Shown: positions 1 through 64,000 of the stretch, piece by piece
Layout: each line of letters opens with the position of its first letter
Position numbering within the stretch: the first letter of the stretch is position 1
Assembly: GCF_019711415.1 (NCBI RefSeq)
Contig: NZ_JAIGNJ010000001.1
Coordinates: 241,001-305,000 of the forward strand
Direction: 5' to 3'
DNA from: Qipengyuania vesicularis
GTDB lineage: Bacteria > Pseudomonadota > Alphaproteobacteria > Sphingomonadales > Sphingomonadaceae
Length of the DNA stretch: 64,000 nt
Made by a program: the position numbers and the translations under genes
Notes under the pieces: generated by a model
Seen by the model: only the letters and a program-made list of their open reading frames with translations
Told to the model about the DNA's origin: nothing
The model's database searches: none

Positions 1-1174
1 TGAAGTCGCGCGTTTCGCCTGGGGGGAGCGAGAGCGCCAAGGCGATGGAAATGCCACCGCGAAGGCCGCCCCACCACAAGACCCGGCCCGCACCCTTGTC
101 CTGTAGCCGCGCCGCCGGGATGGTCTTGGTCGAGACGAAGATGCCAATGGCACGTGCCACAAGTGTGAGCGGGATGGCGAGCAAACCGAAGATCAGCACG
201 TTTCCGCCAACCGTCAGCACAATCATCTCGAGGCCGATCAGCAGGAAGAGAACAGAATTGAGCAACTCGTCGAGCAATTCCCAGAACTTGAGCAGGTAAT
301 CGCGGGTAACGTCGCTCATCGCGTAGGTGACCCCGTGATTGCCGATGAGCAGCCCGGCCACGGCCATGGCAAGAGGGCCGGAAATGTGGAGTTGGCTGCA
401 CAATGCGTAGCCACCCATCACCACGGCGAGCGTAATCAGGACCTCGAGCGTATATTCGTCCATCCCTGCCAGCGCGCGATAGCCGAGATAACCCGTCACG
501 AGCCCGACGAGAATGCCGCCGCCCGCCTCGAGCGCAAAGAGCTCTGCGCCTTCGATGAATGAGAATTCGTTGCCGCTCACTGCCGCACCGAGCAGGATGA
601 TGAACACGACGATCCCCACCCCGTCGTTGAACAGGCTTTCGCCCGCCACCGCGCTTTGCAGCGACTGCGGGACATTCTCCTCCTTGAGGACCCCGAGGAC
701 GGAGACTGGATCGGTCGGTGCAATGAGCGCACCGAAAACGAAGTACCAGATCGGCGCGAAAGCGAGCCCGATCATCGATCCTATGCCCCACATGGCGAGA
801 CCCACCAGCACGGTCGAAATAATCACCCCGACAGTCGAGAGCAGCAGCACCGGTAGCCAGGCGACCTTCAACCGGTCGAGATCGACATGCAGCGCGCCGG
901 CGAAGAGCAGGAAGCTGAGCATCCCCTGGAGCAGGGTCTCGGTGAAATTCATCTGCTCGAGCGTATCGGCCACCCAATTGTCGAGCGTGATGCCGGGGAC
1001 CAGCGCATCGACGATCATCAGCCCGATGGCGGCAATCGCGCCCATGACCGTCAGCCCGATGACATGCGGTAGCCGGACGAAATGATGGTTGAACCATCCT
1101 AGCAGGGCCGAGGCGACAACCAGCAAGGCGGCAATGTCGAAAGCGGAGAGCGCGCTAGCGGTTTCTTCGTGCAT
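1..1174 (-). CDS. CPA1-type Na+/H+ antiporter (NhaP-like), C-terminus cut by window edge
   Basis: Inner-membrane monovalent cation:proton antiporter. The reading frame is open from an ATG at 1174 to the left edge (391 codons seen, no stop). The translation is a string of hydrophobic helices. The CPA1 signature residues are visible: an APTDPV motif near residues 152-157 and an ESLFNDG motif near 179-185, where the Asp residues bind and carry the ion. After an acidic start (MHEET) the first membrane helix begins near residue 12. The stop lies outside the window, so a possible C-terminal RCK/TrkA-like domain cannot be judged. It is divergent to the HprK-like gene with a 77-bp gap. Family assignment is firm; the ion specificity is not. 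Confidence 0.9.
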   Translation of the reverse strand, partial: MHEETASALSAFDIAALLVVASALLGWFNHHFVRLPHVIGLTVMGAIAAIGLMIVDALVPGITLDNWVADTLEQMNFTETLLQGMLSFLLFAGALHVDLDRLKVAWLPVLLLSTVGVIISTVLVGLAMWGIGSMIGLAFAPIWYFVFGALIAPTDPVSVLGVLKEENVPQSLQSAVAGESLFNDGVGIVVFIILLGAAVSGNEFSFIEGAELFALEAGGGILVGLVTGYLGYRALAGMDEYTLEVLITLAVVMGGYALCSQLHISGPLAMAVAGLLIGNHGVTYAMSDVTRDYLLKFWELLDELLNSVLFLLIGLEMIVLTVGGNVLIFGLLAIPLTLVARAIGIFVSTKTIPAARLQDKGAGRVLWWGGLRGGISIALALSLPPGETRDF

Positions 1175-1251
1175 GGCCGCGAGCGATAGCGTGGGACAGG
1201 TGAATGGCCAAGCTTGCGTGTTCGCATCTGCTTGGGCAGCAACGATAATCG

Positions 1252-2148
1252 ATGACAGGGCTCTATCATTATCGCCACTCGGGTCTGCTGGTCGCCTCGG
1301 AGCTAGAACTTCCCGAGTGGGCCGCCTTCGCCTGCAGCGAAGGCGAGCCGGATGTGCGCATCGTGATCTCGGACGATCCGTGCCCCGATTGCCCGGTCGA
1401 TGGTAGCGTGGCGGTCGGTGAGACCCTTCGGTTCGCGATCGAGGGCATCGGCGGCTGGCAGGTCGAGTCCGGTCGCATCATCCGCCTTCATCCCGGGGTG
1501 ACAAGCGATTTGCCCGAGCTCCGCCTGTTCACCCTCGGGAGTGCTTGGGGGGCGCTTGGCTATCAGCGCGGTTTCGCGATGTGGCACGGCAGCGCGGTCG
1601 AACGCGATGGACGCGCGATCTTGTTCTGCGGGGACAGCGGGGCCGGAAAAAGCACGATGGCCGCGGCCTTGTGTCAGGCAGGGGCGAAGCTGGTAGCGGA
1701 CGATCTCAGCCGCATCGAGCCAGCGGCCGGTGGCGTGCTGATCCATCCCTCCTCTGCGCGAATCAAGCTGTGGCGCGAGGCGATCGACCACCTGGGATGG
1801 CAGGACCGAATCCTCCAGCGCGATTACTACCGTGACGACAAGTTCCACTGCTCTGCAAATGGGGCGCCTCCGACCGATACTCCCATTGCTGTGGCCGCCC
1901 TCGTGAGCCTGGAGGAGGGTGAAGCCACCTGGCTAGAGCGGTTACACGGCCGGGAAGCGCTTGGCGTTACCTTCAGGCAGACCATGTACCGACCGGAGAT
2001 GGTCGACGCACTTGGCTTGTGGGGTGAACAGGGTGCGCTAGCTTCAAGGATTGTGGCCGATTGTCCGGCCTATCGCCTGATCCGTCCAAAATCTTACTCA
2101 ACAATCGACGGCGTGTGCCGCGCTGTCGAACCGCTGTGGGGAGAATGA
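1252..2148 (+). CDS. HPr kinase-like P-loop protein (orphan)
   Basis: A 298-aa protein with a Walker A motif GDSGAGKST at about residues 127-135 and a downstream LVADD motif at 147-151. Both match the C-terminal catalytic domain of HPr kinase/phosphorylase (VADD in HprK). The roughly 110 residues before it do not look like the usual HprK N-terminal domain, and I see no typical HprK LExRG-type signature. No HPr, PTS or lasso-peptide gene lies nearby, so its substrate is unknown. Related stand-alone kinases occur in sphingomonads, some beside lasso-peptide operons. The ATG at 1252 is the first good start. Calling it a Ser kinase of HPr itself would be over-reading. Confidence 0.75.
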   Translation: MTGLYHYRHSGLLVASELELPEWAAFACSEGEPDVRIVISDDPCPDCPVDGSVAVGETLRFAIEGIGGWQVESGRIIRLHPGVTSDLPELRLFTLGSAWGALGYQRGFAMWHGSAVERDGRAILFCGDSGAGKSTMAAALCQAGAKLVADDLSRIEPAAGGVLIHPSSARIKLWREAIDHLGWQDRILQRDYYRDDKFHCSANGAPPTDTPIAVAALVSLEEGEATWLERLHGREALGVTFRQTMYRPEMVDALGLWGEQGALASRIVADCPAYRLIRPKSYSTIDGVCRAVEPLWGE

Positions 2149-2158
2149 AAGGTAAAAG

Positions 2159-2234
2159 TGGTGCCCGGGGACGGATTCGAACCGCCGACACTGCGATTTT
2201 CAGTCGCATGCTCTACCAACTGAGCTACCCGGGC
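2159..2234 (-). tRNA. tRNA-Phe (anticodon GAA)
   Basis: On the minus strand the acceptor GCCCGGG at 2228-2234 pairs with CCCGGGC near 2163-2169, followed by discriminator A and an encoded CCA (2159-2161). The D arm (GCTC...GAGC), the anticodon loop CTGAAAA with GAA, and the T arm GGTTCGAATCC are all present. It sits downstream of the infA-maf-RNase-yacG group, but has its own promoter-like sequence at 2285-2313. Confidence 0.97.
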
Positions 2235-2284
2235 TAACCCTCGCTGCGGCCTCTCGTGGGGCTCGCCAGCGGTTGGAGTGCGCG

Positions 2285-2313
2285 CCTATGGCGAAGCCTA
2301 GCCGCCTTGGCAA
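2285..2313 (-). promoter_or_regulatory. Probable sigma-70 promoter of tRNA-Phe
   Basis: Read on the minus strand: TTGCCA (2308-2313), 17-nt spacer, CATAGG (2285-2290). The -10 ends about 50 nt before the tRNA 5' end at 2234. The same layout recurs before hppA, ctaC, thrC and rplU. Confidence 0.6.
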
Positions 2314-2322
2314 GGGGCTATT

Positions 2323-2502
2323 TCAATCGTCCTGCGGCTTGACCACTTCCGCAGCGATTTCTTCGGGCAGGGCGGGTCGCCCCGGTACCGCGTAGCCATC
2401 ACCAAACCACTGCGCGAGGTCGCGGTCCCGGCACCGCGTGGAGCAGAACGGCTTGTGCTCCTCGGTGCGTGGCTTCTTGCAGATAGGGCAGGGCTTATTC
2501 AT
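2323..2502 (-). CDS. yacG: DNA gyrase inhibitor / zinc-binding protein YacG
   Basis: A 59-aa zinc-ribbon protein. Two Cys pairs are visible (CPIC near residues 5-8 and CSTRC further on), which bind one zinc in the YacG family; YacG binds GyrB and inhibits gyrase. The start chosen is ATG 2502 (MNKPCPIC), which overlaps the end of the upstream RNase gene by 8 bp; a longer frame to 2538 adds 12 non-conserved residues inside that gene. The C-terminus keeps the WFGDGYAVPG-type segment typical of the family. Last gene of the infA-maf-RNase-yacG group. Confidence 0.9.
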   Translation of the reverse strand: MNKPCPICKKPRTEEHKPFCSTRCRDRDLAQWFGDGYAVPGRPALPEEIAAEVVKPQDD

Positions 2503-3442
2503 GACCGACCACTTGGGCAGCAGCCGCCTCAATGGCAAGGCCGGGGTCGGTCTCTATCCGCAGGGGGCGTGCCGTCCGGCGCTCGACCTCCGCCATCCAC
2601 TCTGGCTTGAGCTTGGCATTGAGCGCGGGATGAAGCGTCAGCAAGGTCGTGCCGACTCCCTCGACCATCTCGGCGCGGCGCAGCGCCATTCGCGCAGACA
2701 TTCCCACCCGCGAGGTTGCAAAGCGATGCAGCAGTGAGGGACCTTCAAGTCGCGCGACCAGCTGCACGAAACCGAACCCGTTCATGGCCGTGCGTTCATG
2801 CGGCCAACCGTCCAGAGCATCTCCAAGCGCTGCGTCCACCGCCTTGCGGTCCGCCTTTGCCGCGAGCGTGGGGAAATCGATCCCGATCGACCCGCCAAGA
2901 TCCAACAGGCGAAGCGCTGCAGCGATCGGGTCGACTGCGGCCATGGAGAGGGCACGGGAGTCAAGACTGCCGTCTATATCGATCAGCGTCATCGCGGGGG
3001 TGACAGCAAACAGCAACGAGCCTCCATTGAAGGCGACTTCGCCAGAGCTCGCCGCAGACCAAGCATCTTCCCATAGTCCGGGCGGGAAGCGATGAACCCT
3101 TCTTCCCGCATCAAAAACATCATCGACGGGGGCGGATGCCGATATGGGGCGAGCCGCCGCCAGCTTGAAACGTCCCCGTTCTGTCATCGCCGCACGGGAT
3201 ATGACGAGATCAAGCGTGCTTCCCTCGCCTACATCCCGCGGCAACTTGTCGACCAGCAGTTCGCGCCCATCCGGTGTTTCCGCTGTGCCACGCGTGCCAT
3301 TCTTGGTTGTGAGTTTGGCAGAGATCGCTTGACCCGCATGGAATTCACCGGGCCAGCGACAGCGAGCACCAAGGATCTTTTCTCCATCGAGCAGTATCGC
3401 GCGGGTCTCGCCGATACCTTCCTCGATCAACCACTCAGGCAA
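2495..3442 (-). CDS. RNase E/G-family ribonuclease, short form
   Basis: A 315-aa protein resembling the catalytic part of RNase E/G. The N-terminal stretch is S1-like. Two segments match the metal-binding Asp sites of RNase E: LIDIDGS in the middle, and LGGSIGIDFPTL about 45 residues later, equivalent to the GGxIxIDF segment. The protein is much shorter than RNase E or G (about 490 aa or more) and has no CPxCxGxG zinc-link motif, so oligomerisation and activity may differ. It overlaps maf at its 5' end by 8 bp and yacG at its 3' end by 8 bp, which implies translational coupling. This short form beside maf and yacG is common in alphaproteobacteria. Confidence 0.8.
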   Translation of the reverse strand: MPEWLIEEGIGETRAILLDGEKILGARCRWPGEFHAGQAISAKLTTKNGTRGTAETPDGRELLVDKLPRDVGEGSTLDLVISRAAMTERGRFKLAAARPISASAPVDDVFDAGRRVHRFPPGLWEDAWSAASSGEVAFNGGSLLFAVTPAMTLIDIDGSLDSRALSMAAVDPIAAALRLLDLGGSIGIDFPTLAAKADRKAVDAALGDALDGWPHERTAMNGFGFVQLVARLEGPSLLHRFATSRVGMSARMALRRAEMVEGVGTTLLTLHPALNAKLKPEWMAEVERRTARPLRIETDPGLAIEAAAAQVVGHE

Positions 3443-4010
3443 TGTCGAACCCCGCCGCCTTGAGCAGTGCGCGCGTTTCGTGGAGCGGGAGGCCGACCAC
3501 TCCAGAATGGCTTCCCTGGATGCGGCTGATCAGTCCTTCCGCGATGCCCTGGATGGCATAGCCACCCGCTTTGCCCTCCCATTCGCCGCTGGCGATGTAG
3601 GCGTCGATTTCCTGTGTGGAGAGGCGCTTGAACAGGACCGCCGTCTCGTTCAGTCGCTCGCGCATACTTCCGTCGGGAGCACGCAAGGCTATGGCCGACA
3701 GCACGCGGTGACGGCGGCCTGACAGAAGTTCGAGGCACTTGCGCGCAGTTGCCTCGTCCTCGGCCTTGGGCAAGATACGTCGTCCGGCCGCGACAACCGT
3801 GTCACCTGCCAGAACGAAACCGCGATCGCTCGCTGCCGCTTCGGCTTTTTCGCGCGCCATTCGCTTTGCATAGTCGCGCGGTAACTCGCCCTTGGCCGGT
3901 GTCTCGTCGATATCGGCGGGAGCGACGGCGTCCGGCGTCAGCCCCAGACGCGCGATCAGCTCGCGGCGACGCGGACTTGCGGATGCGAGGATGAGAGTGG
4001 GCTTGCCCAC
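3435..4010 (-). CDS. maf: Maf-family nucleoside triphosphate pyrophosphatase
   Basis: A 191-aa house-cleaning pyrophosphatase that hydrolyses modified or canonical NTPs to NMPs. The N-terminal LASASPRRREL motif (residues 7-17) is the substrate-phosphate loop. KAEAAA, LAGDTVV and a GYAIQGIAEGLI segment hold the conserved charged residues of the active site. Length matches the family. The gene starts 7 bp after the infA stop and overlaps the RNase gene by 8 bp, so the four genes are likely co-transcribed. Which nucleotide is preferred (dTTP/UTP versus m7GTP) is not decided here. Confidence 0.93.
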   Translation of the reverse strand: MGKPTLILASASPRRRELIARLGLTPDAVAPADIDETPAKGELPRDYAKRMAREKAEAAASDRGFVLAGDTVVAAGRRILPKAEDEATARKCLELLSGRRHRVLSAIALRAPDGSMRERLNETAVLFKRLSTQEIDAYIASGEWEGKAGGYAIQGIAEGLISRIQGSHSGVVGLPLHETRALLKAAGFDIA

Positions 4011-4016
4011 CGCGTA

Positions 4017-4274
4017 TTACTGCGGGCCGGGACCCTGGCCGGGTCCGCCACGTCCGGGCATGAAGCGGTAGGTGATGCGCGCCTTGGTCAGATCGTAAGG
4101 CGTTAGTTCGCAAAGCACCTCGTCGCCCACCAGCACGCGGATGCGGTTCTTGCGCATCTTGCCGGCCGTGTGACCGAGCACTTCGTGGCCGTTCTCGAGC
4201 TCGACGCGGAACATGGCGTTGGGCAGCAGTTCCACAACACGCCCGCGCATTTCGAGAAGTTCTTCCTTGGCCAT
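4017..4274 (-). CDS. infA: Translation initiation factor IF-1
   Basis: An 85-aa protein starting [11 protein letters not shown] at ATG 4274. It is a single S1/OB-fold domain that occupies the ribosomal A site during initiation. The core ([48 protein letters not shown]) is nearly invariant. The last 13 residues form a Gly/Pro/Gln tail ([12 protein letters not shown]) beyond the usual 72-residue length. The frame stays open upstream to 4430, but those codons are not conserved and run into the leader. First gene of the infA-maf-RNase-yacG group. Confidence 0.97.
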
Positions 4275-4477
4275 TCGTTTCCTTAATTTGGTGCTATTGG
4301 TTGGCAAACGTCGCGCGCCCATAGCGGTAGGCGGGATAAAAGGGAAGAGTTTGGCATTTATCCCCTTGCAGCCGCGCTGCGACGATTTGTTACCCGAGAT
4401 CCTATTGCCGAACGGCCGGTTACGCGACAATGCGAGCCGACGCCGATCACCAACTCGAACCGATTGGATAGCTGCAC

Positions 4478-7201
4478 TTGATCAAGTTCGATTGGAAACC
4501 CACGCTCTTCACGGCCACCGCAGCTTGGGTCTCAACCGTAGGTCCTGTGGGTGCGCAGGAAATGGAGGAGGAAGAGGCAGCCGAGATGACAGCTCCGGCG
4601 GGGGTTACGCCCATACTGGAGGACGATGAGATCGTCGTCTTCGGCACGCGGCTCAAGGGCCAGCTCACGATCGATCAACCGCCGCTTGCCGAATATGACG
4701 AAGCGGATATCGCCGCGATCGGGGGTAGTTCGATCGCGGACATCATCGCCGCCATCGAACCATCGACCGGCAGTAGCGTGCGCGGTGGGCGCGGCGGCGG
4801 ACGGCCCGTCTTTCTCATCAATGGCATTCGCGTCTCCAGCTGGCGCGAGTTTCGCAGCTACCCGCCCGAAAGCGTTGCCAAGGTCGAGGTCTTCCCAGAG
4901 GAAGTGGCGCAGCGTTTCGGATACTCGCCCGACCAGCGCGTGGTGAACATCGTCCTCAAGCCCAATTTCCAGAGCCTGACGGCGGAGGTCGAGTATGAAG
5001 GCCCGGCCGAAGGGGGCTATACGCGGACCGAACAGGAAGCGACCTGGCTTAGGAATGGCGAGCAGGGCAGGCTCAATTTCGACCTCGAGTTCGAGGATCG
5101 CAGCCTGCTGACCGAGGCCGAGCGCGGCCTGACGATTGGCAGTGATGACGGTGAAGCCGAATTCAGAAGCCTCCTGCCGGACACTTTCGGCTTTCAGGCG
5201 GAGGCGAATTACGCCCGGGCGATCATAGAGACCGGCACTTCGCTGGGGCTCAACGGGACATATGCCCGTAACGAGAGCCGCAGCCTGGCAGGATTGGCCA
5301 CGGACGGTGCGTCTGTGCTCGAAAGGCGAGCTGAGAATGACAGCTATTCCGCCGGCCTTTCGGTCAACCAGCCGATCGGCGACTGGAGCGCGACTTTCAC
5401 CAGCGACCTCAACCACACGGATTCGCTGAGCGAGATCGATCGCAACGACGCCAGCGGCTTCGATATTGCACGCAGCCGGACCTATACGGCGGTCAACAAG
5501 GCGACGTTGAACGGTTTCCCGATCGCCCTGCCTGCCGGCGAGGTGAGCTACACGCTCGACCTCGGCTTCGACTGGAAGCGAATAAACAGCGAGGATTCGC
5601 GCGCGACAGAGGACTTCTCCCTCACGCGCAGGCGGCTCAACGCAGGCGTGACGATCGCCGCGCCGATCTCGCGCCGCGGCGGGCCGCTTGGTGCGGTCGG
5701 CGATGTCACTTTGGTGGCATCGGGCGGGGTCGAGGACCTTTCCGATTTCGGCGCGCTGGCAAACTGGTCGCTGGGTGCCAACTGGTCGCCCACCAACAAG
5801 CTGAATGTCAGCGCGACCCGGATTTGGCGCGAGGTTGCTCCATCACTGACCAATCTTGGCAGCCCGCGTATCGACGAGTTCAACGCGACCGTGTTTGACT
5901 ACCTGACCGGCCAGACTGTGCTTGCAACGCTGGTGACGGGCGGCAATCCCAACTTGCGGGCAGAAACGCAGGCCGACTGGAAATTCAGCGCTAACTGGGA
6001 AGTGCCGTTCTGGGAAAATGCGAGGCTCCAGGCGGATTATGGGATCAACCGCTCGCGAGACGTGACCGCTACCCCTTCGTTTAGCGCAGCTTTCGAAGAG
6101 GCTTTTACCAACCGCGTGACTCGCGATGCGGAGGGCGACCTCCTCGCCATCGATCGTCGGCCGCTGACGCTCTACCAAACCCGCAGCCGCATCCTCGCCT
6201 TCGGGCTCAATGCGCGGGGACAGATCGGCAAAGCGCCACCGCGGGCGGAAGGTGGTAGTGGGCGAGGCAGGGGAGGTGAAGGGAGCCGAGGTCCCGGCGG
6301 CTTCGATCCTGCACGAATGGAGCAGGCGCGTAAGGTCATCTGCGAAACCCGGGAGGGGGAGACGCCCGATCTCGCAAACCTGCCGGACATGGTTCGAGCG
6401 CGACTGATCGACGAGAACGGCAACCCTGATCCTGAAAAGATCGCAGCTGCCCGTGAGCGGTTCTGCGGAGAAGAAGGCACGCAGCGTAGTGAGAGATTTG
6501 CTGCCATGCGCGCAGCGGTTTGTGCCGATCCCCCGAAGCTTGAAGACCTTCCCGAAGCAATGCTGGCGCGCCTCAAGAGCGAGGACGGCGAGATCGATCC
6601 CGAGCGGCTCAAGGCTCTTCGTGAACGGATGTGCTCTGCAAGCGCGGAAAGCAATGCAGGTGGGCAGCCTCGTTCGAGGGGCGGAATGATGCGCATGCTG
6701 GGTGGGGGGAACCCCAATGATCGGCGACCGCGCTATTTCCTGTCGCTCAATCACACGATTACACTCGAGAACGAGGTGCTCCTGGCGCAAGACGGCCCGT
6801 TGTTCGACCAGCTTGATGGCTTCGTCCTCGGCGGTGGTACGATTCCCGATCAAAGCTCGACCCTCGAGGCCGGCATCTTCTGGCAGGGCTACGGTCTGAG
6901 GCTTTCAGGGCGCTACACCGGGGAAGCCGTGCTGCGAGGTGGGGACCAGCCCGGGGCGAGCGATCTCTTCTTCGGCGATCTGGCGACATTCGACGTCCGC
7001 TTGTTCGCCAATCTAGGGGAGATATTCGACAAGCAAGATGGCTGGCTGGACGGACTGCGAGTGTCGGTGCTGATGGACAATGTCTTCGATGCGCGCCGAA
7101 GGGTCGTCGACCAGAATGGCGATATTCCGGAGGCTTACGATCCGCTGCGGCTCGACCCGACGGGACGCTACCTCGGCATCGATATCAGGAAATCGTTCTA
7201 G
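4478..7201 (+). CDS. TonB-dependent outer-membrane receptor with duplicated Cys insert
   Basis: A 907-aa outer-membrane transporter. A signal peptide (residues 1-26, cut after VGAQ) is followed by an acidic linker, a TonB-box-like EIVVFGTR (about 50-57), a plug domain to about 165 with a Gly/Arg-rich loop near 100-110, and a beta-barrel ending in Phe as expected for BamA recognition. Inside the barrel, residues about 590-745 form an insert bounded by Gly/Arg-rich linkers. The insert holds two copies of a roughly 45-residue unit with Cys at 622/663 and 682/719. The start is TTG 4478, since an in-frame stop lies at 4469. The ligand is unknown and no siderophore or sugar genes adjoin. It is divergent to infA. 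Confidence 0.87.
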
Positions 7202-7207
7202 ACCTGC

Positions 7208-7996
7208 TTAATGAAGTGCGCGGCGGGGGAAGAACATCCTTGCCAGCCCGCGCGCCTCGAAACGCTTCCAGTCGCCTTCTTCCTGCGCGAGCCGGTCGGC
7301 CACAGCATAGACGACAGCCGGATTGACCCCGAGGCCGCAATGGCTGGCGACGACTTCGATATTCTCGCAGTCTTCGCGGTCGCCGCACTGGACCGAGCCG
7401 CGCCAATGCACGACGCCATCGGTGCGCGTCAGGATCGAGGTGGTCGGCACGGGAGGTGCTTCCGCGAGAGAACGGAAACTGCCGCCCTGCATCGGCTCGG
7501 GCTCCTTTCCGTTGAGGTATTCGAACAGGCGGGTCGCATTGGTGTGGCGACGGTCGTCGGTAATGGGCGAGCCCAGGCTGATCACGAGGCGCACCTTGTC
7601 GGGCGCCATCTTGGCCAATTCGCGTGCAAAAACGCCGCCCAGGCTCCAGCCGACTATGCTGATCGGACGCCCGGTACGATCGTGGAGTTCCTCCACGCAG
7701 GCCAGCATGGCATCGATCCGCGCATTGTCGACACGGACATTCCGGCCAAGTTTCCACCCTACCGCATCATAGCCAAGGTCGGAAAGCAGGCGACGCAGCG
7801 GACGGGTCGAATAATCGCTCGCCATGAAGCCCGGGAGCACAAGTACGCCGTGACCGTCGCCCCTTGGCAATCCCGACATGAGCGGGCGCAGCGCGTAGAA
7901 GCTGGCGAGTTCGCCCATCGCGCGGCCGGGTTCGGCCAGCATGAGGAGACGGCTCGGCGGGCGAGCTGCGGACGGATCGGTTGCGACTGTGGTCAC
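7208..7996 (-). CDS. Alpha/beta hydrolase (lipase/esterase-like)
   Basis: A 262-aa alpha/beta hydrolase without a signal peptide. The nucleophile elbow is GWSLGG with Ser near residue 118. The oxyanion region is VLPGF at 53-57, and a late SHCGLG segment likely carries the catalytic His. It overlaps the preceding acyltransferase gene by 4 bp (ATGA), so the two are probably translated together, which fits a role in neutral-lipid turnover or mobilisation. Four Cys residues lie in the second half. The substrate cannot be read from sequence. Confidence 0.8.
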   Translation of the reverse strand: MTTVATDPSAARPPSRLLMLAEPGRAMGELASFYALRPLMSGLPRGDGHGVLVLPGFMASDYSTRPLRRLLSDLGYDAVGWKLGRNVRVDNARIDAMLACVEELHDRTGRPISIVGWSLGGVFARELAKMAPDKVRLVISLGSPITDDRRHTNATRLFEYLNGKEPEPMQGGSFRSLAEAPPVPTTSILTRTDGVVHWRGSVQCGDREDCENIEVVASHCGLGVNPAVVYAVADRLAQEEGDWKRFEARGLARMFFPRRALH

Positions 7997-9624
7997 GATT
8001 TGCTTGTTCCTTTCCCTTTCGGGGCAGCCGGTTTCTTCGAACGGCTGGCGACCCCTTTCGTGCCCGCCGCTCCCGTCTTCTTCTTCGGGGCGGCTTTTGC
8101 GGGCGTTTTCTTTTTGGGAGCAGCCCGCTTCTTAGCGGCGGGCTTGGTCGCACCCTTCTTAGGCGCTTGTGGTTTATTTTTGGTGGAGGCAGCGCCCTTA
8201 TCCGCAGATTTCGCGGCTTCGCGCAACTCGTCGAAACTTGCCTGGATGCATTCTCTATAGAATTCGGGATCCGGCATCATCTCGCGATCGGCCGTAAATG
8301 CGATCGTCGCCTCGTCGGTATAGCTTTGCACCACATGGCCGAGGCCAAGCCCGTCGGTAAGACAAAGTAGCCCGAGCATGCTCTCCATCCGCGCTCCGGC
8401 CGAATAGATGGGCACAGGCGGTCCGGGGACGTTGGTCACTACGGTCGAGAAGATCGGGCCGACTCCACGATTGGCAAGGCTGAGGCGGCTGTAGAGCTGC
8501 GCGCCGAGAGCCATGAACAGGGCGGGGCTGGCCTTGCTCATCTCGGTCATGTTGCGAGCGCCGAGCGCGTCGGTCATCGCCTTGGAATTTTTGGTTCGGT
8601 CGTGGACCCATTCGAGCCGTTCGAGCGGATCGGCTATATGCGTGCCGAGCGGCGCGATCATCGCGGCGACCTGGTTGCCCATCGAATTCTTCTCGTCCTT
8701 CGAACGGACGGAAATCGGTGCCATCGCGGTGAGGGTCTTCTTGGGCAATTCGCCCTTATCTTCGAGATAGCGCCGCATGGCCCCGCCAACGATGGTCAGG
8801 AAGACGTCGTTGACCTTGGCCCCCTCGCTGGCCGTACGGATCGCCTTGATATCCGCCAGCGGAACGCTGACGCCCTCCACTACGCGGTGCGGTGATATCT
8901 TGCGATTGAACCGTGTCTTGGGGGCGATAATCTCGGTCGAGACGTCGAAATCCTTCGAAGCAAGGCCCTTCAACGCCTTGGCGAGGCCTGGCGCGGCCTT
9001 GGCGGCAACTTCAAGCTGCTTGAGCGGATTGGTGATCGCGTTGAAATAGCTCTTGCCGAGAAGCTCGACGGGATTGGGCAGCTTTTCGGGCTTCCAGGTG
9101 TCGGGTGCCTTCGGTGCAGGTTCGTCCGGCCGCAACGTATGCGTAGCTTCCATCAGGTCGATCCCGCTCATGCCGTCGATTGCGGCGTGATGGACCTTTG
9201 TAATGTAGGCGTAACAACCCCTCGGAAGGCCTTCGACGTTGTCGAGCCCTTCAACCACGGTGAACTCCCAGGGCGGGCGTTCGAGGTCGAGCGGGCGGGC
9301 AAAGATTCTCGCCGCCTGTATGCACAACTGTCGCCAATCACCGGGCTGGGGCAGGGCAACGTGCCGAACATGATATTCGAGATCGAAGTCGGGATCCTCG
9401 ATCCAATAGGGGTAATCGAGGTCGAAAGGCACGCGCACGAGGCGCTGGCGCATGGTCGTTGAAAGCTGCAGGCGGCTTTCGATGAAGCCGAGGATGTCCT
9501 TGAACCTCACGAAGCCACCGGGCGCGGTCTCCGGATTGTAGATCAGGATCGAGCCGATATGCATCGGTGAATTGCGCGTTTCGAGCGCAACGAAGCTGGC
9601 ATCCATGCCCTGGAGCTGCTGCAT
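7993..9624 (-). CDS. Wax ester synthase / diacylglycerol acyltransferase (WS/DGAT) with basic tail
   Basis: A 543-aa acyl-CoA-dependent O-acyltransferase making wax esters or triacylglycerol. The condensing-enzyme motif HHAAIDG lies at residues 145-151, and the N-terminal MQQLQGMDASFVALE block is typical of the family. The C-terminal WS/DGAT domain contains NVPGP. After about residue 472 comes a tail of some 70 residues made almost only of Lys, Ala, Pro, Gly and Thr (PKKGA, AAKKRAAPKKK repeats), which resembles histone H1 tails and is not part of the enzyme fold. Downstream it overlaps a hydrolase by 4 bp. The tail could bind nucleic acid, lipid droplet surface or acidic membrane; that is inference. 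Confidence 0.92.
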   Translation of the reverse strand: MQQLQGMDASFVALETRNSPMHIGSILIYNPETAPGGFVRFKDILGFIESRLQLSTTMRQRLVRVPFDLDYPYWIEDPDFDLEYHVRHVALPQPGDWRQLCIQAARIFARPLDLERPPWEFTVVEGLDNVEGLPRGCYAYITKVHHAAIDGMSGIDLMEATHTLRPDEPAPKAPDTWKPEKLPNPVELLGKSYFNAITNPLKQLEVAAKAAPGLAKALKGLASKDFDVSTEIIAPKTRFNRKISPHRVVEGVSVPLADIKAIRTASEGAKVNDVFLTIVGGAMRRYLEDKGELPKKTLTAMAPISVRSKDEKNSMGNQVAAMIAPLGTHIADPLERLEWVHDRTKNSKAMTDALGARNMTEMSKASPALFMALGAQLYSRLSLANRGVGPIFSTVVTNVPGPPVPIYSAGARMESMLGLLCLTDGLGLGHVVQSYTDEATIAFTADREMMPDPEFYRECIQASFDELREAAKSADKGAASTKNKPQAPKKGATKPAAKKRAAPKKKTPAKAAPKKKTGAAGTKGVASRSKKPAAPKGKGTSKS

Positions 9625-9742
9625 CCTGTTCCCCTTGCGACGGCCAGCTTTTCGCCGGTCCGTAAGCGCATGAGGCTAGCAGAGCCGCGAATCTCGTCAA
9701 CTTGCCGCCCCGGTCAAGAACTGCCGTAGCAGTTACAACAGC

Positions 9743-10918
9743 TTAGAGCGCATCTCCTGCCGCCACACCGCTCGCCCAGGCCCATTGGAAGTTGTATCCG
9801 CCCAACCAGCCGGTCACATCGACCGCCTCACCGATAGCGAAGAGCCCGGGCACTTTCTTCGCTTCCATCGTCTTGGATGACAGTTCAGCGGTCGAAATTC
9901 CGCCAACAGTCACCTCGGCCTTCGCAAAGCCCTCGGTGCCTTTGGGGCTGAAGGTCCAGCGCTTGAGACGCTCTTGCGCCACGCGCAGCACCTTGTCACT
10001 GGCGTTGCCGAGCTCGGTTTCGACCCCAAGCTTCTCTGCCAGGATGCCGGCGAGCCTGTCGGGTAGCGCGTCACGCAGGACCGAGCGCAGTGTCGCGCGC
10101 GGCGTTTCCTGCTTGCGGGCAAGCAGCCAGTCGCCTGACTGGTCCGGCAGAAAGTCGATGGCGATCTGTTCGCCCGACTTCCAGTAAGAAGAAATCTGCA
10201 GGATCGAGGGGCCGGACAGGCCGCGATGCGTGAAAAGCGCTGCTTCGGGAAATCTGGCCTTGCCTGCACTGGCGACGACCGGTGCCGAAACGCCCGATAT
10301 TTCGCGAAACAGCACTTCTTCGCCGCCCAGCGTCAGTGGGACGAGGGCGGGGCGGGGCTTGATGACCTTCAGGCCGAATTGGCGGGCGAGGTCATAGGCG
10401 AATCCGGTCGCGCCCATCTTTGGGATCGACGGCCCGCCGGTGGCAATTACGAGGTTTTCCGCCACAGCTATCTTGCCATTCGCCATAACGGCAAACCGCT
10501 CGCCATCATGCTCTACTGCAGACACATCGGCGTTGCACCGCACCTCGACATCGCCCTTCGCGCATTCCTCCAGCAGCATCGCCACGATCTGTTTCGAAGA
10601 GCCATCGCAGAACAGCTGGCCGAGCGTCTTCTCGTGCCAGGCAATGCCGTATTCCTCTACAAGATCGAGAAAATCGCGCGGTGTGTATCGCGCCAGCGCC
10701 GACTTCGCGAAATGCGGATTGCTCGACAGATAGTTTGCCGGACCCGCGCCGATATTGGTGAAGTTGCAGCGCCCGCCACCGGAGATCAGGACTTTCTTGC
10801 CCGGTTTCTCCGCCTTTTCCAGCACCAGCACGCGCTTGCCCCGCTGGCCTGCTCGCGCCGCGCACATGAGCCCTGCGGCACCCGCGCCGAGGATAATCGC
10901 GTCGAAACCTTCAGGCAT
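9743..10918 (-). CDS. NAD(P)/FAD-dependent oxidoreductase, BaiN/HI0933 family
   Basis: A 391-aa flavoprotein. The N-terminal Rossmann motif GAGAAGLMCA (residues 11-20) binds FAD. The family block GKKVLISGGGRCNFTN near 41-56 is diagnostic of the HI0933/YhiN/BaiN group. A GEAVDVTGWLGGYNFQWAWASG block near the C-terminus closes the FAD site. The enzyme's physiological substrate is unsettled in the literature: the family name recalls bile-acid oxidoreductases, but most members are of unknown function. It ends 118 bp before the WS/DGAT start and begins 3 bp after the permease stop, so it is likely co-transcribed with the permease. Confidence 0.9.
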   Translation of the reverse strand: MPEGFDAIILGAGAAGLMCAARAGQRGKRVLVLEKAEKPGKKVLISGGGRCNFTNIGAGPANYLSSNPHFAKSALARYTPRDFLDLVEEYGIAWHEKTLGQLFCDGSSKQIVAMLLEECAKGDVEVRCNADVSAVEHDGERFAVMANGKIAVAENLVIATGGPSIPKMGATGFAYDLARQFGLKVIKPRPALVPLTLGGEEVLFREISGVSAPVVASAGKARFPEAALFTHRGLSGPSILQISSYWKSGEQIAIDFLPDQSGDWLLARKQETPRATLRSVLRDALPDRLAGILAEKLGVETELGNASDKVLRVAQERLKRWTFSPKGTEGFAKAEVTVGGISTAELSSKTMEAKKVPGLFAIGEAVDVTGWLGGYNFQWAWASGVAAGDAL

Positions 10919-10921
10919 GGC

Positions 10922-12208
10922 TCAGCCGGCAGCGGTCTCTGCTACGGGATCCCCGCGGCGGCGTGCGACAAAATAGAGCAGGGTCCCGACCACCAGCAGC
11001 ACGCCGAACATCGACCATGCTTCCGCGCTCGCATGGCTGGAAATCCAGATAGAGGAGGCCAAGGCGAGGATGGCGACGATTGTACGGACAATGCTCGAGG
11101 CACCTTCGCGGCGCTCGATTACAGGGAGTGCGGCGGCGGTAATGACGTAGGTCAGCAGGCGTGAGAGCGTACTGGCGGCTGCAAGCACCAGGAACCCGCC
11201 CCACATTGCGCACAGGCAGGATGCCGCCCCGTAGAAGAGGATCGCATTGGCCGGCGTGAGGTAGCGCGGGTGGATACGTTCGAACCAGCTCGGCAGCATG
11301 CCTTGCTGCGCCATGCCATAGGCCATGCGCGGTACGACCACGACGCCTGAGAAACTGTTGGCGAGGATCGAGAATCCAGCCCCCAGCACGATCATGACCG
11401 CGCCGATATCGCCCAGCGCTGCTTGGGCGGAAGCTGCCAACGCACTCTCGTCTGCGGCTGGCGATGCGCCGATGGCGAGATAGGCCCATATGATCACCGC
11501 ATAGAGCAAGGTCACGCCCGCCAGCACGGTAATGAGCACGCGTGGGAGATCGCGTTTGGGATCGCGCAATTCGCCGGCTGGGACCGTGACGCCTTCGAAC
11601 CCGATGAAGGCATAGAACAGCAGCAGGATCACCGTTTCGACCTGGCTGAATTCGGGCAGCACGATCTCGGGCGACCCGTAGTTGCCGAAAAGTGCCGCGC
11701 CGATCAGGATCGCCAGAGGCACCAGCTTGAGCGCAGTCAGTCCCCCCAAAGCGTTCACCGAACCGCGCATGGAGAACAGGTTGATGATTGTGAGCGCCGC
11801 GATCACGACCACCGCCGTCACCGTGGCAAGCGTCGGGTCCTGCAAGGGCGGAAACAGCGCTGCGAAGTAGGCGACCATGACATGTGTATTGGCGGCCATC
11901 GCCACGGCGCCGGAAGCATAGCGACCCCAGCCAGCCTGGAAGCCGGCAAAGCTGCCGAAGGCTGTCTTGCCGTAAAGGACCGGGCCGCCGCTCATGTCGA
12001 AACGCGCAGCGAGCCAGGCGAAGACCAGCGCGAGCGGCAGGAACAGCACGCCGCCCAGCAGCATCAGCACAGGTGCAAAGCTGCCCACGCCGGCCGAAAG
12101 CACGGCGGGAAGCGCGAAAATGCCTGATCCGATCATCCCGTTGATCTGGAGCAGCGACATGCCGAAGAAGCCGACCGTGCGCGGCGGTGCGATTGTTTTT
12201 CCGTCCAT
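10922..12208 (-). CDS. APC-family amino acid permease
   Basis: A 428-aa inner-membrane transporter with about 12 hydrophobic segments. Helix 1 carries the INGMIGSGIFALP motif (residues about 18-30), with the unwound GSGIF substrate site seen in LeuT-fold APC transporters. The Glu-rich FEGVTVPAGEL segment is in the middle, as in AdiC/arginine-agmatine type members. ATG 12208 (MDGKT) is chosen; a frame extends to 12403 but would overlap the divergent uvrC gene. Upstream it shares a 64-bp divergent region with uvrC. The substrate is probably an amino acid but not assignable. Confidence 0.87.
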   Translation of the reverse strand: MDGKTIAPPRTVGFFGMSLLQINGMIGSGIFALPAVLSAGVGSFAPVLMLLGGVLFLPLALVFAWLAARFDMSGGPVLYGKTAFGSFAGFQAGWGRYASGAVAMAANTHVMVAYFAALFPPLQDPTLATVTAVVVIAALTIINLFSMRGSVNALGGLTALKLVPLAILIGAALFGNYGSPEIVLPEFSQVETVILLLFYAFIGFEGVTVPAGELRDPKRDLPRVLITVLAGVTLLYAVIIWAYLAIGASPAADESALAASAQAALGDIGAVMIVLGAGFSILANSFSGVVVVPRMAYGMAQQGMLPSWFERIHPRYLTPANAILFYGAASCLCAMWGGFLVLAAASTLSRLLTYVITAAALPVIERREGASSIVRTIVAILALASSIWISSHASAEAWSMFGVLLVVGTLLYFVARRRGDPVAETAAG

Positions 12209-12236
12209 CGTGCAGGGGATGGCGATATACGCGGCT

Positions 12237-12265
12237 TTGCACAAGCGCTGCGGTGTGACTATCTC
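12237..12265 (+). promoter_or_regulatory. Probable sigma-70 promoter of uvrC (leaderless mRNA likely)
   Basis: TTGCAC (12237-12242), 17-nt spacer, TATCTC (12260-12265). The uvrC ATG is at 12273, only 7 nt past the -10, so transcription should start at or next to the initiation codon. No Shine-Dalgarno sequence is visible before the ATG. Confidence 0.5.
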
Positions 12266-12272
12266 CCTGCCC

Positions 12273-14243
12273 ATGTCGCGCAGTAAGGCAGGTTCTCCCC
12301 ACGATCCGAGAGGCAAGGAGCGTTTCCACGAGGAGCGCGCCACCAAGGTCGTGGCCAGCGCGCAGCCCGATCTCGAAACCGGGATCAAGGCGATCCGCGA
12401 CACGGTAAAGACCTTGAAGCCGCGCCCCGGTGTCTACCGCATGCTCGATACGCGCGGGGACGTTCTTTACGTGGGCAAGGCGCGCAGCCTGAAGGCGCGT
12501 GTAGCGAATTACACGCAGGTGAAAAGTCTCTCAAACAGGCTCCAGCGCATGGTCAGCCAGTGCCGCGCGATGGAAATCGTGGTCACCAATTCGGAAGCCG
12601 AGGCGCTGCTGCTCGAGGCGCAGCTGATCAAGCGTTATCGCCCGCCGTTCAACGTGCTTCTGCGCGACGACAAGAGCTTCCCCTTCATCCTCCTGCGCGC
12701 CGATCACGCTTTCCCGCGCATCCAGAAACATCGCGGCGCGCGGAGGGCAAAAGGCAATTACTACGGACCCTTCGCTAGTGCCGGCTCAGTCAACAAGACG
12801 CTGAATGCGTTGCAGAAACTGTTCCTTCTGCGGTCCTGCACCGACAGCTTCTTCAACAATCGCGACCGGCCCTGCCTGCTTTACCAGATCAAGCGTTGCT
12901 CGGCCCCTTGCGTCGGCCGCATCGACGAGGCGGGCTACGATAGCCTTGTGCAGGAGGCGAAGGACTTCCTCTCGGGCAAGTCCGGCACGGTGCAGGCCAA
13001 TATCGAACAGCAAATGGCGAAAGCCGCCGAGGGTCTCGACTTCGAGACCGCCGCTATCCTGCGCGACCGGCTGCGGGCGGCGACCTTTATCCAGGGCAGC
13101 CAGGCCATCAACGCGAGCGGTGTCGGCGATGCCGATGTCTTCGCGCTTGCTGCCAAAGGCGGTCAGATCGGCGTGCAGGCTTTTTTCATCCGCGGCGGGC
13201 AGAACTGGGGGCACAAGGCTTTCTTCCCCAAGAACACGGGCGATCTGGAGCATCCCGAGGTGCTGGCCGACGTCCTCCTACAGTTTTACGAGGAGGTCCC
13301 GCCGCCCAAGACCATCCTCGTCGATCGCGAACTGGCCGAACAGGAGCTGATCGCCGAGGCGCTGGCCGAGAAAGCCGGCCATGCGGTCGCCATTTCGATC
13401 CCGCAGCGCGGCGACCGGCGCAAGCTCATGCAGCAGGCGAGCCGCAATGCCACCGAGGCGCTGGAGCGGCGGCTGGCGGAGAGCGGCACCAAGGCGCAGC
13501 GCATGCGCGAGCTGGCGGAGTTTCTCGAACTCGACGAAGTGCCCCAGCGCATCGAGATTTACGACAACAGCCATATCCAGGGCGACAAAGCCCTGGGCGC
13601 GATGGTGGTCGCCAGCCCCGAAGGCTTCGAGAAGGGCCAGTACCGCAAGTTCAATATCAAGCAGGCCAAGACCAACGACGATTTCGGCATGATGCGTGAA
13701 GTCATGCAACGCCGCTTCCGCAAGCTCGCCGAAACCGAGCGCGACGACGATAGTACGCCCAAGGGAAAGGGCCACGAAGCGATCTGGCCCGACCTGTTGC
13801 TGATCGACGGCGGCAAGGGGCAGGTCTCCAGCGTCATGGCAGTGCTGGAGGACCTTGGGATTGCAGATCAGGTACCCGTCATCGGTATCGCCAAGGGCCC
13901 GCACCACGGGCGCGAGGGGCGCGAGGTGTTCCACTTCCCCGACGGGCGCGAGAAGACGCTGCCGGTCAATTCGCAGCTGCTGTTCTATCTCCAGACCCTG
14001 CGCGACGAAGTCCACCGCTTCGCCATCGGTGCCCACCGCGCCAAACGCAGCCGCGCCATCACCGCCTCACCACTCGACGAAATCCCCGGCATCGGCCCGG
14101 CAAGAAAACGCGCGCTGCTCCTCCATTTCGGCACCGCCGGCAAGGTAAGAGCTGCCGCACTGGACGACCTCAAACGCGCCCCCGGCATCAGCGAGGGCGT
14201 GGCGCAGCAGATTTACGATTTTTACCATGCGGGGGGTGACTGA
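12273..14243 (+). CDS. uvrC: Excinuclease ABC subunit C
   Basis: A 656-aa nucleotide excision repair endonuclease that makes both incisions around UvrAB-bound lesions. Domains in order: GIY-YIG nuclease at about 40-125 (PGVYRMLD, VLYVGKA), a Cys-containing linker, the UvrB-interacting UVR motif with two acidic helices near 225-260, an RNase H-like C-terminal nuclease (EIYDNSH, LLIDGGKGQ), and a helix-hairpin-helix pair at the end (IPGIGPARKRALLLHFG). Start chosen is ATG 12273 (MSRSKAG); the frame is open to 11994, but that part lies over the divergent permease. The C-terminus matches the usual family end, so the gene is complete. Confidence 0.96.
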   Translation: MSRSKAGSPHDPRGKERFHEERATKVVASAQPDLETGIKAIRDTVKTLKPRPGVYRMLDTRGDVLYVGKARSLKARVANYTQVKSLSNRLQRMVSQCRAMEIVVTNSEAEALLLEAQLIKRYRPPFNVLLRDDKSFPFILLRADHAFPRIQKHRGARRAKGNYYGPFASAGSVNKTLNALQKLFLLRSCTDSFFNNRDRPCLLYQIKRCSAPCVGRIDEAGYDSLVQEAKDFLSGKSGTVQANIEQQMAKAAEGLDFETAAILRDRLRAATFIQGSQAINASGVGDADVFALAAKGGQIGVQAFFIRGGQNWGHKAFFPKNTGDLEHPEVLADVLLQFYEEVPPPKTILVDRELAEQELIAEALAEKAGHAVAISIPQRGDRRKLMQQASRNATEALERRLAESGTKAQRMRELAEFLELDEVPQRIEIYDNSHIQGDKALGAMVVASPEGFEKGQYRKFNIKQAKTNDDFGMMREVMQRRFRKLAETERDDDSTPKGKGHEAIWPDLLLIDGGKGQVSSVMAVLEDLGIADQVPVIGIAKGPHHGREGREVFHFPDGREKTLPVNSQLLFYLQTLRDEVHRFAIGAHRAKRSRAITASPLDEIPGIGPARKRALLLHFGTAGKVRAAALDDLKRAPGISEGVAQQIYDFYHAGGD

Positions 14244-14296
14244 CCGAGCCGCGCCAGTGGCCCCCGTCATCGCTCTTGAGAAAAATCCGGTAAGAT

Positions 14297-14310
14297 TTGA
14301 TCCTCGTCAA
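14297..14310 (+). promoter_or_regulatory. FNR/FixK-type box upstream of universal stress gene
   Basis: TTGAT-CCTC-GTCAA, which is the FNR consensus TTGAT-N4-ATCAA with one mismatch. Its centre is 88 bp before the ATG at 14392. A perfect copy stands at 56747-56760 near an FnrL-type regulator gene in the same window. Confidence 0.65.
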
Positions 14311-14391
14311 TGAAGAACCAAACTGCGGGCATTAGAGACGCATCTTATTCTCCAGCGGCATTTGCCGCCCGCGCCGGTGAGGAGAGATGCC

Positions 14392-15210
14392 ATGCGCTCG
14401 ATACTTCTGAATGCCTATGACGATGGGGATTTCGATAAACGCCTGGATGTGGCACTCGACCTGGCACGCTCCTTCGACAGCCATTTATCAATCGTCTCGG
14501 CCATGCCATTCGAGGCGGCTGGCGCAGTCGACCCTTACGGCGCTGCCTTCGCGGCACTCATTCCGGTCTGGCGAGAAGAGGCGGAAAGCTTCCAGGAACA
14601 GGTCGAGAAGGATCTCGCCAATGAGGATGTTCCTTGGGACTGGGAAAGCAGGCCCGGTCCCCCGGCCAGCGCACTTTTGCGCCGTTCCGCGCTCGCCGAT
14701 CTCATTGTCCTTGGCTCGCGAGAGCCTCGAACCGGCGGCAAGGCGCCTTCCTTTACAGCGGGGGAATTGGCGGTATCCGCGTCTTGCCCGGTGCTGGTTC
14801 TGCCTGACGAGTGCGAGAGGATGGACCCCGACCGCCCGGCATTGGTAGCTTGGGACGGATCGGCAGAAGCTTCGCACGCCCTGCGAGCCGCCGTTCCGCT
14901 CCTGCAACATGTGAAGTCCGTTTTCCTCGCGACGATTCGATCCGACAAACCGTCCAAGAACGAGTATGACCTGCCACCTGTGAGCGGCGCGGATTATCTT
15001 GCAAGGCATGGTATTTCGAGCGAAATGGTCGAAATCGAAGCGGATGAAAAGGGAGTGGCGCATTCGCTGCTGAACGCTGCTTCTGCCCGCAACGTGGGCC
15101 TGATCGTCATGGGCGCCTATGGCCGCACCCGCCTGACTGAGTGGATTTTCGGCGGCGTAACGCGAGCGATGCTATCAGAGGTGCGAGTGCCTCTCCTGCT
15201 CAAACACTAG
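14392..15210 (+). CDS. Universal stress protein, tandem UspA domains
   Basis: A 272-aa protein of two UspA folds (about 1-145 and 150-272). The second half holds the ATP-binding pattern GAYGRTRLTEWIFGGVTR, near residues 236-253. The first half is degenerate (LGSREPRTGGKAPSFTAGEL) and may not bind nucleotide. The ATG at 14392 is preferred over 14362 because GAGGAGAG lies just before it. The upstream FNR-like box suggests induction at low oxygen, which is known for tandem Usp proteins in other bacteria. It is a single-gene unit; the next gene is convergent. Confidence 0.88.
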   Translation: MRSILLNAYDDGDFDKRLDVALDLARSFDSHLSIVSAMPFEAAGAVDPYGAAFAALIPVWREEAESFQEQVEKDLANEDVPWDWESRPGPPASALLRRSALADLIVLGSREPRTGGKAPSFTAGELAVSASCPVLVLPDECERMDPDRPALVAWDGSAEASHALRAAVPLLQHVKSVFLATIRSDKPSKNEYDLPPVSGADYLARHGISSEMVEIEADEKGVAHSLLNAASARNVGLIVMGAYGRTRLTEWIFGGVTRAMLSEVRVPLLLKH

Positions 15211-15391
15211 GCCCACAATCAGCCGCCAGATTCTCCAATCTGCCTGCCCTCGCCTGCGTGAAGCTCAACACTGGGGCCGAGAGATTGTTCGGTTGGCGCG
15301 GTTAGCTATCGCCACTATGGCTGGCGCTCCGTCTGGCCTTGCATGTCTGCTACAAGCGAAGCGCGTCGCGGGATCACGAGCGCCTGAAACC

Positions 15392-17212
15392 CTATTTCCC
15401 CTGCTTCCCGCCTGGCTTGCGTTTGCCGGCGAACTTCTTGCCGGTCGGCTTGGGGCCCTTCTTGAAGGGCGCTCCTGGCTTCTTGCTTCCTGCAGGTCCC
15501 TTGCGGGGGCCCTTGCCGAAAGGCTTGGGGCGGACGCGGGGGCCGTCGTGGGCACCGCTATGTCCACCGCGATCGCGGCGGTTCTGGCGGGCTTCGACGC
15601 GGGGGCCCTCGGGGGCTTCCTCGATGACGATCGCGTCCTGTTCGTCTTCGGCTGACGCCGTGCGCGCGACGGCGGCGGCGAACTTGGGGGCGATGGCGGT
15701 GGGCACCTGAAACCAGGTTTCGAACTGGCCGACGCGGATCGCGCCGATCTCGTTGCGGGTGATGTGGCCGCGGCGGCACAACAGGGGCAGGATCCAACGC
15801 GGCTCGGCATTCTGGCGGCGACCGACGCCGATCTTGAACCAGGCCACATCCTCGAAGCCGGGGCGGTGGCGATCGGCCTTGGCCTTGTCGCGCGCTTCGG
15901 GCGTGTTGGGCATGAGCTCTTCGGGCTCGGGCATCTTGGAGCGGTAGGACTGGACGAGCGCTGCGGCGATGTCCTCGGGCGACCGCTTGGCCATCAGTTC
16001 GTTGGCAAGATCGCGGTCGTATTCGTCGAAGTCGGTTTCTGCAGTGAGTAGGTCGATCAGGCGCGAGCGGTCGCGCTTGCGGATCATTTCGGGCGTGGGG
16101 GCATCCATCCACTCGGCCTCGATCCGCGCGCCGCGCAGCATGCCTTCGACCCGGCGGCGGCGGTTGAACGGGACGATGATCGCGGCGGTGCCTTTCTTGC
16201 CAGCGCGTCCCGTCCGGCCCGAGCGGTGCTGAAGCGTCTCCGCATCGCGCGGCACCTCGACATGGATCACGAGGCTGAGCGTGGGCAGGTCGATCCCGCG
16301 AGCGGCGACATCGGTGGCAACGCAAACGCGTGCGCGGCGGTCACGCAGCGCCTGGAGCGCCTGGTTGCGTTCGCTCTGCGAATGCTCGCCCGACAATGCG
16401 ACGACGCCGAAGCCGCGCTCCTGCAGGGTGGCGTGGAAGCGGCGGACATTGTCACGCGTGGCGCAGAACAGGATCGCCGTTTCAGCCTCGTGGAAGCGCA
16501 GGAGGTTGACGACCGCATTCTCGATCTCGGCAGGCGAAACGGTGATTGCCTTGTAGCTGATATCGCCATGGCCGCGATCCTCGCCAACGAGGCTGAGGCG
16601 CAGGGCGTCCTGCTGATAGCGTTCGGCCAAACGCACGATCGGGCGCGGCATGGTGGCGGAGAAGAGGAGTGTGCGGCGCGTTTCAGGTGTCGCGTCGAGG
16701 ATTTCCTCCAGGTCTTCGCGGAAACCCATGTCCAGCATCTCGTCCGCTTCATCGAGCACCACGCCAAGCAGGCCCGACAGGTCGAGCGCGCCGCGTTCGA
16801 GATGATCGCGCAGGCGGCCGGGCGTGCCGACGACGATGGCAGGACCTGCCCGCAGCGCGCGGCGTTCCTTGCTTGCGTCCATCCCACCAACACAGGTGGC
16901 AATTCGCAGTCCAGCCTTGGCATAGAGCCAGCCGAGCTCGCGGCTCACCTGCAAAGCGAGTTCGCGTGTCGGCGCGATTACCAGCATCAGCGGAGCTTCG
17001 GTAAGCGTCAGGTTCGCAGTCTCGGCCAGCAGCGCGTCGGCCATGACGAGGCCGAAAGCGACTGTCTTGCCCGAACCGGTCTGCGCCGAAACGATGAGGT
17101 CGCGCCCTTGCGCTTCGTCTTCAATAACGGCGGCCTGGACGGGTGTGAGATCGGTATAGCCGCGCTCGGTCATCGCTTCGCCGATCATCGGCGGGAGGGT
17201 TTCGAAAGGCAT
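15392..17212 (-). CDS. DEAD-box RNA helicase with DbpA-type RNA-binding domain and basic tail
   Basis: A 606-aa ATP-dependent RNA helicase. Readable motifs: Q motif (TPVQAAVI), I (AQTGSGKT), Ia (APTRELALQ), II (DEAD), III (SAT), and VI (HRSGRTGRAG). After the two RecA domains (to about residue 375) there is a DbpA/CsdA-like RNA-binding domain near 470-545 (ARFKIGVGRRQNAEPRWILP-like region) and then a Gly/Lys/Pro-rich basic tail of about 60 residues. ATG 17212 (MPFETLPPMIGEAM) is chosen; the frame extends 36 codons further without conserved sequence. Likely in ribosome assembly or cold adaptation. Gene-specific naming (dbpA versus csdA/deaD) is not secure. Confidence 0.92.
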   Translation of the reverse strand: MPFETLPPMIGEAMTERGYTDLTPVQAAVIEDEAQGRDLIVSAQTGSGKTVAFGLVMADALLAETANLTLTEAPLMLVIAPTRELALQVSRELGWLYAKAGLRIATCVGGMDASKERRALRAGPAIVVGTPGRLRDHLERGALDLSGLLGVVLDEADEMLDMGFREDLEEILDATPETRRTLLFSATMPRPIVRLAERYQQDALRLSLVGEDRGHGDISYKAITVSPAEIENAVVNLLRFHEAETAILFCATRDNVRRFHATLQERGFGVVALSGEHSQSERNQALQALRDRRARVCVATDVAARGIDLPTLSLVIHVEVPRDAETLQHRSGRTGRAGKKGTAAIIVPFNRRRRVEGMLRGARIEAEWMDAPTPEMIRKRDRSRLIDLLTAETDFDEYDRDLANELMAKRSPEDIAAALVQSYRSKMPEPEELMPNTPEARDKAKADRHRPGFEDVAWFKIGVGRRQNAEPRWILPLLCRRGHITRNEIGAIRVGQFETWFQVPTAIAPKFAAAVARTASAEDEQDAIVIEEAPEGPRVEARQNRRDRGGHSGAHDGPRVRPKPFGKGPRKGPAGSKKPGAPFKKGPKPTGKKFAGKRKPGGKQGK

Positions 17213-17395
17213 CTTGGCTCGCAATACAGATGCGCCGCGACAAGTTAGGCCGCGGGCGGGAAACAGGGCATGGGTGAAGCCGCTCGTTCCGGCGGCGAGA
17301 TGGTCGCTCGGGCCGGACAACGGCTCCCATACGACCTTGGTTGGCCGCGCCCCTACACGAGAGAAGAGCGTTTGGCTTGTGTTATTTTTGCAAGG

Positions 17396-18292
17396 CTAGT
17401 CGCGCTTGGCTTTGCGCACGACACCTTCCTGGGCGACGCTCGCGACAAGCTGGCCAGCGCGGTTGAAAATCCGACCGCGATTGAAGCCGCGCCCCGCGCC
17501 CGACCACGGGCTGTCTGTGGCATAGAGGAGCCATTCGTCTGCGCTTGCCGGGCGATGGAACCAGATAGCGTGGTCCAGGCTGGCGCCTTTCAGCTCGCCG
17601 CGCGCCCAGCTGAGGCCGTGGGGAAGGGCGCTGGTGCCCAGCAAGGTGAAATCGCTGGCATAGGCGATCACGGCGCGGTGCAAGGCAGGATCGTCAGGCA
17701 GCGGTGCGGCCGCCTTGAACCAGCTGTGCGCGTGCGGCGGTTTCTTGTCCGCATTCATCCAGTGCAGCTTGCCGCTGGTGCGCATCTCGATCGGGCGAGG
17801 CCGAAGCATCAGCGTGCGCTGCACTTCCGAGACATCACCCATCTCCGCGATGAACTTTTCGCGCATCTCCATGTCTGAGGGAAGGTCCTCGGGTGCGGGC
17901 ACGTCGGGCATGGGGCTATCGTCATGCTCGAGCCCTTCCTCGGGTTTCTGGAAACTGGCGGTGAGATTGAGGATCGGCGTGCCCTCTTGTCGCGCCACCA
18001 CCCGCCGGTTGGCGAAGCTGCGCCCGTCGAAGTCCGATGCGACCGAATAGTCGATGTCGACGCCTTCGCGCCCGCCGCGCAGGAAATAGGCGTGAAGCGA
18101 GTGCGCCTCCATGCCCTCGGGCGCGCTGGCCTGTGCGGACTGGAGGGCCTGTGCGATCACCTGGCCTCCGAACACACGCCCGATGCCACCGGGCTGCTGA
18201 TTGCCGGTGAAAGCGTTTTCGCCAGCCGGGGCGACGGTCAGCAGGCGAACGAGGCCTGCAACGAGTTGTTCGGGGGTCTTGGTATTGCTCAC
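17396..18292 (-). CDS. tesB: Acyl-CoA thioesterase II (TesB family)
   Basis: A 298-aa double-hotdog thioesterase that hydrolyses medium- and long-chain acyl-CoA. The N-terminal block FTGNQQPGGIGRVFGGQVIAQAL region (about residues 28-50) and HSLHAYFLRGG near 62-72 are hallmark TesB segments. Late in the protein, LGTSALPHG and SLDHAIWFHRP hold the catalytic residues of the second hotdog. Length and start match the family. It lies downstream of hppA but is separated by a strong terminator at 18327-18361, so it should have its own promoter. Confidence 0.93.
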   Translation of the reverse strand: MSNTKTPEQLVAGLVRLLTVAPAGENAFTGNQQPGGIGRVFGGQVIAQALQSAQASAPEGMEAHSLHAYFLRGGREGVDIDYSVASDFDGRSFANRRVVARQEGTPILNLTASFQKPEEGLEHDDSPMPDVPAPEDLPSDMEMREKFIAEMGDVSEVQRTLMLRPRPIEMRTSGKLHWMNADKKPPHAHSWFKAAAPLPDDPALHRAVIAYASDFTLLGTSALPHGLSWARGELKGASLDHAIWFHRPASADEWLLYATDSPWSGAGRGFNRGRIFNRAGQLVASVAQEGVVRKAKRD

Positions 18293-18326
18293 GCTCCCGG
18301 CTCTGCGTTCGCTTTACGGGAGGGTC

Positions 18327-18361
18327 AAGAAAAAGGCGGCGACACCGTAGTGCCGCCGCCT
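18327..18361 (-). terminator. Rho-independent terminator of hppA
   Basis: On the minus strand AGGCGGCG pairs with CGCCGCCT (18334-18341 with 18354-18361), continued by CAC/GTG around a CGTA-type loop after one mismatch. A T-rich run (TTTTTCTT) follows on the minus strand at 18327-18334. It lies between hppA and tesB. Confidence 0.85.
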
Positions 18362-18388
18362 CTCTTCACGTTCAGGTGATCGGTAAAA

Positions 18389-20485
18389 TCAGCCAGCCGC
18401 AAGCGCTGCAAGAAGCAGCAATGCAACGATGTTGGTGATCTTGATCATCGGGTTCACGGCCGGGCCCGCGGTGTCCTTGTAGGGATCGCCCACGGTGTCG
18501 CCGGTCACGGCAGCCTTGTGGGCTTCCGAGCCCTTGCCGCCGTGATTGCCGTCTTCGATGTACTTCTTCGCATTATCCCATGCACCGCCACCTGCGGTCA
18601 TGGACAGAGCGACGAAGATACCACCGATGATCACGCCGAGCAGCAGTGCGCCCACGGCTGCGAATGCGTTCTCCTGACCTGCAAGCAGATCGATCGCGAA
18701 GTAGACCACGATCGGGGCAAGCAACGGCAGCATCGAAGGAATGATCATTTCCTTGATGGCGGCCTTTGTCACGAGGTCGACCGTCTTGGCGTAATTCGGC
18801 TTGGACGTACCAGCCATGATGCCGGCGTCTGCAGCGAACTGTTCGCGAACGTCGACAACCACGTCACCGGCAGCGCGGCCCACGGCGGTCATGCCCATCG
18901 CACCAAAGAGGTACGGGAGCAGTGCGCCCAAGAGCAGGCCGACGATGACATAGGGGTTCTCGAGGCTGAAATTCACGTCAGCATCAGGGAACAGCTTTGC
19001 CAGATCGGTGGTGTAGGCCGCGAAGAGCACCAACGCGCCGAGGCCTGCCGAACCGATTGCATAACCCTTGGTCACGGCCTTGGTCGTGTTGCCCACGGCG
19101 TCGAGCATGTCGGTCTTTTCACGAACGCTGTCGTCGAGACCGGCCATTTCGGCGATACCGCCTGCATTATCCGTAACCGGACCGTATGCATCGAGCGCCA
19201 CGACCATGCCTGCCAGAGCCAGCATGGCTGTCGCCGCGTAAGCGATACCCATCAGGCCAGCGAGCTGGAAGGTGGCGATGATGCCGGCAACGATGACGAT
19301 GGTCGGCAGTGCGGTCGATTCAAGGCTGATGGCGAGACCCTGGATCACGTTCGTGCCGTGGCCCGTTTCCGAGCTCTTGGCGATCGAGCGCACCGGACGA
19401 TAGTTCGTGCCGGTATAGTATTCGGTGATCCAGATGATCAGGCCGGTGATCGCAAGACCGATCAGCGAGCAGTAGAATAACATGCGTCCGCTGAACTCGG
19501 TACCCTGGATCTGCGTCGTCATGCTGCCAAGAGCATATTCCATGACCAGCCAGATCAACGGGATGGCGAGGATCGCAGAGACCAGGAAGCCCTTGTACAT
19601 GGCGCCCATCACGTTCGTGCTGCCCTTGCCGAGCTTCACGAAGTAGGTGCCGACGATGCTGGTCACGATGCACGCGCCGCCAATCAGCAGCGGGAGCGCC
19701 ATCATGGGCATCAGCAAATCGCCGAGGAGGTCGCCGAACAGCAGTGCGGTCAGAACCATAGTTGCACCGACGGTGACGACATAGGTTTCGAACAGGTCGG
19801 CAGCCATACCGGCACAGTCGCCGACGTTGTCGCCCACGTTGTCCGCAATCACAGCCGGGTTGCGCGGATCGTCTTCGGGAATACCAGCCTCGACCTTCCC
19901 GACGAGGTCGGCGCCGACGTCGGCAGCCTTGGTGAAGATACCGCCGCCAAGACGCGCGAAGATCGAGATCAGCGATGCACCGAAGGCAAGGCCGACAAGG
20001 CCGTAGACCACTTCATCGCTGTCAGCAGCGAAATTGGCGACACTGGTCAGGTACCAGAAGAACACCGCCATCGAGAGCAGGGCGAGGCCCGCCACGAGCA
20101 TACCGGTGATGGCACCCGCGCGGAAGGCGAGGGTCAGTCCCTGCTGCAAGCCGCTTTGCGCAGCCGCAGCGGTACGCACGTTCGAGCGCACCGAAATGTT
20201 CATCCCGATGAAGCCTGCCACGCCCGACAGCACTGCGCCAATGACGAAACCGATGGCCGGAAACAGACCAAGGAACACGAACACCAGCACGGCGACGACG
20301 ACGCCGACCATGCCGATAGTGGTGTACTGACGCTTCAGATAGGCCTGCGCGCCTTCTTGAATGGCGCCGGCGATTTCCTGCATTTTCTCATTGCCTGCGC
20401 CCGAATTGAGCACCTGGCGGCTGGTTACGAAGCCGTAGATAACGGCCAGCAGTCCCAACCCTATGGATAGGATTACAAGGTCCAC
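18389..20485 (-). CDS. hppA: Membrane-bound proton-translocating pyrophosphatase (K+-independent type)
   Basis: A 698-aa integral membrane pump with about 16 helices that couples PPi hydrolysis to H+ export. The PPi/Mg site motifs are intact: [11 protein letters not shown], the [19 protein letters not shown] block, and a late [28 protein letters not shown] block. The determinant loop reads [16 protein letters not shown]; Lys after GNTT is the marker of the K+-independent H+-PPases, whereas K+-dependent enzymes have Ala. The pump can energise the membrane from biosynthetic PPi in this aerobe. A promoter is readable at 20555-20582. Confidence 0.96.
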
Positions 20486-20554
20486 GAAAAACTCCCCTCC
20501 CGTTTATGTGATATGCGACCCGGCGTGGGAGACGCCGACGCATTGTGGGCGAGG

Positions 20555-20582
20555 GGTATAAAGGGCAGGAGAGTGCTGACAA
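20555..20582 (-). promoter_or_regulatory. Probable promoter of hppA
   Basis: Minus strand: TTGTCA (20577-20582), 16-nt spacer, TATACC (20555-20560), followed by a leader of about 60 nt with a short GGCGT/ACGCC hairpin and a GGGAGGGGAG ribosome binding site before the start at 20485. Confidence 0.55.
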
Positions 20583-20631
20583 GGGGGCAAAGGCGCAGGT
20601 TTCCGCGCTTTTCTCCACAAGCCGAGAAATA

Positions 20632-21495
20632 TTAGTGCGTGTAGCCCAGATCGCCTTGGGGAACTGAGCCGTCGAGCAGCACCGGATGGTCCGTCTGGGC
20701 GTGAACTTCTCCGATGCAGGTCACGTCGAATTCGCGGTCCAGACCGGCAGGGCCAGTGGCGAGCAGGACGTAATCGTCCCCCCAGCGCATCGCATCGGTG
20801 AGGCGATTCTCCGGGGCGAGTGGGGCCACAGCTTCGGACGAGATTGCAAGCGTCGCTCCGCTTGCCTTGCCAATCCTCGAGGCGTCGAGGAGCAGTCCGT
20901 CGGACACGTCCATCATCGCTGTTACGTGGGGCGCCAGTTGCCTGCCCAGCTCCAACTGCGGGATCGGTCGACGATAGGCGGTGTCGTCAGCCTCTGTATC
21001 GTCTCGCAGGGCCTCGAAGCCAAGCATGGCCTGGCCTATGGGCCCGCCAAGGTAGACCTTGTCGCCCGGTTTCGCTCCAGCCCGAGAGGGCACGGGCGTA
21101 TGGCTGGCGCGTCCGATGGCGGTGCAGCCCCAGCTTCTCGCTCCGTCGCCGCGCACAGTATCGCCACCGAGCAGTGGCACGTTGAAGGTATCCAGCACCT
21201 CCCTGAGACCTGTCACGAACCGATGGTCATCGGTGCCGAGCATGTGCGAGAGCAGCACGCCCACCGGCATTGCGCCCTTTGCAGCAAGGTCCGACAAGTT
21301 CACCGCGACAAGCTTCCACGCGATGTCGGCCGGGTCCTGCCCTTCGAGGACATGGACGCCCTCGACCAGCGTGTCATGGGTCAGGACAAGTGTTTCGTCG
21401 CCGATTTCGAGAACGGCAGCATCGTCTTCGAGGCCCCGCGCTCCGGAGTTGGTGGCCAGCGCTCGAAGCGCTGCGACGAATTCGCTCTCGTTCAG
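20632..21495 (-). CDS. thiL: Thiamine-monophosphate kinase, apparent CTG start
   Basis: Phosphorylates thiamine monophosphate to the diphosphate. The conserved N-terminus is present in frame from 21495: NESEFVAALRAL, then GLEDDAAVL with the metal-binding Asp pair, THDTLVEGVHV, and DPADIAWKLVAVNLSDLAAKGA. No ATG, GTG or TTG precedes that block before an in-frame stop near 21546. The only fitting codon is CTG at 21493-21495, which overlaps the nusB TGA as CTGA, with AAGGA about 9 nt upstream. A GTG at 21303 would remove the active-site Asp pair. Protein length from CTG is 287 aa, shorter than E. coli ThiL (325) but full in conserved blocks. Confidence 0.9.
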   Translation of the reverse strand: MNESEFVAALRALATNSGARGLEDDAAVLEIGDETLVLTHDTLVEGVHVLEGQDPADIAWKLVAVNLSDLAAKGAMPVGVLLSHMLGTDDHRFVTGLREVLDTFNVPLLGGDTVRGDGARSWGCTAIGRASHTPVPSRAGAKPGDKVYLGGPIGQAMLGFEALRDDTEADDTAYRRPIPQLELGRQLAPHVTAMMDVSDGLLLDASRIGKASGATLAISSEAVAPLAPENRLTDAMRWGDDYVLLATGPAGLDREFDVTCIGEVHAQTDHPVLLDGSVPQGDLGYTH

Positions 21496-21944
21496 CGCCC
21501 GATTTCCTTGGCGACCGCGTCGAGGATCCCGTTCACGAACTTCGCCTCACGATCATCGAAGAATGCCTTCGCCACATCGACATATTCGCTGATCGCGGCA
21601 GCCTTGGGCACGTCGTTGCGCGCGATCAGTTCGTAAGTCCCTGCACGCAGGATCTGCAGCATGGTCTTATCGAGGCGGGCGAGGGTCCAGCCCTCGGCAA
21701 GGCGAGCGGTCAGGAGATCGTCGATCTCGCTGCGGCGGGCTTCTACGCCCATGACGACATCGTCGAAGAAGTCGACGTCCGCCTCGGCATATTCCTCTTC
21801 CTCGATGACCTTGCCGAGGCGGTGCTGGTGGAATTCATTGAGCAGCTTGGCTGTCGCAGTGCCTTCCATCTGCTGCTGGTAGAGCGCCTGCACCGCACCA
21901 AGGCGCGCGGCGCTGCGGGACTGCGAACGGGGGTTGTGGCTCAC
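21492..21944 (-). CDS. nusB: Transcription antitermination factor NusB
   Basis: A 150-aa all-helical protein that binds boxA RNA with NusE/S10 for rRNA antitermination. Recognisable segments: SRSAARLGAVQALYQQQMEG at the start and DVPKAAAISEYVDVAKAF with FVNGILDAVAKE at the end. The start is GTG 21944, which overlaps the hisD TGA as GTGA; its own TGA overlaps the thiL CTG. It therefore sits inside a coupled hisG-hisD-nusB-thiL operon. In many alphaproteobacteria nusB follows ribE/ribH instead; here the his genes take that place. Confidence 0.95.
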   Translation of the reverse strand: MSHNPRSQSRSAARLGAVQALYQQQMEGTATAKLLNEFHQHRLGKVIEEEEYAEADVDFFDDVVMGVEARRSEIDDLLTARLAEGWTLARLDKTMLQILRAGTYELIARNDVPKAAAISEYVDVAKAFFDDREAKFVNGILDAVAKEIGR

Positions 21945-23230
21945 GAAAGCCTCCTGGAAATGGAAAGGGCGTGCGCCGGGAGGCCTTCTGCCTCTGCAAG
22001 ACGCACGGCGGCTGGACCGATCGCTTTCAGAGCATCTTCGGACGCTCCGATGAAGCTGGTCCGCTTCATGAAATCGAGCACCGACAGCCCGCTCGCGAAG
22101 CGAGCACGGCGGCCGGTGGGAAGAACGTGGTTCGGCCCCGCGATGTAGTCGCCGACGGCTTCTGGCGTCATGCGCCCGAGGAACACGCTGCCTGCATGGC
22201 GGAGCTTGTTGAACAGCGCCTCGGAATCGGCGGTCGCGATCTCGACGTGTTCGGCAGCGAGCCGGTCCGACAGGGCGGGGGCCTCGTCGAGACTGTCGAC
22301 AAGGATCACGAGGCCATGATCGTCCCAGCTCGCCTTGGCCGTCTTGGCCGTGGGCAGTTTCAGGAACTCGAGGTCGATCGCGTCCATCACCTGGTTGGCG
22401 AGGCCGCGGTCGTCGGTAATCAGGATCGACTGGCTGGTCGGGTCATGCTCAGCCTGGCTCAGCAGATCGGCGGCGAGCCATTCGGGATCATTGTCCTTGT
22501 CGGCAATGACCAGGATTTCGCTCGGCCCCGCGACCATGTCGATGCCGACTACACCGTAGAGCTGGCGCTTGGCTTCCGCGACCCAGGCATTGCCGGGGCC
22601 TGTTACGACATCGACGCGCTTGATGCGCTCCGTGCCATAGGCCAGCGCGGCTACGGCCTGCGCGCCTCCGACGCGGTAGATTTCGTCCACTCCGGCGACG
22701 TGCGCGGCGGCGAGCACGAGGTCGTTCGCTTCGCCCCTGGGTGTGGGCGTGGTGACGACCAGTCGCTCGACCCCGGCAACCTTGGCGGGAATGGCGTTCA
22801 TTAACAGGGAAGACGGATAAGCCGCGCGGCCACCGGGGACGTAGAGGCCTGCCGCGTCGACCGCGCTCCAGCGTGCGCCCAGACGCATGCCAATGCTGTC
22901 GGTATAGTCGCGATCTTCAGGCAGTTGGCCCTCGTGATAGGCGCGAATGCGGGTGGCAGCCGTTTCGAGCGCCTCGCGCAAATCCGCATCGAGGCTGTCA
23001 TAGGCGGCCTTGCATGCTTCTTTGGAAATCGACCAGTCGTCGTCGCTCGAGAGATTATGCTGGTCGAAACGGGTAGTGTATTCGACCAGCGCCTTGTCGC
23101 CGCGCTCGCGAACCTCGTTGAGGATGGTCGCGACATCGCGCCCGACCTGCGCATCGCTTTCACGGCGGTCGCGCACGATCTTGGCAAATTTCGTCTCGAA
23201 ATCGGCATCGCTGGTCTTGAGCAGCTGCAT
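21941..23230 (-). CDS. hisD: Histidinol dehydrogenase
   Basis: A 429-aa zinc enzyme that performs the last two steps of histidine synthesis (L-histidinol to L-histidine with 2 NAD+). Conserved blocks: GLYVPGGRAAYPSSLLMN, GGAQAVAALAYGT, VTGPGNAWVAEAKR, GPSEILVIAD, LLSQAEHDP and AGPNHVLPTG; the Gln/His of SQAEH ligate zinc. ATG 23230 overlaps the hisG TGA by one base (TGATG). The open frame runs on to 24187, but that part lies over hisG. Confidence 0.96.
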   Translation of the reverse strand: MQLLKTSDADFETKFAKIVRDRRESDAQVGRDVATILNEVRERGDKALVEYTTRFDQHNLSSDDDWSISKEACKAAYDSLDADLREALETAATRIRAYHEGQLPEDRDYTDSIGMRLGARWSAVDAAGLYVPGGRAAYPSSLLMNAIPAKVAGVERLVVTTPTPRGEANDLVLAAAHVAGVDEIYRVGGAQAVAALAYGTERIKRVDVVTGPGNAWVAEAKRQLYGVVGIDMVAGPSEILVIADKDNDPEWLAADLLSQAEHDPTSQSILITDDRGLANQVMDAIDLEFLKLPTAKTAKASWDDHGLVILVDSLDEAPALSDRLAAEHVEIATADSEALFNKLRHAGSVFLGRMTPEAVGDYIAGPNHVLPTGRRARFASGLSVLDFMKRTSFIGASEDALKAIGPAAVRLAEAEGLPAHALSISRRLS

Positions 23231-23883
23231 CAGGCGGCGCTCCGCTCTGCGCTGTCTGCGCGAAACGCCTCGACCAGCTCGGCCACGCGTGGATCGGTCT
23301 TCAGCGCCGCACGGTTGACGATTAGCCGGGCGGTGATGTCCATGATGTGACCCGTTTCGACAAGGCCATTGTCCTTGAGTGTCTGGCCGCTGGAGACAAG
23401 GTCGACGATGCGGCCAGCGAGGCCCAGCTCTGGCGCAATTTCCATCGCGCCGTTGAGCTTCACGCACTCGGCCTGGATGCCCTGCCGCTCGAAATGGCGG
23501 CGGGTGAGATTTGGGTACTTGGTCGCCACGCGCAGGTGGCTCGCGCCGTTGGTTGCGCTCGCACCCTTCGGTTCGGCGACGGCAAGGTGGCAGTGGCCGA
23601 TGTCGAGGTCGACCGGCGCGTAGAGTTCGGCGTAATCGAACTCCTCGATCACGTCCGAGCCGACAATGCCGAGCTGCGCGGCGCCATGGGCGACGAAGGT
23701 CGCCACGTCGAAGGCGCGCACGCGGATAAGCCGCATGTCCTCGCGCGTGGTGCCGAAGGTGAGCGAGCGGTTCGCCTTGTCGTGAAACGCGTCTTCGGGC
23801 ACGACGCCCGCACGCGCCATGACGGGCAGCGCCTCGTCGAGGATGCGCCCCTTGGGAATGGCAAATGTGAGTGAGCCTGTCAT
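23230..23883 (-). CDS. hisG: ATP phosphoribosyltransferase, short form
   Basis: A 217-aa catalytic subunit for the first step of histidine biosynthesis (ATP + PRPP). The start [20 protein letters not shown] at ATG 23883 is typical. The PRPP-binding region is [14 protein letters not shown] near 165-178. The protein ends at about 217 residues without the C-terminal regulatory ACT-like domain, so it is the HisG_S type that needs HisZ as regulatory partner; hisZ is not in this window. First gene of hisG-hisD-nusB-thiL, divergent to the DUF2332 gene with a 44-bp gap. Confidence 0.95.
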
Positions 23884-23927
23884 TGCGAGGCGGCAGATAG
23901 GGACACGAGCGAAAAAGGGCAACGGAT

Positions 23928-24995
23928 ATGGCGGCAGGTAGCGTGATGGATATCGTATCCGTGGCCGAAGCTATCGAATGGCAGGCACAACATGCGGAAA
24001 ATGCAGGCGCACCGGGCACAGCGATGGTAGTGCGCGCGCTGCTGGCTCTGCAGGACAGCCAAGCGGCGACGGCGCGGCGCATCTTCTCATGGCAGGGATT
24101 GAGCCTGCGCGATGCCATGCCGCTGCGGATCGCTGGCGGGATCCACAACCTCTTGCTGACCGGAGACGAGCCGCGACTGGAAGACATCTACGCTGGGCGC
24201 GTGGCGTCGCAGGACGAGGCGGATCGGCTCGTGCTCGAGCTGGTGGAGCGCCACGATACGCGGCTCTTGCCATGGCTGGACGGGCCGCCGCAGACCAATG
24301 AGGCCGGACGGTCGGCGAGCTTTGCGGCCGGATTGCTCTGGCTAGCGGAGGGACGGGTAGCGCCGCGTTTCGAATGGCTCGAGATCGGAGCGAGTGCGGG
24401 GATCAACACGATGATGCCGCGCTATCGCTATGACCTTGGCGGCGTGCATGTTGGACCGCAGGGCAGCCCGATGCAGATTACGCCTGAATGGCGCGGCGCT
24501 CCTCCGCCAAACGCCGAATTCGCCTTTATCGATGCGAGGGGCAGCGACATCGGGCCGGTCGACCTGACCCAGCGCGAGGAAGCCCTGCGGCTGAAGAGCT
24601 ATGTCTGGCCCGAGGCGACCGGCCGGATGGCGCGGATCGATGCAGCGATCGCACTCGCCAAGGACAGCCCGCCGCAGATCGAGCCGATGGATGCCGGAGA
24701 CTGGGTATCGAAGGAACTCGCGAGGCCGCAGGAAGACGGTGCAACGCGGGTTCTCGCCCACTCGATCATGTGGCAATACCTCCCGGACGCGACACAGGAT
24801 CACATCGAAGAGGCCATGCAGCGAGCGGGCGCATCAGCTACCGAGAGCCGGCCCTTTGCGCATATCTCGCTCGAGACCAATCGCGAGACCTTCGCGCACG
24901 AGCTGAAGGTCCGCTACTGGCCGGGCGGAGAGGAAGCCGCGCACCTCGCCAATGCCCACCCGCATGGCGCATGGGTCGAGTGGCTCGGCAGCTGA
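23928..24995 (+). CDS. DUF2332 domain protein
   Basis: A 355-aa cytosolic protein matching the DUF2332 family (function unknown). Typical segments include a helical N-terminus, [11 protein letters not shown], the [18 protein letters not shown] stretch, and [12 protein letters not shown], a GxSAG-like element that resembles a nucleotide or SAM-binding loop. [12 protein letters not shown] and the terminal [10 protein letters not shown] are family features. The ATG at 23928 and one at 23946 are both possible starts. The stop is 3 bp from the stop of the convergent secreted-protein gene. Confidence 0.82.
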
Positions 24996-24998
24996 GCC

Positions 24999-25475
24999 CT
25001 ATTTGTAGACGTGGATGACCTCGCGGCACCTGTCTGCCTTGATGCCGGAACCTACGAGATCGCAAATTCCCTGCGAATGGGCGCTGGCAGCGCGATACCG
25101 CACGTATAGCTGGGTGCCCTGCTTCTGGGGATTAAGGATATAGGCCCGGCTCTCCTTCGCCGCATCCATCAGCATGGGCATGGCAGCGGTCTCGATGTCG
25201 GCAAACTGCCGGTTGTCGAGCACCATCGTCAAAACTGTGCCCGACTGAAAATCGGCGCAAGCAAAGGCAACGCCGCGCAGAGTAACGTAGACCTGCACGC
25301 CCTTGCAGGTCATTCGCTCGTGACCTGCCGGCAGCGGTCCTTGTTGCAGGTTCATGCCGGGGTTCGGCGCGGGCGTCGAGCGCTGGCGCAGCTGCGCCTG
25401 TTGGGCGTTGGCAACGCTCATGCCGCCCAAAGCAATGGTCGCGGCGGCCAGAGCGCCGATGGCGATCTTTTTCAT
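24999..25475 (-). CDS. Secreted protein of unknown function, four cysteines
   Basis: A 158-aa protein with a signal peptide (MKKIAIGALAAATIALGG...SVANA, cleavage near residue 24). The mature part carries four Cys (RMTCKG, AFACAD, GICDLV, DRCREV) that could form two disulfides in the periplasm. A Gln/Pro-rich stretch follows the signal peptide. ATG 25475 is chosen since it begins the signal peptide; the frame opens 13 codons earlier. I do not recognise the family. Confidence 0.72.
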   Translation of the reverse strand: MKKIAIGALAAATIALGGMSVANAQQAQLRQRSTPAPNPGMNLQQGPLPAGHERMTCKGVQVYVTLRGVAFACADFQSGTVLTMVLDNRQFADIETAAMPMLMDAAKESRAYILNPQKQGTQLYVRYRAASAHSQGICDLVGSGIKADRCREVIHVYK

Positions 25476-25544
25476 GGTCTTACCCCTCAAATCGTTGCGC
25501 GACCCCTTGCGCATCGCCCTCCCGGCGAACCGATAGAGGCTAGC

Positions 25545-26444
25545 CTAAACCGGGTTCACTTCAAGAAAGTTACCGATTGCGCTGTTGACGATGTCAGGAG
25601 CCTCCCAGGGGACGAAGTGCCCGCAATCAGGCACTTCGACCAGTGTCAGGTTGCTGACGTGCCGATCGAGTTCGGCGGTATTTTCGGGCGGCAGGGCAAG
25701 GTCGTCCTGCGCCCAGATTACCAGCGTCGGGATGCCGAGCTTGGGGAAGGGGGGAGGAGACCAGTTCTCTGGAACCTCGAAGGGCGCATCCATCGGAGGA
25801 ATGTCGATCGGGCTGGCGCGATACCAGTTGAGCATGGCGAAGGCCGCATCGCGGTCTTGCCAGTCCTCCAGCAGCTTCGCGCGCTCTTCGGGCTCCATCT
25901 TGTCGGGGGCATCCCAGCGGATCTGCGCCTCTAGAATGCCGAAGAGCCCTTTCTCCCGCACGAGCGCGTCATTTCCCGGATCGCGAAAGCCGCGCATGTA
26001 CTGGCTCGCCTCGCGCTGCACCGGGGAGGTGTAGAGCAGCTTCTGGAAGATCGCGTGATGCGGAGCATTGGCAATCACGGCACGCGGGACGCGTCCCATC
26101 TGTTCGCCCGCCATGGCAACACCCCATGCGATCGCGCCGCCCCAGTCGTGGCCGACCACGGTGAAATGCTTCACGCCGAGCGTATCGGCCAGCAGGAAGA
26201 CATCGCCTACCAGCTTGTCGGGTGTGTAATTGTCGATCCCCTCGGGCTTGGACGAGCCGCGATAGCCGCGCTGGTCGGGCGCAATGCAGCGATAACGGTC
26301 ACTGAAATTTGCGATCTGGTGACGCCAGGTGCGGTGGCTCTCCGGGAACCCGTGAAGGAATATAATCGCAGGCGCATCCCTCGGACCGACATCGACCGTA
26401 TCGAGCTCGATCCCGTTGGCGAGTGGAACGCGGACCTGGTCCAT
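25545..26444 (-). CDS. Epoxide hydrolase-like alpha/beta hydrolase
   Basis: A 299-aa alpha/beta hydrolase. HGFPESHRTWRHQ (residues 31-43) provides the oxyanion hole, and GHDWGG puts an Asp nucleophile near residue 100, the pattern of epoxide hydrolases and haloalkane dehalogenases rather than esterases. The catalytic His lies in DCGHFVPWE near the C-terminus. The ATG overlaps the TGA of the SDR gene by one base (TGATG), so the two form an operon. Epoxide hydrolase is likelier than dehalogenase because HGFPE follows the EH consensus. Confidence 0.87.
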   Translation of the reverse strand: MDQVRVPLANGIELDTVDVGPRDAPAIIFLHGFPESHRTWRHQIANFSDRYRCIAPDQRGYRGSSKPEGIDNYTPDKLVGDVFLLADTLGVKHFTVVGHDWGGAIAWGVAMAGEQMGRVPRAVIANAPHHAIFQKLLYTSPVQREASQYMRGFRDPGNDALVREKGLFGILEAQIRWDAPDKMEPEERAKLLEDWQDRDAAFAMLNWYRASPIDIPPMDAPFEVPENWSPPPFPKLGIPTLVIWAQDDLALPPENTAELDRHVSNLTLVEVPDCGHFVPWEAPDIVNSAIGNFLEVNPV

Positions 26445-27259
26445 CAGTCGTCCGCCTGCATTTTTTCCATGTAACCGGCAGCGACCATGCCCGCGATCTG
26501 GTCGAACAGCTGGTCGGGCGTTCGGCGCATCTCGCCCATTGCCTCTTCCATGCCGTCGGCCACAATGATTTCGCGCTGGTTCAGCTCGACCGCGTCGATG
26601 ATCCGCTTTGCCGCATCGGCTGGCTTGATGCCGTTGTCGATCACCTTGTCGCTGCGGCCGCGCGGGGTTCCATCGGCGGAGAGCGCGTTGCGGCTGACGT
26701 CGGTCGCCACCGAGCCGGGGCAGATCACATGTACGTCGACCCCGCTCTGCGACAGTTCTCCGCGCAGGGCGTCGGCATAGCCGATAAGGCCGTGCTTGGC
26801 CGCGCAATAGGCCGTGCGCATGGGCACGCCGACCTTGCCTGCAATGGAAGAGATGAAGAGCAGTTTCCCGCTTCCGCGCTGGGTCATGTGGGGGAGCAGG
26901 GCCTGCGTCGCAGCGATCTGCGCGGTGAGGTCGATATCGATGATATCGCGATAGACCTGCATGGATGTTTCGACGGCTGGGCTCCGCTGCGAGATACCCG
27001 CGTTGGCGACGAAGATGTCGACGCCGTCCTTCCAGCCTGTCGCCTTCTCGGTCGCTGCCGCCATCACGTCTTCGTCGCGCACGTCGAAAGGCAGCACCAG
27101 CGTGTCGGCATCGATGCTTCCCGCGACGTCTTCCAGCCGCCCTTCGTCCCTTCCCGACAGGATTATCGTGGCACCGCGGCTCGCCCACTCGCGCGCCAGC
27201 GCGGCGCCGATCCCAGAGGATGCGCCTGTGATCCAGGCAGTCTTGCCTTCGAAACTCAT
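26444..27259 (-). CDS. Short-chain dehydrogenase/reductase
   Basis: A 271-aa SDR oxidoreductase of classical type. The cofactor motif is TGASSGIGAAL (residues 11-21), NAG lies near 87-90, the catalytic Ser is in FISSIAGKVG and the YxxxK pair in AYCAAKHGL. An Arg after the Gly-rich loop (SGRDEGRL) suggests NADP(H). The C-terminal 50 residues extend past the usual core. It is coupled by a 1-bp overlap to an epoxide hydrolase-like gene, which hints at a catabolic or detoxification pair. Confidence 0.9.
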   Translation of the reverse strand: MSFEGKTAWITGASSGIGAALAREWASRGATIILSGRDEGRLEDVAGSIDADTLVLPFDVRDEDVMAAATEKATGWKDGVDIFVANAGISQRSPAVETSMQVYRDIIDIDLTAQIAATQALLPHMTQRGSGKLLFISSIAGKVGVPMRTAYCAAKHGLIGYADALRGELSQSGVDVHVICPGSVATDVSRNALSADGTPRGRSDKVIDNGIKPADAAKRIIDAVELNQREIIVADGMEEAMGEMRRTPDQLFDQIAGMVAAGYMEKMQADD

Positions 27260-27279
27260 GGTTGCTCCTTAATTCGGGG

Positions 27280-28164
27280 TCAGGGGTAGGTGACGGTCTT
27301 CGGCTGGCCATCGGGAAGTGGGATGAATTCTTCCTCATCGCCCGGAACCTTGGGGAATCGTCCCTTGGCCCAATCTTCCTTGGCCTGCTGAATCCTCTCG
27401 CGGCTGGAGCTGACGAAGTTCCACCAGGCATGGCGCCGGGTCTGGAAGGCTTCGCCACCCAGCAGCATGACGCGCGCGCCGGTCTTGCTTTCCAGCGTCA
27501 TGTCCCGACCCGGTTGCAGAACGGAGAGCGAGAACTTCTCGAGCGCGTGTCCGTCGATCATCGCCTCGCCGCCGACCAGCATGACCGCGCGTTCGTCGGC
27601 ATCCTCCTCGATGGGGATTGCGCCGCCCGGCTCCAGCACGATCTCGGCATAGATCGTGTCGGCATAGGTCGTGGTGGGTGCGCGCTCGCCCCAGAGCTCT
27701 CCCATGATAACGATAGCCTTGGCGCGGCCATCCTCGACCACAGGCAAATCCGACACGGCTTCAAACGCCGGGTCGATCTCCTCCTTGCCGTCGGGCAGGG
27801 CGAGCCAGGTCTGCATGCCATAGAGCTTGGGTCCGGCCCTGCGCTCGGCTGTGGGCGAGCGTTCCGAATGCACGATGCCCTTGCCCGCCGTCATCAGGTT
27901 CACCTGCCCCGGACGGATGGTCGAAAAGCTGCCGAGGCTGTCGCGGTGATCGATCGCTCCTTCGAACAGCCATGTCACGGTGGCGAGGTTGATATGCGGA
28001 TGCGGCCTCACATCCATTCCCGAGCCAAGATCGAGCTGCGCCGGGCCGAACTGGTCGACGAAAATGAAGGGGCCGACCATAGTCCGCATCTTGGACGGCA
28101 AGACCCGTCGGACCTCGAACTGCCCGAGATCATGTGTCGTCGGCGTAATAGTCGATCCGATCAT
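27280..28164 (-). CDS. Pirin-family bicupin
   Basis: A 294-aa bicupin. The N-terminal cupin holds the pirin metal ligands: DVRPHPHINLATVTW (two His) and the GIVHSER segment with a further His and a Glu. The C-terminal domain ends with WWNFVSSSRERI, a family marker. Bacterial pirins act as quercetin dioxygenases or as metabolic regulators; the role here is open. ATG 28164 (MIGSTITP) is chosen over the longer frame to 28275, which overlaps the divergent gene. Confidence 0.9.
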   Translation of the reverse strand: MIGSTITPTTHDLGQFEVRRVLPSKMRTMVGPFIFVDQFGPAQLDLGSGMDVRPHPHINLATVTWLFEGAIDHRDSLGSFSTIRPGQVNLMTAGKGIVHSERSPTAERRAGPKLYGMQTWLALPDGKEEIDPAFEAVSDLPVVEDGRAKAIVIMGELWGERAPTTTYADTIYAEIVLEPGGAIPIEEDADERAVMLVGGEAMIDGHALEKFSLSVLQPGRDMTLESKTGARVMLLGGEAFQTRRHAWWNFVSSSRERIQQAKEDWAKGRFPKVPGDEEEFIPLPDGQPKTVTYP

Positions 28165-28202
28165 AGGCCAATGTCCTCCAAAGGATTTGTGCCTGCATTG
28201 CC

Positions 28203-28829
28203 ATGGCGATATGTCCAGCCACCATGGCCTTGTCTTTCCTAGTCGTCGATGACTTTCTCGAACAACCGGATGCATTTCGCAAGCAGGCGCTTTCGCTGGA
28301 TTACCCCGACATCAAGGGCAACTACCCCGGACGCAACAGTCAGCAACGTCTGCAAATCCCGGGTGTAGAGCGATATGTCTCACAACTTGTCGGGGAGCCA
28401 TTGAAGCCGATCGACCCGCTTGAGTCGCACGGGAAATGCCGCATCACGCTGGCCAGCGATCCACGCCGGGGTGCAATCCATGTCGACAAGTCGCAATGGT
28501 CTGCCATCCTCTACCTGACGCTGCCCGAGCATTGCCGCGGAGGCACCGAGTTCTTCCGGCACAAGGCGACTGGACTGGAACGTTCCCCCATTACCGACCG
28601 TGAGGCGATCGCCCTAGGGCTTCGCGGCCGCGATGCGGTCATCGACCAGACCATCGGCAAGGACGGTATGAAGCGCTCTGCCTGGGAGAAGACAATGGAT
28701 ATCCCAATGCGCTACAACCGGCTCGTCATGCTGCGGCCGTGGCTATTCCATACGGCGGGTCCGGGATTCGGAAAGACAGTTGAGGACGGACGGCTGATCT
28801 ATGTGATGTTCTTCACGTTGGATCGGTGA
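28203..28829 (+). CDS. DUF6445-type protein, 2OG-Fe(II) oxygenase-like
   Basis: A 208-aa protein with the layout of a small prolyl-hydroxylase fold: VVDDFLEQPDAFRKQAL at the start, an iron-binding HVD motif (GAIHVDKSQWSAILYLT), then LFHTAGPGFGKT with the distal His and an Arg in DGRLIYVMFF that could bind 2-oxoglutarate. It resembles the DUF6445 group. Two starts are possible (ATG 28203 or 28224); the second begins right at the conserved part. It may hydroxylate a protein or small molecule; no partner gene is evident. Confidence 0.65.
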   Translation: MAICPATMALSFLVVDDFLEQPDAFRKQALSLDYPDIKGNYPGRNSQQRLQIPGVERYVSQLVGEPLKPIDPLESHGKCRITLASDPRRGAIHVDKSQWSAILYLTLPEHCRGGTEFFRHKATGLERSPITDREAIALGLRGRDAVIDQTIGKDGMKRSAWEKTMDIPMRYNRLVMLRPWLFHTAGPGFGKTVEDGRLIYVMFFTLDR

Positions 28830-28961
28830 GGCAAGCTATCCTGTCGGCGCGGACGGCTGGATCGCGTGAGTCGACAACTGTGCGCTCCGTCGACGTAGAG
28901 AACCGCAGAGCCCTGAACCTACCAAGATGCTCCGTCGCTATGGGAGTGAAGTTGTCTCGGC

Positions 28962-29492
28962 TCATAAACGTTGGATATTTCGACTTTTGGGTCCTCGAAT
29001 GAGCCGGATGGACAGTAACAGGGTTGCGATGATCACGGAGAACCCCAATGCCAGTAGCCACCAGGGCGGGTAGTAATCCTCTAATTTCATAGCAAAAGTG
29101 TGGGCCCCGGTTTCTGGTGCGTATTCTTCTGTCCAGTTTCCCCAGTAACAGAGGCGGTAGGTATGCCCATCTTTGGTCAACTCGGACTTCTCACCAAGAG
29201 CGCACTGGTCGCGGGATGAGACTATGCGGACATTCTGCTTGATGAAACTCGCTGAAAAAGTCTGAGATTCCAACCAATCCTCTAGAGTGACTTGGGAAGG
29301 CAACTCTCCCATTTCGGAGCGATGCTTCTCAACGAAGGTTCCGACCCTGATCATATCAGCATGGAGATTACGCTGGTTGGACAGGCTGTCCTGATATGTG
29401 CTCGGCAATCTCAAGCTCATGAGGGCGAATGCCATCATCAGGGCGATCAAACCAAGGATCATGCCCGTTGCGATGCCGAAAGCGCGTCTCAT
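28962..29492 (-). CDS. Hypothetical membrane protein, low GC
   Basis: A 176-aa protein with a transmembrane helix near residues 8-27 and a second one near 147-167, which leaves about 120 residues (with Cys in DQCALG and RLCYWG) outside the cytosol. I do not recognise the family. Parts of the gene are about 45-50% GC by counting, clearly below its neighbours, and codon choice is less biased. ATG 29492 (MRRAFGIATG) is chosen; upstream frame residues overlap bolA. Likely a recently acquired or fast-evolving orphan. Confidence 0.65.
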   Translation of the reverse strand: MRRAFGIATGMILGLIALMMAFALMSLRLPSTYQDSLSNQRNLHADMIRVGTFVEKHRSEMGELPSQVTLEDWLESQTFSASFIKQNVRIVSSRDQCALGEKSELTKDGHTYRLCYWGNWTEEYAPETGAHTFAMKLEDYYPPWWLLALGFSVIIATLLLSIRLIRGPKSRNIQRL

Positions 29493-29505
29493 TGTCAGTG
29501 ATTTG

Positions 29506-29778
29506 TCATGCCGTCGGCGCGGAAGCCTGGATGGCGAGGGCGTGGACGCGCTCTCCGGGAATGTCGCCAAGCGCCTTGTTGACCATGCGTTGGCGGTCGA
29601 GGCGCGATTTGTCGGCGAAGGCGGGCGCTTCGATCACAACTGTGAAATGCGATTCCCCGCTACCGTCGTCTCCGGCATGGCCATGGTGCTTCGCACTGTC
29701 GTTGACGACTTCGAGCCGCGTCGGGGCGAATGCCTCGGTCAATAGGCGTTCCATCTCCTGCTGGACCGATCCTGCCAT
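29506..29778 (-). CDS. bolA: BolA-family protein
   Basis: A 90-aa BolA domain protein. The segment SVQQEMERLLTEAFAPTRLEVVNDS, then HHGHAG with the metal-contact His cluster and SHFTVVIEAPAF, matches the family. The end (RQRMVNKALGDI...VHALAIQAS) holds the conserved RHR-like helix and a C-terminal His. BolA proteins bind [2Fe-2S] clusters with monothiol glutaredoxins. ATG 29778 is the natural start; a longer frame to 29928 runs into the divergent J-domain gene. bolA, a J-domain gene and cobS are neighbours in many alphaproteobacteria. Confidence 0.93.
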   Translation of the reverse strand: MAGSVQQEMERLLTEAFAPTRLEVVNDSAKHHGHAGDDGSGESHFTVVIEAPAFADKSRLDRQRMVNKALGDIPGERVHALAIQASAPTA

Positions 29779-29837
29779 GCGTTTGAATCTCCTCTTGCCT
29801 CTTTCCATACAGCGTTTGGCTCCCCATCCTAGAACGA

Positions 29838-30428
29838 ATGCGCCAGTCGAAGTTTCACGGACGATATGAAGATACCGGACGGGTTTGCGCCCATCCGGCG
29901 TGCCAGGAACCAGGCGAATTCCGTGCACCGGGCAGCGGGCACCGGTTCGACGGGCCGGGCGAATACCGCTGGATGTGCCTCGAACACGTGCGCGAGTTCA
30001 ACGCCGGATACGACTGGTTCGAGGGCATGAGCGCGGAGGAAATCTTCGATGCGCAAAGCCCGGCAAGCGGCTGGCGGACGGAAAGCCCGAGCTTCCGACC
30101 CACCGCCGGTGTCGACGGCATGCCGCGCTGGGCGGATTATGATGACCCGCTCGAGGCGATCTCGGCGCGTGCGAACGGCATCAAGAGCCGCGCCCAGCGT
30201 GAGGCGGCGATGGCGATGGATGGCCGCTTCAGTCGCGAGGAGGCGCAAGCGCTGGAAGTGATGGGGCTCGGGTCGGACACCGACCGACGCAGGCTCAGGC
30301 GCCGCTATTCCGAGCTCGTTCGACGCTACCACCCGGACCGCAATGGCGGGGATCGGCAGTATGAAACGCGCCTCAACCGGGTCGTCGAGGCCTACAACAC
30401 CCTGCGCCGGTGCCGGGCGATTGCCTGA
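29838..30428 (+). CDS. J-domain protein (DnaJ-like co-chaperone)
   Basis: A 196-aa protein with an N-terminal Cys motif (CAHPAC...MCLEH, residues about 17-48) that may bind zinc, a middle region, and a C-terminal J domain with the DnaK-stimulating HPD in RRYHPDRNGGD (residues about 165-175). The J domain at the C-terminus rather than the N-terminus is characteristic of the alphaproteobacterial J protein found beside bolA and cobS. It starts 59 bp from bolA in the opposite direction. Confidence 0.88.
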   Translation: MRQSKFHGRYEDTGRVCAHPACQEPGEFRAPGSGHRFDGPGEYRWMCLEHVREFNAGYDWFEGMSAEEIFDAQSPASGWRTESPSFRPTAGVDGMPRWADYDDPLEAISARANGIKSRAQREAAMAMDGRFSREEAQALEVMGLGSDTDRRRLRRRYSELVRRYHPDRNGGDRQYETRLNRVVEAYNTLRRCRAIA

Positions 30429-30434
30429 GCTGTT

Positions 30435-30893
30435 TCAAAGTTCCCGCCGGAAATAGACGAGGCGTTCCGTCTCTTCGAAACCGATCGCCTCGTGGAAGGC
30501 GTGACTTTCGGAATTCTCCAGCAGGGCATTCGAGGCAAATTCCGAACAGCCTTGTTCGCGAGCCCATGATGCCACGTGGTGGCAGAGCCTGCTGGCCAGG
30601 CCATCTCTACGACAGTCTTCTTCGATGAAGATCCCTTCGAGGAAGCAGACCGGAGAAGTCTGACAGCCTTCGACATAATCGTGCCTGAGCCTGGCCTCAG
30701 CGAACCCGACCAATCGTTCTCCGATCCGAGCGATGAGCGCAATACACCCGGGATTCCCGGACAAATACATGCTGCGAGCCTCATCCGCATGCGACTGGGC
30801 ATCATCCCAGGGCCAGAGTTGGTGACGCATCTGCGCCCAGCGGTCCAGCATCTCGGACCGCGCCGGAATGATCTCTACCGCTGACCCAGGCAT
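30435..30893 (-). CDS. GNAT acetyltransferase, AAC(6')-I-like
   Basis: A 152-aa GNAT enzyme. The pattern MRHQLWPWD at the start, then YVEGCQTSPVCFLEGIF, RRDGLASRLC (acetyl-CoA loop) and EFASNALLENSESHAFHE with GFEETERLVYFRR is very close in layout to chromosomal aminoglycoside 6'-N-acetyltransferases of the AAC(6')-Ig/Ih type. Whether it acetylates aminoglycosides or a native amine is unknown. The stop is 6 bp from the stop of the convergent J-domain gene, and the start is 5 bp from the GST stop. Confidence 0.82.
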   Translation of the reverse strand: MPGSAVEIIPARSEMLDRWAQMRHQLWPWDDAQSHADEARSMYLSGNPGCIALIARIGERLVGFAEARLRHDYVEGCQTSPVCFLEGIFIEEDCRRDGLASRLCHHVASWAREQGCSEFASNALLENSESHAFHEAIGFEETERLVYFRREL

Positions 30894-30898
30894 TGCCC

Positions 30899-31531
30899 TT
30901 ACGAACCCTGAGCCTCTGCAATCAGCGCCATGTCGATTGCCTTCGCCTCCTTGTAGGCAGGGCGTTCACGCAGTCGGGCAGCGTAGTCCTCGAACACGGC
31001 GCGTTTGGGTATGGTGCCGAACTGCAGGCCCCAGTCGACCTGGCTGCCGACATAGACATCGGCCATGGTGAAGCGATCGCCGCACACAAAGTCGCGGTCG
31101 GACAGCAAGGTATCGAGCGTGTCCATGGCCCGCTCATAACTACCGAAACCGGCAGTGGCCTGCTTCTGTGGCTCCTTCACATCCCAGCCCATGCTGCGCG
31201 CCATGATGGCCTGCTCGACAGGGCCGGAAGCGAAGAACAGTCGGCGGAAGTAGGCGGCCTTCTCATGCGCTTCGGGAAGGAGGCCTGCTTCGGGATGCAT
31301 CTCGGCAAGGTAATGGCAGATTGCCGCTGCCTCGGTCACGACGTGGACATGGTCGCCGTGGTGGTGGACCAGCGTCGGCACCTTGCCAAGCGGATTAGCC
31401 TTGAGGAAGGCTTCGGATTTCGCCGCCCATTCTACCAGTTCGGTATCGTAGTCCGCGCCGACCTCGTGCAGAGCCCAGCGTGCGATTTGGCCCCGGCTCA
31501 TGGGGTTGGTGAAGAAGGTATAGGTGGCCAT
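30899..31531 (-). CDS. Glutathione S-transferase family protein
   Basis: A 210-aa protein with a thioredoxin-like N-terminal domain (residues 1-80) and an all-helical C-terminal domain. FTNPMSRGQIARW places Ser near residue 10 in the catalytic position; NPLGKVPTL holds the cis-Pro and VTEAAAICHYLAE the glutamyl-binding Glu/Ala. FTMADVYVGSQVDW is the N-capping box of the second domain. ATG 31531 overlaps the DUF1428 stop by one base, so the two are coupled. Confidence 0.9.
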   Translation of the reverse strand: MATYTFFTNPMSRGQIARWALHEVGADYDTELVEWAAKSEAFLKANPLGKVPTLVHHHGDHVHVVTEAAAICHYLAEMHPEAGLLPEAHEKAAYFRRLFFASGPVEQAIMARSMGWDVKEPQKQATAGFGSYERAMDTLDTLLSDRDFVCGDRFTMADVYVGSQVDWGLQFGTIPKRAVFEDYAARLRERPAYKEAKAIDMALIAEAQGS

Positions 31532-31890
31532 CAGTCTCTTCCCATTGTGTAAATCGGGGTGAAGCCGCCCCACATCATGCGCATGCCATCGAAGGCCATC
31601 TCGGACATTTCCTCCTCCCAGAAGAGATCGCTTGCCATTTTCTCGTGAGCTTCGTCAGCTGTCGCCTTGTCCGGCCAGATCATCCAGCTGAACACGATCT
31701 TCTCGCCAGGTTCGGCCTTCGTGGCCATGCGGAAATCGGTGACCTTGCCGTCGGCAACGTCCTCTTCCCAAGCCTCGACTATCTCGGTGACACCATATTC
31801 GCGGAACTTTGCTCCGGCCTTCTCGGCGGATACGCGATAGGCCTCCTTGTTGCCTTCAGGCACAGCGATGAGAAATCCCTGCACATACAT
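31531..31890 (-). CDS. DUF1428 family protein
   Basis: A 119-aa dimeric alpha+beta-barrel-like protein matching DUF1428 (function unknown; older annotations as an RNA-related protein have no support I know of). Family blocks seen: MYVQGFLIAVPEGNKEAY, EAWEEDVADGKVTDF, ETIVFSW-like KIVFSWMIWPDKATAD, and the Met-rich MAFDGMRMMWGGF. Start at ATG 31890; the frame is open further up to 32082 over the next gene. Overlaps the GST gene by 1 bp. Confidence 0.85.
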   Translation of the reverse strand: MYVQGFLIAVPEGNKEAYRVSAEKAGAKFREYGVTEIVEAWEEDVADGKVTDFRMATKAEPGEKIVFSWMIWPDKATADEAHEKMASDLFWEEEMSEMAFDGMRMMWGGFTPIYTMGRD

Positions 31891-31942
31891 TGCGGCTCTC
31901 CTCTCATGATCGAGGGTATCACCACCCCGCGGCAAATGCGCG

Positions 31943-32788
31943 TCAATTCTGACGGAATGCCCACCTGAGCGTCTTGCCCATTCCCCAGGTCGCTGCGCGA
32001 GCCGGTATGCTAGCGAGACCGGGCCGCTCGAGCCCGAGCATCGAGCGGGCGAAGGGAGAGAGAAGTGCAACGGCCTCGGCACCCAGCAAGGCCTGCACCG
32101 CAGGAGGCGCGCCTTCCGGGCGTTGGCTTAGCACGAGATCGGCGATCTCGCGTGCTTGCGGGCTGGTTGCGAGATCGGAACGCAATTCGCGGAAGATCGC
32201 TTCGGCCTCGCGGCGGTCCGTGGGAACCGGGTCGGCTCCTAATGCGCGCGCGATCAGGGCGAATTGGCGATAGTACTCGTCCTGTTCTGACCCCGGCATG
32301 TCGGGCCGGACGTGACGCAGATAGGCGGCGAGGAAGCTCGTGGATTCGGCTACATGGACCCACGCAAGCGTGCGCGGATCGGTGGCGGAGTAGGTCGTTC
32401 CGTCGGGCAAACTGCCGCCGACCGCCGCATGGATGCGGTTGACCCGCTCGATGGCCTTCTGCGCATCGTCGCGGTGCCCGAACGTAGTCACAGCGATGAA
32501 GCGAGCGGTCCGGCGAAGCCTGCCGTGCATGTCGCTGCGGAAATTCGAATGGTCGAGCACACCCTGAAGCGCATGCGGGTGGAGCATCTGGAGTAGTAGC
32601 CCCCGAATGCCTCCGACCATCATTGCGACTATATCGGCATGGACCAGTCGGATGGGTGTATCCTTCACGAACAGTGCCTCGTCGGAAACCGGGACCGGCT
32701 TCTCGCCGCCTTCGATATCGTTGAAGACCCCGCGCACCTTCTCGACGAGCTTCAATCGCAAGTATTCGCTGGGGGAAGGCGACGCCAT
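31943..32788 (-). CDS. DUF2236 / MpaB-family oxygenase-like protein
   Basis: A 281-aa protein of the latex clearing protein/MpaB group. The b-type heme region is suggested by LLQMLHPHALQGVLDHSNF with His residues, followed by RRTARFIAVTTFGHRDDAQKAIERVNRIH and the WVHVAES segment, all typical of the family. Members act as oxygenases or are uncharacterised; the substrate is unknown. It lies 52 bp upstream of DUF1428 and is divergent to the cupin gene. Confidence 0.85.
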   Translation of the reverse strand: MASPSPSEYLRLKLVEKVRGVFNDIEGGEKPVPVSDEALFVKDTPIRLVHADIVAMMVGGIRGLLLQMLHPHALQGVLDHSNFRSDMHGRLRRTARFIAVTTFGHRDDAQKAIERVNRIHAAVGGSLPDGTTYSATDPRTLAWVHVAESTSFLAAYLRHVRPDMPGSEQDEYYRQFALIARALGADPVPTDRREAEAIFRELRSDLATSPQAREIADLVLSQRPEGAPPAVQALLGAEAVALLSPFARSMLGLERPGLASIPARAATWGMGKTLRWAFRQN

Positions 32789-32874
32789 GACACCAATCTA
32801 GGAAAGATGCACGGGCTTGGCGAGGGGAGTAATCGTTCCCATCTGGCGCGGACAGCCAGAGGCGGAGCGATGCA

Positions 32875-33549
32875 ATGCGCGTGAATGCAGATTTTTCCGA
32901 GCGGGTGCTGGTCCACACCAGCGAACTCGATTGGCAAGCCTCGCCGATGAAAGGCGTGGATCGTCGCATGCTCGACCGGATTGGCGGAGAAGTGGCGCGG
33001 GCGACCTCGATCGTTCGATACGCGCCGGGAAGTGCTTTCAGCGAGCACACCCATGACGGCGGCGAGGAATTCATCGTCCTCGAAGGCACTTTCCAGGACG
33101 AACACGGCGATTATCCGGCCGGAACCTATGTCCGCAATCCTCCTACCACACACCACATTCCGCGCGCCGACGATGGCTGCACGATCTTCGTGAAGCTGTG
33201 GCAATTCGACAGCGAGGACCGCAACCAGTTTAGCCTGGATCTCGATGCGGTAGAACTGAACGTGGTGGGCGAGGGCGTTTCGCAGGCCATCCTGCACAAG
33301 GACGAGCTCGAGACTGTCCTGCTCCGGCAGATTGAGCCGGGCGCGATGACCTCGATCGGGGATGCCGGTGGGGCGGAGCTGCTTGTTCTCGACGGATCCG
33401 TGTCCGGCGGAGATGCCGAACTGACCCGCCATGACTGGCTGCGGCTACCCAAGGGAGACCTGGCCGACCTCGTCGCCGGCGAGCATGGAGCGCGATTGTG
33501 GATCAAGACCGGCCACCTCGACCATGTGAAGGAACCAAAGCGGGCCTGA
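32875..33549 (+). CDS. ChrR-like cupin (bicupin)
   Basis: A 224-aa protein of two cupin folds. The first cupin carries the metal-binding set [14 protein letters not shown] (residues about 58-71, two His and a Glu) and a late His in [10 protein letters not shown]. It resembles the C-terminal cupin of the anti-sigma factor ChrR, without ChrR's zinc N-terminal domain and without an adjacent ECF sigma gene. The second half looks like a degenerate cupin. It could act in oxidative stress sensing or as an enzyme; neither is shown. Confidence 0.8.
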
Positions 33550-33613
33550 AATCGGTTTTCCTTCGCAATGGGCATTGCGAGCCGCGCGCGCCTCATCTAA
33601 CCCGCCACACGCG

Positions 33614-34606
33614 ATGAACGATATGACCGACAAGACCTTCGAGCCTTCCGCCAAGACCGTGCTTCCCGCGCCCGACACCGAAGTCGACGTGCGCGAGACC
33701 TTCGGCATCGATATCGACTGGAAGGTCCCGGCCTTTTCAAAGCCGGATTCGCGCACGCCGGACCTCGACGAGGCATACGTTTTTGATCCGGACACGACGC
33801 TCGCGATCCTCGCCGGCTTCGCACATGACCGCCGCGTGATGGTGCAGGGCTATCATGGTACCGGTAAGTCGACCCATATCGAGCAGGTCGCCGCGCGTCT
33901 CAACTGGCCGTGTATCCGCATCAACCTCGATGCCCACATCAGCCGTATCGACCTTGTCGGCCGTGATGCCATCGTTTTGCGCGACGGGCTTCAGGTTACC
34001 GAATTCCGCGAAGGCCTGCTGCCCTGGGCGCTCCAGCACCCGGTGGCTCTCGTGTTCGACGAATACGACGCGGGCCGTCCCGACGTGATGTTCGTGATCC
34101 AGCGCGTGCTCGAACAGCAGGGCAAGCTGACCCTGCTCGACCAGAACCGCGTGATTCGCCCCGATCCGCATTTCCGCCTGTTTGCGACCGCCAACACGGT
34201 CGGCCTCGGCGATACGTCCGGGCTCTATCACGGCACGCAGGCGATCAACCAGGGCCAGATGGACCGCTGGAACATCGTCACCGCGCTGAACTACCTTCCG
34301 GCAGAGACCGAGCAGCAGATCGTCGAGGCGAAGAATCCCGACATCGACCCGAAGATTCTCGCCGACATGATCAAGGTCGCGGACCTGTCGCGGCAGGGCT
34401 TCATCAATGGTGATATCTCGACCGTGATGAGCCCGCGTACGGTGATCACCTGGGCGCAGAACTACGCGATCTTCAAGGATGTCGGCTTCGCCTTCCGCCT
34501 CTCCTTCCTCAACAAATGCGACGAGGAAGAGCGCATGCTGGTGGCTGAGTATTACCAGCGCGTGTTCGGTGAAGACCTGCCCGAAAGCGTGGTCGGGAAG
34601 AGTTAA
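33614..34606 (+). CDS. cobS: Aerobic cobaltochelatase subunit CobS
   Basis: A 330-aa AAA+ ATPase that, with CobT and CobN, inserts cobalt into hydrogenobyrinic acid a,c-diamide in aerobic cobalamin synthesis. Walker A is GYHGTGKST (79-87), Walker B is [11 protein letters not shown] near 150-160; [11 protein letters not shown]-like sensor sequence follows ([15 protein letters not shown]). Length matches CobS. ATG 33614 is used (MNDMTDK); 13 more codons are open upstream. cobT normally adjoins downstream, but here the next gene is a penicillin-binding protein and no cobT or cobN is in the window. Confidence 0.94.
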
Positions 34607-34656
34607 GGTTGGAGCCCCTATGCATAGCTGTGTTATTCGTGTAGCACAGTGAGCGC

Positions 34657-36867
34657 ATGGGCGTTTTGGACACCTTCTTCCGTCGCAGGCAGGCCGAGCC
34701 GGAGCCCGTGGCCCATCGCGGCTACTACTCGCTGAACGACGACTGGGACGATGACGATGCCTGGGACGACCGGCTCGACCGGATCGACAGTGCCGTAGTC
34801 GAGGAAGAGCGCAGGCGCCTGCGCTTCTGGCAACCGTCCTACTGGAAAAACCGCCGCAAGCGCTGGTGGGTGGTGCGGATCGTCGCGGCGCTGCTGGCGC
34901 TGTTCATGCTGTTGGTCGCCTGGCTGGCGATCACCGCACCGCTGAACAAGTCGCTCGAGCCGATCGCGCCGCCGCAGATCACCCTTCTGGCTTCGGACGG
35001 CACGCCCATCGCGCGCAATGGCGCGGTGGTAGACGAGCCGGTCGATATCGACACGCTGCCGCCGCATGTGGTCGAGGCCTTCCTGGCGATCGAGGATCGG
35101 CGGTTCTACGATCACTGGGGTATCGACCCGCGAGGCATCGCGCGTGCCGCCATCACTGGCACCGGCGGCGGATCCACCATCACGCAGCAGCTCGCGAAAT
35201 TCACTTTCCTCACGCCTGAGCGCACGTTGACGCGTAAGGGACAAGAGGCGCTGATCGCCTTCTGGCTCGAGGCGTGGCTGACCAAGGACGAGATTCTCGA
35301 ACGCTATCTCTCGAACGCCTACTTCGGCGACAATGTTTACGGTCTGCGCGCAGCGAGCCTGCATTACTTCTACCGAAAGCCGGAGAACCTCCTGCCAAAC
35401 CAGGCGGCGATGCTTGCGGGTCTGTTGCAGGCACCCTCGCGCTATGCGCCGACGCACCATTACGACCGGGCCGAAAAACGCATGCAGCTGGTGGTGCAGT
35501 CGATGGTTGCAGCAGGCTATATCACCGAGGCTGAGGGCAAAGCCATGCGCCCGCCCGCGCTCGATGTACGTTTGAAGAGCGATCTTCCGACCGGGACCTA
35601 CTTCGCCGACTGGGCGCTGCCCGAAGCGCGGCAGATGTCCGAAACCGGTTATGCCCGGCAGACGCTGACCACCACGCTCGACGCGCGCCTGCAGAATATT
35701 GCTCGCCGCGTGACCAGCCGCGCGCCGCTGGGCGAGGCGCAGGTGGCGCTTGTCGCCATGCGCCCCAATGGCGAGGTCGTGGCAATGATCGGTGGCAAGG
35801 ATTACGCCAAATCGCCTTTCAACCGCGCCACGCAGGCAAAGCGCCAGCCGGGATCGACCTTCAAATTGTTCGTTTACCTGGCCGCCATGCGCGCCGGCTG
35901 GGACCCGGACGACACGATCGCCAACACAAAGATCGAGCAGGGTGGGTACCGGCCGGAGAATTCCGGTGGCCGCTATTCCGAAAGCCTCACGCTCGAACAG
36001 GCCTTCGCCCAGTCGAGCAATGTCGCCGCCGTGAGACTGTTCGGTGAAGTCGGAAGCGAGAAAGTGATTGCAACAGCGCGCGACCTCGGGGTCACCTCGC
36101 CGCTCACAAAGGGTGATCCGAGCATGGCGCTCGGCACCTCGACCATGAGCCTGCTCGAACTCACCTCCGCCTATGCCGCGCTTGCCTCAAATGCCTATCC
36201 TATCGAGCCGCGTGCCTTCGCCGAACCGGAGCGGGGATGGTTCGAGAATCTCATCGACGGGCCGTCCAGTCTCTCGGGTTCGACGAGCCGCAAGATGGAC
36301 CGCCTGCTGAGCGCAGCGGTCGACGAAGGTACCGGCCGCGCCGCGCGCCTGTCCGTGCCTGCTTTCGGCAAGACCGGCACAACGCAGAACAACCGCGATG
36401 CGCTGTTTGTCGGCTATGCGGGCGATCTCGTGGTGGGTGTCTGGATCGGGAATGACGACAATTCGCCGCTAAAAGGCATTTCAGGCGGTGGGCTTCCGGC
36501 ACGCATCTGGCGCGATTTCATGAGCCAGGCGCTCGGCGCCTCTGCCGCACCCAGTCGCCCGACGCCCACGACCTCGCCCGATCCGGAAGGCCCGGTCGAA
36601 CCGCTCGACGTGCCCGACCTCGACGACATCCCCATCGGCGACGGCAACTCGCGCATCCGCATCCGCGATGGCGAGGCGATCTTCAGCACGGAGATCGATG
36701 GGATACCCATCGACATCCGCATTGGCGAAGACGGCGTAGGCGTCGACGAAGAGCAGATCGAAGAGGCGCGCCGCAGAGTCGAGGAACGCCGCGAAGAAGC
36801 CGAGGAACGTCAGTACGAAGCCATAAGGCGCGAACTCGAACGCCAGGCCGAGCGAAACGGCAATTAG
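34657..36867 (+). CDS. Class A penicillin-binding protein (PBP1A family)
   Basis: A 736-aa bifunctional peptidoglycan synthase. A cytosolic N-terminus rich in Asp/Arg (1-65), one TM helix near 75-95, a GT51 transglycosylase (EDRRFYDHWGIDPRG and GGSTITQQLAK with the catalytic Glu), then the transpeptidase with STFK, SSN and KTGTT active-site boxes. The C-terminal 90 residues are acidic and then Glu/Arg-rich coiled coil (EEARRRVEERREEAEE type). The initiation codon is ATG 34657 with AGTGAG before it. It ends with its stop overlapping the convergent thioesterase stop. Confidence 0.95.
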   Translation: MGVLDTFFRRRQAEPEPVAHRGYYSLNDDWDDDDAWDDRLDRIDSAVVEEERRRLRFWQPSYWKNRRKRWWVVRIVAALLALFMLLVAWLAITAPLNKSLEPIAPPQITLLASDGTPIARNGAVVDEPVDIDTLPPHVVEAFLAIEDRRFYDHWGIDPRGIARAAITGTGGGSTITQQLAKFTFLTPERTLTRKGQEALIAFWLEAWLTKDEILERYLSNAYFGDNVYGLRAASLHYFYRKPENLLPNQAAMLAGLLQAPSRYAPTHHYDRAEKRMQLVVQSMVAAGYITEAEGKAMRPPALDVRLKSDLPTGTYFADWALPEARQMSETGYARQTLTTTLDARLQNIARRVTSRAPLGEAQVALVAMRPNGEVVAMIGGKDYAKSPFNRATQAKRQPGSTFKLFVYLAAMRAGWDPDDTIANTKIEQGGYRPENSGGRYSESLTLEQAFAQSSNVAAVRLFGEVGSEKVIATARDLGVTSPLTKGDPSMALGTSTMSLLELTSAYAALASNAYPIEPRAFAEPERGWFENLIDGPSSLSGSTSRKMDRLLSAAVDEGTGRAARLSVPAFGKTGTTQNNRDALFVGYAGDLVVGVWIGNDDNSPLKGISGGGLPARIWRDFMSQALGASAAPSRPTPTTSPDPEGPVEPLDVPDLDDIPIGDGNSRIRIRDGEAIFSTEIDGIPIDIRIGEDGVGVDEEQIEEARRRVEERREEAEERQYEAIRRELERQAERNGN

Positions 36868-37277
36868 CCTTCCGGCTCACCCATCAGCACGTTCATCACC
36901 GCGGTAGCGATCGGGCGAGATCGGTCGTCCTGCCACGCCTCGACTGTCAGGTTTGCACTGCGCCGCCCGAGCTTGGTCACGCGGCCCTTGGCGAAGCTCG
37001 GCTGGCTCTTGCCCGCAGCGAGATATTGCACCGTAATGTTGATCGGCTTGAGCACCGCCTGGCGATCGCGCTCGACCAGCTCGGCGCGAAGCGCAGCATA
37101 GCCCGCCGTCTCGAGTAGGCCCCCCGTGGCGCCCCCGTGGAAATGCTCGGGCCGCCCTTCGACCGCCTCGACGAAATCGACGCGCATGATGGGCACACCG
37201 TCTTCCCAGCCTTCCATCGCTATGCCGAGCGAGCGGGCATAGGGCGTCAGGGCCTCGAATTCGGGTTGGTCAGCCAT
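36864..37277 (-). CDS. PaaI-type hotdog thioesterase
   Basis: A 137-aa hotdog-fold acyl-CoA thioesterase of the PaaI/YbgC group. The helix motif HFHGGATGGLLETAGYAAL (about residues 43-61) contains the substrate-binding Gly and the region where PaaI enzymes place catalytic Asp/Glu. INITVQYLAAGKSQ is the main beta strand. It overlaps a second hotdog gene by 8 bp upstream, so a two-gene operon is likely. The two proteins are not near-identical, so this is an old pair rather than a recent duplication. Confidence 0.87.
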   Translation of the reverse strand: MADQPEFEALTPYARSLGIAMEGWEDGVPIMRVDFVEAVEGRPEHFHGGATGGLLETAGYAALRAELVERDRQAVLKPINITVQYLAAGKSQPSFAKGRVTKLGRRSANLTVEAWQDDRSRPIATAVMNVLMGEPEG

Positions 37278-37731
37278 TGGGCAGCTCCCTCGTGTCCTTG
37301 CCGCCGCCGATCTTCATGAAGATCGCCTGGATATGGGCGACGGGATCGTCGATGTCTCCGTCATGCGCGACGCCGCGTACGAAGGCGGCGCTGCGCGTGA
37401 TCCGGTAGCATTGGGAGCGACCGAAAACCGCCGATCCTTCGCGCGCCGGTCGTACGTAATCGACGCGCAGGTCCAGCGTGGCGATGGCCTGGAACTTGTC
37501 CATCGCCTTCCAGATCGCGAGGCCGCTCGCCATGTCCATCAGGCTCAGGATCGGGCCGGAGGCGAGCACATGCTGGCCTTCCTCGCCGAGGAGGTCTTCG
37601 CGCCAGGGCAATTCGAGCTCTACCCAGTCATCGCCATGCGACGAATACCTAAGCCCCAGCCAGCCGGAATGGCCCCGGCTGGTCAGGAACGGCGTCGCCG
37701 TTTGCGGATCGAATTTCGGTGCTTTGGTCAT
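37270..37731 (-). CDS. PaaI-type hotdog thioesterase, second copy
   Basis: A 153-aa hotdog-fold protein. VLASGPILSLMDMASGLAIW (about residues 54-73) has the Asp in the position of the PaaI catalytic residue, and ATLDLRVDYVRPA is the central strand. First gene of the pair with the 137-aa protein; the overlap is 8 bp. The N-terminus (MTKAPKFDPQTATPFLTSRGHSGWLGLR region) is longer than in its partner. Together they may form heteromers; that is inference. Confidence 0.86.
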   Translation of the reverse strand: MTKAPKFDPQTATPFLTSRGHSGWLGLRYSSHGDDWVELELPWREDLLGEEGQHVLASGPILSLMDMASGLAIWKAMDKFQAIATLDLRVDYVRPAREGSAVFGRSQCYRITRSAAFVRGVAHDGDIDDPVAHIQAIFMKIGGGKDTRELPNG

Positions 37732-37869
37732 GTGTCCTGCCGCTGCCGATAGCCGCCAGTTCCCAAGGCTTACAATCTTTTAATTCGATCACGGCCGCAT
37801 CGATTGCCAGCAAGCGCCCCCGGGAGCGTGGCACGGGGTCGCGCCTCCCGCCAATAAGGAAGAAAACCT

Positions 37870-38031
37870 ATGAATTTGCCAAAGATCGACCTCTCCAGCC
37901 TGCCTAGTCTCGACAGCGTTTCCGGCCTTTTCGGTTCGCTTGCCCGCGATACAGGCCCGACGGTCGATGATCGCGTGGTCGTCATTATGACCTATCTCTA
38001 TGAACTGGCGCAGCCGGAAGCGCTCCTCTGA
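37870..38031 (+). CDS. Small protein of unknown function, 53 aa
   Basis: A 53-codon frame with a good ribosome binding site (AAGGAAG about 7 nt upstream of ATG 37870). The protein starts MNLPKIDLSSLPSLDSVSG and continues with TVDDRVVVIMTYLYELAQ. It contains a short amphipathic helix and ends in LL. It lies 16 bp before the DUF2336 gene in the same direction, consistent with an operon. I do not recognise it. Codon use agrees with a real gene (high GC3). Confidence 0.65.
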   Translation: MNLPKIDLSSLPSLDSVSGLFGSLARDTGPTVDDRVVVIMTYLYELAQPEALL

Positions 38032-38047
38032 GCGGCGATCACCAGCG

Positions 38048-39010
38048 ATGCGCATAGATCCGCAATTCGCCGCGCTGCAGAGCAATCCCGCTCTGCAGCG
38101 CAAGGCGCAGGCCGCCCTCGAGGCGGCTCGCAACGGCTGGCTGGACAGCGAGGCCAAGGCAATTGTCGATGACCTCAAGCTTTATGGGTCGGGAGCAGGG
38201 CTGGACGCCTGTCCGGCGCTGGGCGAACTCTATCGCAATGCCGACGCGGCAATCGCTCTGGTCGAGGCGCTCGTCGGTCCGATGATCGAGGCGCTCTCGT
38301 GCCATCCGCACGGCCATGTCCCGCTGCGCCACCAGCGTTCCGTTGGCTTAACAATCCTGCAACTGGCGCAGAAGGGTCGCGCCACGCTGAGCCTGCTCGC
38401 CTATGACGCGATGGAGCAATCGCCGACCTCGGCCTGTTTCAGCGGCGGCGACCGGCACGAGATCGTGCTCGCCGGCGCAGCGGACATGCGACTGCTGAAC
38501 CTGATGGAAGTGCGCGAGGGCAGGGCGGCGATCGATTGCGAGAGGCGTCGTCTTGTTGCTGGCGAAAGCATTTCGACCGAGGGCTTCTCGCAAACACGCG
38601 TCGTCGAGCGCGTTCATGGCCGGATGGTCCTGCTGCGGCTCGCCCGCAGTGACGAACAACCCTGCGATAGCCTGCAATATGCGTTGGGCGATGGCCGCCT
38701 CATCCATCGTGCGAGCGGAAGCCGGGACGAAAGCCGTAGCGAGATGGCGATGGCCCTGCTCGGCCGGATGGGCCGAAGCGACGCTGCACCCTTGCTCGCC
38801 GAGCTGGCGAATGAAGGCAGTCGGCACATTCGCTGGCAGGCCCTGCGCGAATGCCTCGCACTCGACAGTCTCGAGGGCTTCAGGGCGCTTTCTGGCATCG
38901 CAGCCGATGCAGAAGATGAGCTTGCCTCGCCTGCCGGTGCACTGCGCGCGCAGCTGCTCGAAACCTACCCCGAACTTTCCCATCTGGAGACCGCACCATG
39001 CCCCGCGTGA
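38048..39010 (+). CDS. DUF2336 domain protein
   Basis: A 320-aa helical protein matching DUF2336, a family found mainly in alphaproteobacteria, with no settled function. It has a Leu/Ala-rich helical repeat (LARSDEQP..., LAELANEGSRHIRWQALREC) near the C-terminus that resembles HEAT-like repeats, and a mid-region with VVERVHGRMVLLRLARS. Start ATG 38048 (MRIDPQFAALQ) follows a GCGATC stretch with only a weak Shine-Dalgarno. It overlaps the downstream gene by 13 bp, which couples the two. Confidence 0.75.
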   Translation: MRIDPQFAALQSNPALQRKAQAALEAARNGWLDSEAKAIVDDLKLYGSGAGLDACPALGELYRNADAAIALVEALVGPMIEALSCHPHGHVPLRHQRSVGLTILQLAQKGRATLSLLAYDAMEQSPTSACFSGGDRHEIVLAGAADMRLLNLMEVREGRAAIDCERRRLVAGESISTEGFSQTRVVERVHGRMVLLRLARSDEQPCDSLQYALGDGRLIHRASGSRDESRSEMAMALLGRMGRSDAAPLLAELANEGSRHIRWQALRECLALDSLEGFRALSGIAADAEDELASPAGALRAQLLETYPELSHLETAPCPA

Positions 39011-39888
39011 TCGAGACCCGCGAGAACCAGTCGCACGGCCTGGAAGACTGCCTTGCCATGCTGGACGAGCACCCCTTCGATCCTTCGTGTGAGGTTAGCC
39101 TCGCTCATGGCGCAAAGGCATTGAAGCGCCTCGCGAATGATCGGGATTTCCTCGGCGATATCCTGATCGAACAGCTCGAGAGCCGCTTCCGCGAGAACTC
39201 AGTCGAAAGCGGCTATGGCCCGCAGTCGATCGTCCTATCGCACCTGCGCAGCAACAGTTTCCTGCGCGCCAATATCTGGCCCAGCGAGGACGAAAGCTGC
39301 TTTCGCGCCAGCGGCGGGGACGCCTTCGTCTACGGCATCCCGCACGATCACAATTTCAGCTTCCTGACTGCAGGCTATTTCGGCCCCGGTTATGGCAGCG
39401 ACTATTATGAGTACGACTACGAGAGCGTGGCCGGATATCGAGGCGAGAAAGCAGCGCTTACCTTTGTCGAGCGGACACATCTCAGCGAAGGCAAGCTCAT
39501 GCTCTATCGCGCGCACCGAGACATCCATGCGCAGCTGCCGCCGAGTTCGATGTCGGTCTCGCTCAACATCATGCATATCGATCCGGCGCAGGGCTGGTTT
39601 GACCAATATGGCTTCGATCTCGACAGCAATGCGGTCACCGGCATCCTCAATCCGACTTCGACCGAATGCTTCATGCGTTGCGCTGTTGGTCTCGGCGGAG
39701 AGCGGGCGGTCGAGTTTGCCGAGTGGACGGGGCGGCACCACCCCAGCGACCGAATGCGAGTGGCCAGTTTCGAGGCACGTAGCAGCCTCCTGTCGCGCGA
39801 ACAGCAGGACACGCTCTGGCACCAAGCCGAGCAGTCGGGCAGCCTGATGGTAGCCAGAGAAGCGGCTATGCGCCGGGCGGCGCTCTAA
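38998..39888 (+). CDS. Cupin-like protein of unknown function
   Basis: A 296-aa protein with a likely metal-binding cupin core: YGIPHDHNFSFLT puts His at 116 and 118, followed by a Tyr/Asp/Glu-rich loop (GSDYYEYDYES), and EGKLMLYRAHRDIHAQLPP provides further His at 173 and 177, with His161 between. The first 90 residues are helical. I do not recognise the family; the pattern resembles cysteine dioxygenase-like cupins. It overlaps DUF2336 by 13 bp. ATG 38998 starts MPRVIETREN. Confidence 0.68.
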   Translation: MPRVIETRENQSHGLEDCLAMLDEHPFDPSCEVSLAHGAKALKRLANDRDFLGDILIEQLESRFRENSVESGYGPQSIVLSHLRSNSFLRANIWPSEDESCFRASGGDAFVYGIPHDHNFSFLTAGYFGPGYGSDYYEYDYESVAGYRGEKAALTFVERTHLSEGKLMLYRAHRDIHAQLPPSSMSVSLNIMHIDPAQGWFDQYGFDLDSNAVTGILNPTSTECFMRCAVGLGGERAVEFAEWTGRHHPSDRMRVASFEARSSLLSREQQDTLWHQAEQSGSLMVAREAAMRRAAL

Positions 39889-39892
39889 CCGG

Positions 39893-40030
39893 TCACCACA
39901 GGACGAAGATCGTCAGCATGAAGAAGAGGGCGAGAAAGGCGAATCCGATCATCCGCCCCAAGGCCAAAGCTGCTCCGCCGCGCCTTCGGCGCGAGCGGAC
40001 ACCTTCGAAAACGTCCAGAAAATCCAGCAT
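39893..40030 (-). CDS. Small single-span membrane protein, 45 aa
   Basis: A 45-codon frame from ATG 40030. The first 20 residues are charged (MLDFLDVFEGVRSRRRRGG) and the last 20 form one hydrophobic helix (IGFAFLALFFMLTIFVLW), an N-in orientation by the Arg cluster. A GGGGGAGAGGG purine run lies about 9 nt upstream. It is 18 bp downstream of ruvX in the same direction, so it likely ends the lepB-to-ruvX operon. Family unknown. Confidence 0.6.
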   Translation of the reverse strand: MLDFLDVFEGVRSRRRRGGAALALGRMIGFAFLALFFMLTIFVLW

Positions 40031-40048
40031 TGGCGCGACCCTCTCCCC

Positions 40049-40537
40049 CTAAAATCCGCCTCCCGCCAATGCGTCTATCGCGCCTTGCAGGATGACCGCA
40101 GCTGCGTGGCTGTCGATCTTCACGGCCCGCTTTGCGCGGCTCATGTCCTGACCGATCATGGCGCTCTCGGCCGAAGAAGTCGACCAGCGTTCGTCCCATA
40201 AAAGCACCGGTAAATCGAAGGCTTGCGCGAGATTCTTCGCATAGGCGCGGCTTGCTTGCGCGCGCGGACCTTCGCTGCCGTCCATGTTTCGCGGCAGGCC
40301 GACGACCAGCGCCTTGATGCTTCGCTCGGTGACGATCTCACGCAGCTTGCCACAATCCTTCGTGAACTTACTGCGTTCGATCGTCTTGCCCGCCGTGGCA
40401 TAGCGCCAGCCAGCATCGCAGGTCGCGACCCCGATGGTCTTGGTGCCAAGATCGAGACCCAGCAGCGCCCCGCCATCGGGCAGGGCATCGCCGAACTCTA
40501 GCGCGCTGTCGGTTACGAGCGAGCCCGCGCCGTCCAT
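40049..40537 (-). CDS. ruvX: RuvX/YqgF Holliday junction resolvase-like protein
   Basis: A 162-aa RNase H-fold protein. LLGLDLGTKTIGVA (residues about 26-39) is the first acidic strand, VVGLPRNMDGSEG the second element, and WDERWSTSSAE and KIDSHAAAVILQG the remaining conserved acidic sites. In E. coli the family functions in pre-16S rRNA 5' maturation. The ATG at 40537 lies 25 bp inside the upstream DUF3089 gene, an unusually long overlap; no nearer good start exists before the conserved GLDLG block. Confidence 0.92.
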   Translation of the reverse strand: MDGAGSLVTDSALEFGDALPDGGALLGLDLGTKTIGVATCDAGWRYATAGKTIERSKFTKDCGKLREIVTERSIKALVVGLPRNMDGSEGPRAQASRAYAKNLAQAFDLPVLLWDERWSTSSAESAMIGQDMSRAKRAVKIDSHAAAVILQGAIDALAGGGF

Positions 40538-41757
40538 GCCCTGACCCTCGAGAGTACGTCTTCCTGCAGGTTCTTCCAGAATAGCGGAATGTCGTAGACG
40601 TGGTAGTTACCGCCCGGCAGCACACCGGGACCGAGGTCCGGTGGATCGCCGATGCGCAGGATGCCGCGTTCGTCGCACCTTGCCGGAACTGCGCCAGCGA
40701 CCAGTTCGCCGGAGGAAAGGTCTTCGGAGGGCTTGAGCGTGCCGAGATTGGCGGATGAGGGCGAAGAACCGCCATTCATCCCGCTCAAGGGATTGGTACA
40801 GACGATCGTATCGCCATTACCGCGCGGCTCCCCGTCGATCCCGGGCAGGGCGCTGTAGCGCTTGAGCAACTGGCCCGGATTACCATCGTCGGAGAAGCTC
40901 AGATAGCTGACGATGCAGCCGGCTTGCCCCGGCGCTGCGCAGGCGGGCAAGGGATAGGCGGGCAGATCGTGTTCAACGGAAATGGGCCAGCCCGGTGCAT
41001 AGACTGCAGCAACGCGGTCCTCGGCGCCCGACGCGGCCAATTTGTCGCGCAGCAGTCGGAGGATGTGAACCGAGCCCTGGCTATGCCCTGCAAGGACGAT
41101 CGGCTTGTCGTCATCTATGCTCCCGAGGAAGTATTCGAAGGCCTGCGCCACGTCGGCATAGGCAGCATCAATGGCGAGCGACGCTTCCTCCTTGTCGGTG
41201 AGGAATGCGCCAACGGCAGCCTGCCTATACTTGGGAGCCCAGATCTCGTCCGCGCGATTGAACGGGCTGGCGAGACCGCGCAGGAACACGCGCGCAAGCC
41301 GGTCGGTCTCTGCATCACCCAGTGGCGCGTTCCAGTCGCCGAGTGCACCCTTGGTGTAGCTGGTCGGCGGCACAAAGAAGACTGCGAAGGAGGGCGTCGC
41401 GTCGGCGTTGACAGCCTCACCGGCAATCGAACCGGAGGTATCGAGAGCGTCCGGCTCGTCGAGACTTTGCTCTGCCGCCGGGCTGTCGGGCGAGACCTCC
41501 TGCTGCGCAGGATCTACCGCTGGCTGCGCGATTGCTGGCTGATATCGTGCTGGATCTCTCGCGCCGAGGCCGGGCCGCGAATACCACATATCGGGATCTT
41601 CATAGGCATTGGCGGCCAGCGCTTCCTGCTCAACGAATTCGCCGCGCGGGACGAAGGCGATTTCGGTTGCCTCGCGTGACCAGATCGCCAGCGCGATCGC
41701 GCCGGCGATCAGCACCACGATGATGATCGCGACGAAGTAAAGGAACTTACGCGCCAT
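40513..41757 (-). CDS. DUF3089 family alpha/beta hydrolase (membrane-anchored)
   Basis: A 414-aa protein with an N-terminal membrane anchor (residues 4-27), an acidic low-complexity linker of about 50 residues (about 75-125, Asp/Glu/Ala/Pro-rich), and an alpha/beta hydrolase domain with GHSQGS as nucleophile elbow. The C-terminal NYHVYDIPLFWKNLQ segment with a His is typical of DUF3089. The catalytic domain should face the periplasm. It overlaps the AI-2E-type transporter stop by 11 bp and ruvX by 25 bp. Substrate not known. Confidence 0.85.
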   Translation of the reverse strand: MARKFLYFVAIIIVVLIAGAIALAIWSREATEIAFVPRGEFVEQEALAANAYEDPDMWYSRPGLGARDPARYQPAIAQPAVDPAQQEVSPDSPAAEQSLDEPDALDTSGSIAGEAVNADATPSFAVFFVPPTSYTKGALGDWNAPLGDAETDRLARVFLRGLASPFNRADEIWAPKYRQAAVGAFLTDKEEASLAIDAAYADVAQAFEYFLGSIDDDKPIVLAGHSQGSVHILRLLRDKLAASGAEDRVAAVYAPGWPISVEHDLPAYPLPACAAPGQAGCIVSYLSFSDDGNPGQLLKRYSALPGIDGEPRGNGDTIVCTNPLSGMNGGSSPSSANLGTLKPSEDLSSGELVAGAVPARCDERGILRIGDPPDLGPGVLPGGNYHVYDIPLFWKNLQEDVLSRVRAWTARARS

Positions 41758-42862
41758 TCTCGGCTGCCTCCTGCTGTTTCGCTTCGGCGTCGTTCTGTTC
41801 GGCTCGGCGTTCGAGTGCGACCTTGATCATCGCCAGCATCGGGTCGGCAAGGAACAGGCCGAGGATGCCGAAGAGGATACCCATGATGAGCTGCGCGGCG
41901 AGCACGAGGGCAGGCGCGAGGTCGACCGTTTTCTGCGCGATCATCGGGATGACCACATAGCCATCGAAGTTCTGCACGAAGAAATAGACGAAGATCGTGT
42001 AGAGACCCATATCGGTCCCGCCCGAAAAGCCCACCAGTACCATCAACGCGCCCGAGATGATCGCACCGAGATTGGGCACGAAGGCGAGCAGTCCGGTAAG
42101 GATCGCCAGCAGGGCCGCCATCGGCACCGGCCCGATCCCGAACAGCTGACCGCCATAGGCGAGCAGGACGTAGGTGAAGACGCCCTCCACGAACATGCCC
42201 AGCAGCCGGCCCGCCATGAGCCGGCGCAAAGTATAGCCCATGCGCGCTGCGGTTACGTAGAATGCATCGCGCTTGTGGCGGGGCAGCATCCAGGCGACAC
42301 CCCGTTCATACAGGATCGGGTCGATCGCCACGTAGATGCCGATGATGGCGATCAGGATGATCGTAGTCACTCCGCCTACGATGCCGCCAAGGGCGCGCGT
42401 TACGGTGCTGATGCCGCTGCCTATGCTGCCGGCGTAATTCTGGATCTGGTCCTGCGAGATGCTGAAGCCCTGCGAGCGGGCGTATTCGATCAACTGACCG
42501 ATCTGCTGTTCGATGATCGCCGGAAATTCGCTCGCCTCGCGCGAAATCGTCGCCCCGGCAAAGCTGACCAGCCAATAGAGAAAGCCGACCAGAAAGGTGA
42601 GGACAATGGCCACCCGCCAGGTCCGCCCGATCGGCAGGGCACGTCCGAGAAGGCGCGCGCCTCCATCGATCATCGAGGCAAATACGAGCGCGCCGAAAAT
42701 GACCAGCAGAGGTCGTGCGATATAAACGGCAAGAACGGCGAGCCCGACAACCCCGGTCCAGATTGCCGCACGCACGATCTCGTGGCGGATGCGCGGATCG
42801 CCGATGCGCGAAGGGCTGGTGCCGAGATCTTCGCCAGCTATGTCAAGCTTATCCTCGGCCAT
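41747..42862 (-). CDS. AI-2E family (PerM-type) membrane transporter
   Basis: A 371-aa inner-membrane protein of the AI-2E exporter/PerM superfamily, with about eight helices: two pairs at the N-terminus, a soluble-looking middle with IISREASEFPAIIEQQIGQL, and four helices after residue 230. The VPNLGAIISGALMVLVGF segment near 265-282 is the family signature. Despite the name, few members are shown to move AI-2; some are Na+/H+ antiporters. The C-terminus ends in Glu/Ala/Gln-rich charged residues. It lies 12 bp downstream of lepB. Confidence 0.88.
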   Translation of the reverse strand: MAEDKLDIAGEDLGTSPSRIGDPRIRHEIVRAAIWTGVVGLAVLAVYIARPLLVIFGALVFASMIDGGARLLGRALPIGRTWRVAIVLTFLVGFLYWLVSFAGATISREASEFPAIIEQQIGQLIEYARSQGFSISQDQIQNYAGSIGSGISTVTRALGGIVGGVTTIILIAIIGIYVAIDPILYERGVAWMLPRHKRDAFYVTAARMGYTLRRLMAGRLLGMFVEGVFTYVLLAYGGQLFGIGPVPMAALLAILTGLLAFVPNLGAIISGALMVLVGFSGGTDMGLYTIFVYFFVQNFDGYVVIPMIAQKTVDLAPALVLAAQLIMGILFGILGLFLADPMLAMIKVALERRAEQNDAEAKQQEAAENGA

Positions 42863-42874
42863 CCGAACCTTTCG

Positions 42875-43747
42875 TCAATCCTGCTGCTCGCCCGCAACCG
42901 AGGGGCGGAGCGTCGTCCATGCGCGGCCTTCACGAAGGCTCGTAAACCATGAAACCGGATTGAGCGTGGTTGTTCCGTCGAGCGAGAAGGTGATGAATTC
43001 TGCACGCCCGCCGATATTTTCCAGCGGTACGGGTCCCAGCAGGCCGCGTGGGTCGTTGAGTTCACGGCTGTCCGAAGAGTGGTCGCGATTGTCGCCCATC
43101 ACGAAGACGTGGCCTTCGGGCACGGTGATCTCCGCGAAATCGTCCAGCATAGTGTTCATGTGGTCGATCACGAGGTAATTCGCCCCATTGGGCATCGTCT
43201 CGCGGTAAACCGGGACGCGGCAAACCGTTTCGCCCTCGTCGTTGGTCACGATGAAGCTGTCATCGCGAAAGCCGCGACAGGTCGAATTGGCATCGATCGG
43301 CAGGTCGAGTTCGGGCTCCACTTCCTGTTTCACAGGCGTGCCGTTGAGGACAATCAGGCCGTCGCGCACCGCGATCCGGTCACCCGGCAGAGCCACGACG
43401 CGCTTGATGTAATCCTCGTCGCGCTCCGGATGGACGGGGATCACGATATCGCCATACTCAGGCGTCGATCCCGCGATGCGCCAGTCACCGCGCGGGGCGA
43501 GGTGGAAACTGACCGAAGACCAGTTCCAGCCATAGGGATATTTGCTGACCACCAGCCGGTCTCCCACCAGCATATTGGGGAGCATGCTTTCGGAAGGGAT
43601 GTAGAACGGCTTGGCGATGAGGCTGTGGAAGGCGAAAACCGCCAGCAGCATGAGCGCCAGGCCGCGGATCTCGGCGATCCAGTCGACCTTTTCCTTGCTC
43701 TTCTTCTTGTCCTTGGAATCTGTCACGGCGGCTATGTCTGCACTCAT
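42875..43747 (-). CDS. lepB: Signal peptidase I
   Basis: A 290-aa inner-membrane protease that removes signal peptides. A single TM helix lies near residues 25-45. The catalytic Ser sits in [13 protein letters not shown] (about 52-64), the Lys in [13 protein letters not shown], and [14 protein letters not shown] is box E. A long insertion with two Cys (STCRGF and ETVCRV) sits between boxes, a feature seen in alphaproteobacterial LepB. Start is ATG 43747, which overlaps the acpS TGA by 4 bp (ATGA); the frame continues 13 codons upstream without conservation. Confidence 0.95.
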
Positions 43748-44145
43748 GCGGGGAAGGCCTCGATGATCACGAATGCCTGTGCCCATGGATGGTCGTCGGT
43801 GAGGGTGAGATGAATGCGCGCCTCATGGCCGTGCGGCATCATTTCGGCAAGCCTTAGTGCAGCGCCTCCGGTGAGATGCAGTGTCGGCGCGCCCGAGCGC
43901 GCGTTCACGACGCCGATGTCCTTATGGAACACCCCGCGCGAAAAGCCCGTGCCGATTGCCTTGGCATATGCCTCCTTGGCGGCCCAGCGCTTGGCGAATG
44001 TGCCGACGCGGGTGAAGGGGCGCTTTGCCGCCTTGGCGCGCTCTATCTCGGTAAAGCACCGCATTTCGAACTTCTCGCCCCATCGCTCGAGAGAATTCGC
44101 GATCCGGTCCATATTGGTAAGGTCATTGCCCATGCCGATGATCAT
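43744..44145 (-). CDS. acpS: Holo-[acyl-carrier-protein] synthase
   Basis: A 133-aa phosphopantetheinyl transferase that loads 4'-phosphopantetheine on ACP. The first block [15 protein letters not shown] holds the Mg-binding Asp and [18 protein letters not shown] the Glu/Lys pair. The last block is [20 protein letters not shown]. Length and both motifs match the AcpS trimer type. It overlaps the upstream 90-aa membrane protein gene by 4 bp and lepB by 4 bp, all within the pyrE-pdxJ train. Confidence 0.96.
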
Positions 44146-44414
44146 GCCGTCCTCCCGATCATGACAATTAGAATGACCAGCATGATCCAGTGAATGAAGA
44201 CCTGGGACTTTACCAGCGGATGATCGACCGTGCCGCCCGACCGCTTGAGCGACCCGGCATAGCCGATCACCTGCAGGATCGGCCAGCCGATGGCAAAGGC
44301 GAGCGCGGCCTGTTGCGCGACGGCATAGGCGAGCAGGGCTATGCTTAAGAGAAAAGGGATCGCCGCGGCGAGGGCCCACAGCGTGTCGGCGCGACTTGGC
44401 GATTGGGCGCTCAC
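44142..44414 (-). CDS. Small membrane protein (90 aa), unknown function
   Basis: A 90-aa protein with three hydrophobic helices (about 12-30, 34-52 and 71-87) and little else. [17 protein letters not shown] is a conserved-looking C-terminal stretch. It lies between pdxJ and acpS with 4-bp overlaps on both sides (ATGA), which argues that it is a translated member of the operon. I do not recognise a family with known function. Confidence 0.75.
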
Positions 44415-45151
44415 CGCGCTTCGTCCATCAGCTCGCGCATCTGGCGCACCGCGTGCTCCAGGCCGACGAATACCGCCTCGCCGACGAGGTAATGGCCGAT
44501 GTTGAGTTCGGCCAGCTGCGGGATGGCTGCGATCGGCTGGACGTTCTCATAGGTCAGGCCGTGGCCCGCATGCGGCTCGATGCCGTTCTTGGCGGCGAGA
44601 GCGGACATGTCGGCGATGCGCTTCAGCTCGCGCGCAGTCTTCTCGCTGTCGCCGGCGAGGTGCGCATGCGCGTATTCGCCCGTGTGGAATTCGACGACGG
44701 GCACGCCCAGTTTGAGTGCGGCATCGAGCTGACGCTCGTTCGCCTCGATGAAGAGCGAAACGCGGATACCCTTGTCTTTCAGCTTCCACACGATCGGCGC
44801 GAGCGTGTTATGCTGCCCTGCCGCATCCAGCCCGCCCTCCGTTGTACGTTCCTCGCGCTTCTCCGGCACGATGCAGGCAGCATGCGGCATGTGCTTGAGG
44901 GCGATCTCCAGCATCTCCTCGGTTGCCGCCATCTCGAGATTGAGCGGGAGGTCGGTCGCATCCTGGATGCGCCTCAAGTCGGCATCGCGAATATGGCGGC
45001 GGTCCTCGCGCAAGTGAGCGGTGATCCCGTCACCGCCGACGCTGGCCACGATCTCGGCGGCGCGAACGGGGTCGGGATGATCACCGCCACGCGCATTGCG
45101 TATGGTGGCAACGTGATCGATGTTGACGCCGAGGCGGAGCGGGCGGATCAA
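44411..45151 (-). CDS. pdxJ: Pyridoxine 5'-phosphate synthase
   Basis: A 246-aa TIM-barrel enzyme that condenses 1-deoxyxylulose 5-phosphate with 3-amino-1-hydroxyacetone phosphate. [22 protein letters not shown] is split here as [16 protein letters not shown] followed by [10 protein letters not shown], the classic N-terminus; [39 protein letters not shown] and GHGLTYENV complete the barrel. The ATG overlaps the pyrE stop by 4 bp. Length is the family norm. Confidence 0.97.
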
Positions 45152-45729
45152 GCCTTCCGGCTCCCGGGCTTCGTCACCTCGATAGCGGCAAGTTCATCCG
45201 GCACTTCTTCGTCGGCATAGGTCGGGAATGTGATCTCGATCAGCGGGAAGAAGGGTACGCCGAGGTCCGCTTCGCCATTGCTGCGGTCGACCAGCGCCAC
45301 TTCGGCGATGACCTCGCCGCCTTCGCATCCGACCGCGGCGATAGCCTCGCGGCTGGAGAGCCCGGTGGTGACCACGTCCTCCACCATCAGGACCTTCGCC
45401 CCCGGTTCGATCCTGAAACCGCGGCGCAGGTGGAACTCGCCCTCGGGCCGTTCGAGAAACATTGCGTCCTTGCCCAAGGCGCGGCCCATTTCCTGACCGA
45501 TGATGATGCCGCCCATGGCAGGGCTGACCACGATGTCGACCTGGCTGCGGATATCGCGCGGGATCTTCTGGGCGAGGGCGAAGGCCAGCCGTCCGGCGCG
45601 TTCGGGGTTCATCAGCACGCGCGCGCACTGGAGATAATGCCCGCTGTGGCGGCCGCTCGAGAGCAGGAAATGGCCTTCGAGCAGGGCTTCGCTGGCGCGG
45701 AATTCGGAGAGGATTTCGTCTTCGGTCAT
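45148..45729 (-). CDS. pyrE: Orotate phosphoribosyltransferase
   Basis: A 193-aa enzyme of pyrimidine biosynthesis (orotate + PRPP to OMP). The PRPP-binding motif is [14 protein letters not shown], and [18 protein letters not shown] and the [17 protein letters not shown] opening match the bacterial PyrE type common in alphaproteobacteria. ATG 45729 (MTEDEIL) is chosen over the longer frame to 45804. First gene of the minus-strand train that runs to the 45-aa protein at 39893; divergent to ctaC with 214 bp between. Confidence 0.95.
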
Positions 45730-45806
45730 CGTGCCTGCGTCCAAAGCGCCTCGCGCGCGTTTGCGCAAGAGGCAAAGGCACTTGCACATTTTTATCGGAC
45801 ACACGC

Positions 45807-45835
45807 TTGAGGCTAGCGGAAAGCCTGCCTATAGG
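45807..45835 (+). promoter_or_regulatory. Probable promoter of ctaC
   Basis: TTGAGG (45807-45812), 17-nt spacer, TATAGG (45830-45835), about 110 nt before the ctaC ATG. The segment after the -10 (AGGGCGCAGCGCAA) recurs with small changes near 51449, before ctaE. No FNR-type box is seen in the pyrE-ctaC gap. Confidence 0.5.
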
Positions 45836-45943
45836 GCGCAGCGCAATCGGACCTCGCTCGAGGTGCGTCCTCCGCGCGGATGCGGGATTCGCGAAGAGCT
45901 GCAATGTTCGACAGACGACACGACACGAAAGAGTTCCAACGTA

Positions 45944-46984
45944 ATGAAAACTCTCGGATTTCACCGGATCGTAGCCAGCCTGGCGCTGGCCTTCTCGCTG
46001 GTTATCGGCACGCCTGCCGCCATGGCGCAGGACACCGCCGCAACCGAACAGCTCGAATCCATCGATCCGGCCGAAGCTGCCGATGTCGCCGATCCGGAGG
46101 CCGTTTCGGCAGGTAGCGGTGCCTACACGCCGATGAAGCCGACCGAAGGCAAGGGCATGCCTGTAGACGGTGGCTGGGACGTACAGCCGCAGTTTTCGGA
46201 GATCGGTGATACTGCCTATACGCTGCACTATGGCCTGATTTGGGTCATGGCGATCATCAGCTTCTTCGTGCTCGCACTGCTGCTCTACACCGTTTTCCGC
46301 TTCCGCCGTTCGGCCAATCCCGTGCCTTCCAAGACCAGCCACAACACGCTGATCGAGGTGATCTGGACGGTCGTTCCCGCGCTTATCCTGCTGGTCATCG
46401 CGATCCCCTCGATCACGCTGATCGCCAAGCAGTACGAGACCCCGCCGAAGGATGCGATCACCATCAAGGCGATCGGTTACCAGTGGTACTGGGGCTATGC
46501 CTATCCCGACAATGGCGACTTCGAGATCGTCTCCAACATGCTGTCGAAGGAAGAGGCTGATGCACGCGGCGAGCCGCACCAGCTGGCCGTCGACAACCGC
46601 ATGGTCGTGCCTGCAGGTGTTCCGATCCGTCTCCAGGTGACTGCAGCCGACGTGATCCACTCGTTCGCAGTGCCGAGCCTCTGGTTCAAGATGGACGCCG
46701 TTCCGGGACGTCTCAACGAACGCATTTTCCAGGTCGACGAGCCGGGCGTGTATTACGGCCAGTGCTCGGAACTTTGCGGCGCGCGTCACGGCTATATGCC
46801 GATCGCGGTCGAAGCGCTGCCGATGGACCAGTACAATGCATGGGTCCTGGCCCAGGGCGGCACAGTGAAGGCTGCCGAAGGCGATGGTGTGGAAGCCTCG
46901 CTTCCGCCGCTGCAGGATCCCGAGAGCGCCGCCCCTGATGCCCCGGGTGCAGGCGCACCGCCGGTCGAAAATCCGGCTGCCTAA
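45944..46984 (+). CDS. ctaC: Cytochrome c oxidase subunit II
   Basis: A 346-aa precursor with signal peptide (cleaved after MAMAQ near residue 27), an extra linker of about 50 acidic residues, two TM helices (about 95-115 and 138-158) and a CuA domain. The CuA ligands are in QCSELCGARHGYMPI (Cys-x3-Cys, His, Met) with the upstream His in DVIHSFAVP. The C-terminal 40 residues are Ala/Pro-rich and acidic, beyond the standard end. ATG 45944 has no strong Shine-Dalgarno. ctaC and ctaD are 30 bp apart. Confidence 0.97.
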   Translation: MKTLGFHRIVASLALAFSLVIGTPAAMAQDTAATEQLESIDPAEAADVADPEAVSAGSGAYTPMKPTEGKGMPVDGGWDVQPQFSEIGDTAYTLHYGLIWVMAIISFFVLALLLYTVFRFRRSANPVPSKTSHNTLIEVIWTVVPALILLVIAIPSITLIAKQYETPPKDAITIKAIGYQWYWGYAYPDNGDFEIVSNMLSKEEADARGEPHQLAVDNRMVVPAGVPIRLQVTAADVIHSFAVPSLWFKMDAVPGRLNERIFQVDEPGVYYGQCSELCGARHGYMPIAVEALPMDQYNAWVLAQGGTVKAAEGDGVEASLPPLQDPESAAPDAPGAGAPPVENPAA

Positions 46985-47014
46985 CAGATACGATAGACGC
47001 GAGAGACTGATATC

Positions 47015-48730
47015 ATGGCTACAACTGCCGACAGCTTCCAGGCTCATACCGACGACCACGCACACGATGCCGATCACAAGCCCGGCTTCTTCGCGCGCTG
47101 GTTCATGTCCACCAACCACAAGGACATCGGTACGCTGTACCTGATCTTCGCGATCGTCGCCGGGATCATCGGCGGCGCGATGTCTGGCGTGATGCGCTTC
47201 GAACTTGCCGAGCCGGGCATCCAGTACCTCGGCTGGTGGGTCGAGTTCTTCGGCGGCGAGGCCAGCTTCGATGCCAACTTGCACATGTGGAACGTGTTCA
47301 TCACCGCCCACGGCCTGATCATGGTCTTCTTCATGGTCATGCCCGCGATGATCGGCGGTTTCGGCAACTGGTTCGTACCGCTCATGATCGGCGCGCCCGA
47401 CATGGCGTTCCCGCGCATGAACAACATCTCGTTCTGGCTGACCGTTGCCGGCTTCCTCAGCCTGTGCTTCTCGCTCTTCGTACCGGGCGGCACGGGTCTT
47501 GGCGCTGGCGTTGGCTGGACCGTCTATGCACCGCTTTCGACTTCGGGCTCCACCGGGCCGGCTGTCGACTTCGCGATCTTCTCGCTCCACCTTGCGGGCG
47601 CGGGTTCGATCCTCGGTGCGACCAACTTCATCACCACTATCTTCAACATGCGCGCGCCGGGCATGACCCTGCACAAGATGCCGCTGTTCGTGTGGTCGGT
47701 GCTGGTTACCGCATTCCTGCTGCTGCTGGCCCTCCCGGTCCTCGCAGCCGCGATCACCATGCTGATTACCGACCGTAACTTCGGCACGACCTTCTTCGAC
47801 CCGGCAGGCGGCGGCGACCCGATCCTGTACCAGCACTTGTTCTGGTTCTTCGGTCACCCCGAAGTCTACATCATGATCCTGCCGGGCTTCGGCATGATCT
47901 CGCAGATCGTTGCCACCTTCAGCCGCAAGCCGGTCTTCGGCTATCTCGGCATGGCCTACGCCATGGTCGCGATCGGCGTCGTCGGCTTCATCGTGTGGGC
48001 GCACCACATGTATACCGTGGGCCTCGACGTGAACACGAAGATGTACTTCACCGCGGCCACCATGGTCATCGCGGTTCCGACCGGCGTGAAGATCTTCAGC
48101 TGGATCGCCACGATGTGGGGCGGTTCGATCGAGTTCAAGAGCCCCATGGTCTGGGCGCTGGGCTTCATCTTCCTGTTCACTGTCGGTGGTGTGACCGGCG
48201 TCTATCTCGCCAACGGCGGCGTCGATGACGTGGTACACGACACCTACTTCGTGGTGGCTCACTTCCACTACGTGCTGTCGATGGGTGCCGTCTTCTCGAT
48301 GTTCGCGGGCTTCTACTACTGGTTCCCGAAGATGAGCGGCCGGATGCACTCCGAACTGCTGAGCCACCTGCACTTCTGGGGCTTCTTCATCGGCGTGAAC
48401 GTGATCTTCTTCCCGCAGCACTTCCTCGGCTGGCAGGGTATGCCGCGTCGCTATCCCGACTATGCCGATGCCTATGCCTACTGGAACGAGATCAGCTCGC
48501 TCGGTTACACGATCATGGCGCTTTCGATGATCCTGTTCTTCGTGAACATCATCTACGCCTTCGTCGCCGGCAAGAAGGCGGAAGACAACTACTGGGGCGA
48601 AGGTGCGACCACGCTCGAGTGGAGCCTGTCGAGCCCGCCGCCGTTCCACCAATTCAGCGAACTGCCGGTGATCGAAGACCACCACGACCACCATGACCAC
48701 ATTGGCGATGCGAAGCCTGCAACGGCTTGA
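47015..48730 (+). CDS. ctaD: Cytochrome c oxidase subunit I
   Basis: A 571-aa 12-helix heme-copper oxidase subunit of aa3 type. Heme a ligand His in the [13 protein letters not shown] segment, CuB/Tyr helix [17 protein letters not shown], the two-His HHMYTVG, and the late [15 protein letters not shown] with heme ligands are all present, including the K-channel/YxxH features of A-type oxidases. The C-terminus ends in a His/Asp-rich run (EDHHDHHDH). The stop is followed by a terminator at 48759-48791. Confidence 0.98.
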
Positions 48731-48758
48731 GCCACGCTAATCGCTGGACAGAAACAAG

Positions 48759-48791
48759 CGGCCGGTTCCACAAGGGACCGGCCGTTTTCTT
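48759..48791 (+). terminator. Rho-independent terminator after ctaD
   Basis: Stem CGGCCGGTTCC (48759-48769), loop ACAA, GGGACCGGCCG (48774-48784), one G-T wobble, then TTTTCTTT. It separates ctaCD from the downstream hydrolase and ctaB genes. Confidence 0.9.
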
Positions 48792-48809
48792 TAGCCGGAG
48801 AGGAATGCG

Positions 48810-49769
48810 ATGCCCGAGATGCGGATGGTCGGTGTCGGTGAGCTGAGCCTCAGATGCGCGATCGAGGGTGAGGGCCCGCTCGCCATCATGGTCCACGGTT
48901 TCCCGGAGAGCTGGTACAGCTGGCGTCACCAGATCGCGGCGCTGGCCGAGGCAGGGTTCACCGCCTGCGCCATCGACGTTCGCGGCTATGGCGGTTCGGA
49001 CAAGCCGCATCCGGTCGATGCCTATTCGATGGAGAATATCGTCGGCGACCTCGTCGGCCTGCGCAAGGCGCTCTCGCCGGACAAACCTGCCATATTGATT
49101 GGTCACGACTGGGGTGCGCCGATCGTGTGGAATTCCGCACTCACGAACCCTGAGCATTTCCGCGCCGTTGCCGGGCTGTCGGTCCCCTTTGCCGGAGTAC
49201 CGCAGCGACCATTCACCGAAGTCTTCCACGAACACTTCATCAGCCAGGGCAAGTTCTTCTACCAGGAGTATTTCCAGGAGCCGGGCGTTGCAGAGGCCGA
49301 GGCGGAGAAGGACCCGCGCGACTGGGTTGCCCGGATGATGTATTCGATCAGCGGCGACGTGCCGCCGGGCGATTACTGGTCGAAGCCCTATGGCGCGACC
49401 TTCCTCGAGGGCTTGCCCGATCCTCAGCCCGTGCCTTGGCTGACGGAGGAGGACCTCGACTTCTACGAAAGCGAGTTCAAGGCTTCGGGATTTCGCGGAC
49501 CGCTCAACCGCTATCGCAACCACGAAAACGACTTCGAATGGCTCCGGCAATGGCAGGGCCGGAGGATCGAGCAGCCTGCGCTGTTCATCGGCGGCACGCG
49601 CGATCCGGCAACCTATCTTTTCGGCGCCATCACCGATCCCGTGATGCTGATGAAGATGACCGCGCCCAAGGTCGAAGGACATATCCTTGAAGGCGTCGGG
49701 CACTGGACGCAGCAGGAGCGGCCCGAGGAGGTCAATCGCTTGCTGATTGACTGGATTCAGCGGCTCTAA
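48810..49769 (+). CDS. Epoxide hydrolase-like alpha/beta hydrolase within the cox cluster
   Basis: A 319-aa alpha/beta hydrolase. HGFPESWYSWRHQ is the oxyanion segment and GHDWGAP places an Asp nucleophile near residue 100; the catalytic His is in GVGHWTQQERP. Layout is that of soluble epoxide hydrolases. It is a paralogue-like relative of the gene at 25545-26444. It lies after the ctaD terminator and 30 bp before ctaB, so it probably has its own promoter and shares a transcript with ctaB. A metabolic link to heme or respiration is not evident. Confidence 0.88.
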   Translation: MPEMRMVGVGELSLRCAIEGEGPLAIMVHGFPESWYSWRHQIAALAEAGFTACAIDVRGYGGSDKPHPVDAYSMENIVGDLVGLRKALSPDKPAILIGHDWGAPIVWNSALTNPEHFRAVAGLSVPFAGVPQRPFTEVFHEHFISQGKFFYQEYFQEPGVAEAEAEKDPRDWVARMMYSISGDVPPGDYWSKPYGATFLEGLPDPQPVPWLTEEDLDFYESEFKASGFRGPLNRYRNHENDFEWLRQWQGRRIEQPALFIGGTRDPATYLFGAITDPVMLMKMTAPKVEGHILEGVGHWTQQERPEEVNRLLIDWIQRL

Positions 49770-49799
49770 CCCCCTATAGGGCGCGCAGAAACGAATCCC

Positions 49800-50723
49800 A
49801 TGACTCAGGCAGCTTCCCCATCCACCCAGCTCCCCGCGGACTGGCGCGACTTTTTCGCGCTGACCAAGCCGCGCGTGATGAGCCTGGTGATCTTCACCGG
49901 GCTTTGCGGACTGCTGGCAGCGCCCGGCCATATCCACCCGATCATCGGCTTCACCGCGATCCTCTGCATTGCGCTGGGCGCAGGCGGGGCGGCGGCGCTC
50001 AACCAGTGGTGGGAAGCCGATATCGATGCGGGGATGAAGCGCACCTCCAAGCGGCCGCTTCCAGCAGGCCGGATGCAGCGGATCGACGCGCGCGATTTCG
50101 GGATTCTCATTTCGGCGGCCTCGGTCGTGATCATGGGGCTGGGCGTGAACTGGCTGGCGGCAGCAATCCTCGCGGTCAGCATCGTGTATTACGCGGTGAT
50201 CTACACCATCTGGCTCAAGCCGCGCACGCCGCAGAATATCGTCATCGGCGGCGGAGCAGGGGCCTTCCCGCCCATGATCGGCTGGATCGCGGTGACCGGC
50301 GACGTCACGCTGATGCCGGTGCTGCTTTTCGCGATTATCTTCTTCTGGACCCCGCCGCATTTCTGGGCGCTGGCGCTGTTCGTGCAGAGCGATTACGCGA
50401 AGGTCGGTATCCCCATGATGCCGGTCGTGAAAGGCGAACGATCCACCCGGCGCCAAATCCTTGCCTACTGCATCCTGCTCGTGCCGATTGCGGCCGCGCC
50501 GTGGTTCATCGGCGGGACCGGCGCATTCTACGGCGTGACTGCTATCCTGCTCTCGCTCATCTTCCTCGCCATGAGCCTTCCCGTGGCATTTCGAACCGCG
50601 GGTGAGAACGACAAGATGTCCCTTGAGAAACGCCTGTTCGCCTTCAGCGTTTTCTACCTGTTCGCCCTGTTCGCCGCGCTGGTGATCGACCGCGTGGCTG
50701 CGCAATACGGAGTATTCGGATGA
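49800..50723 (+). CDS. ctaB: Protoheme IX farnesyltransferase (heme O synthase)
   Basis: A 307-aa UbiA-family membrane enzyme that adds farnesyl to heme b for heme o/a of the oxidase. The first Asp-rich motif is [21 protein letters not shown] (about residues 65-80, shown in part), with two Asp two residues apart; [20 protein letters not shown] marks the core and about nine helices can be read. Its TGA overlaps the next ATG (ATGA), so it is coupled to the 39-aa gene. Confidence 0.96.
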
Positions 50724-50839
50724 CGCCCGAAGAAGAGAAGGAATTCCGCCGCCGCCAGAAGAGCCGCAACCTCGTGGTCGGCGGTGTGCTGCTGTTCCTG
50801 GCCCTCCTGTTCTATGCGATCACCATTGTGAGGATGTAA
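50720..50839 (+). CDS. Small single-span protein of the cox cluster (39 aa)
   Basis: A 39-aa protein: an acidic then basic N-terminus ([17 protein letters not shown]) and one hydrophobic helix ([20 protein letters not shown]). It overlaps ctaB by 4 bp (ATGA) and ctaG by one base (TAATG). Tiny single-helix genes in this place are common in alphaproteobacterial cox operons and are thought to help oxidase assembly. I cannot assign a family name with certainty. Confidence 0.78.
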
Positions 50840-51411
50840 TGCCGGCAGCCGCTTCCGCTTCGCTGGAAAGTCGTAACCTTAAGACCGGGCTGATTGCCTT
50901 CGCGGGCGCGCTGGCGATGCTTGGTCTCGGCTATGCCGCGGTTCCGCTTTACGAGCTGTTCTGCCGGGTGACGGGGTTCGGCGGCACGACGCAACGTGCC
51001 ACCGAGACAGAGGCCGAAATGGCTGCGCGCATGGGTGCTGCAGCAGGCGGCAAGCAGATTTCCATCCGCTTCGACGCAACGACTGCGCCCGGCCTCGGCT
51101 GGAGCTTCAAGCCCGAACAGGTGACCGACACGGTCACCATCGGCCAGCGCGACATGGCGATCTATGTCGCGAAGAACAACTCCGACCGGCCGGTAACCGG
51201 GACCGCGACCTTCAACGTCGAGCCGGAACAGGCTGGCATCTATTTCAACAAGATCCAGTGCTTCTGCTTCACCGAACAGACGCTGCAACCCGGCCAGCAG
51301 GTGCGCATGCCGGTGCTGTATTTCGTCGATCCCAAGGCGCTCGACGATCCGAACATGGAAGGCGTGGAGCAGATCACGCTCTCCTATACTTTCCACGAAG
51401 CGAAGAAATAA
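50839..51411 (+). CDS. ctaG: Cytochrome c oxidase assembly protein CtaG/Cox11
   Basis: A 190-aa copper chaperone that delivers CuB to subunit I. One N-terminal TM helix (about 15-36) ends with YELFCRVTGFGGTTQRA, with the first Cys; the immunoglobulin-like periplasmic domain carries the copper-binding KIQCFCFTEQTL motif near 142-153. Coupled to the 39-aa gene by TAATG and followed by ctaE 76 bp downstream. Length is typical. Confidence 0.96.
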   Translation: MPAAASASLESRNLKTGLIAFAGALAMLGLGYAAVPLYELFCRVTGFGGTTQRATETEAEMAARMGAAAGGKQISIRFDATTAPGLGWSFKPEQVTDTVTIGQRDMAIYVAKNNSDRPVTGTATFNVEPEQAGIYFNKIQCFCFTEQTLQPGQQVRMPVLYFVDPKALDDPNMEGVEQITLSYTFHEAKK

Positions 51412-51487
51412 GCGCTCGCGCCCCTAGACCCGCACGGGATCGCGCATTAAGGGCACAGCGCAAAGCGTAACCCAGGACACAGGTACA

Positions 51488-52351
51488 ATGGCTGGCAACG
51501 TCAATCACGAATATCACATCCTCGAACCCGATATCTGGCCGCTGATCGGCTCGATTGCGGCGCTGACCTTCACCAGCGGCATGGTGCTCTACATGCACGA
51601 CATGCCGTCCGCGCACCTCGTGCTCGGCCTCGGTATCGCCGGCCTCATCGCCACCTTCTTCAGCTGGTTCTCGAACATCGTGAAGGAAGCCGAGCGTGGC
51701 GACCACACGCCCATCGTCCAGCTGCACATGCGCTACGGCATGATCCTGTTCATCGCCTCGGAAGTCATGTTCTTCGTCGGCTGGTTCTGGAGCTTCTTCG
51801 ACTTCGCGCTGTTCCCCGAACTGCTGCAATACAATGCGGAAGACGGAACGACGCTCTCGCTCTTCGGCCAGACTAGCGCTGCTACTGCGACGCTAGTTCC
51901 CGAGGGCATGGAGGTCATCAGTGCCTTCGGCCTGCCGCTCCTCAACACGCTGATCCTGCTGTGTTCGGGCACCACGGTGACCTGGGCACACCATTCGCTG
52001 ATCCATGGCGATCGTGACGGTCTGAAGAAGGGCCTGTGGCTCACCATCATTCTCGGCGCGATCTTCACCTGCATCCAGGCCTACGAATATGCCGTTGCCC
52101 CGTTCGCTTTCGGTGGCAATACCTACAGCTCGGCCTTCTACATGGCGACCGGCTTCCACGGCTTCCACGTGCTGATCGGCACGATCTTCCTGATCGTCTG
52201 CCTCGTGCGCGCCTATGCCGGCCATTTCACCCCGCGCCAGCACTTCGGCTTCGAAGCGGCTGCATGGTACTGGCACTTCGTCGACGTGGTGTGGCTGTTC
52301 CTCTTCGCCGTCGTCTATGTCTGGGGCGGCTGGGGCGCTCCGACCCACTGA
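51488..52351 (+). CDS. ctaE: Cytochrome c oxidase subunit III
   Basis: A 287-aa seven-helix subunit III. Family segments: HMRYGMILFIASEVMFFVGWFW region with the conserved Glu, TVTWAHHSLIHGDR, TGFHGFHVLIGTIFL, and the end FEAAAWYWHFVDVVWLFLF. A promoter-like AAGGGCACAGCGCAAA segment lies in the 76-bp gap before it, resembling that near ctaC. A hairpin follows at 52380-52408. Confidence 0.97.
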   Translation: MAGNVNHEYHILEPDIWPLIGSIAALTFTSGMVLYMHDMPSAHLVLGLGIAGLIATFFSWFSNIVKEAERGDHTPIVQLHMRYGMILFIASEVMFFVGWFWSFFDFALFPELLQYNAEDGTTLSLFGQTSAATATLVPEGMEVISAFGLPLLNTLILLCSGTTVTWAHHSLIHGDRDGLKKGLWLTIILGAIFTCIQAYEYAVAPFAFGGNTYSSAFYMATGFHGFHVLIGTIFLIVCLVRAYAGHFTPRQHFGFEAAAWYWHFVDVVWLFLFAVVYVWGGWGAPTH

Positions 52352-52379
52352 TGGGTCGTAGCCTACCGGATCATTCAAG

Positions 52380-52413
52380 GGGGCAGCCCGGTTCGCCGCG
52401 GCTGCCCCTTTCG
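52380..52413 (+). terminator. Possible weak terminator/attenuator after ctaE
   Basis: GGGGCAGCC (52380-52388) pairs with GGCTGCCCC (52400-52408) around an 11-nt loop, followed by only TTTC. It could reduce read-through into surf1. The U-tract is short, so efficiency is doubtful. Confidence 0.45.
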
Positions 52414-52421
52414 CATTCCGA

Positions 52422-53018
52422 GTGATGACCATGCGTATTCCGATCATTCCGACAATCATCGTTGCTTGCGCGATTGCCGTAATGGTCGCGTTGGGTTTCT
52501 GGCAGCTGTCGCGCATGGGCGAGAAGGAGGCGTTGCTGGCCCGATATGCACAGGCGGAGCAAATGAAGGACGATGCTCCACTCATGGGCAAGGCGCTTGA
52601 GCGACCGCTCTTCTATTTTCGCCACACAACGCTGGGCTGCCAAGGCAGCGGCATGACCGAACCGCGGGCGGGCGCAAATACCGAAGGCGAAATCGGTTGG
52701 GCGCATTGGGCGAAATGCACGGCCGACGTCGATAGGATTACTGTTTCGGTAAACGTCGGGTGGTCGAAAGAGCCGGCCGCTGTTCCATACGCACTCAGTC
52801 AAGTTGTTGGTACTATCGCACCCGATGGTCCGGATGGCGCACGCGTTGTGGCCGATGAGCCCGCTCCAGGTCTCCAAGGAAGCGCCAAGCCCGATCCGCG
52901 CAACATACCAAACAATCACCTCGCCTATGCAGGCCAGTGGTTCTTTTTCGCGCTGACTGCGCTGGTGATCTATATCCTCGCACTGCGCCGACGGGCCACA
53001 CGGGCTACGGACGAATAA
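52422..53018 (+). CDS. SURF1-like cytochrome oxidase assembly protein (short)
   Basis: A 198-aa protein with helices at both ends (about 8-26 and 168-188). VALGFWQLSRMGEKEALLA is the N-terminal SURF1 block and PNNHLAYAGQWFFFALTALV is the C-terminal one. The middle is shorter than in most SURF1 proteins (about 230-250 aa) and contains two Cys (LGCQGSG, AKCTADV). GTG 52422 or ATG 52425/52431 may be the start. Position after ctaE is the usual one for surf1. Base composition is slightly less GC-rich than neighbours. Confidence 0.85.
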   Translation: MMTMRIPIIPTIIVACAIAVMVALGFWQLSRMGEKEALLARYAQAEQMKDDAPLMGKALERPLFYFRHTTLGCQGSGMTEPRAGANTEGEIGWAHWAKCTADVDRITVSVNVGWSKEPAAVPYALSQVVGTIAPDGPDGARVVADEPAPGLQGSAKPDPRNIPNNHLAYAGQWFFFALTALVIYILALRRRATRATDE

Positions 53019-53030
53019 ACACCGGCTTGC

Positions 53031-53059
53031 TTGCTCCACCGCGCGGGCACGGCTAACCG
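53031..53059 (+). promoter_or_regulatory. Probable promoter of thrC, near-leaderless
   Basis: TTGCTC (53031-53036), 17-nt spacer, TAACCG (53054-53059). The thrC ATG is at 53070, 10 nt past the -10, so the 5' leader would be only a few nucleotides. Confidence 0.45.
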
Positions 53060-53069
53060 CCTTGGCGCA

Positions 53070-54464
53070 ATGAAATACGTCTCGACCCGCGGACAGGCCC
53101 CGAGCCTCGATTTTGCCGAAGTGACCCTCGCCGGTCTCGCCAGCGATGGCGGTCTCTACCTGCCGCAAGAGTGGCCGCAATTCTCGCCCGAGGAGATCCG
53201 GGCCATGCGCGGGCTGCCTTATCCCGAGCTGGCGGCGCGGGTGATGCAGCCTTTTGTCGGTGATTGCCTCACGCCCGATCGGCTGCGCGAACTGACGGAG
53301 AAGGCTTATGAGCGCTTTGCGCATAAGGCGGTCACTCCGCTCGTCCAGTTGAACGAGCAGCAATGGGTGCTCGAGCTTTTCCACGGCCCCACGCTCGCAT
53401 TCAAGGACGTGGCCTTGCAGATGCTCGGCCTGCTGTTCGAGGAGTTCCTGTCGCGGTCGGGAGGGAACCTGACCATCGTCGGTGCGACCAGCGGCGATAC
53501 CGGAAGCGCGGCGATCGATGCGGTAGCAGGCCTCGACAATGTCGAAATCTTCATGCTCCATCCCAAGGGCCGGGTAAGTGATGTCCAGCGCCGCCAGATG
53601 ACGACGGTGCGCGCTCCCAACATCCATAATATTGCGGTCGAGGATGCCAGCTTCGACGATGCGCAGGCCATGGTGAAGCGCATTTTCGCCGACGAGACCG
53701 TAATCGCGAAACACCGGATCGGGGCGGTGAACTCGATCAACTGGGCGCGTCTGATGGCGCAGGTCGTCTATTATTTTGCCGCCTCCCTCCAACTCGGCGG
53801 GCCGGATCGCAAGCTTGCCTTCAGCGTGCCGACCGGCAATTTCGGCGATGTCTTCGCCGGCCATGTGGCGGCGCGCATGGGGCTTCCCATCGAACAGCTG
53901 ATCGTGGCGACCAACGTCAACGACATCCTCCACCGCGCGCTATCCGCGGGCGACTATTCGGCCGGCAAGGTCACGCCCACGGCCGCGCCAAGCATGGATA
54001 TTCAGGTCAGCTCGAACTTCGAGCGCCTGCTCTTCGATGTCGGCGGACGCGATGGGGCTGCGCTGGCCGAGCAGATGCGCGGGTTCGACGCGAACAAGGC
54101 GATGCAGCTGACCAATGCGCAGCGCGAAGGCGCAGCCGCACTCTTCACGAGTGCTCGTGCGGACGAACACGACACGGCACAGGCGCTGCGCTGGGCCTAC
54201 GAGCAATGCGGCGAGCTCATCGATCCGCACACTGCCATCGGCCTCCATGCGGCCCTGCAGGCGGAGATCGACCCCTCGGTGCCGGTCGTGACGCTGGCGA
54301 CCGCCCATCCCAGCAAGTTCCGTGATGCGGTGGAGCAGGCGACCGGCTGCCGCCCTGCGCTTCCCGCGCGCATCGGCGACCTTTTCTCGCGCGAGGAAAG
54401 CTATGTCTCGCTGTCCGGCACATACGAGGCCGTGCGCGACCATATCCTCGAAAACGCCGCCTGA
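53070..54464 (+). CDS. thrC: Threonine synthase
   Basis: A 464-aa PLP enzyme converting O-phosphohomoserine to threonine. The start MKYVSTRGQAPSLDFAEV at 53070 is the family N-terminus. The PLP Lys is in HGPTLAFKDVALQ (about 105-117), and VGATSGDTGSAAIDAV is the phosphate-binding loop region. VPTGNFGDVFAGHVA also matches. The surf1-thrC order is common in alphaproteobacteria. It overlaps the downstream methyltransferase by 1 bp (TGATGG). Confidence 0.96.
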   Translation: MKYVSTRGQAPSLDFAEVTLAGLASDGGLYLPQEWPQFSPEEIRAMRGLPYPELAARVMQPFVGDCLTPDRLRELTEKAYERFAHKAVTPLVQLNEQQWVLELFHGPTLAFKDVALQMLGLLFEEFLSRSGGNLTIVGATSGDTGSAAIDAVAGLDNVEIFMLHPKGRVSDVQRRQMTTVRAPNIHNIAVEDASFDDAQAMVKRIFADETVIAKHRIGAVNSINWARLMAQVVYYFAASLQLGGPDRKLAFSVPTGNFGDVFAGHVAARMGLPIEQLIVATNVNDILHRALSAGDYSAGKVTPTAAPSMDIQVSSNFERLLFDVGGRDGAALAEQMRGFDANKAMQLTNAQREGAAALFTSARADEHDTAQALRWAYEQCGELIDPHTAIGLHAALQAEIDPSVPVVTLATAHPSKFRDAVEQATGCRPALPARIGDLFSREESYVSLSGTYEAVRDHILENAA

Positions 54465-55351
54465 TGGCTGACCTGCACCGCGATCCCGTGCTGATGGTGG
54501 GCGAGGGCTGGGAAGGCTATCGCCTGCTCGACAGCGGCCATGGCCGCAAGTTCGAGGCCTATGGCGACTATCGCTTCATTCGCCCGGAACCGCAGGCCAT
54601 GTGGTCGCCCAAGCTCGATCATTGGGACGCGCATGGTGAATTCGTGCCCGGCAGCGACGAGGATGGCGGCGGGCGCTGGCAGTACTCGAAAGACGTGCCG
54701 CAAGATGGGTGGGAGCTTGGCTGGGGCGACGAGGTTCGCTTCACCGCGCAATGCACGCCCTTCCGCCATCTCGGCTTCTTCCCCGACATGGCACCTGTCT
54801 GGACCTGGATGGGCGAGCAGCTTGCCGGGCGAAGCGATGCCGAGACGATGAACCTGTTCGGCTATACCGGCGTGGGCACGCAGGCGCTGAGCAAATACGG
54901 CCGGGTCACACATGTCGACGCCAGCAAGAAGTCGGTTGCGCAGGCTCGCGAGAATGCGGCGCTGGCAGGGCTCGATGACCGGCCGATCCGATGGCTTGTC
55001 GAAGACGCGATGAAATACACCGCCCGCGAAGTGCGCCGGGGGCGACGCTACGATGGCATCATCCTCGATCCGCCTAAGTTCGGTCGCGGGCCCGACGGCG
55101 AAGTCTGGCGGCTGGAAGAGGGGCTTCCGGGCCTCGTGTCCGATTGTCGGCAACTGCTCGATGCGGACAGCAGTTTCCTCTTCCTCACCGTCTATGCCGT
55201 CCGCATGAGCAGCCTCGCGCTTGGCGGCCTCCTAGAAGAGGTCTTCGCCGACTTGCCGGGCAAAATTGAACACGGCGATCTTGCGGTGCAGGAAGAGGGC
55301 GGTCGAATGCTGCCCACCGCCATCTTCGCACGCTGGTCCAATCCGCGGTAG
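54464..55351 (+). CDS. Class I SAM-dependent methyltransferase (RlmI/RlmK-like)
   Basis: A 295-aa Rossmann methyltransferase. SAM motif I is MNLFGYTGVGTQAL (about 128-141), acidic post-I is THVDASKKSV, and motif IV is ILDPPKFGRG (about 200-209), which resembles rRNA m5C/m7G enzymes of the RlmI/RlmKL group rather than small-molecule enzymes. The ~120-residue N-terminal domain is not recognisable as PUA. The ATG overlaps the thrC stop by one base. Target is likely RNA; not proven. Confidence 0.85.
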   Translation: MADLHRDPVLMVGEGWEGYRLLDSGHGRKFEAYGDYRFIRPEPQAMWSPKLDHWDAHGEFVPGSDEDGGGRWQYSKDVPQDGWELGWGDEVRFTAQCTPFRHLGFFPDMAPVWTWMGEQLAGRSDAETMNLFGYTGVGTQALSKYGRVTHVDASKKSVAQARENAALAGLDDRPIRWLVEDAMKYTAREVRRGRRYDGIILDPPKFGRGPDGEVWRLEEGLPGLVSDCRQLLDADSSFLFLTVYAVRMSSLALGGLLEEVFADLPGKIEHGDLAVQEEGGRMLPTAIFARWSNPR

Positions 55352-55360
55352 GGAAACCCA

Positions 55361-55735
55361 ATGACCGATTCGCTGATCCTCGAAGTTGCCGACTTCGAAC
55401 ATGACGTCCTCACCGGCATCTATTCGGAAGAGACCGGCAAGCCGCAGCCGCTGCGCTTCACCATCCAGGCGAGGATGAAGCCGCTTGCGCATTACGATGC
55501 GGATACCTCGCTCGACCATTCGAAGAACTACATGGACTTGAAGTTCGCAGCGTCGGAAGCGCTTCCCGAAGGCGTCCATTTCAAGCTTATCGAGGCAGTG
55601 GCCGATCACGTTTGCGAAACGCTGTTCCTGCAGGACAAACGCGTCGAGGCTGTGACCGTGAAGATCGTCAAGCTGGCAATCGCCGAAGCGGGCGAGAAGA
55701 TCGGCATCACTCTCCATCGCGAGCGCCGCGAATGA
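55361..55735 (+). CDS. folB: Dihydroneopterin aldolase-like protein
   Basis: A 124-aa protein of the tunnelling T-fold. TGIYSEETGKPQPLRFTIQA carries the family Glu and beta strand, and FKLIEAVADHVCETLF the helix. In folate synthesis FolB cleaves dihydroneopterin; the order folB, 101-aa protein, moaD, moaE argues that it works in pterin metabolism. The C-terminal AIAEAGEKIGITLHRE is a family end. Its stop overlaps the next start (ATGA). Confidence 0.82.
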   Translation: MTDSLILEVADFEHDVLTGIYSEETGKPQPLRFTIQARMKPLAHYDADTSLDHSKNYMDLKFAASEALPEGVHFKLIEAVADHVCETLFLQDKRVEAVTVKIVKLAIAEAGEKIGITLHRERRE

Positions 55736-56037
55736 AACGGATCGAGGTCGAGGGCCTTCCGGAGGAGCCGCTCGCGGCAGCGGGCCTCTTCCACCAGAAC
55801 TGGCTCGATCCGATCGAACGCGCGCTGGAGGCAGGTCTCGATGTCATGGTGACGCTCGATCCTGCTGACCATACGCATGGCGAATGGCGCAGGGCCGCCG
55901 CTGCCATGCTTGCCCGCAAGCACGCCCCGCAGCGCGCCAATCTCGTGGCTGGCACGAGCGAGAAACTCGCGGCGATTGAAGCCTACCTTGTCAAAGCGCC
56001 CGGTGTGACCGGACAGTATTTCGAGGCGGCGGAATGA
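55732..56037 (+). CDS. Hypothetical protein, 101 aa, between folB and moaD
   Basis: A 101-aa protein (MKRIEVEGLPEEPLAAAG...). HQNWLDPIERALEAGLDVMVTLDPADHTHGEWRR alternates helix and strand, and LARKHAPQRANLVAGTSE follows; the layout looks like half of a Rossmann-like fold. ATG 55732 is taken since it overlaps the folB TGA by 4 bp, and its stop overlaps moaD by 4 bp. Unknown function, but the coupling on both sides argues for translation and a link to pterin or molybdopterin metabolism. Confidence 0.75.
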   Translation: MKRIEVEGLPEEPLAAAGLFHQNWLDPIERALEAGLDVMVTLDPADHTHGEWRRAAAAMLARKHAPQRANLVAGTSEKLAAIEAYLVKAPGVTGQYFEAAE

Positions 56038-56276
56038 GTGTGACCATCCTCTTCCTCGGTCCGCTGCGCGATCTCGCCGGACGTCAGGAGATCGAAGTCG
56101 ATGCGCCGCTTGACTGGGCGGGTCTACTCGCCGCGGTCGGACCGGAGGTGGCAGAACAGCTCGAACAGAAACGCGTCAATGTCGCCTGCAGGGGCCGTGT
56201 CCGGGCCGACAAGCGCGCCTTGCTGGCAGAGGATGGCGATGAGGTAGCATTGCTGCCGCCGGTCAGCGGTGGCTAG
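56034..56276 (+). CDS. moaD: Molybdopterin synthase small subunit
   Basis: An 80-aa ubiquitin-fold protein ending in PPVSGG, the C-terminal Gly-Gly that is thiocarboxylated by MoeB and donates sulfur to precursor Z. FLGPLRDLAGRQEIEV is the first hairpin. The C-terminus is exact, so the function is secure. It overlaps the 101-aa gene by 4 bp and moaE by 8 bp. Confidence 0.95.
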   Translation: MSVTILFLGPLRDLAGRQEIEVDAPLDWAGLLAAVGPEVAEQLEQKRVNVACRGRVRADKRALLAEDGDEVALLPPVSGG

Positions 56277-56736
56277 GCTCTCGCTCTCCACGCCGCTCGA
56301 TGTCCGCCTGCTCGACAAGGGGATGTCGGTGGGCGAGGCGCTGGCAGCCTTCAACGCAACTCATGCCGAAGCGGGGGGCATCGCCACCTTCCTTGGCAAG
56401 GTCAGGCCAGATGGCGAAGTTCGCGCGCTGGAGCTCAGCCATTACGAGCCGCTCACTCTTGCCGGGATGGAAGAGCTTGCAGGGAATGCCAGGGAGCGAT
56501 TCGATCTCGACGGCGTCCTGGTCTGGCACCGGGTCGGGGTCATGGTGCCGGGCGAGGCGATCGTTCTGATTGCCGCTGCCGCACGCCATCGCCGCAGCGC
56601 CTTCGAAGCGGCCGACTTCCTGATGGATCACCTCAAGTCGGCGGCGTGGTTCTGGAAGCGGGAGCGCCGGGCGGATGGCTGGCACTGGATCGAACCCCGA
56701 CCGGAAGATCACGAAGACCGCGAGCGCTGGAAATAA
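56269..56736 (+). CDS. moaE: Molybdopterin synthase catalytic subunit
   Basis: A 155-aa MoaE. GGIATFLGKVRPDGEV, LELSHYEPLTLAGMEEL, WHRVGVMVPGEAIVLI and the catalytic block AAWFWKRE (two Lys/Trp/Glu region near 126-133) all match. Start is GTG 56269 (read VARLSLS), overlapping moaD by 8 bp. Together with moaD it forms the heterotetramer that makes molybdopterin. FNR-type box follows 10 bp after its stop. Confidence 0.95.
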   Translation: MARLSLSTPLDVRLLDKGMSVGEALAAFNATHAEAGGIATFLGKVRPDGEVRALELSHYEPLTLAGMEELAGNARERFDLDGVLVWHRVGVMVPGEAIVLIAAAARHRRSAFEAADFLMDHLKSAAWFWKRERRADGWHWIEPRPEDHEDRERWK

Positions 56737-56746
56737 TCGCACCGGT

Positions 56747-56760
56747 TTGATCTCGATCAA
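56747..56760 (+). promoter_or_regulatory. Perfect FNR/FixK box upstream of membrane protein gene
   Basis: TTGAT-CTCG-ATCAA, an exact match to the TTGAT-N4-ATCAA consensus. Its centre is about 58 bp before the ATG at 56812. A ribosome binding site AAAGGAG (56798-56804) lies between. The regulator gene is 20 bp past that gene, on the other strand. Confidence 0.8.
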
Positions 56761-56811
56761 GGTAGCGGCGGCGCCGGAAGGGCAGGAAGGCTCCAACAAA
56801 GGAGATCGTCC

Positions 56812-57237
56812 ATGTCGAAGCACCTTACCCGCGAACTCGTTGCCGAACAGGCCGCCATCGTCGCTGCGCCGAAAAAGCGCCACGAGACCGATCGCACGTT
56901 CGAACTGCCGAAGGCGCTCTATGGGGCGACTGTAGCGCTCTACCTCGGGTTCCTCGCCGTCATGGCCACCGGCCTTGCAACGCCCGGCCTCATCATTCCC
57001 ATGGCGATCTTCACGGTCTTTATCGTGGCCGGATTCGGCATCCCTGCGATCTGGACCCGCCTGTCGCCGGAAACGCCGTCGAAGCAGATGAGCTTCGCCA
57101 AGCTGCGGCGCGAAGGCGTATCGACCTACACCGGCCGCGTCAGTGCGGTGGATGCGTCCGTCCAGATGCTCATCCTGCCCGCGCTGATCTTCTGCTGGGG
57201 TGTCGCCATGGTGACCGTGGCAGCACTGGTGGGCTGA
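56812..57237 (+). CDS. Membrane protein of unknown function, probable FNR target
   Basis: A 141-aa protein with hydrophobic helices at about 38-54, 58-76 and 117-139. The N-terminus is cytosolic-looking (SKHLTRELVAEQAAIVAAPKK) and a middle segment ETPSKQMSFAKLRREGVSTYTG is soluble. A perfect FNR box precedes it, so expression should rise at low oxygen. It is convergent with fnrL (18 bp between stops). The family is unrecognised; it resembles in size small helical proteins found near oxidases. Confidence 0.75.
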   Translation: MSKHLTRELVAEQAAIVAAPKKRHETDRTFELPKALYGATVALYLGFLAVMATGLATPGLIIPMAIFTVFIVAGFGIPAIWTRLSPETPSKQMSFAKLRREGVSTYTGRVSAVDASVQMLILPALIFCWGVAMVTVAALVG

Positions 57238-57255
57238 ACCTAATTCTCAGGTGCC

Positions 57256-57936
57256 TCAGGAGAGGGGCAGGAGCGCGGGGTCGATGAGTTCGATCCCGCG
57301 CTTTCCTTCGCGCCGGATCGCGCCGTCGCGTTCGAACCGGGTCAGCATCCGGCTTACGGTCTCGATAGTCAGCCCAAGCATGTCCGCCAGTTCCCCGCGT
57401 GAGAGCGGCAGGTCGAACCGGGTCGCCGGATGACAGGGCGAATCGCTGGCCGCACGAGCCATCGAGAGCAGGGCCCCGGCTACGCGCTGCTCCGCAGATG
57501 AATTACCGGTCAACGCTAGCAATTCGCGGCTGGCGAAGAGATCTTCCTGCGTGCGCCGCAGCAGCGCCTGGGCGAGGCGCGGATAACGCTCGATCGCGTC
57601 GGCAAAGGCGGGGCCGGAGAATACGCAGAGCTCGCTTTCGCCGAGCGCCACCACGTCATGGCGCATGTAGGGCGCAAACATTTCGCCGACGAAGCCGGAT
57701 GGGTGGACCAGCGAAAGGATACGCTCGCGCCCGTCTATGTCGGTCGCGGTGATCTTGAGCGCGCCGCTTTTGAGGGTTGCGCAGGCTGCCCCGCTTTCGC
57801 CCGCCGCGAACAGCGTCTCGCCCTTTGAGAGCTTGCGCGTACGTCCGACGCGCGCAAGTTCATCGCGCTCTGCCTCGTCGAGGACGGCGCAGGCCGCGCG
57901 GTCACGCACGGGGCAGGTGGCACAGGACAGGCTCAT
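57256..57936 (-). CDS. FnrL-type oxygen-sensing regulator (Crp/Fnr family)
   Basis: A 226-aa regulator with cyclic-nucleotide-binding-like sensor and C-terminal winged helix. Three N-terminal Cys are at 5, 8 and 16 (C-x2-C-x7-C) and a fourth is at 104 in SELCVFSG, the ligand set of [4Fe-4S] FNR/FnrN/FnrL. The recognition helix LTIETVSRMLTRF has E..SR, the residues that read TTGAT half-sites. Start codon is ATG 57936, overlapping the lipoprotein stop by 4 bp. Sites fitting it are at 14297 and 56747. Confidence 0.92.
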   Translation of the reverse strand: MSLSCATCPVRDRAACAVLDEAERDELARVGRTRKLSKGETLFAAGESGAACATLKSGALKITATDIDGRERILSLVHPSGFVGEMFAPYMRHDVVALGESELCVFSGPAFADAIERYPRLAQALLRRTQEDLFASRELLALTGNSSAEQRVAGALLSMARAASDSPCHPATRFDLPLSRGELADMLGLTIETVSRMLTRFERDGAIRREGKRGIELIDPALLPLS

Positions 57937-58451
57937 TGGATCCGTCCCCGCAAATCGGCGAGGATCGCGTCTTCGCTGCTCACCAGCGCGACAACCTCGT
58001 TGCGGGCCGCATCGATGGCGGCGGTCTCCTCCGCGGCTACGCTTTTCGCGGTATAGATCGCATCGAGGTCGCCAAGCGGCACAGCCGCGCGGCTCCGGGC
58101 CGAATCGAGTTCCGCCAAGGCGACCTGCGCGGCGGCCCAGCGATCGCTGCCGACCTCGCTGCCCGATGCGGCGGCGACCAGTTCCTGGGCTCGCGGGGTC
58201 ACTTCGACAAATTCGGCATGCGCTTCGCGGGCGGCGGCGACCAAGCTGGCGAGCCGCGTCTCGAGCCCGCCCGTCAGGTCGACCTCGACCGGCGGCACGT
58301 CGAGGCGCGCCGGCTCACCGGTCTCGAACTGCCCCTGGGCGCGTTCGACATCGCGTATGGCGAGCGAGGGGTACTCCCCGCGCGGTCCTGCACAGGCACC
58401 CAGCAGGAAGATGAGGGGAAGGACGATAGCTGGCCTTGCATTTCCAAGCAT
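57933..58451 (-). CDS. Lipoprotein of unknown function
   Basis: A 172-aa protein with a lipoprotein signal peptide and lipobox LLGAC (Cys near residue 20). The mature part is acidic and Ala-rich, with long helices (LETRLASLVAAAREAHAEFVEVT...) that may form a coiled coil. ATG 58451 is the natural start. It overlaps fnrL by 4 bp, so the regulator is likely co-transcribed with it. Outer-membrane location is likely, since the residue after Cys is Ala, not Asp. Confidence 0.75.
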   Translation of the reverse strand: MLGNARPAIVLPLIFLLGACAGPRGEYPSLAIRDVERAQGQFETGEPARLDVPPVEVDLTGGLETRLASLVAAAREAHAEFVEVTPRAQELVAAASGSEVGSDRWAAAQVALAELDSARSRAAVPLGDLDAIYTAKSVAAEETAAIDAARNEVVALVSSEDAILADLRGRIQ

Positions 58452-58518
58452 GCCCGCCACATAGCGAGGGCTTCCGCAGCGTGCCAGCGCGAAAGGTAAA
58501 AAACCGCCCGATCCGGCG

Positions 58519-58547
58519 TTGACTTGGGCCCGCCTTTCGCCTAACGG
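58519..58547 (+). promoter_or_regulatory. Probable promoter of rplU-rpmA
   Basis: TTGACT (58519-58524), 17-nt spacer, TAACGG (58542-58547). It lies about 95 nt before rplU, in the 191-bp gap divergent to the lipoprotein gene. Confidence 0.6.
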
Positions 58548-58642
58548 CACGCTTCTTTCCGGGCCCGCCAATCGGCGGGTCGACGGGTGCGCCGTAGATT
58601 CGCAAGAATGCGGCACAGCAATTTGAACGAGAGATACGTACC

Positions 58643-59149
58643 ATGTTCGCAGTAGTGCGCACGGGCGGCAAGCAGTACCGGGTTGCCGCCGGAGACAAGA
58701 TCGCGGTTGAGAAGCTGGCTGGCGAAGCCGGTGACACCATCACGCTGGGCGACGTCCTGCTCGCCGGTGAAGGCGACAAGCTGGAAGACGCCGGCAAGGT
58801 GACCGTTTCGGCCGAAATCATCGCACAGGCGAAGAGCGAAAAGGTCGTCGTCTTCAAGAAGCGTCGTCGTCACAACTATCGCCGCAAGAACGGCCACCGT
58901 CAGATGATGACGCTCCTGCGCATCACCGACGTCGGCACCGGCGGTGCCGAGAAGGCTGCACCGAAGAAGGCCGAAGCCAAGAAGGACGCTCCCAAGAAGG
59001 ACACTTCCGAAGAGAAGGCAGCGCCGAAGGCCAAGAAGGCTGCGCCGAAGAAGGCTGCAGCTACCAAGGCGGCTCCTGCCAAGAAGGCACCCGCCAAGAA
59101 GGCTGCGCCCAAGAAGGCCGCCGCCAAGAAGACCGAATCCAAGAAGTAA
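58643..59149 (+). CDS. rplU: 50S ribosomal protein L21 with Lys/Ala-rich tail
   Basis: The first 100 residues are canonical L21 ([42 protein letters not shown]). After that comes a tail of about 65 residues made of Lys, Ala, Pro, Glu and Asp repeats ([20 protein letters not shown]), taking the protein to 168 aa against the usual 103. The tail should be disordered and could fold back on rRNA. rpmA follows 11 bp later. Similar extensions occur in sphingomonads. Confidence 0.97.
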
Positions 59150-59160
59150 GGATCTGAACC

Positions 59161-59430
59161 ATGGCACATAAAAAAGCAGGCGGTTCATCGCGTAACGGTC
59201 GCGACTCAGCCGGTCGTCGTCTTGGTGTGAAGAAGTTCGGCAGCGAAAACGTCGTCGCCGGCAACATTATCGTGCGCCAGCGCGGCACGAAGTTCTACCC
59301 GGCCGTCAATGTCGGCATGGGCAAGGACCACACGTTGTTCGCGCTTACCGACGGCGTCGTCCGATTCCACTCGGGCAAGCTCGGCCGCAAGTATGTTTCG
59401 GTCGATGCGATGGCGGAAGCCGCAGAATAA
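59161..59430 (+). CDS. rpmA: 50S ribosomal protein L27
   Basis: An 89-aa protein with the canonical start [16 protein letters not shown], whose N-terminal residues reach the peptidyl-transferase centre, and the rest [31 protein letters not shown] 59161 is preceded by AAGGATC. Second gene of rplU-rpmA; obgE, which commonly follows in other bacteria, is absent here. Confidence 0.98.
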
Positions 59431-59496
59431 TCGGACGCTCCGATAACGGGATCGTCCAGACGGAACGGTCCCAGCCGGGTTAACGACCGGCAGACG

Positions 59497-59536
59497 AAGA
59501 GGGAGATGGGGCCGACCCGTCTCCCTCTTGTCGTTT
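59497..59536 (+). terminator. Probable terminator after rpmA
   Basis: AAGAGGGAGA (59497-59506) pairs with TCTCCCTCTT (59520-59529) around a 13-nt loop, followed by GTCGTTTCT. It lies in the 209-bp gap before the GNAT gene; the U-tract is broken. Confidence 0.6.
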
Positions 59537-59639
59537 CTCCCTCTTCAACACCGCTTGGACGAAAGTTCCTTTCGTCATCATGCAATTGTCACGTGTCCGG
59601 CCTAGGAGCCCGGAGCGTGGTCCTACGGGGAGAATACCG

Positions 59640-60179
59640 ATGTTCCATGTCACCAAGAGGCTGCTGTTGCGGCCTGCCTGGCCCGAAGATGCAGAAGCAC
59701 TGTTTGGCGGAATCGCCGACCAGGGTGTCGTCCGCAATCTTGCCCGTGCGCCGTGGCCCTATCTCCCCGAACACGCCCGCGAATTCGTCAAGCGCGAGCA
59801 GGACCCGATGTATCCGGTCTTCCTGATTACCATGCCCGGCACGCAGGGTTCGCAGATCATTGGTTGTATCGGGATCGACCCGGGTGAGGACGGAACCGAG
59901 ATCGGTTACTGGATCGCCCGTCCCTTCTGGGGGCAGGGAATCGCGACCGAAGCAGCCCGCGGTGTGCTCGAAGTGGCGCGCCTGCTGGGGCACACCCGGC
60001 TGGCTGCCGGCCACTTCGCGGACAATCCCGCCTCGGGCAAGGTGCTGCGAAAGCTCGGGTTCAAGCCAACAGGCAAGATCGCGCCGCGCCACAGCTGCGG
60101 GCGTGGCGAGAAGGCGGACTGCGTGATGTATCGCCTCGAGCTCGAAGCCGAGTCGGGGCCGACGCTCCAGGCCGCATAA
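59640..60179 (+). CDS. GNAT acetyltransferase (RimJ/RimL-like)
   Basis: A 179-aa acetyltransferase of the GNAT RimJ/RimL-like group. TKRLLLRPAWPEDAEALF opens it, EIGYWIARPFWGQGIATEAARGVLEVA carries the acetyl-CoA loop (QGIATEA), and ADNPASGKVLRKLGF follows. ATG 59640 (MFHVTKRLLLRP) is chosen over the longer frame from 59580. A GNAT after rpmA is a common gene order in Sphingomonadales. It ends at a strong terminator shared with the convergent hydrolase gene. Confidence 0.88.
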   Translation: MFHVTKRLLLRPAWPEDAEALFGGIADQGVVRNLARAPWPYLPEHAREFVKREQDPMYPVFLITMPGTQGSQIIGCIGIDPGEDGTEIGYWIARPFWGQGIATEAARGVLEVARLLGHTRLAAGHFADNPASGKVLRKLGFKPTGKIAPRHSCGRGEKADCVMYRLELEAESGPTLQAA

Positions 60180-60185
60180 ACGAAA

Positions 60186-60215
60186 GGCCCCGCGAGATCC
60201 TCGCGGGGCCATTTT
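60186..60215. terminator. Bidirectional terminator between convergent genes
   Basis: GGCCCCGCGAG (60186-60196), ATC loop, CTCGCGGGGCC (60200-60210), then ATTTTCTT; upstream side has AAACGAAA, giving a weaker U-tract in the other direction. Confidence 0.88.
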
Positions 60216-60237
60216 CTTGTTTTCCGGAGATCGGGTC

Positions 60238-61116
60238 CTATTCGGCCGGCATCAGCGCGGCTTCAAATTCGCCGTCGTATTTGCCGATCAGCGCGCGATC
60301 GTCGTGATCCCACGGATGGAAGCCCGGCTTGAAGTAAGCGAGCCAGGCCGGGAAGATGCGGCGCACGACACCCGGCTTCACGGTAAGGTACTTGAACAGG
60401 CCCCACTTGGCCTTCCAGCCGGTGATGCCGTCCTGCGCGAGCAATTCGAGCGAATCTTCCCAGCGATGCTTGAAGAAGCGCGCGGTGACGATCAGCATCA
60501 TGAGGCTGCGGACCTTGTAGCGACGCCACTTGGTCCAATCGCGCGTGGCGTGGTTCCAGGTGTCGTAGGCCACGCCCTTGTGTTCGATCTCCTCGATTGA
60601 ATGCCATTCCCACATGGCGCGGACTTCGGGGTCTGCATCCTTGAAGTGGTTGGGATTGCCGAGGAACTCTGCGGCCATCATCGCGGTGTAGTGTTCCAGC
60701 GCCATGGTCGAGGCGAGGTTCAGATATTCCGGGCGGCCCTTGAACATAGCAAGCATGTCGGCAACGCGCTGGTCGATCGCCTTGATGTCGTAGCCAGCAT
60801 CTTCGGCGAGACGGTTGAAGGCAACGTGTTCGCGCGTGTGGTTGATTTCCTGCTTCACGAAAGCGCGGATTTCCGCGGTCAGCTTGGGATCGGCACCTTC
60901 ACGGTGCGCCTTAACGGCTTCGATGAAGAAAGCTTCGCCGCGCGGGAAAGTGGCGGAAAGGGCATTGTGCCAGGCCGTGCCAAAGGGTTCGCCGGCCCAC
61001 CAGCGACGCGGTGTGGTCCCGCGGTTGAAACGCTCGTCACGCACGGTGATGGTGAGATCGCCCGGGGTAGGGGCGGTCTTGGCAGTGGCAGTATCGATGG
61101 GGAGGGGGGCGTTCAT
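60238..61116 (-). CDS. Metal-dependent hydrolase (PF10118-type)
   Basis: A 292-aa protein matching the predicted metal-dependent hydrolase family. Potential metal ligands occur as EINHTREHVAFNRL (about 88-101), ALEHYTAMMAAEF and WEWHSIEEIEHKGVAYD, spaced like a di-iron four-helix bundle (ExxH-like pairs). The function of the family is open. ATG 61116 (MNAPLPID) has GGAG 8 nt upstream. A consensus-like promoter (61147-61175) with two overlapping palindromes and a divergent TetR gene lie before it, so repression is likely. Confidence 0.85.
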   Translation of the reverse strand: MNAPLPIDTATAKTAPTPGDLTITVRDERFNRGTTPRRWWAGEPFGTAWHNALSATFPRGEAFFIEAVKAHREGADPKLTAEIRAFVKQEINHTREHVAFNRLAEDAGYDIKAIDQRVADMLAMFKGRPEYLNLASTMALEHYTAMMAAEFLGNPNHFKDADPEVRAMWEWHSIEEIEHKGVAYDTWNHATRDWTKWRRYKVRSLMMLIVTARFFKHRWEDSLELLAQDGITGWKAKWGLFKYLTVKPGVVRRIFPAWLAYFKPGFHPWDHDDRALIGKYDGEFEAALMPAE

Positions 61117-61133
61117 GTCCGGCTCCAAGGTTA

Positions 61134-61151
61134 ACTTACAAGAGTGTAAGT
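61134..61151. promoter_or_regulatory. Perfect palindrome, likely TetR operator
   Basis: ACTTACA-AGAG-TGTAAGT: two perfect 7-bp inverted arms with a 4-nt spacer. It overlaps the -10 of the hydrolase promoter on the minus strand. Confidence 0.75.
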
Positions 61152-61175
61152 AAGCGATACTGACACAAATGTCAA
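61147..61175 (-). promoter_or_regulatory. Consensus-like promoter of metal-dependent hydrolase
   Basis: Minus strand: TTGACA (61170-61175), 17-nt spacer, TACTTA (61147-61152). The -35 is a perfect consensus hexamer. Confidence 0.7.
61161..61174. promoter_or_regulatory. Second palindrome, likely regulator site
   Basis: TGACA-CAAA-TGTCA: perfect 5-bp arms, 4-nt spacer. It overlaps the -35 region of the hydrolase promoter. The spacer length equals that of the palindrome at 61134. Confidence 0.5.
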
Positions 61176-61209
61176 TAAGGATGCCGCGCGGCTTCCCCTA
61201 GCCGCCGCA

Positions 61210-61830
61210 ATGCTTTACCGCCCTGTCCCAATGGCAACGCGCAAACGTCTTTCGCCCGAAGCATCGCGACTCGCAGCCCTCGAGGCAGCGCGTTCGCTTC
61301 TCATCGAGACCGGGCCGCAATCGGTAACCCTGAAGGCGGTCGCCGGCCGGATCGGCCGGACGCACGCCAACTTGCTGCACCATTTCGGGTCTGCTGCGGG
61401 CCTGCAGAAGGCGCTTGCGGGCCATCTTGCCGAAACGGTTTGTGCCACAATTGCCGATGCCGTGCGTGCCAGCCGGGCCGGGTTGGGAAGTCCGCGAGAG
61501 GTCGTGGATCTCGCCTTCGACGCCTTCGACAAGGAGGGGGCAGGCGCGCTCGCTAGCTGGATGATCCTGACTGGCAACGAAGATGCGCTCACGCCGATCG
61601 TGGAAACCATCCACGAGCTGGTCGACGAGATCGCCCCCGAAGAGGCGGGCCATTCGGGCGACGCCAGCCATGTTCATGAGGAAACGCTCGCGCTGGTCCT
61701 CATGGCTATGGGCGACGCGCTTATCGGTGGTGCCCTTTCCCGCTCGCTCGGCCTGCCTGAGACGGCTGCCCGCGACCGCGCCGAACGAATGCTCGTGCGC
61801 TCGCTCGAGGCTACCGGCGGACAGGGCTGA
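61210..61830 (+). CDS. TetR-family regulator
   Basis: A 206-aa regulator. The N-terminal helix-turn-helix is in SVTLKAVAGRIGRTHANLLHHFGSAAGLQKAL (about residues 38-69). The rest is the ligand-binding helical domain with a His/Glu-rich stretch (GHSGDASHVHEE). ATG 61210 or 61231 (MATRKRLSP) may be the start. It is divergent to the metal-dependent hydrolase and probably binds the palindromes at 61134 and 61161. The ligand is unknown. Confidence 0.9.
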   Translation: MLYRPVPMATRKRLSPEASRLAALEAARSLLIETGPQSVTLKAVAGRIGRTHANLLHHFGSAAGLQKALAGHLAETVCATIADAVRASRAGLGSPREVVDLAFDAFDKEGAGALASWMILTGNEDALTPIVETIHELVDEIAPEEAGHSGDASHVHEETLALVLMAMGDALIGGALSRSLGLPETAARDRAERMLVRSLEATGGQG

Positions 61831-61836
61831 TCCCCG

Positions 61837-62916
61837 CTATTCGCGCGGATGTTTCCAGGTCGGCATTTCGGCCGGGGTCTCTGTCGCCAGTCTTTCGAGT
61901 TCGCTTCTCACCCCGGCGTCTTCTTCGTCTTCCGCCGCCTTGGCCAGGGCCATGTTGTAAGCCACGTGGAGCGCTTCTTCGGCCGCAACCGCATGTTCGG
62001 GCACGACACCGACATGTTCCCAATTGGTGCCGGTGATCGGGTTGATCGCACGCCCCGTGGGAATGAAGGCCACGAAGCCGTGACCCAGTGAAACCGGCCC
62101 GCCCGGATTGGCACCGCCACCGGTGGTTTCGCCGATGAGCACCGCACGCTCCTGCGTCTGCAGATCGTAGGCGAATTCCTCGCCGCCCGAGAATGTGTAG
62201 TCCGAGGTCAGGACGTAGACCGGGCCGGTGAAGCGGGTATTCACCGAGCGAACCGTCCAGAAGTCCCGCGTTTCATCCTCGGGGCGGAAGTAGAGACTGT
62301 TGAGATGGCGTTCGTCGCCTACGGCAAAGAAATGGCTGGCAAGCTGGGCCACGCTCGATGGATCGCCGCCGCCGTTCGAGCGCAGGTCGATGATGATCGC
62401 GCGGCTGCCCGCGAGCAAGTGGATCGCCGATTCGAATGCCGGGCCCACAAATTCGGTCGGACCGAAGAAGCGCACGTCGAGATAGCCGATGTTGCCGGGC
62501 AGCTGGGCCGTCCGGTAGATGCCATAGCCATTGGCGGCCATGTCCTTGCGCATCTGCTGGATTTCCTCGGCGCTAGGCGTGCCGTCCCCATTCTCCATCT
62601 CGCGGAACGACGGATTGTAACGCACCTGCAAATGCCGGTCGTTGCCCGCTTCGCGCAGGTCCAGGCGCAGCGCATCGGCAAAGGCCTGCGAGCTATCGTG
62701 TTCACGATAGGCACCCGCCTTGGCGCGGCGATCAAGTTCCTGCGCCGTTTCTTCGGCGACATCGGGGAAAACGTAATTCGAGCGCATCTTGGCGCCGAGC
62801 GTCTCGACAACTTCCATCTTGGCCGCGTCCGAAATCGGCGCGTCCGGCCTCTCCTGCCCCGCTGCACCAACCGCAGCGAATACTCCGAGCGCTATTGGCC
62901 CAAGAAACTTCAGCAT
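61837..62916 (-). CDS. S41-family peptidase (secreted)
   Basis: A 359-aa protein with a signal peptide (cleavage near GAAGQ, residue 20). The catalytic Ser lies in TSDYTFSGGEEFAYDL, and the IIIDLRSNGGGDPSS and ETTGGGANPGG segments complete the tail-specific protease/IRBP-like fold. I see no PDZ domain, so it is the short S41 type. The C-terminus (residues about 300-359) is helical and charged. Located in the periplasm or outer membrane side. The start is ATG 62916. Substrate unknown. Confidence 0.88.
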   Translation of the reverse strand: MLKFLGPIALGVFAAVGAAGQERPDAPISDAAKMEVVETLGAKMRSNYVFPDVAEETAQELDRRAKAGAYREHDSSQAFADALRLDLREAGNDRHLQVRYNPSFREMENGDGTPSAEEIQQMRKDMAANGYGIYRTAQLPGNIGYLDVRFFGPTEFVGPAFESAIHLLAGSRAIIIDLRSNGGGDPSSVAQLASHFFAVGDERHLNSLYFRPEDETRDFWTVRSVNTRFTGPVYVLTSDYTFSGGEEFAYDLQTQERAVLIGETTGGGANPGGPVSLGHGFVAFIPTGRAINPITGTNWEHVGVVPEHAVAAEEALHVAYNMALAKAAEDEEDAGVRSELERLATETPAEMPTWKHPRE

Positions 62917-62995
62917 CCCATCCTCCCGAGGTTCAAACAGAATCGAGCGGAGGAATATCGACGATGACAGCTGTAGTTAAAGAGCAATCGACGAA

Positions 62996-63718
62996 CTACA
63001 ATTGCAGCCAGTCGGGCGCCAAATCGGGGTCCAGATCACCGATGCGCACATGATCGACGGCAAGGCCGAGATCCTCATAGGCCACCTTGCGCCGCTTCTC
63101 GTTCGACCGGTCGAGCGGGACAACGAGCAGCCGGCGATTGACCTTGCTGCGCCAGTTCATCCGCGCGGTATTTTCCTGTCCGATATAGCAGCCCTTGTCG
63201 AATGCCACGCCGTGGAGCTCGACAGCATTGGTCTCGAGCCACAATATGTCGCCCAGTTCTGCCCGTCCCTCGGGCACGCCCAGCGAAAGGCGATACGCGC
63301 GATAGTCGTCGTCGGCAGCTTCCTCCCCGTCCTGGGCAGGGGCAAGCCAGCGCTGGCCCAGTGCGGCGAGCCGCGGATCGGATGCTCCGCCATCGCCTTG
63401 ATGCTTCTCCCAATGCACGGCTACGCTGTCGTCGACATCGATCGCGATCTTGCGGCGCAGGCGGTAGAGTGAGAGACGTTTCGCGAGATCTGCGGCGAAT
63501 TCCGCTTCGCAGTCGAGCAACATCTCCCCATCACCAGCCGGCCAGACGATCATGTCGAACAGTGCCTTGCCCTGCGGTGTCAGCAGCCCGGCATAAACCG
63601 GCAACTGGCCCTTCACGTCGTTCGTAAGCAGGCCTTGCAGGAAATCGGCGACGCTTTCGCCCTCTTCCAGCGGAGAGAGGCGGATCACGGCGCGGCTCGT
63701 CAGGCGGGTGGCTGTCAT
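62996..63718 (-). CDS. ygfZ: Folate-binding protein YgfZ
   Basis: A 240-aa aminomethyltransferase-fold protein. The diagnostic KGCYIGQENTAR motif with the conserved Cys lies at about residues 175-186. QGLLTNDVKGQLPVYAGLLTPQGKALFDMIVW matches the N-terminal domain. YgfZ supports some Fe-S enzymes through folate. ATG 63718 is 38 bp from the divergent patatin start. Length is shorter than E. coli YgfZ (326) but normal for alphaproteobacteria. Confidence 0.94.
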   Translation of the reverse strand: MTATRLTSRAVIRLSPLEEGESVADFLQGLLTNDVKGQLPVYAGLLTPQGKALFDMIVWPAGDGEMLLDCEAEFAADLAKRLSLYRLRRKIAIDVDDSVAVHWEKHQGDGGASDPRLAALGQRWLAPAQDGEEAADDDYRAYRLSLGVPEGRAELGDILWLETNAVELHGVAFDKGCYIGQENTARMNWRSKVNRRLLVVPLDRSNEKRRKVAYEDLGLAVDHVRIGDLDPDLAPDWLQL

Positions 63719-63756
63719 GCGTGACAGATAGGCCGCCTGTAGCCATAGGCAACGGC

Positions 63757-64000
63757 GTGGACACGCAATTCGACCAGATTGTCTTCTCGGGCGGCGGTAT
63801 TCGCTGCTTCTGGCATGGCGGCTTTCTCGCCGTTGCCGGCAGCAAGCTGGGGCTGGACATCAAGCGGGTCAGCGGCGTTTCGGGCGGGGCACTGAGTGCG
63901 GCGGCATGGATCGGAGGACGCGAGCAGGACCTGCGCATGCTGATGGCCGAGGCATTCCGGATCAACGATGCCAACTACGACCGCAGCTATCCGCGCTACA
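63757..64000 (+). CDS. Patatin-like phospholipase, cut by window edge
   Basis: The frame opens at GTG 63757 and runs to the edge (81 codons seen). IVFSGGGIRCFWHGGFLA is the oxyanion Gly-rich segment and GVSGGALSAAAW carries the GxSGG nucleophile, both characteristic of patatin family hydrolases. The catalytic Asp would lie beyond the window. GTG is the only plausible start; the ygfZ start is 38 bp away on the other strand. Confidence 0.88.
   Translation, partial: MDTQFDQIVFSGGGIRCFWHGGFLAVAGSKLGLDIKRVSGVSGGALSAAAWIGGREQDLRMLMAEAFRINDANYDRSYPRY

What the first reader, a model, noticed from the sequence alone, without database searches (positions are those of the whole stretch)
6231..6720. Duplicated Cys-containing module inserted in a TonB-dependent receptor barrel
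Residues about 590-745 of the 907-aa receptor break the beta-barrel with an insert bounded by Gly/Arg-rich linkers. It holds two copies of a ~45-residue unit: [R/A]xxVC, then LPxxxxARL, then an acidic ExGxxDPE turn, then RERxC. Cys at 622/663 and 682/719 bracket each copy. This is not part of the standard receptor plan. It may be an extracellular helical hairpin closed by disulfides, a ligand- or metal-binding cap, or a degenerate repeat. It is the least expected structure in the window.
Basis: partly seen in the sequence, partly recalled or inferred. Interest (0 to 1): 0.72.

Follow-up and report, generated by a model that had tools for sequence, protein, structure and literature searches.

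The report
Periplasmic Cys-module arm on TonB-dependent receptor
An outer-membrane nutrient receptor of a marine bacterium carries, on its inner (periplasmic) side, one flexible arm bearing two small helical modules that are probably each closed by a disulfide; relatives carry none, one or two, and the arm may meet the machinery that powers uptake.

Summary
The 907-aa receptor (4478-7201, +) has exactly four cysteines (622, 663, 682, 719), bracketing two copies of one ~50-residue unit (alignment score 93; best of 20,000 shuffles 60). The insert is probably not extracellular: the AlphaFold model gives a 22-strand TonB-dependent barrel with 16 strands before it and 6 after, so it replaces periplasmic turn T8. 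In 55 family sequences the other periplasmic turns are 2-19 aa; T8 is 42-257 aa. Each module is predicted as three helices between linkers of pLDDT under 50. Of 120 modules from 71 receptors, 120 end in Cys and 119 align a Cys at the first site. Of 76 relatives read past the insert, 48 have four Cys, 22 two, 6 none. Modules are about as constrained as the plug (median dN/dS 0.08-0.10; linkers 0.39), yet copy number changed at least 13 times on the tree. I found no Pfam family, no significant PDB fold match, and no convincing module outside this receptor. Most likely it is a periplasmic docking arm near the TonB/plug face: placement is well supported, function is inference.

The parts
4478..7201 (+). 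TonB-dependent receptor, 907 aa, TTG start
   Evidence: fold match to solved TonB-dependent transporters; profile match to BtuB
4478..4555 (+). Signal peptide (residues 1-26, cleavage after VGA, judged by eye)
   Evidence: sequence; no signal-peptide program was run
4628..4645 (+). TonB-box-like stretch EIVVFG (residues 51-56)
   Evidence: sequence; aligns with the N-terminal stretch of BtuB; the name TonB box is recalled
4643..4957 (+). Plug domain (residues about 56-160)
   Evidence: alignment to BtuB; Pfam Plug matched in 42 of 55 family sequences, not in the window protein itself
6164..6223 (+). Barrel strand 16 (residues 563-582), last strand before the insert
   Evidence: AlphaFold2 model
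6224..6301 (+). N-side Gly/Arg-rich linker (residues 583-608)
   Evidence: model 565-581 (residues 591-607) has pLDDT under 50; linkers median dN/dS 0.387
6302..6472 (+). Module 1 (residues 609-665), three helices, Cys622 (6341-6343) and Cys663 (6464-6466)
6485..6640 (+). Module 2 (residues 670-721), three helices, Cys682 (6521-6523) and Cys719 (6632-6634)
6641..6730 (+). C-side Gly/Arg-rich linker (residues 722-751)
   Evidence: model 697-717 (residues 723-743) has pLDDT under 50
6731..6781 (+). Barrel strand 17 (residues 752-768), first strand after the insert
   Evidence: AlphaFold2 model

Best explanation
The insert is a tethered, folded arm on the periplasmic face of a TonB-dependent transporter. 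It replaces turn T8 between barrel strands 16 and 17. Two flexible Gly/Arg-rich linkers hold two copies of a three-helix module. In each module the cysteines at the ends of the first and third helices most likely form one disulfide, made in the periplasm by the Dsb system. The arm most likely works by protein-protein docking at the periplasmic mouth of the barrel, next to where TonB pulls on the plug: it would hold or position TonB, the plug or a periplasmic partner during transport. Shown by computation: the repeat, its conservation, the Cys pairing across relatives, the site between predicted strands 16 and 17, the copy-number changes. Inferred: the disulfides themselves, the docking role, and TonB or the plug as the partner.
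Against: Six related receptors read past the insert have no module, so modules are not needed in every receptor of this family. No partner was tested. T8 being labelled 'for reference' in a FhuA-TonB figure is only suggestive; [quoted passage not shown] The tools gave no coordinates or aligned-error matrix, so where the arm rests is unknown, and disulfide geometry was not measured. No residue alignment to a solved receptor reaches the insert. dS is near 1.2, so the dN/dS values are rough, and saturated pairs were dropped (usable: 44 and 41 of 55 for modules 1 and 2, 40 of 55 for linkers).
Confidence: 0.4

Rival explanations
1. Hand-off or acceptor domain: the modules bind the imported ligand, or a periplasmic binding protein, as the ligand leaves the barrel.
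For: Site at the periplasmic exit and folded, conserved modules.
Against: Ligand unknown; the neighbours tested as conserved are infA, maf and a ribonuclease-like gene, none of them a transport gene (other neighbours were not catalogued).
Confidence: 0.22
2. Envelope tether or spacer: the arm binds peptidoglycan or another envelope part and fixes the receptor in place.
For: Long flexible linkers on the periplasmic side and copy number that changes often, as a spacer could tolerate.
Against: No Pfam peptidoglycan-binding family among the matches of the 32 modules scanned; the linkers are poorly conserved.
Confidence: 0.18
3. Thiol redox switch: the Cys pairs sense oxidation in the periplasm.
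For: Cys pairs nearly invariant.
Against: The spacing, mostly 36 or 40 residues between the two Cys (97 of 119 stretches), and positions at helix ends fit structural disulfides; relatives lack whole modules, not single Cys.
Confidence: 0.06
4. Extracellular ligand- or metal-binding cap.
For: Long loops are usual on the extracellular side of such receptors (PMC8341980, passages), and a strand miscounted by one would put the insert there.
Against: Even-to-odd strand position and the turn/loop length pattern; none of 120 modules has an EF-hand-type loop.
Confidence: 0.04
5. Neutral low-complexity expansion with no function.
For: The linkers are low-complexity and fast-evolving; some relatives have linkers only.
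Against: Modules evolve about as slowly as the plug and keep Cys pairs through at least 13 copy-number changes.
Confidence: 0.05

Closest known systems
TonB-dependent transporters (BtuB, FhuA, PirA, FepA)
   Different: In the transporters that I recall, T8 is a short turn; here it is a 169-residue connection with a folded, Cys-paired tandem module.
Receptors with extra periplasmic domains (FecA, FpvA N-terminal signalling domain; recalled)
   Same: A folded domain on the periplasmic side of a TonB-dependent transporter.
   Different: There the domain is at the N terminus (FecA residues 1-79 in a passage of PMC11658791); here it is inside the barrel sequence, in a turn.
EF-hand proteins (calmodulin)
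   Same: Helix-loop-helix with a DG-containing loop; calmodulin rows head the Foldseek list for the insert.
   Different: Those rows are not significant (E 0.39, probability 0.20); none of 120 modules matches an EF-hand loop pattern; no EF-hand family among the Pfam matches of 32 modules.

Membership tests
TonB-dependent transporter | 22-strand barrel | tested here: met
   AlphaFold2 model; strands counted by me from the DSSP line with the hairpin at model 439-461 taken as part of loop L7
TonB-dependent transporter | N-terminal plug domain | tested here: met
   hhalign to BtuB covers the plug, probability 95.4, E 2e-8; Pfam Plug in 42 of 55 family sequences, none in the window protein
TonB-dependent transporter | Same overall fold as solved members | tested here: met
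TonB-dependent transporter | TonB-dependent uptake of a ligand | not testable with these tools
   needs growth or uptake assays
EF-hand domain | Canonical 12-residue Ca-binding loop | tested here: not met
EF-hand domain | Calmodulin-like fold | tested here: inconclusive
DUF3135 (best Pfam match of the module) | Match above Pfam's gathering score | tested here: not met
   insert: 13.3 bits against a cut-off of 22.7; 2 of 32 single modules match, best E 0.019, bits not shown there

The most novel reading that the evidence does not exclude
Turn T8 of a TonB-dependent transporter has become an evolvable periplasmic docking arm: disulfide-closed modules, gained and lost as units, that touch TonB, the plug or a periplasmic partner in each transport cycle and so tune uptake from the inner side of the barrel.
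Probability: 0.3. Interest if true: 0.8.

Novelty: new variant of a known kind. Interest (0 to 1): 0.58.

Why it matters
Periplasmic turns of TonB-dependent transporters are normally short (PMC8341980, passages), and how plug, TonB and barrel work together is still argued. A family with one periplasmic turn made into a folded arm, in natural versions with zero, one and two modules, mostly at the same chromosomal place, offers a ready comparison set for testing what the periplasmic face of the barrel does. The module also looks like a small disulfide-paired helical domain that Pfam does not hold.

Full report
Observation. The receptor is the ORF 4478-7201 on the + strand, 907 aa with a TTG start. 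It is the only match to itself in its genome at E <= 1e-5, of 9 candidates scored. Its four cysteines are 622, 663, 682 and 719 and there are no others. The two copies align with score 93 against a shuffle maximum of 60, 0 of 20,000 reaching it.

Relatives. In 147 genomes searched with the whole protein (the window's own included), 84 have a match at E <= 1e-5. I collected 70 loci from these and 80 named loci from genome contigs, the best 80 of 533. The named organisms are mainly Qipengyuania, Erythrobacter, Pontixanthobacter, Altererythrobacter, Tsuneonella, Aurantiacibacter and Croceibacterium, that is, mainly Erythrobacteraceae, plus metagenome bins labelled only to higher ranks. Of the 80 loci, 78 have an infA match and 77 each have maf and the ribonuclease-like gene within the fetched flank, so most are the same chromosomal locus.

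Where the insert sits. The AlphaFold2 model of the mature protein, from 55 sequences, has mean pLDDT 85.0 and pTM 0.75. I counted 22 barrel strands from its DSSP line, treating the hairpin at model 439-461 as part of loop L7 and 3-residue strands as loop. The insert, model 557-725, follows strand 16 and precedes strand 17; six strands follow it. Since the last strand of an outer-membrane barrel ends in the periplasm (established knowledge), the insert begins and ends on the periplasmic side. The connection lengths agree: in 55 family sequences T1 to T7, T9 and T10 span 2 to 19 residues, and T8 spans 42 to 257; some loops counted as extracellular are also short in the model (L6 is 3, L1 is 6). 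PMC8341980 (passages) states that long loops often join strands outside and short turns join them at the periplasmic face. In the 12 more distant paralogues fetched, none has modules in the aligned stretch, and the gap is short or moderate, tightest in L175.

What the insert is. In both models each module has three helices. Ten-residue mean pLDDT inside the modules (model 591-690) is 82 to 93. Conserved positions over 120 modules from 71 receptors, the window included, are R (119), C (119), P (119), R (118), G (119), R (110), R (114) and C (120). The 120 are the modules of all receptors with two or four Cys plus the window's two; receptors with 0 or 1 Cys were not counted. In the set, 97 of 119 stretches with two Cys have 36 or 40 residues between them, and 6 have 58 to 62; one further stretch with a single Cys overlaps a module already counted. 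The nearest neighbour in another species is copy 1 for 45 of 49 copies 1 and copy 2 for 47 of 49 copies 2, so the duplication is old in most lineages.

Cysteine pairing. Of 80 mature proteins, 48 have four Cys, 22 two, 9 none and 1 one. The one with one Cys (L145) and three of those with none (L119, L126, L146) are sequences that end before or within the insert. I dropped these four, leaving 76: 48 with four, 22 with two, 6 with none. One of the 76, L110, starts inside the gene but covers the insert. In these the only Cys of the mature part are those of the modules.

Selection and change. For the window and 10 close relatives (55 pairs), median dN/dS is 0.082 for the plug, 0.138 barrel, 0.079 module 1, 0.100 module 2 and 0.387 linkers. 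Pairs with saturated dS were dropped: usable were 55, 55, 44, 41 and 40 of 55. With dS near 1.2 these are rough. On a quick tree of 77 rows (the 76 and the window; SH-aLRT support only) built without the insert columns, 49 receptors have two modules, 22 one and 6 none, and at least 13 changes are needed, against 25.0 on average for shuffled labels. Counts cannot tell gains from losses.

How confined it is. The module profile hits 69 of 147 genomes of the relatives sample at E <= 0.01, and at E <= 0.001 90 of 298 of the family, 10 of 385 of the class and 8 of 398 of the phylum. The samples overlap, include the window's genome, and only the best candidates per genome were scored. Outside the window's own family group the hits are weak (E 1.8e-4 or worse); those read have no Cys pair. 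Two rows inside the family group are marginal: G013 (E 0.00995) and G322 (a 56-aa frame). No Pfam family near its cut-off, no NCBIfam family over its cut-off for the receptor, no PDB sequence for the receptor alone, no convincing one for the module, and no significant PDB fold match for the insert.

Mechanism. The receptor is a TonB-dependent transporter by fold and by profile match to BtuB. An arm at T8 lies on the face where TonB meets the receptor; PMC11658791 labels T8 and T9 for reference in its FhuA-TonB figure. I therefore favour a docking arm for TonB, the plug or a periplasmic partner. This step is inference. [quoted passage not shown] Hand-off of ligand and tethering to the envelope remain open. 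I put placement on the periplasmic side at about 0.9, one disulfide per module at about 0.9, and docking to TonB, plug or a periplasmic partner at about 0.4.

Novelty. A TonB-dependent transporter is a known kind. I saw no description of a folded Cys-paired tandem module in a periplasmic barrel turn in the listings of eight searches of the held library; most subscription papers are not held, so this is not proof that none exists.

Noticed in passing
L111, L113, L114, L116, L118, L120, L132, L140, L142, L158 among others: A long form of the module, with a longer stretch between helix A and helix B, in Pontixanthobacter, Altererythrobacter and Aurantiacibacter relatives.
   Followed up: partly
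L066-L070; L147, L149, L155, L156, L157, L161: Relatives with a T8 stretch, mostly Gly- or Pro-rich, and no module at all; an earlier or a reduced state.
   Followed up: partly
L121: The first Cys of module 2 is shifted by one residue (GCG), the only such case among 120 modules.
   Followed up: no
window 2495-4274 (-): infA, maf and a ribonuclease-like gene beside the receptor, matched in 78, 77 and 77 of 80 related loci. Gene names are recalled from sequence, not from a family search.
   Followed up: yes
window 7208-9624 (-): An alpha/beta-hydrolase-like gene and a wax-ester-synthase-like gene, convergent to the receptor; matched in 37 and 35 of 80 related loci. Names by eye.
   Followed up: partly
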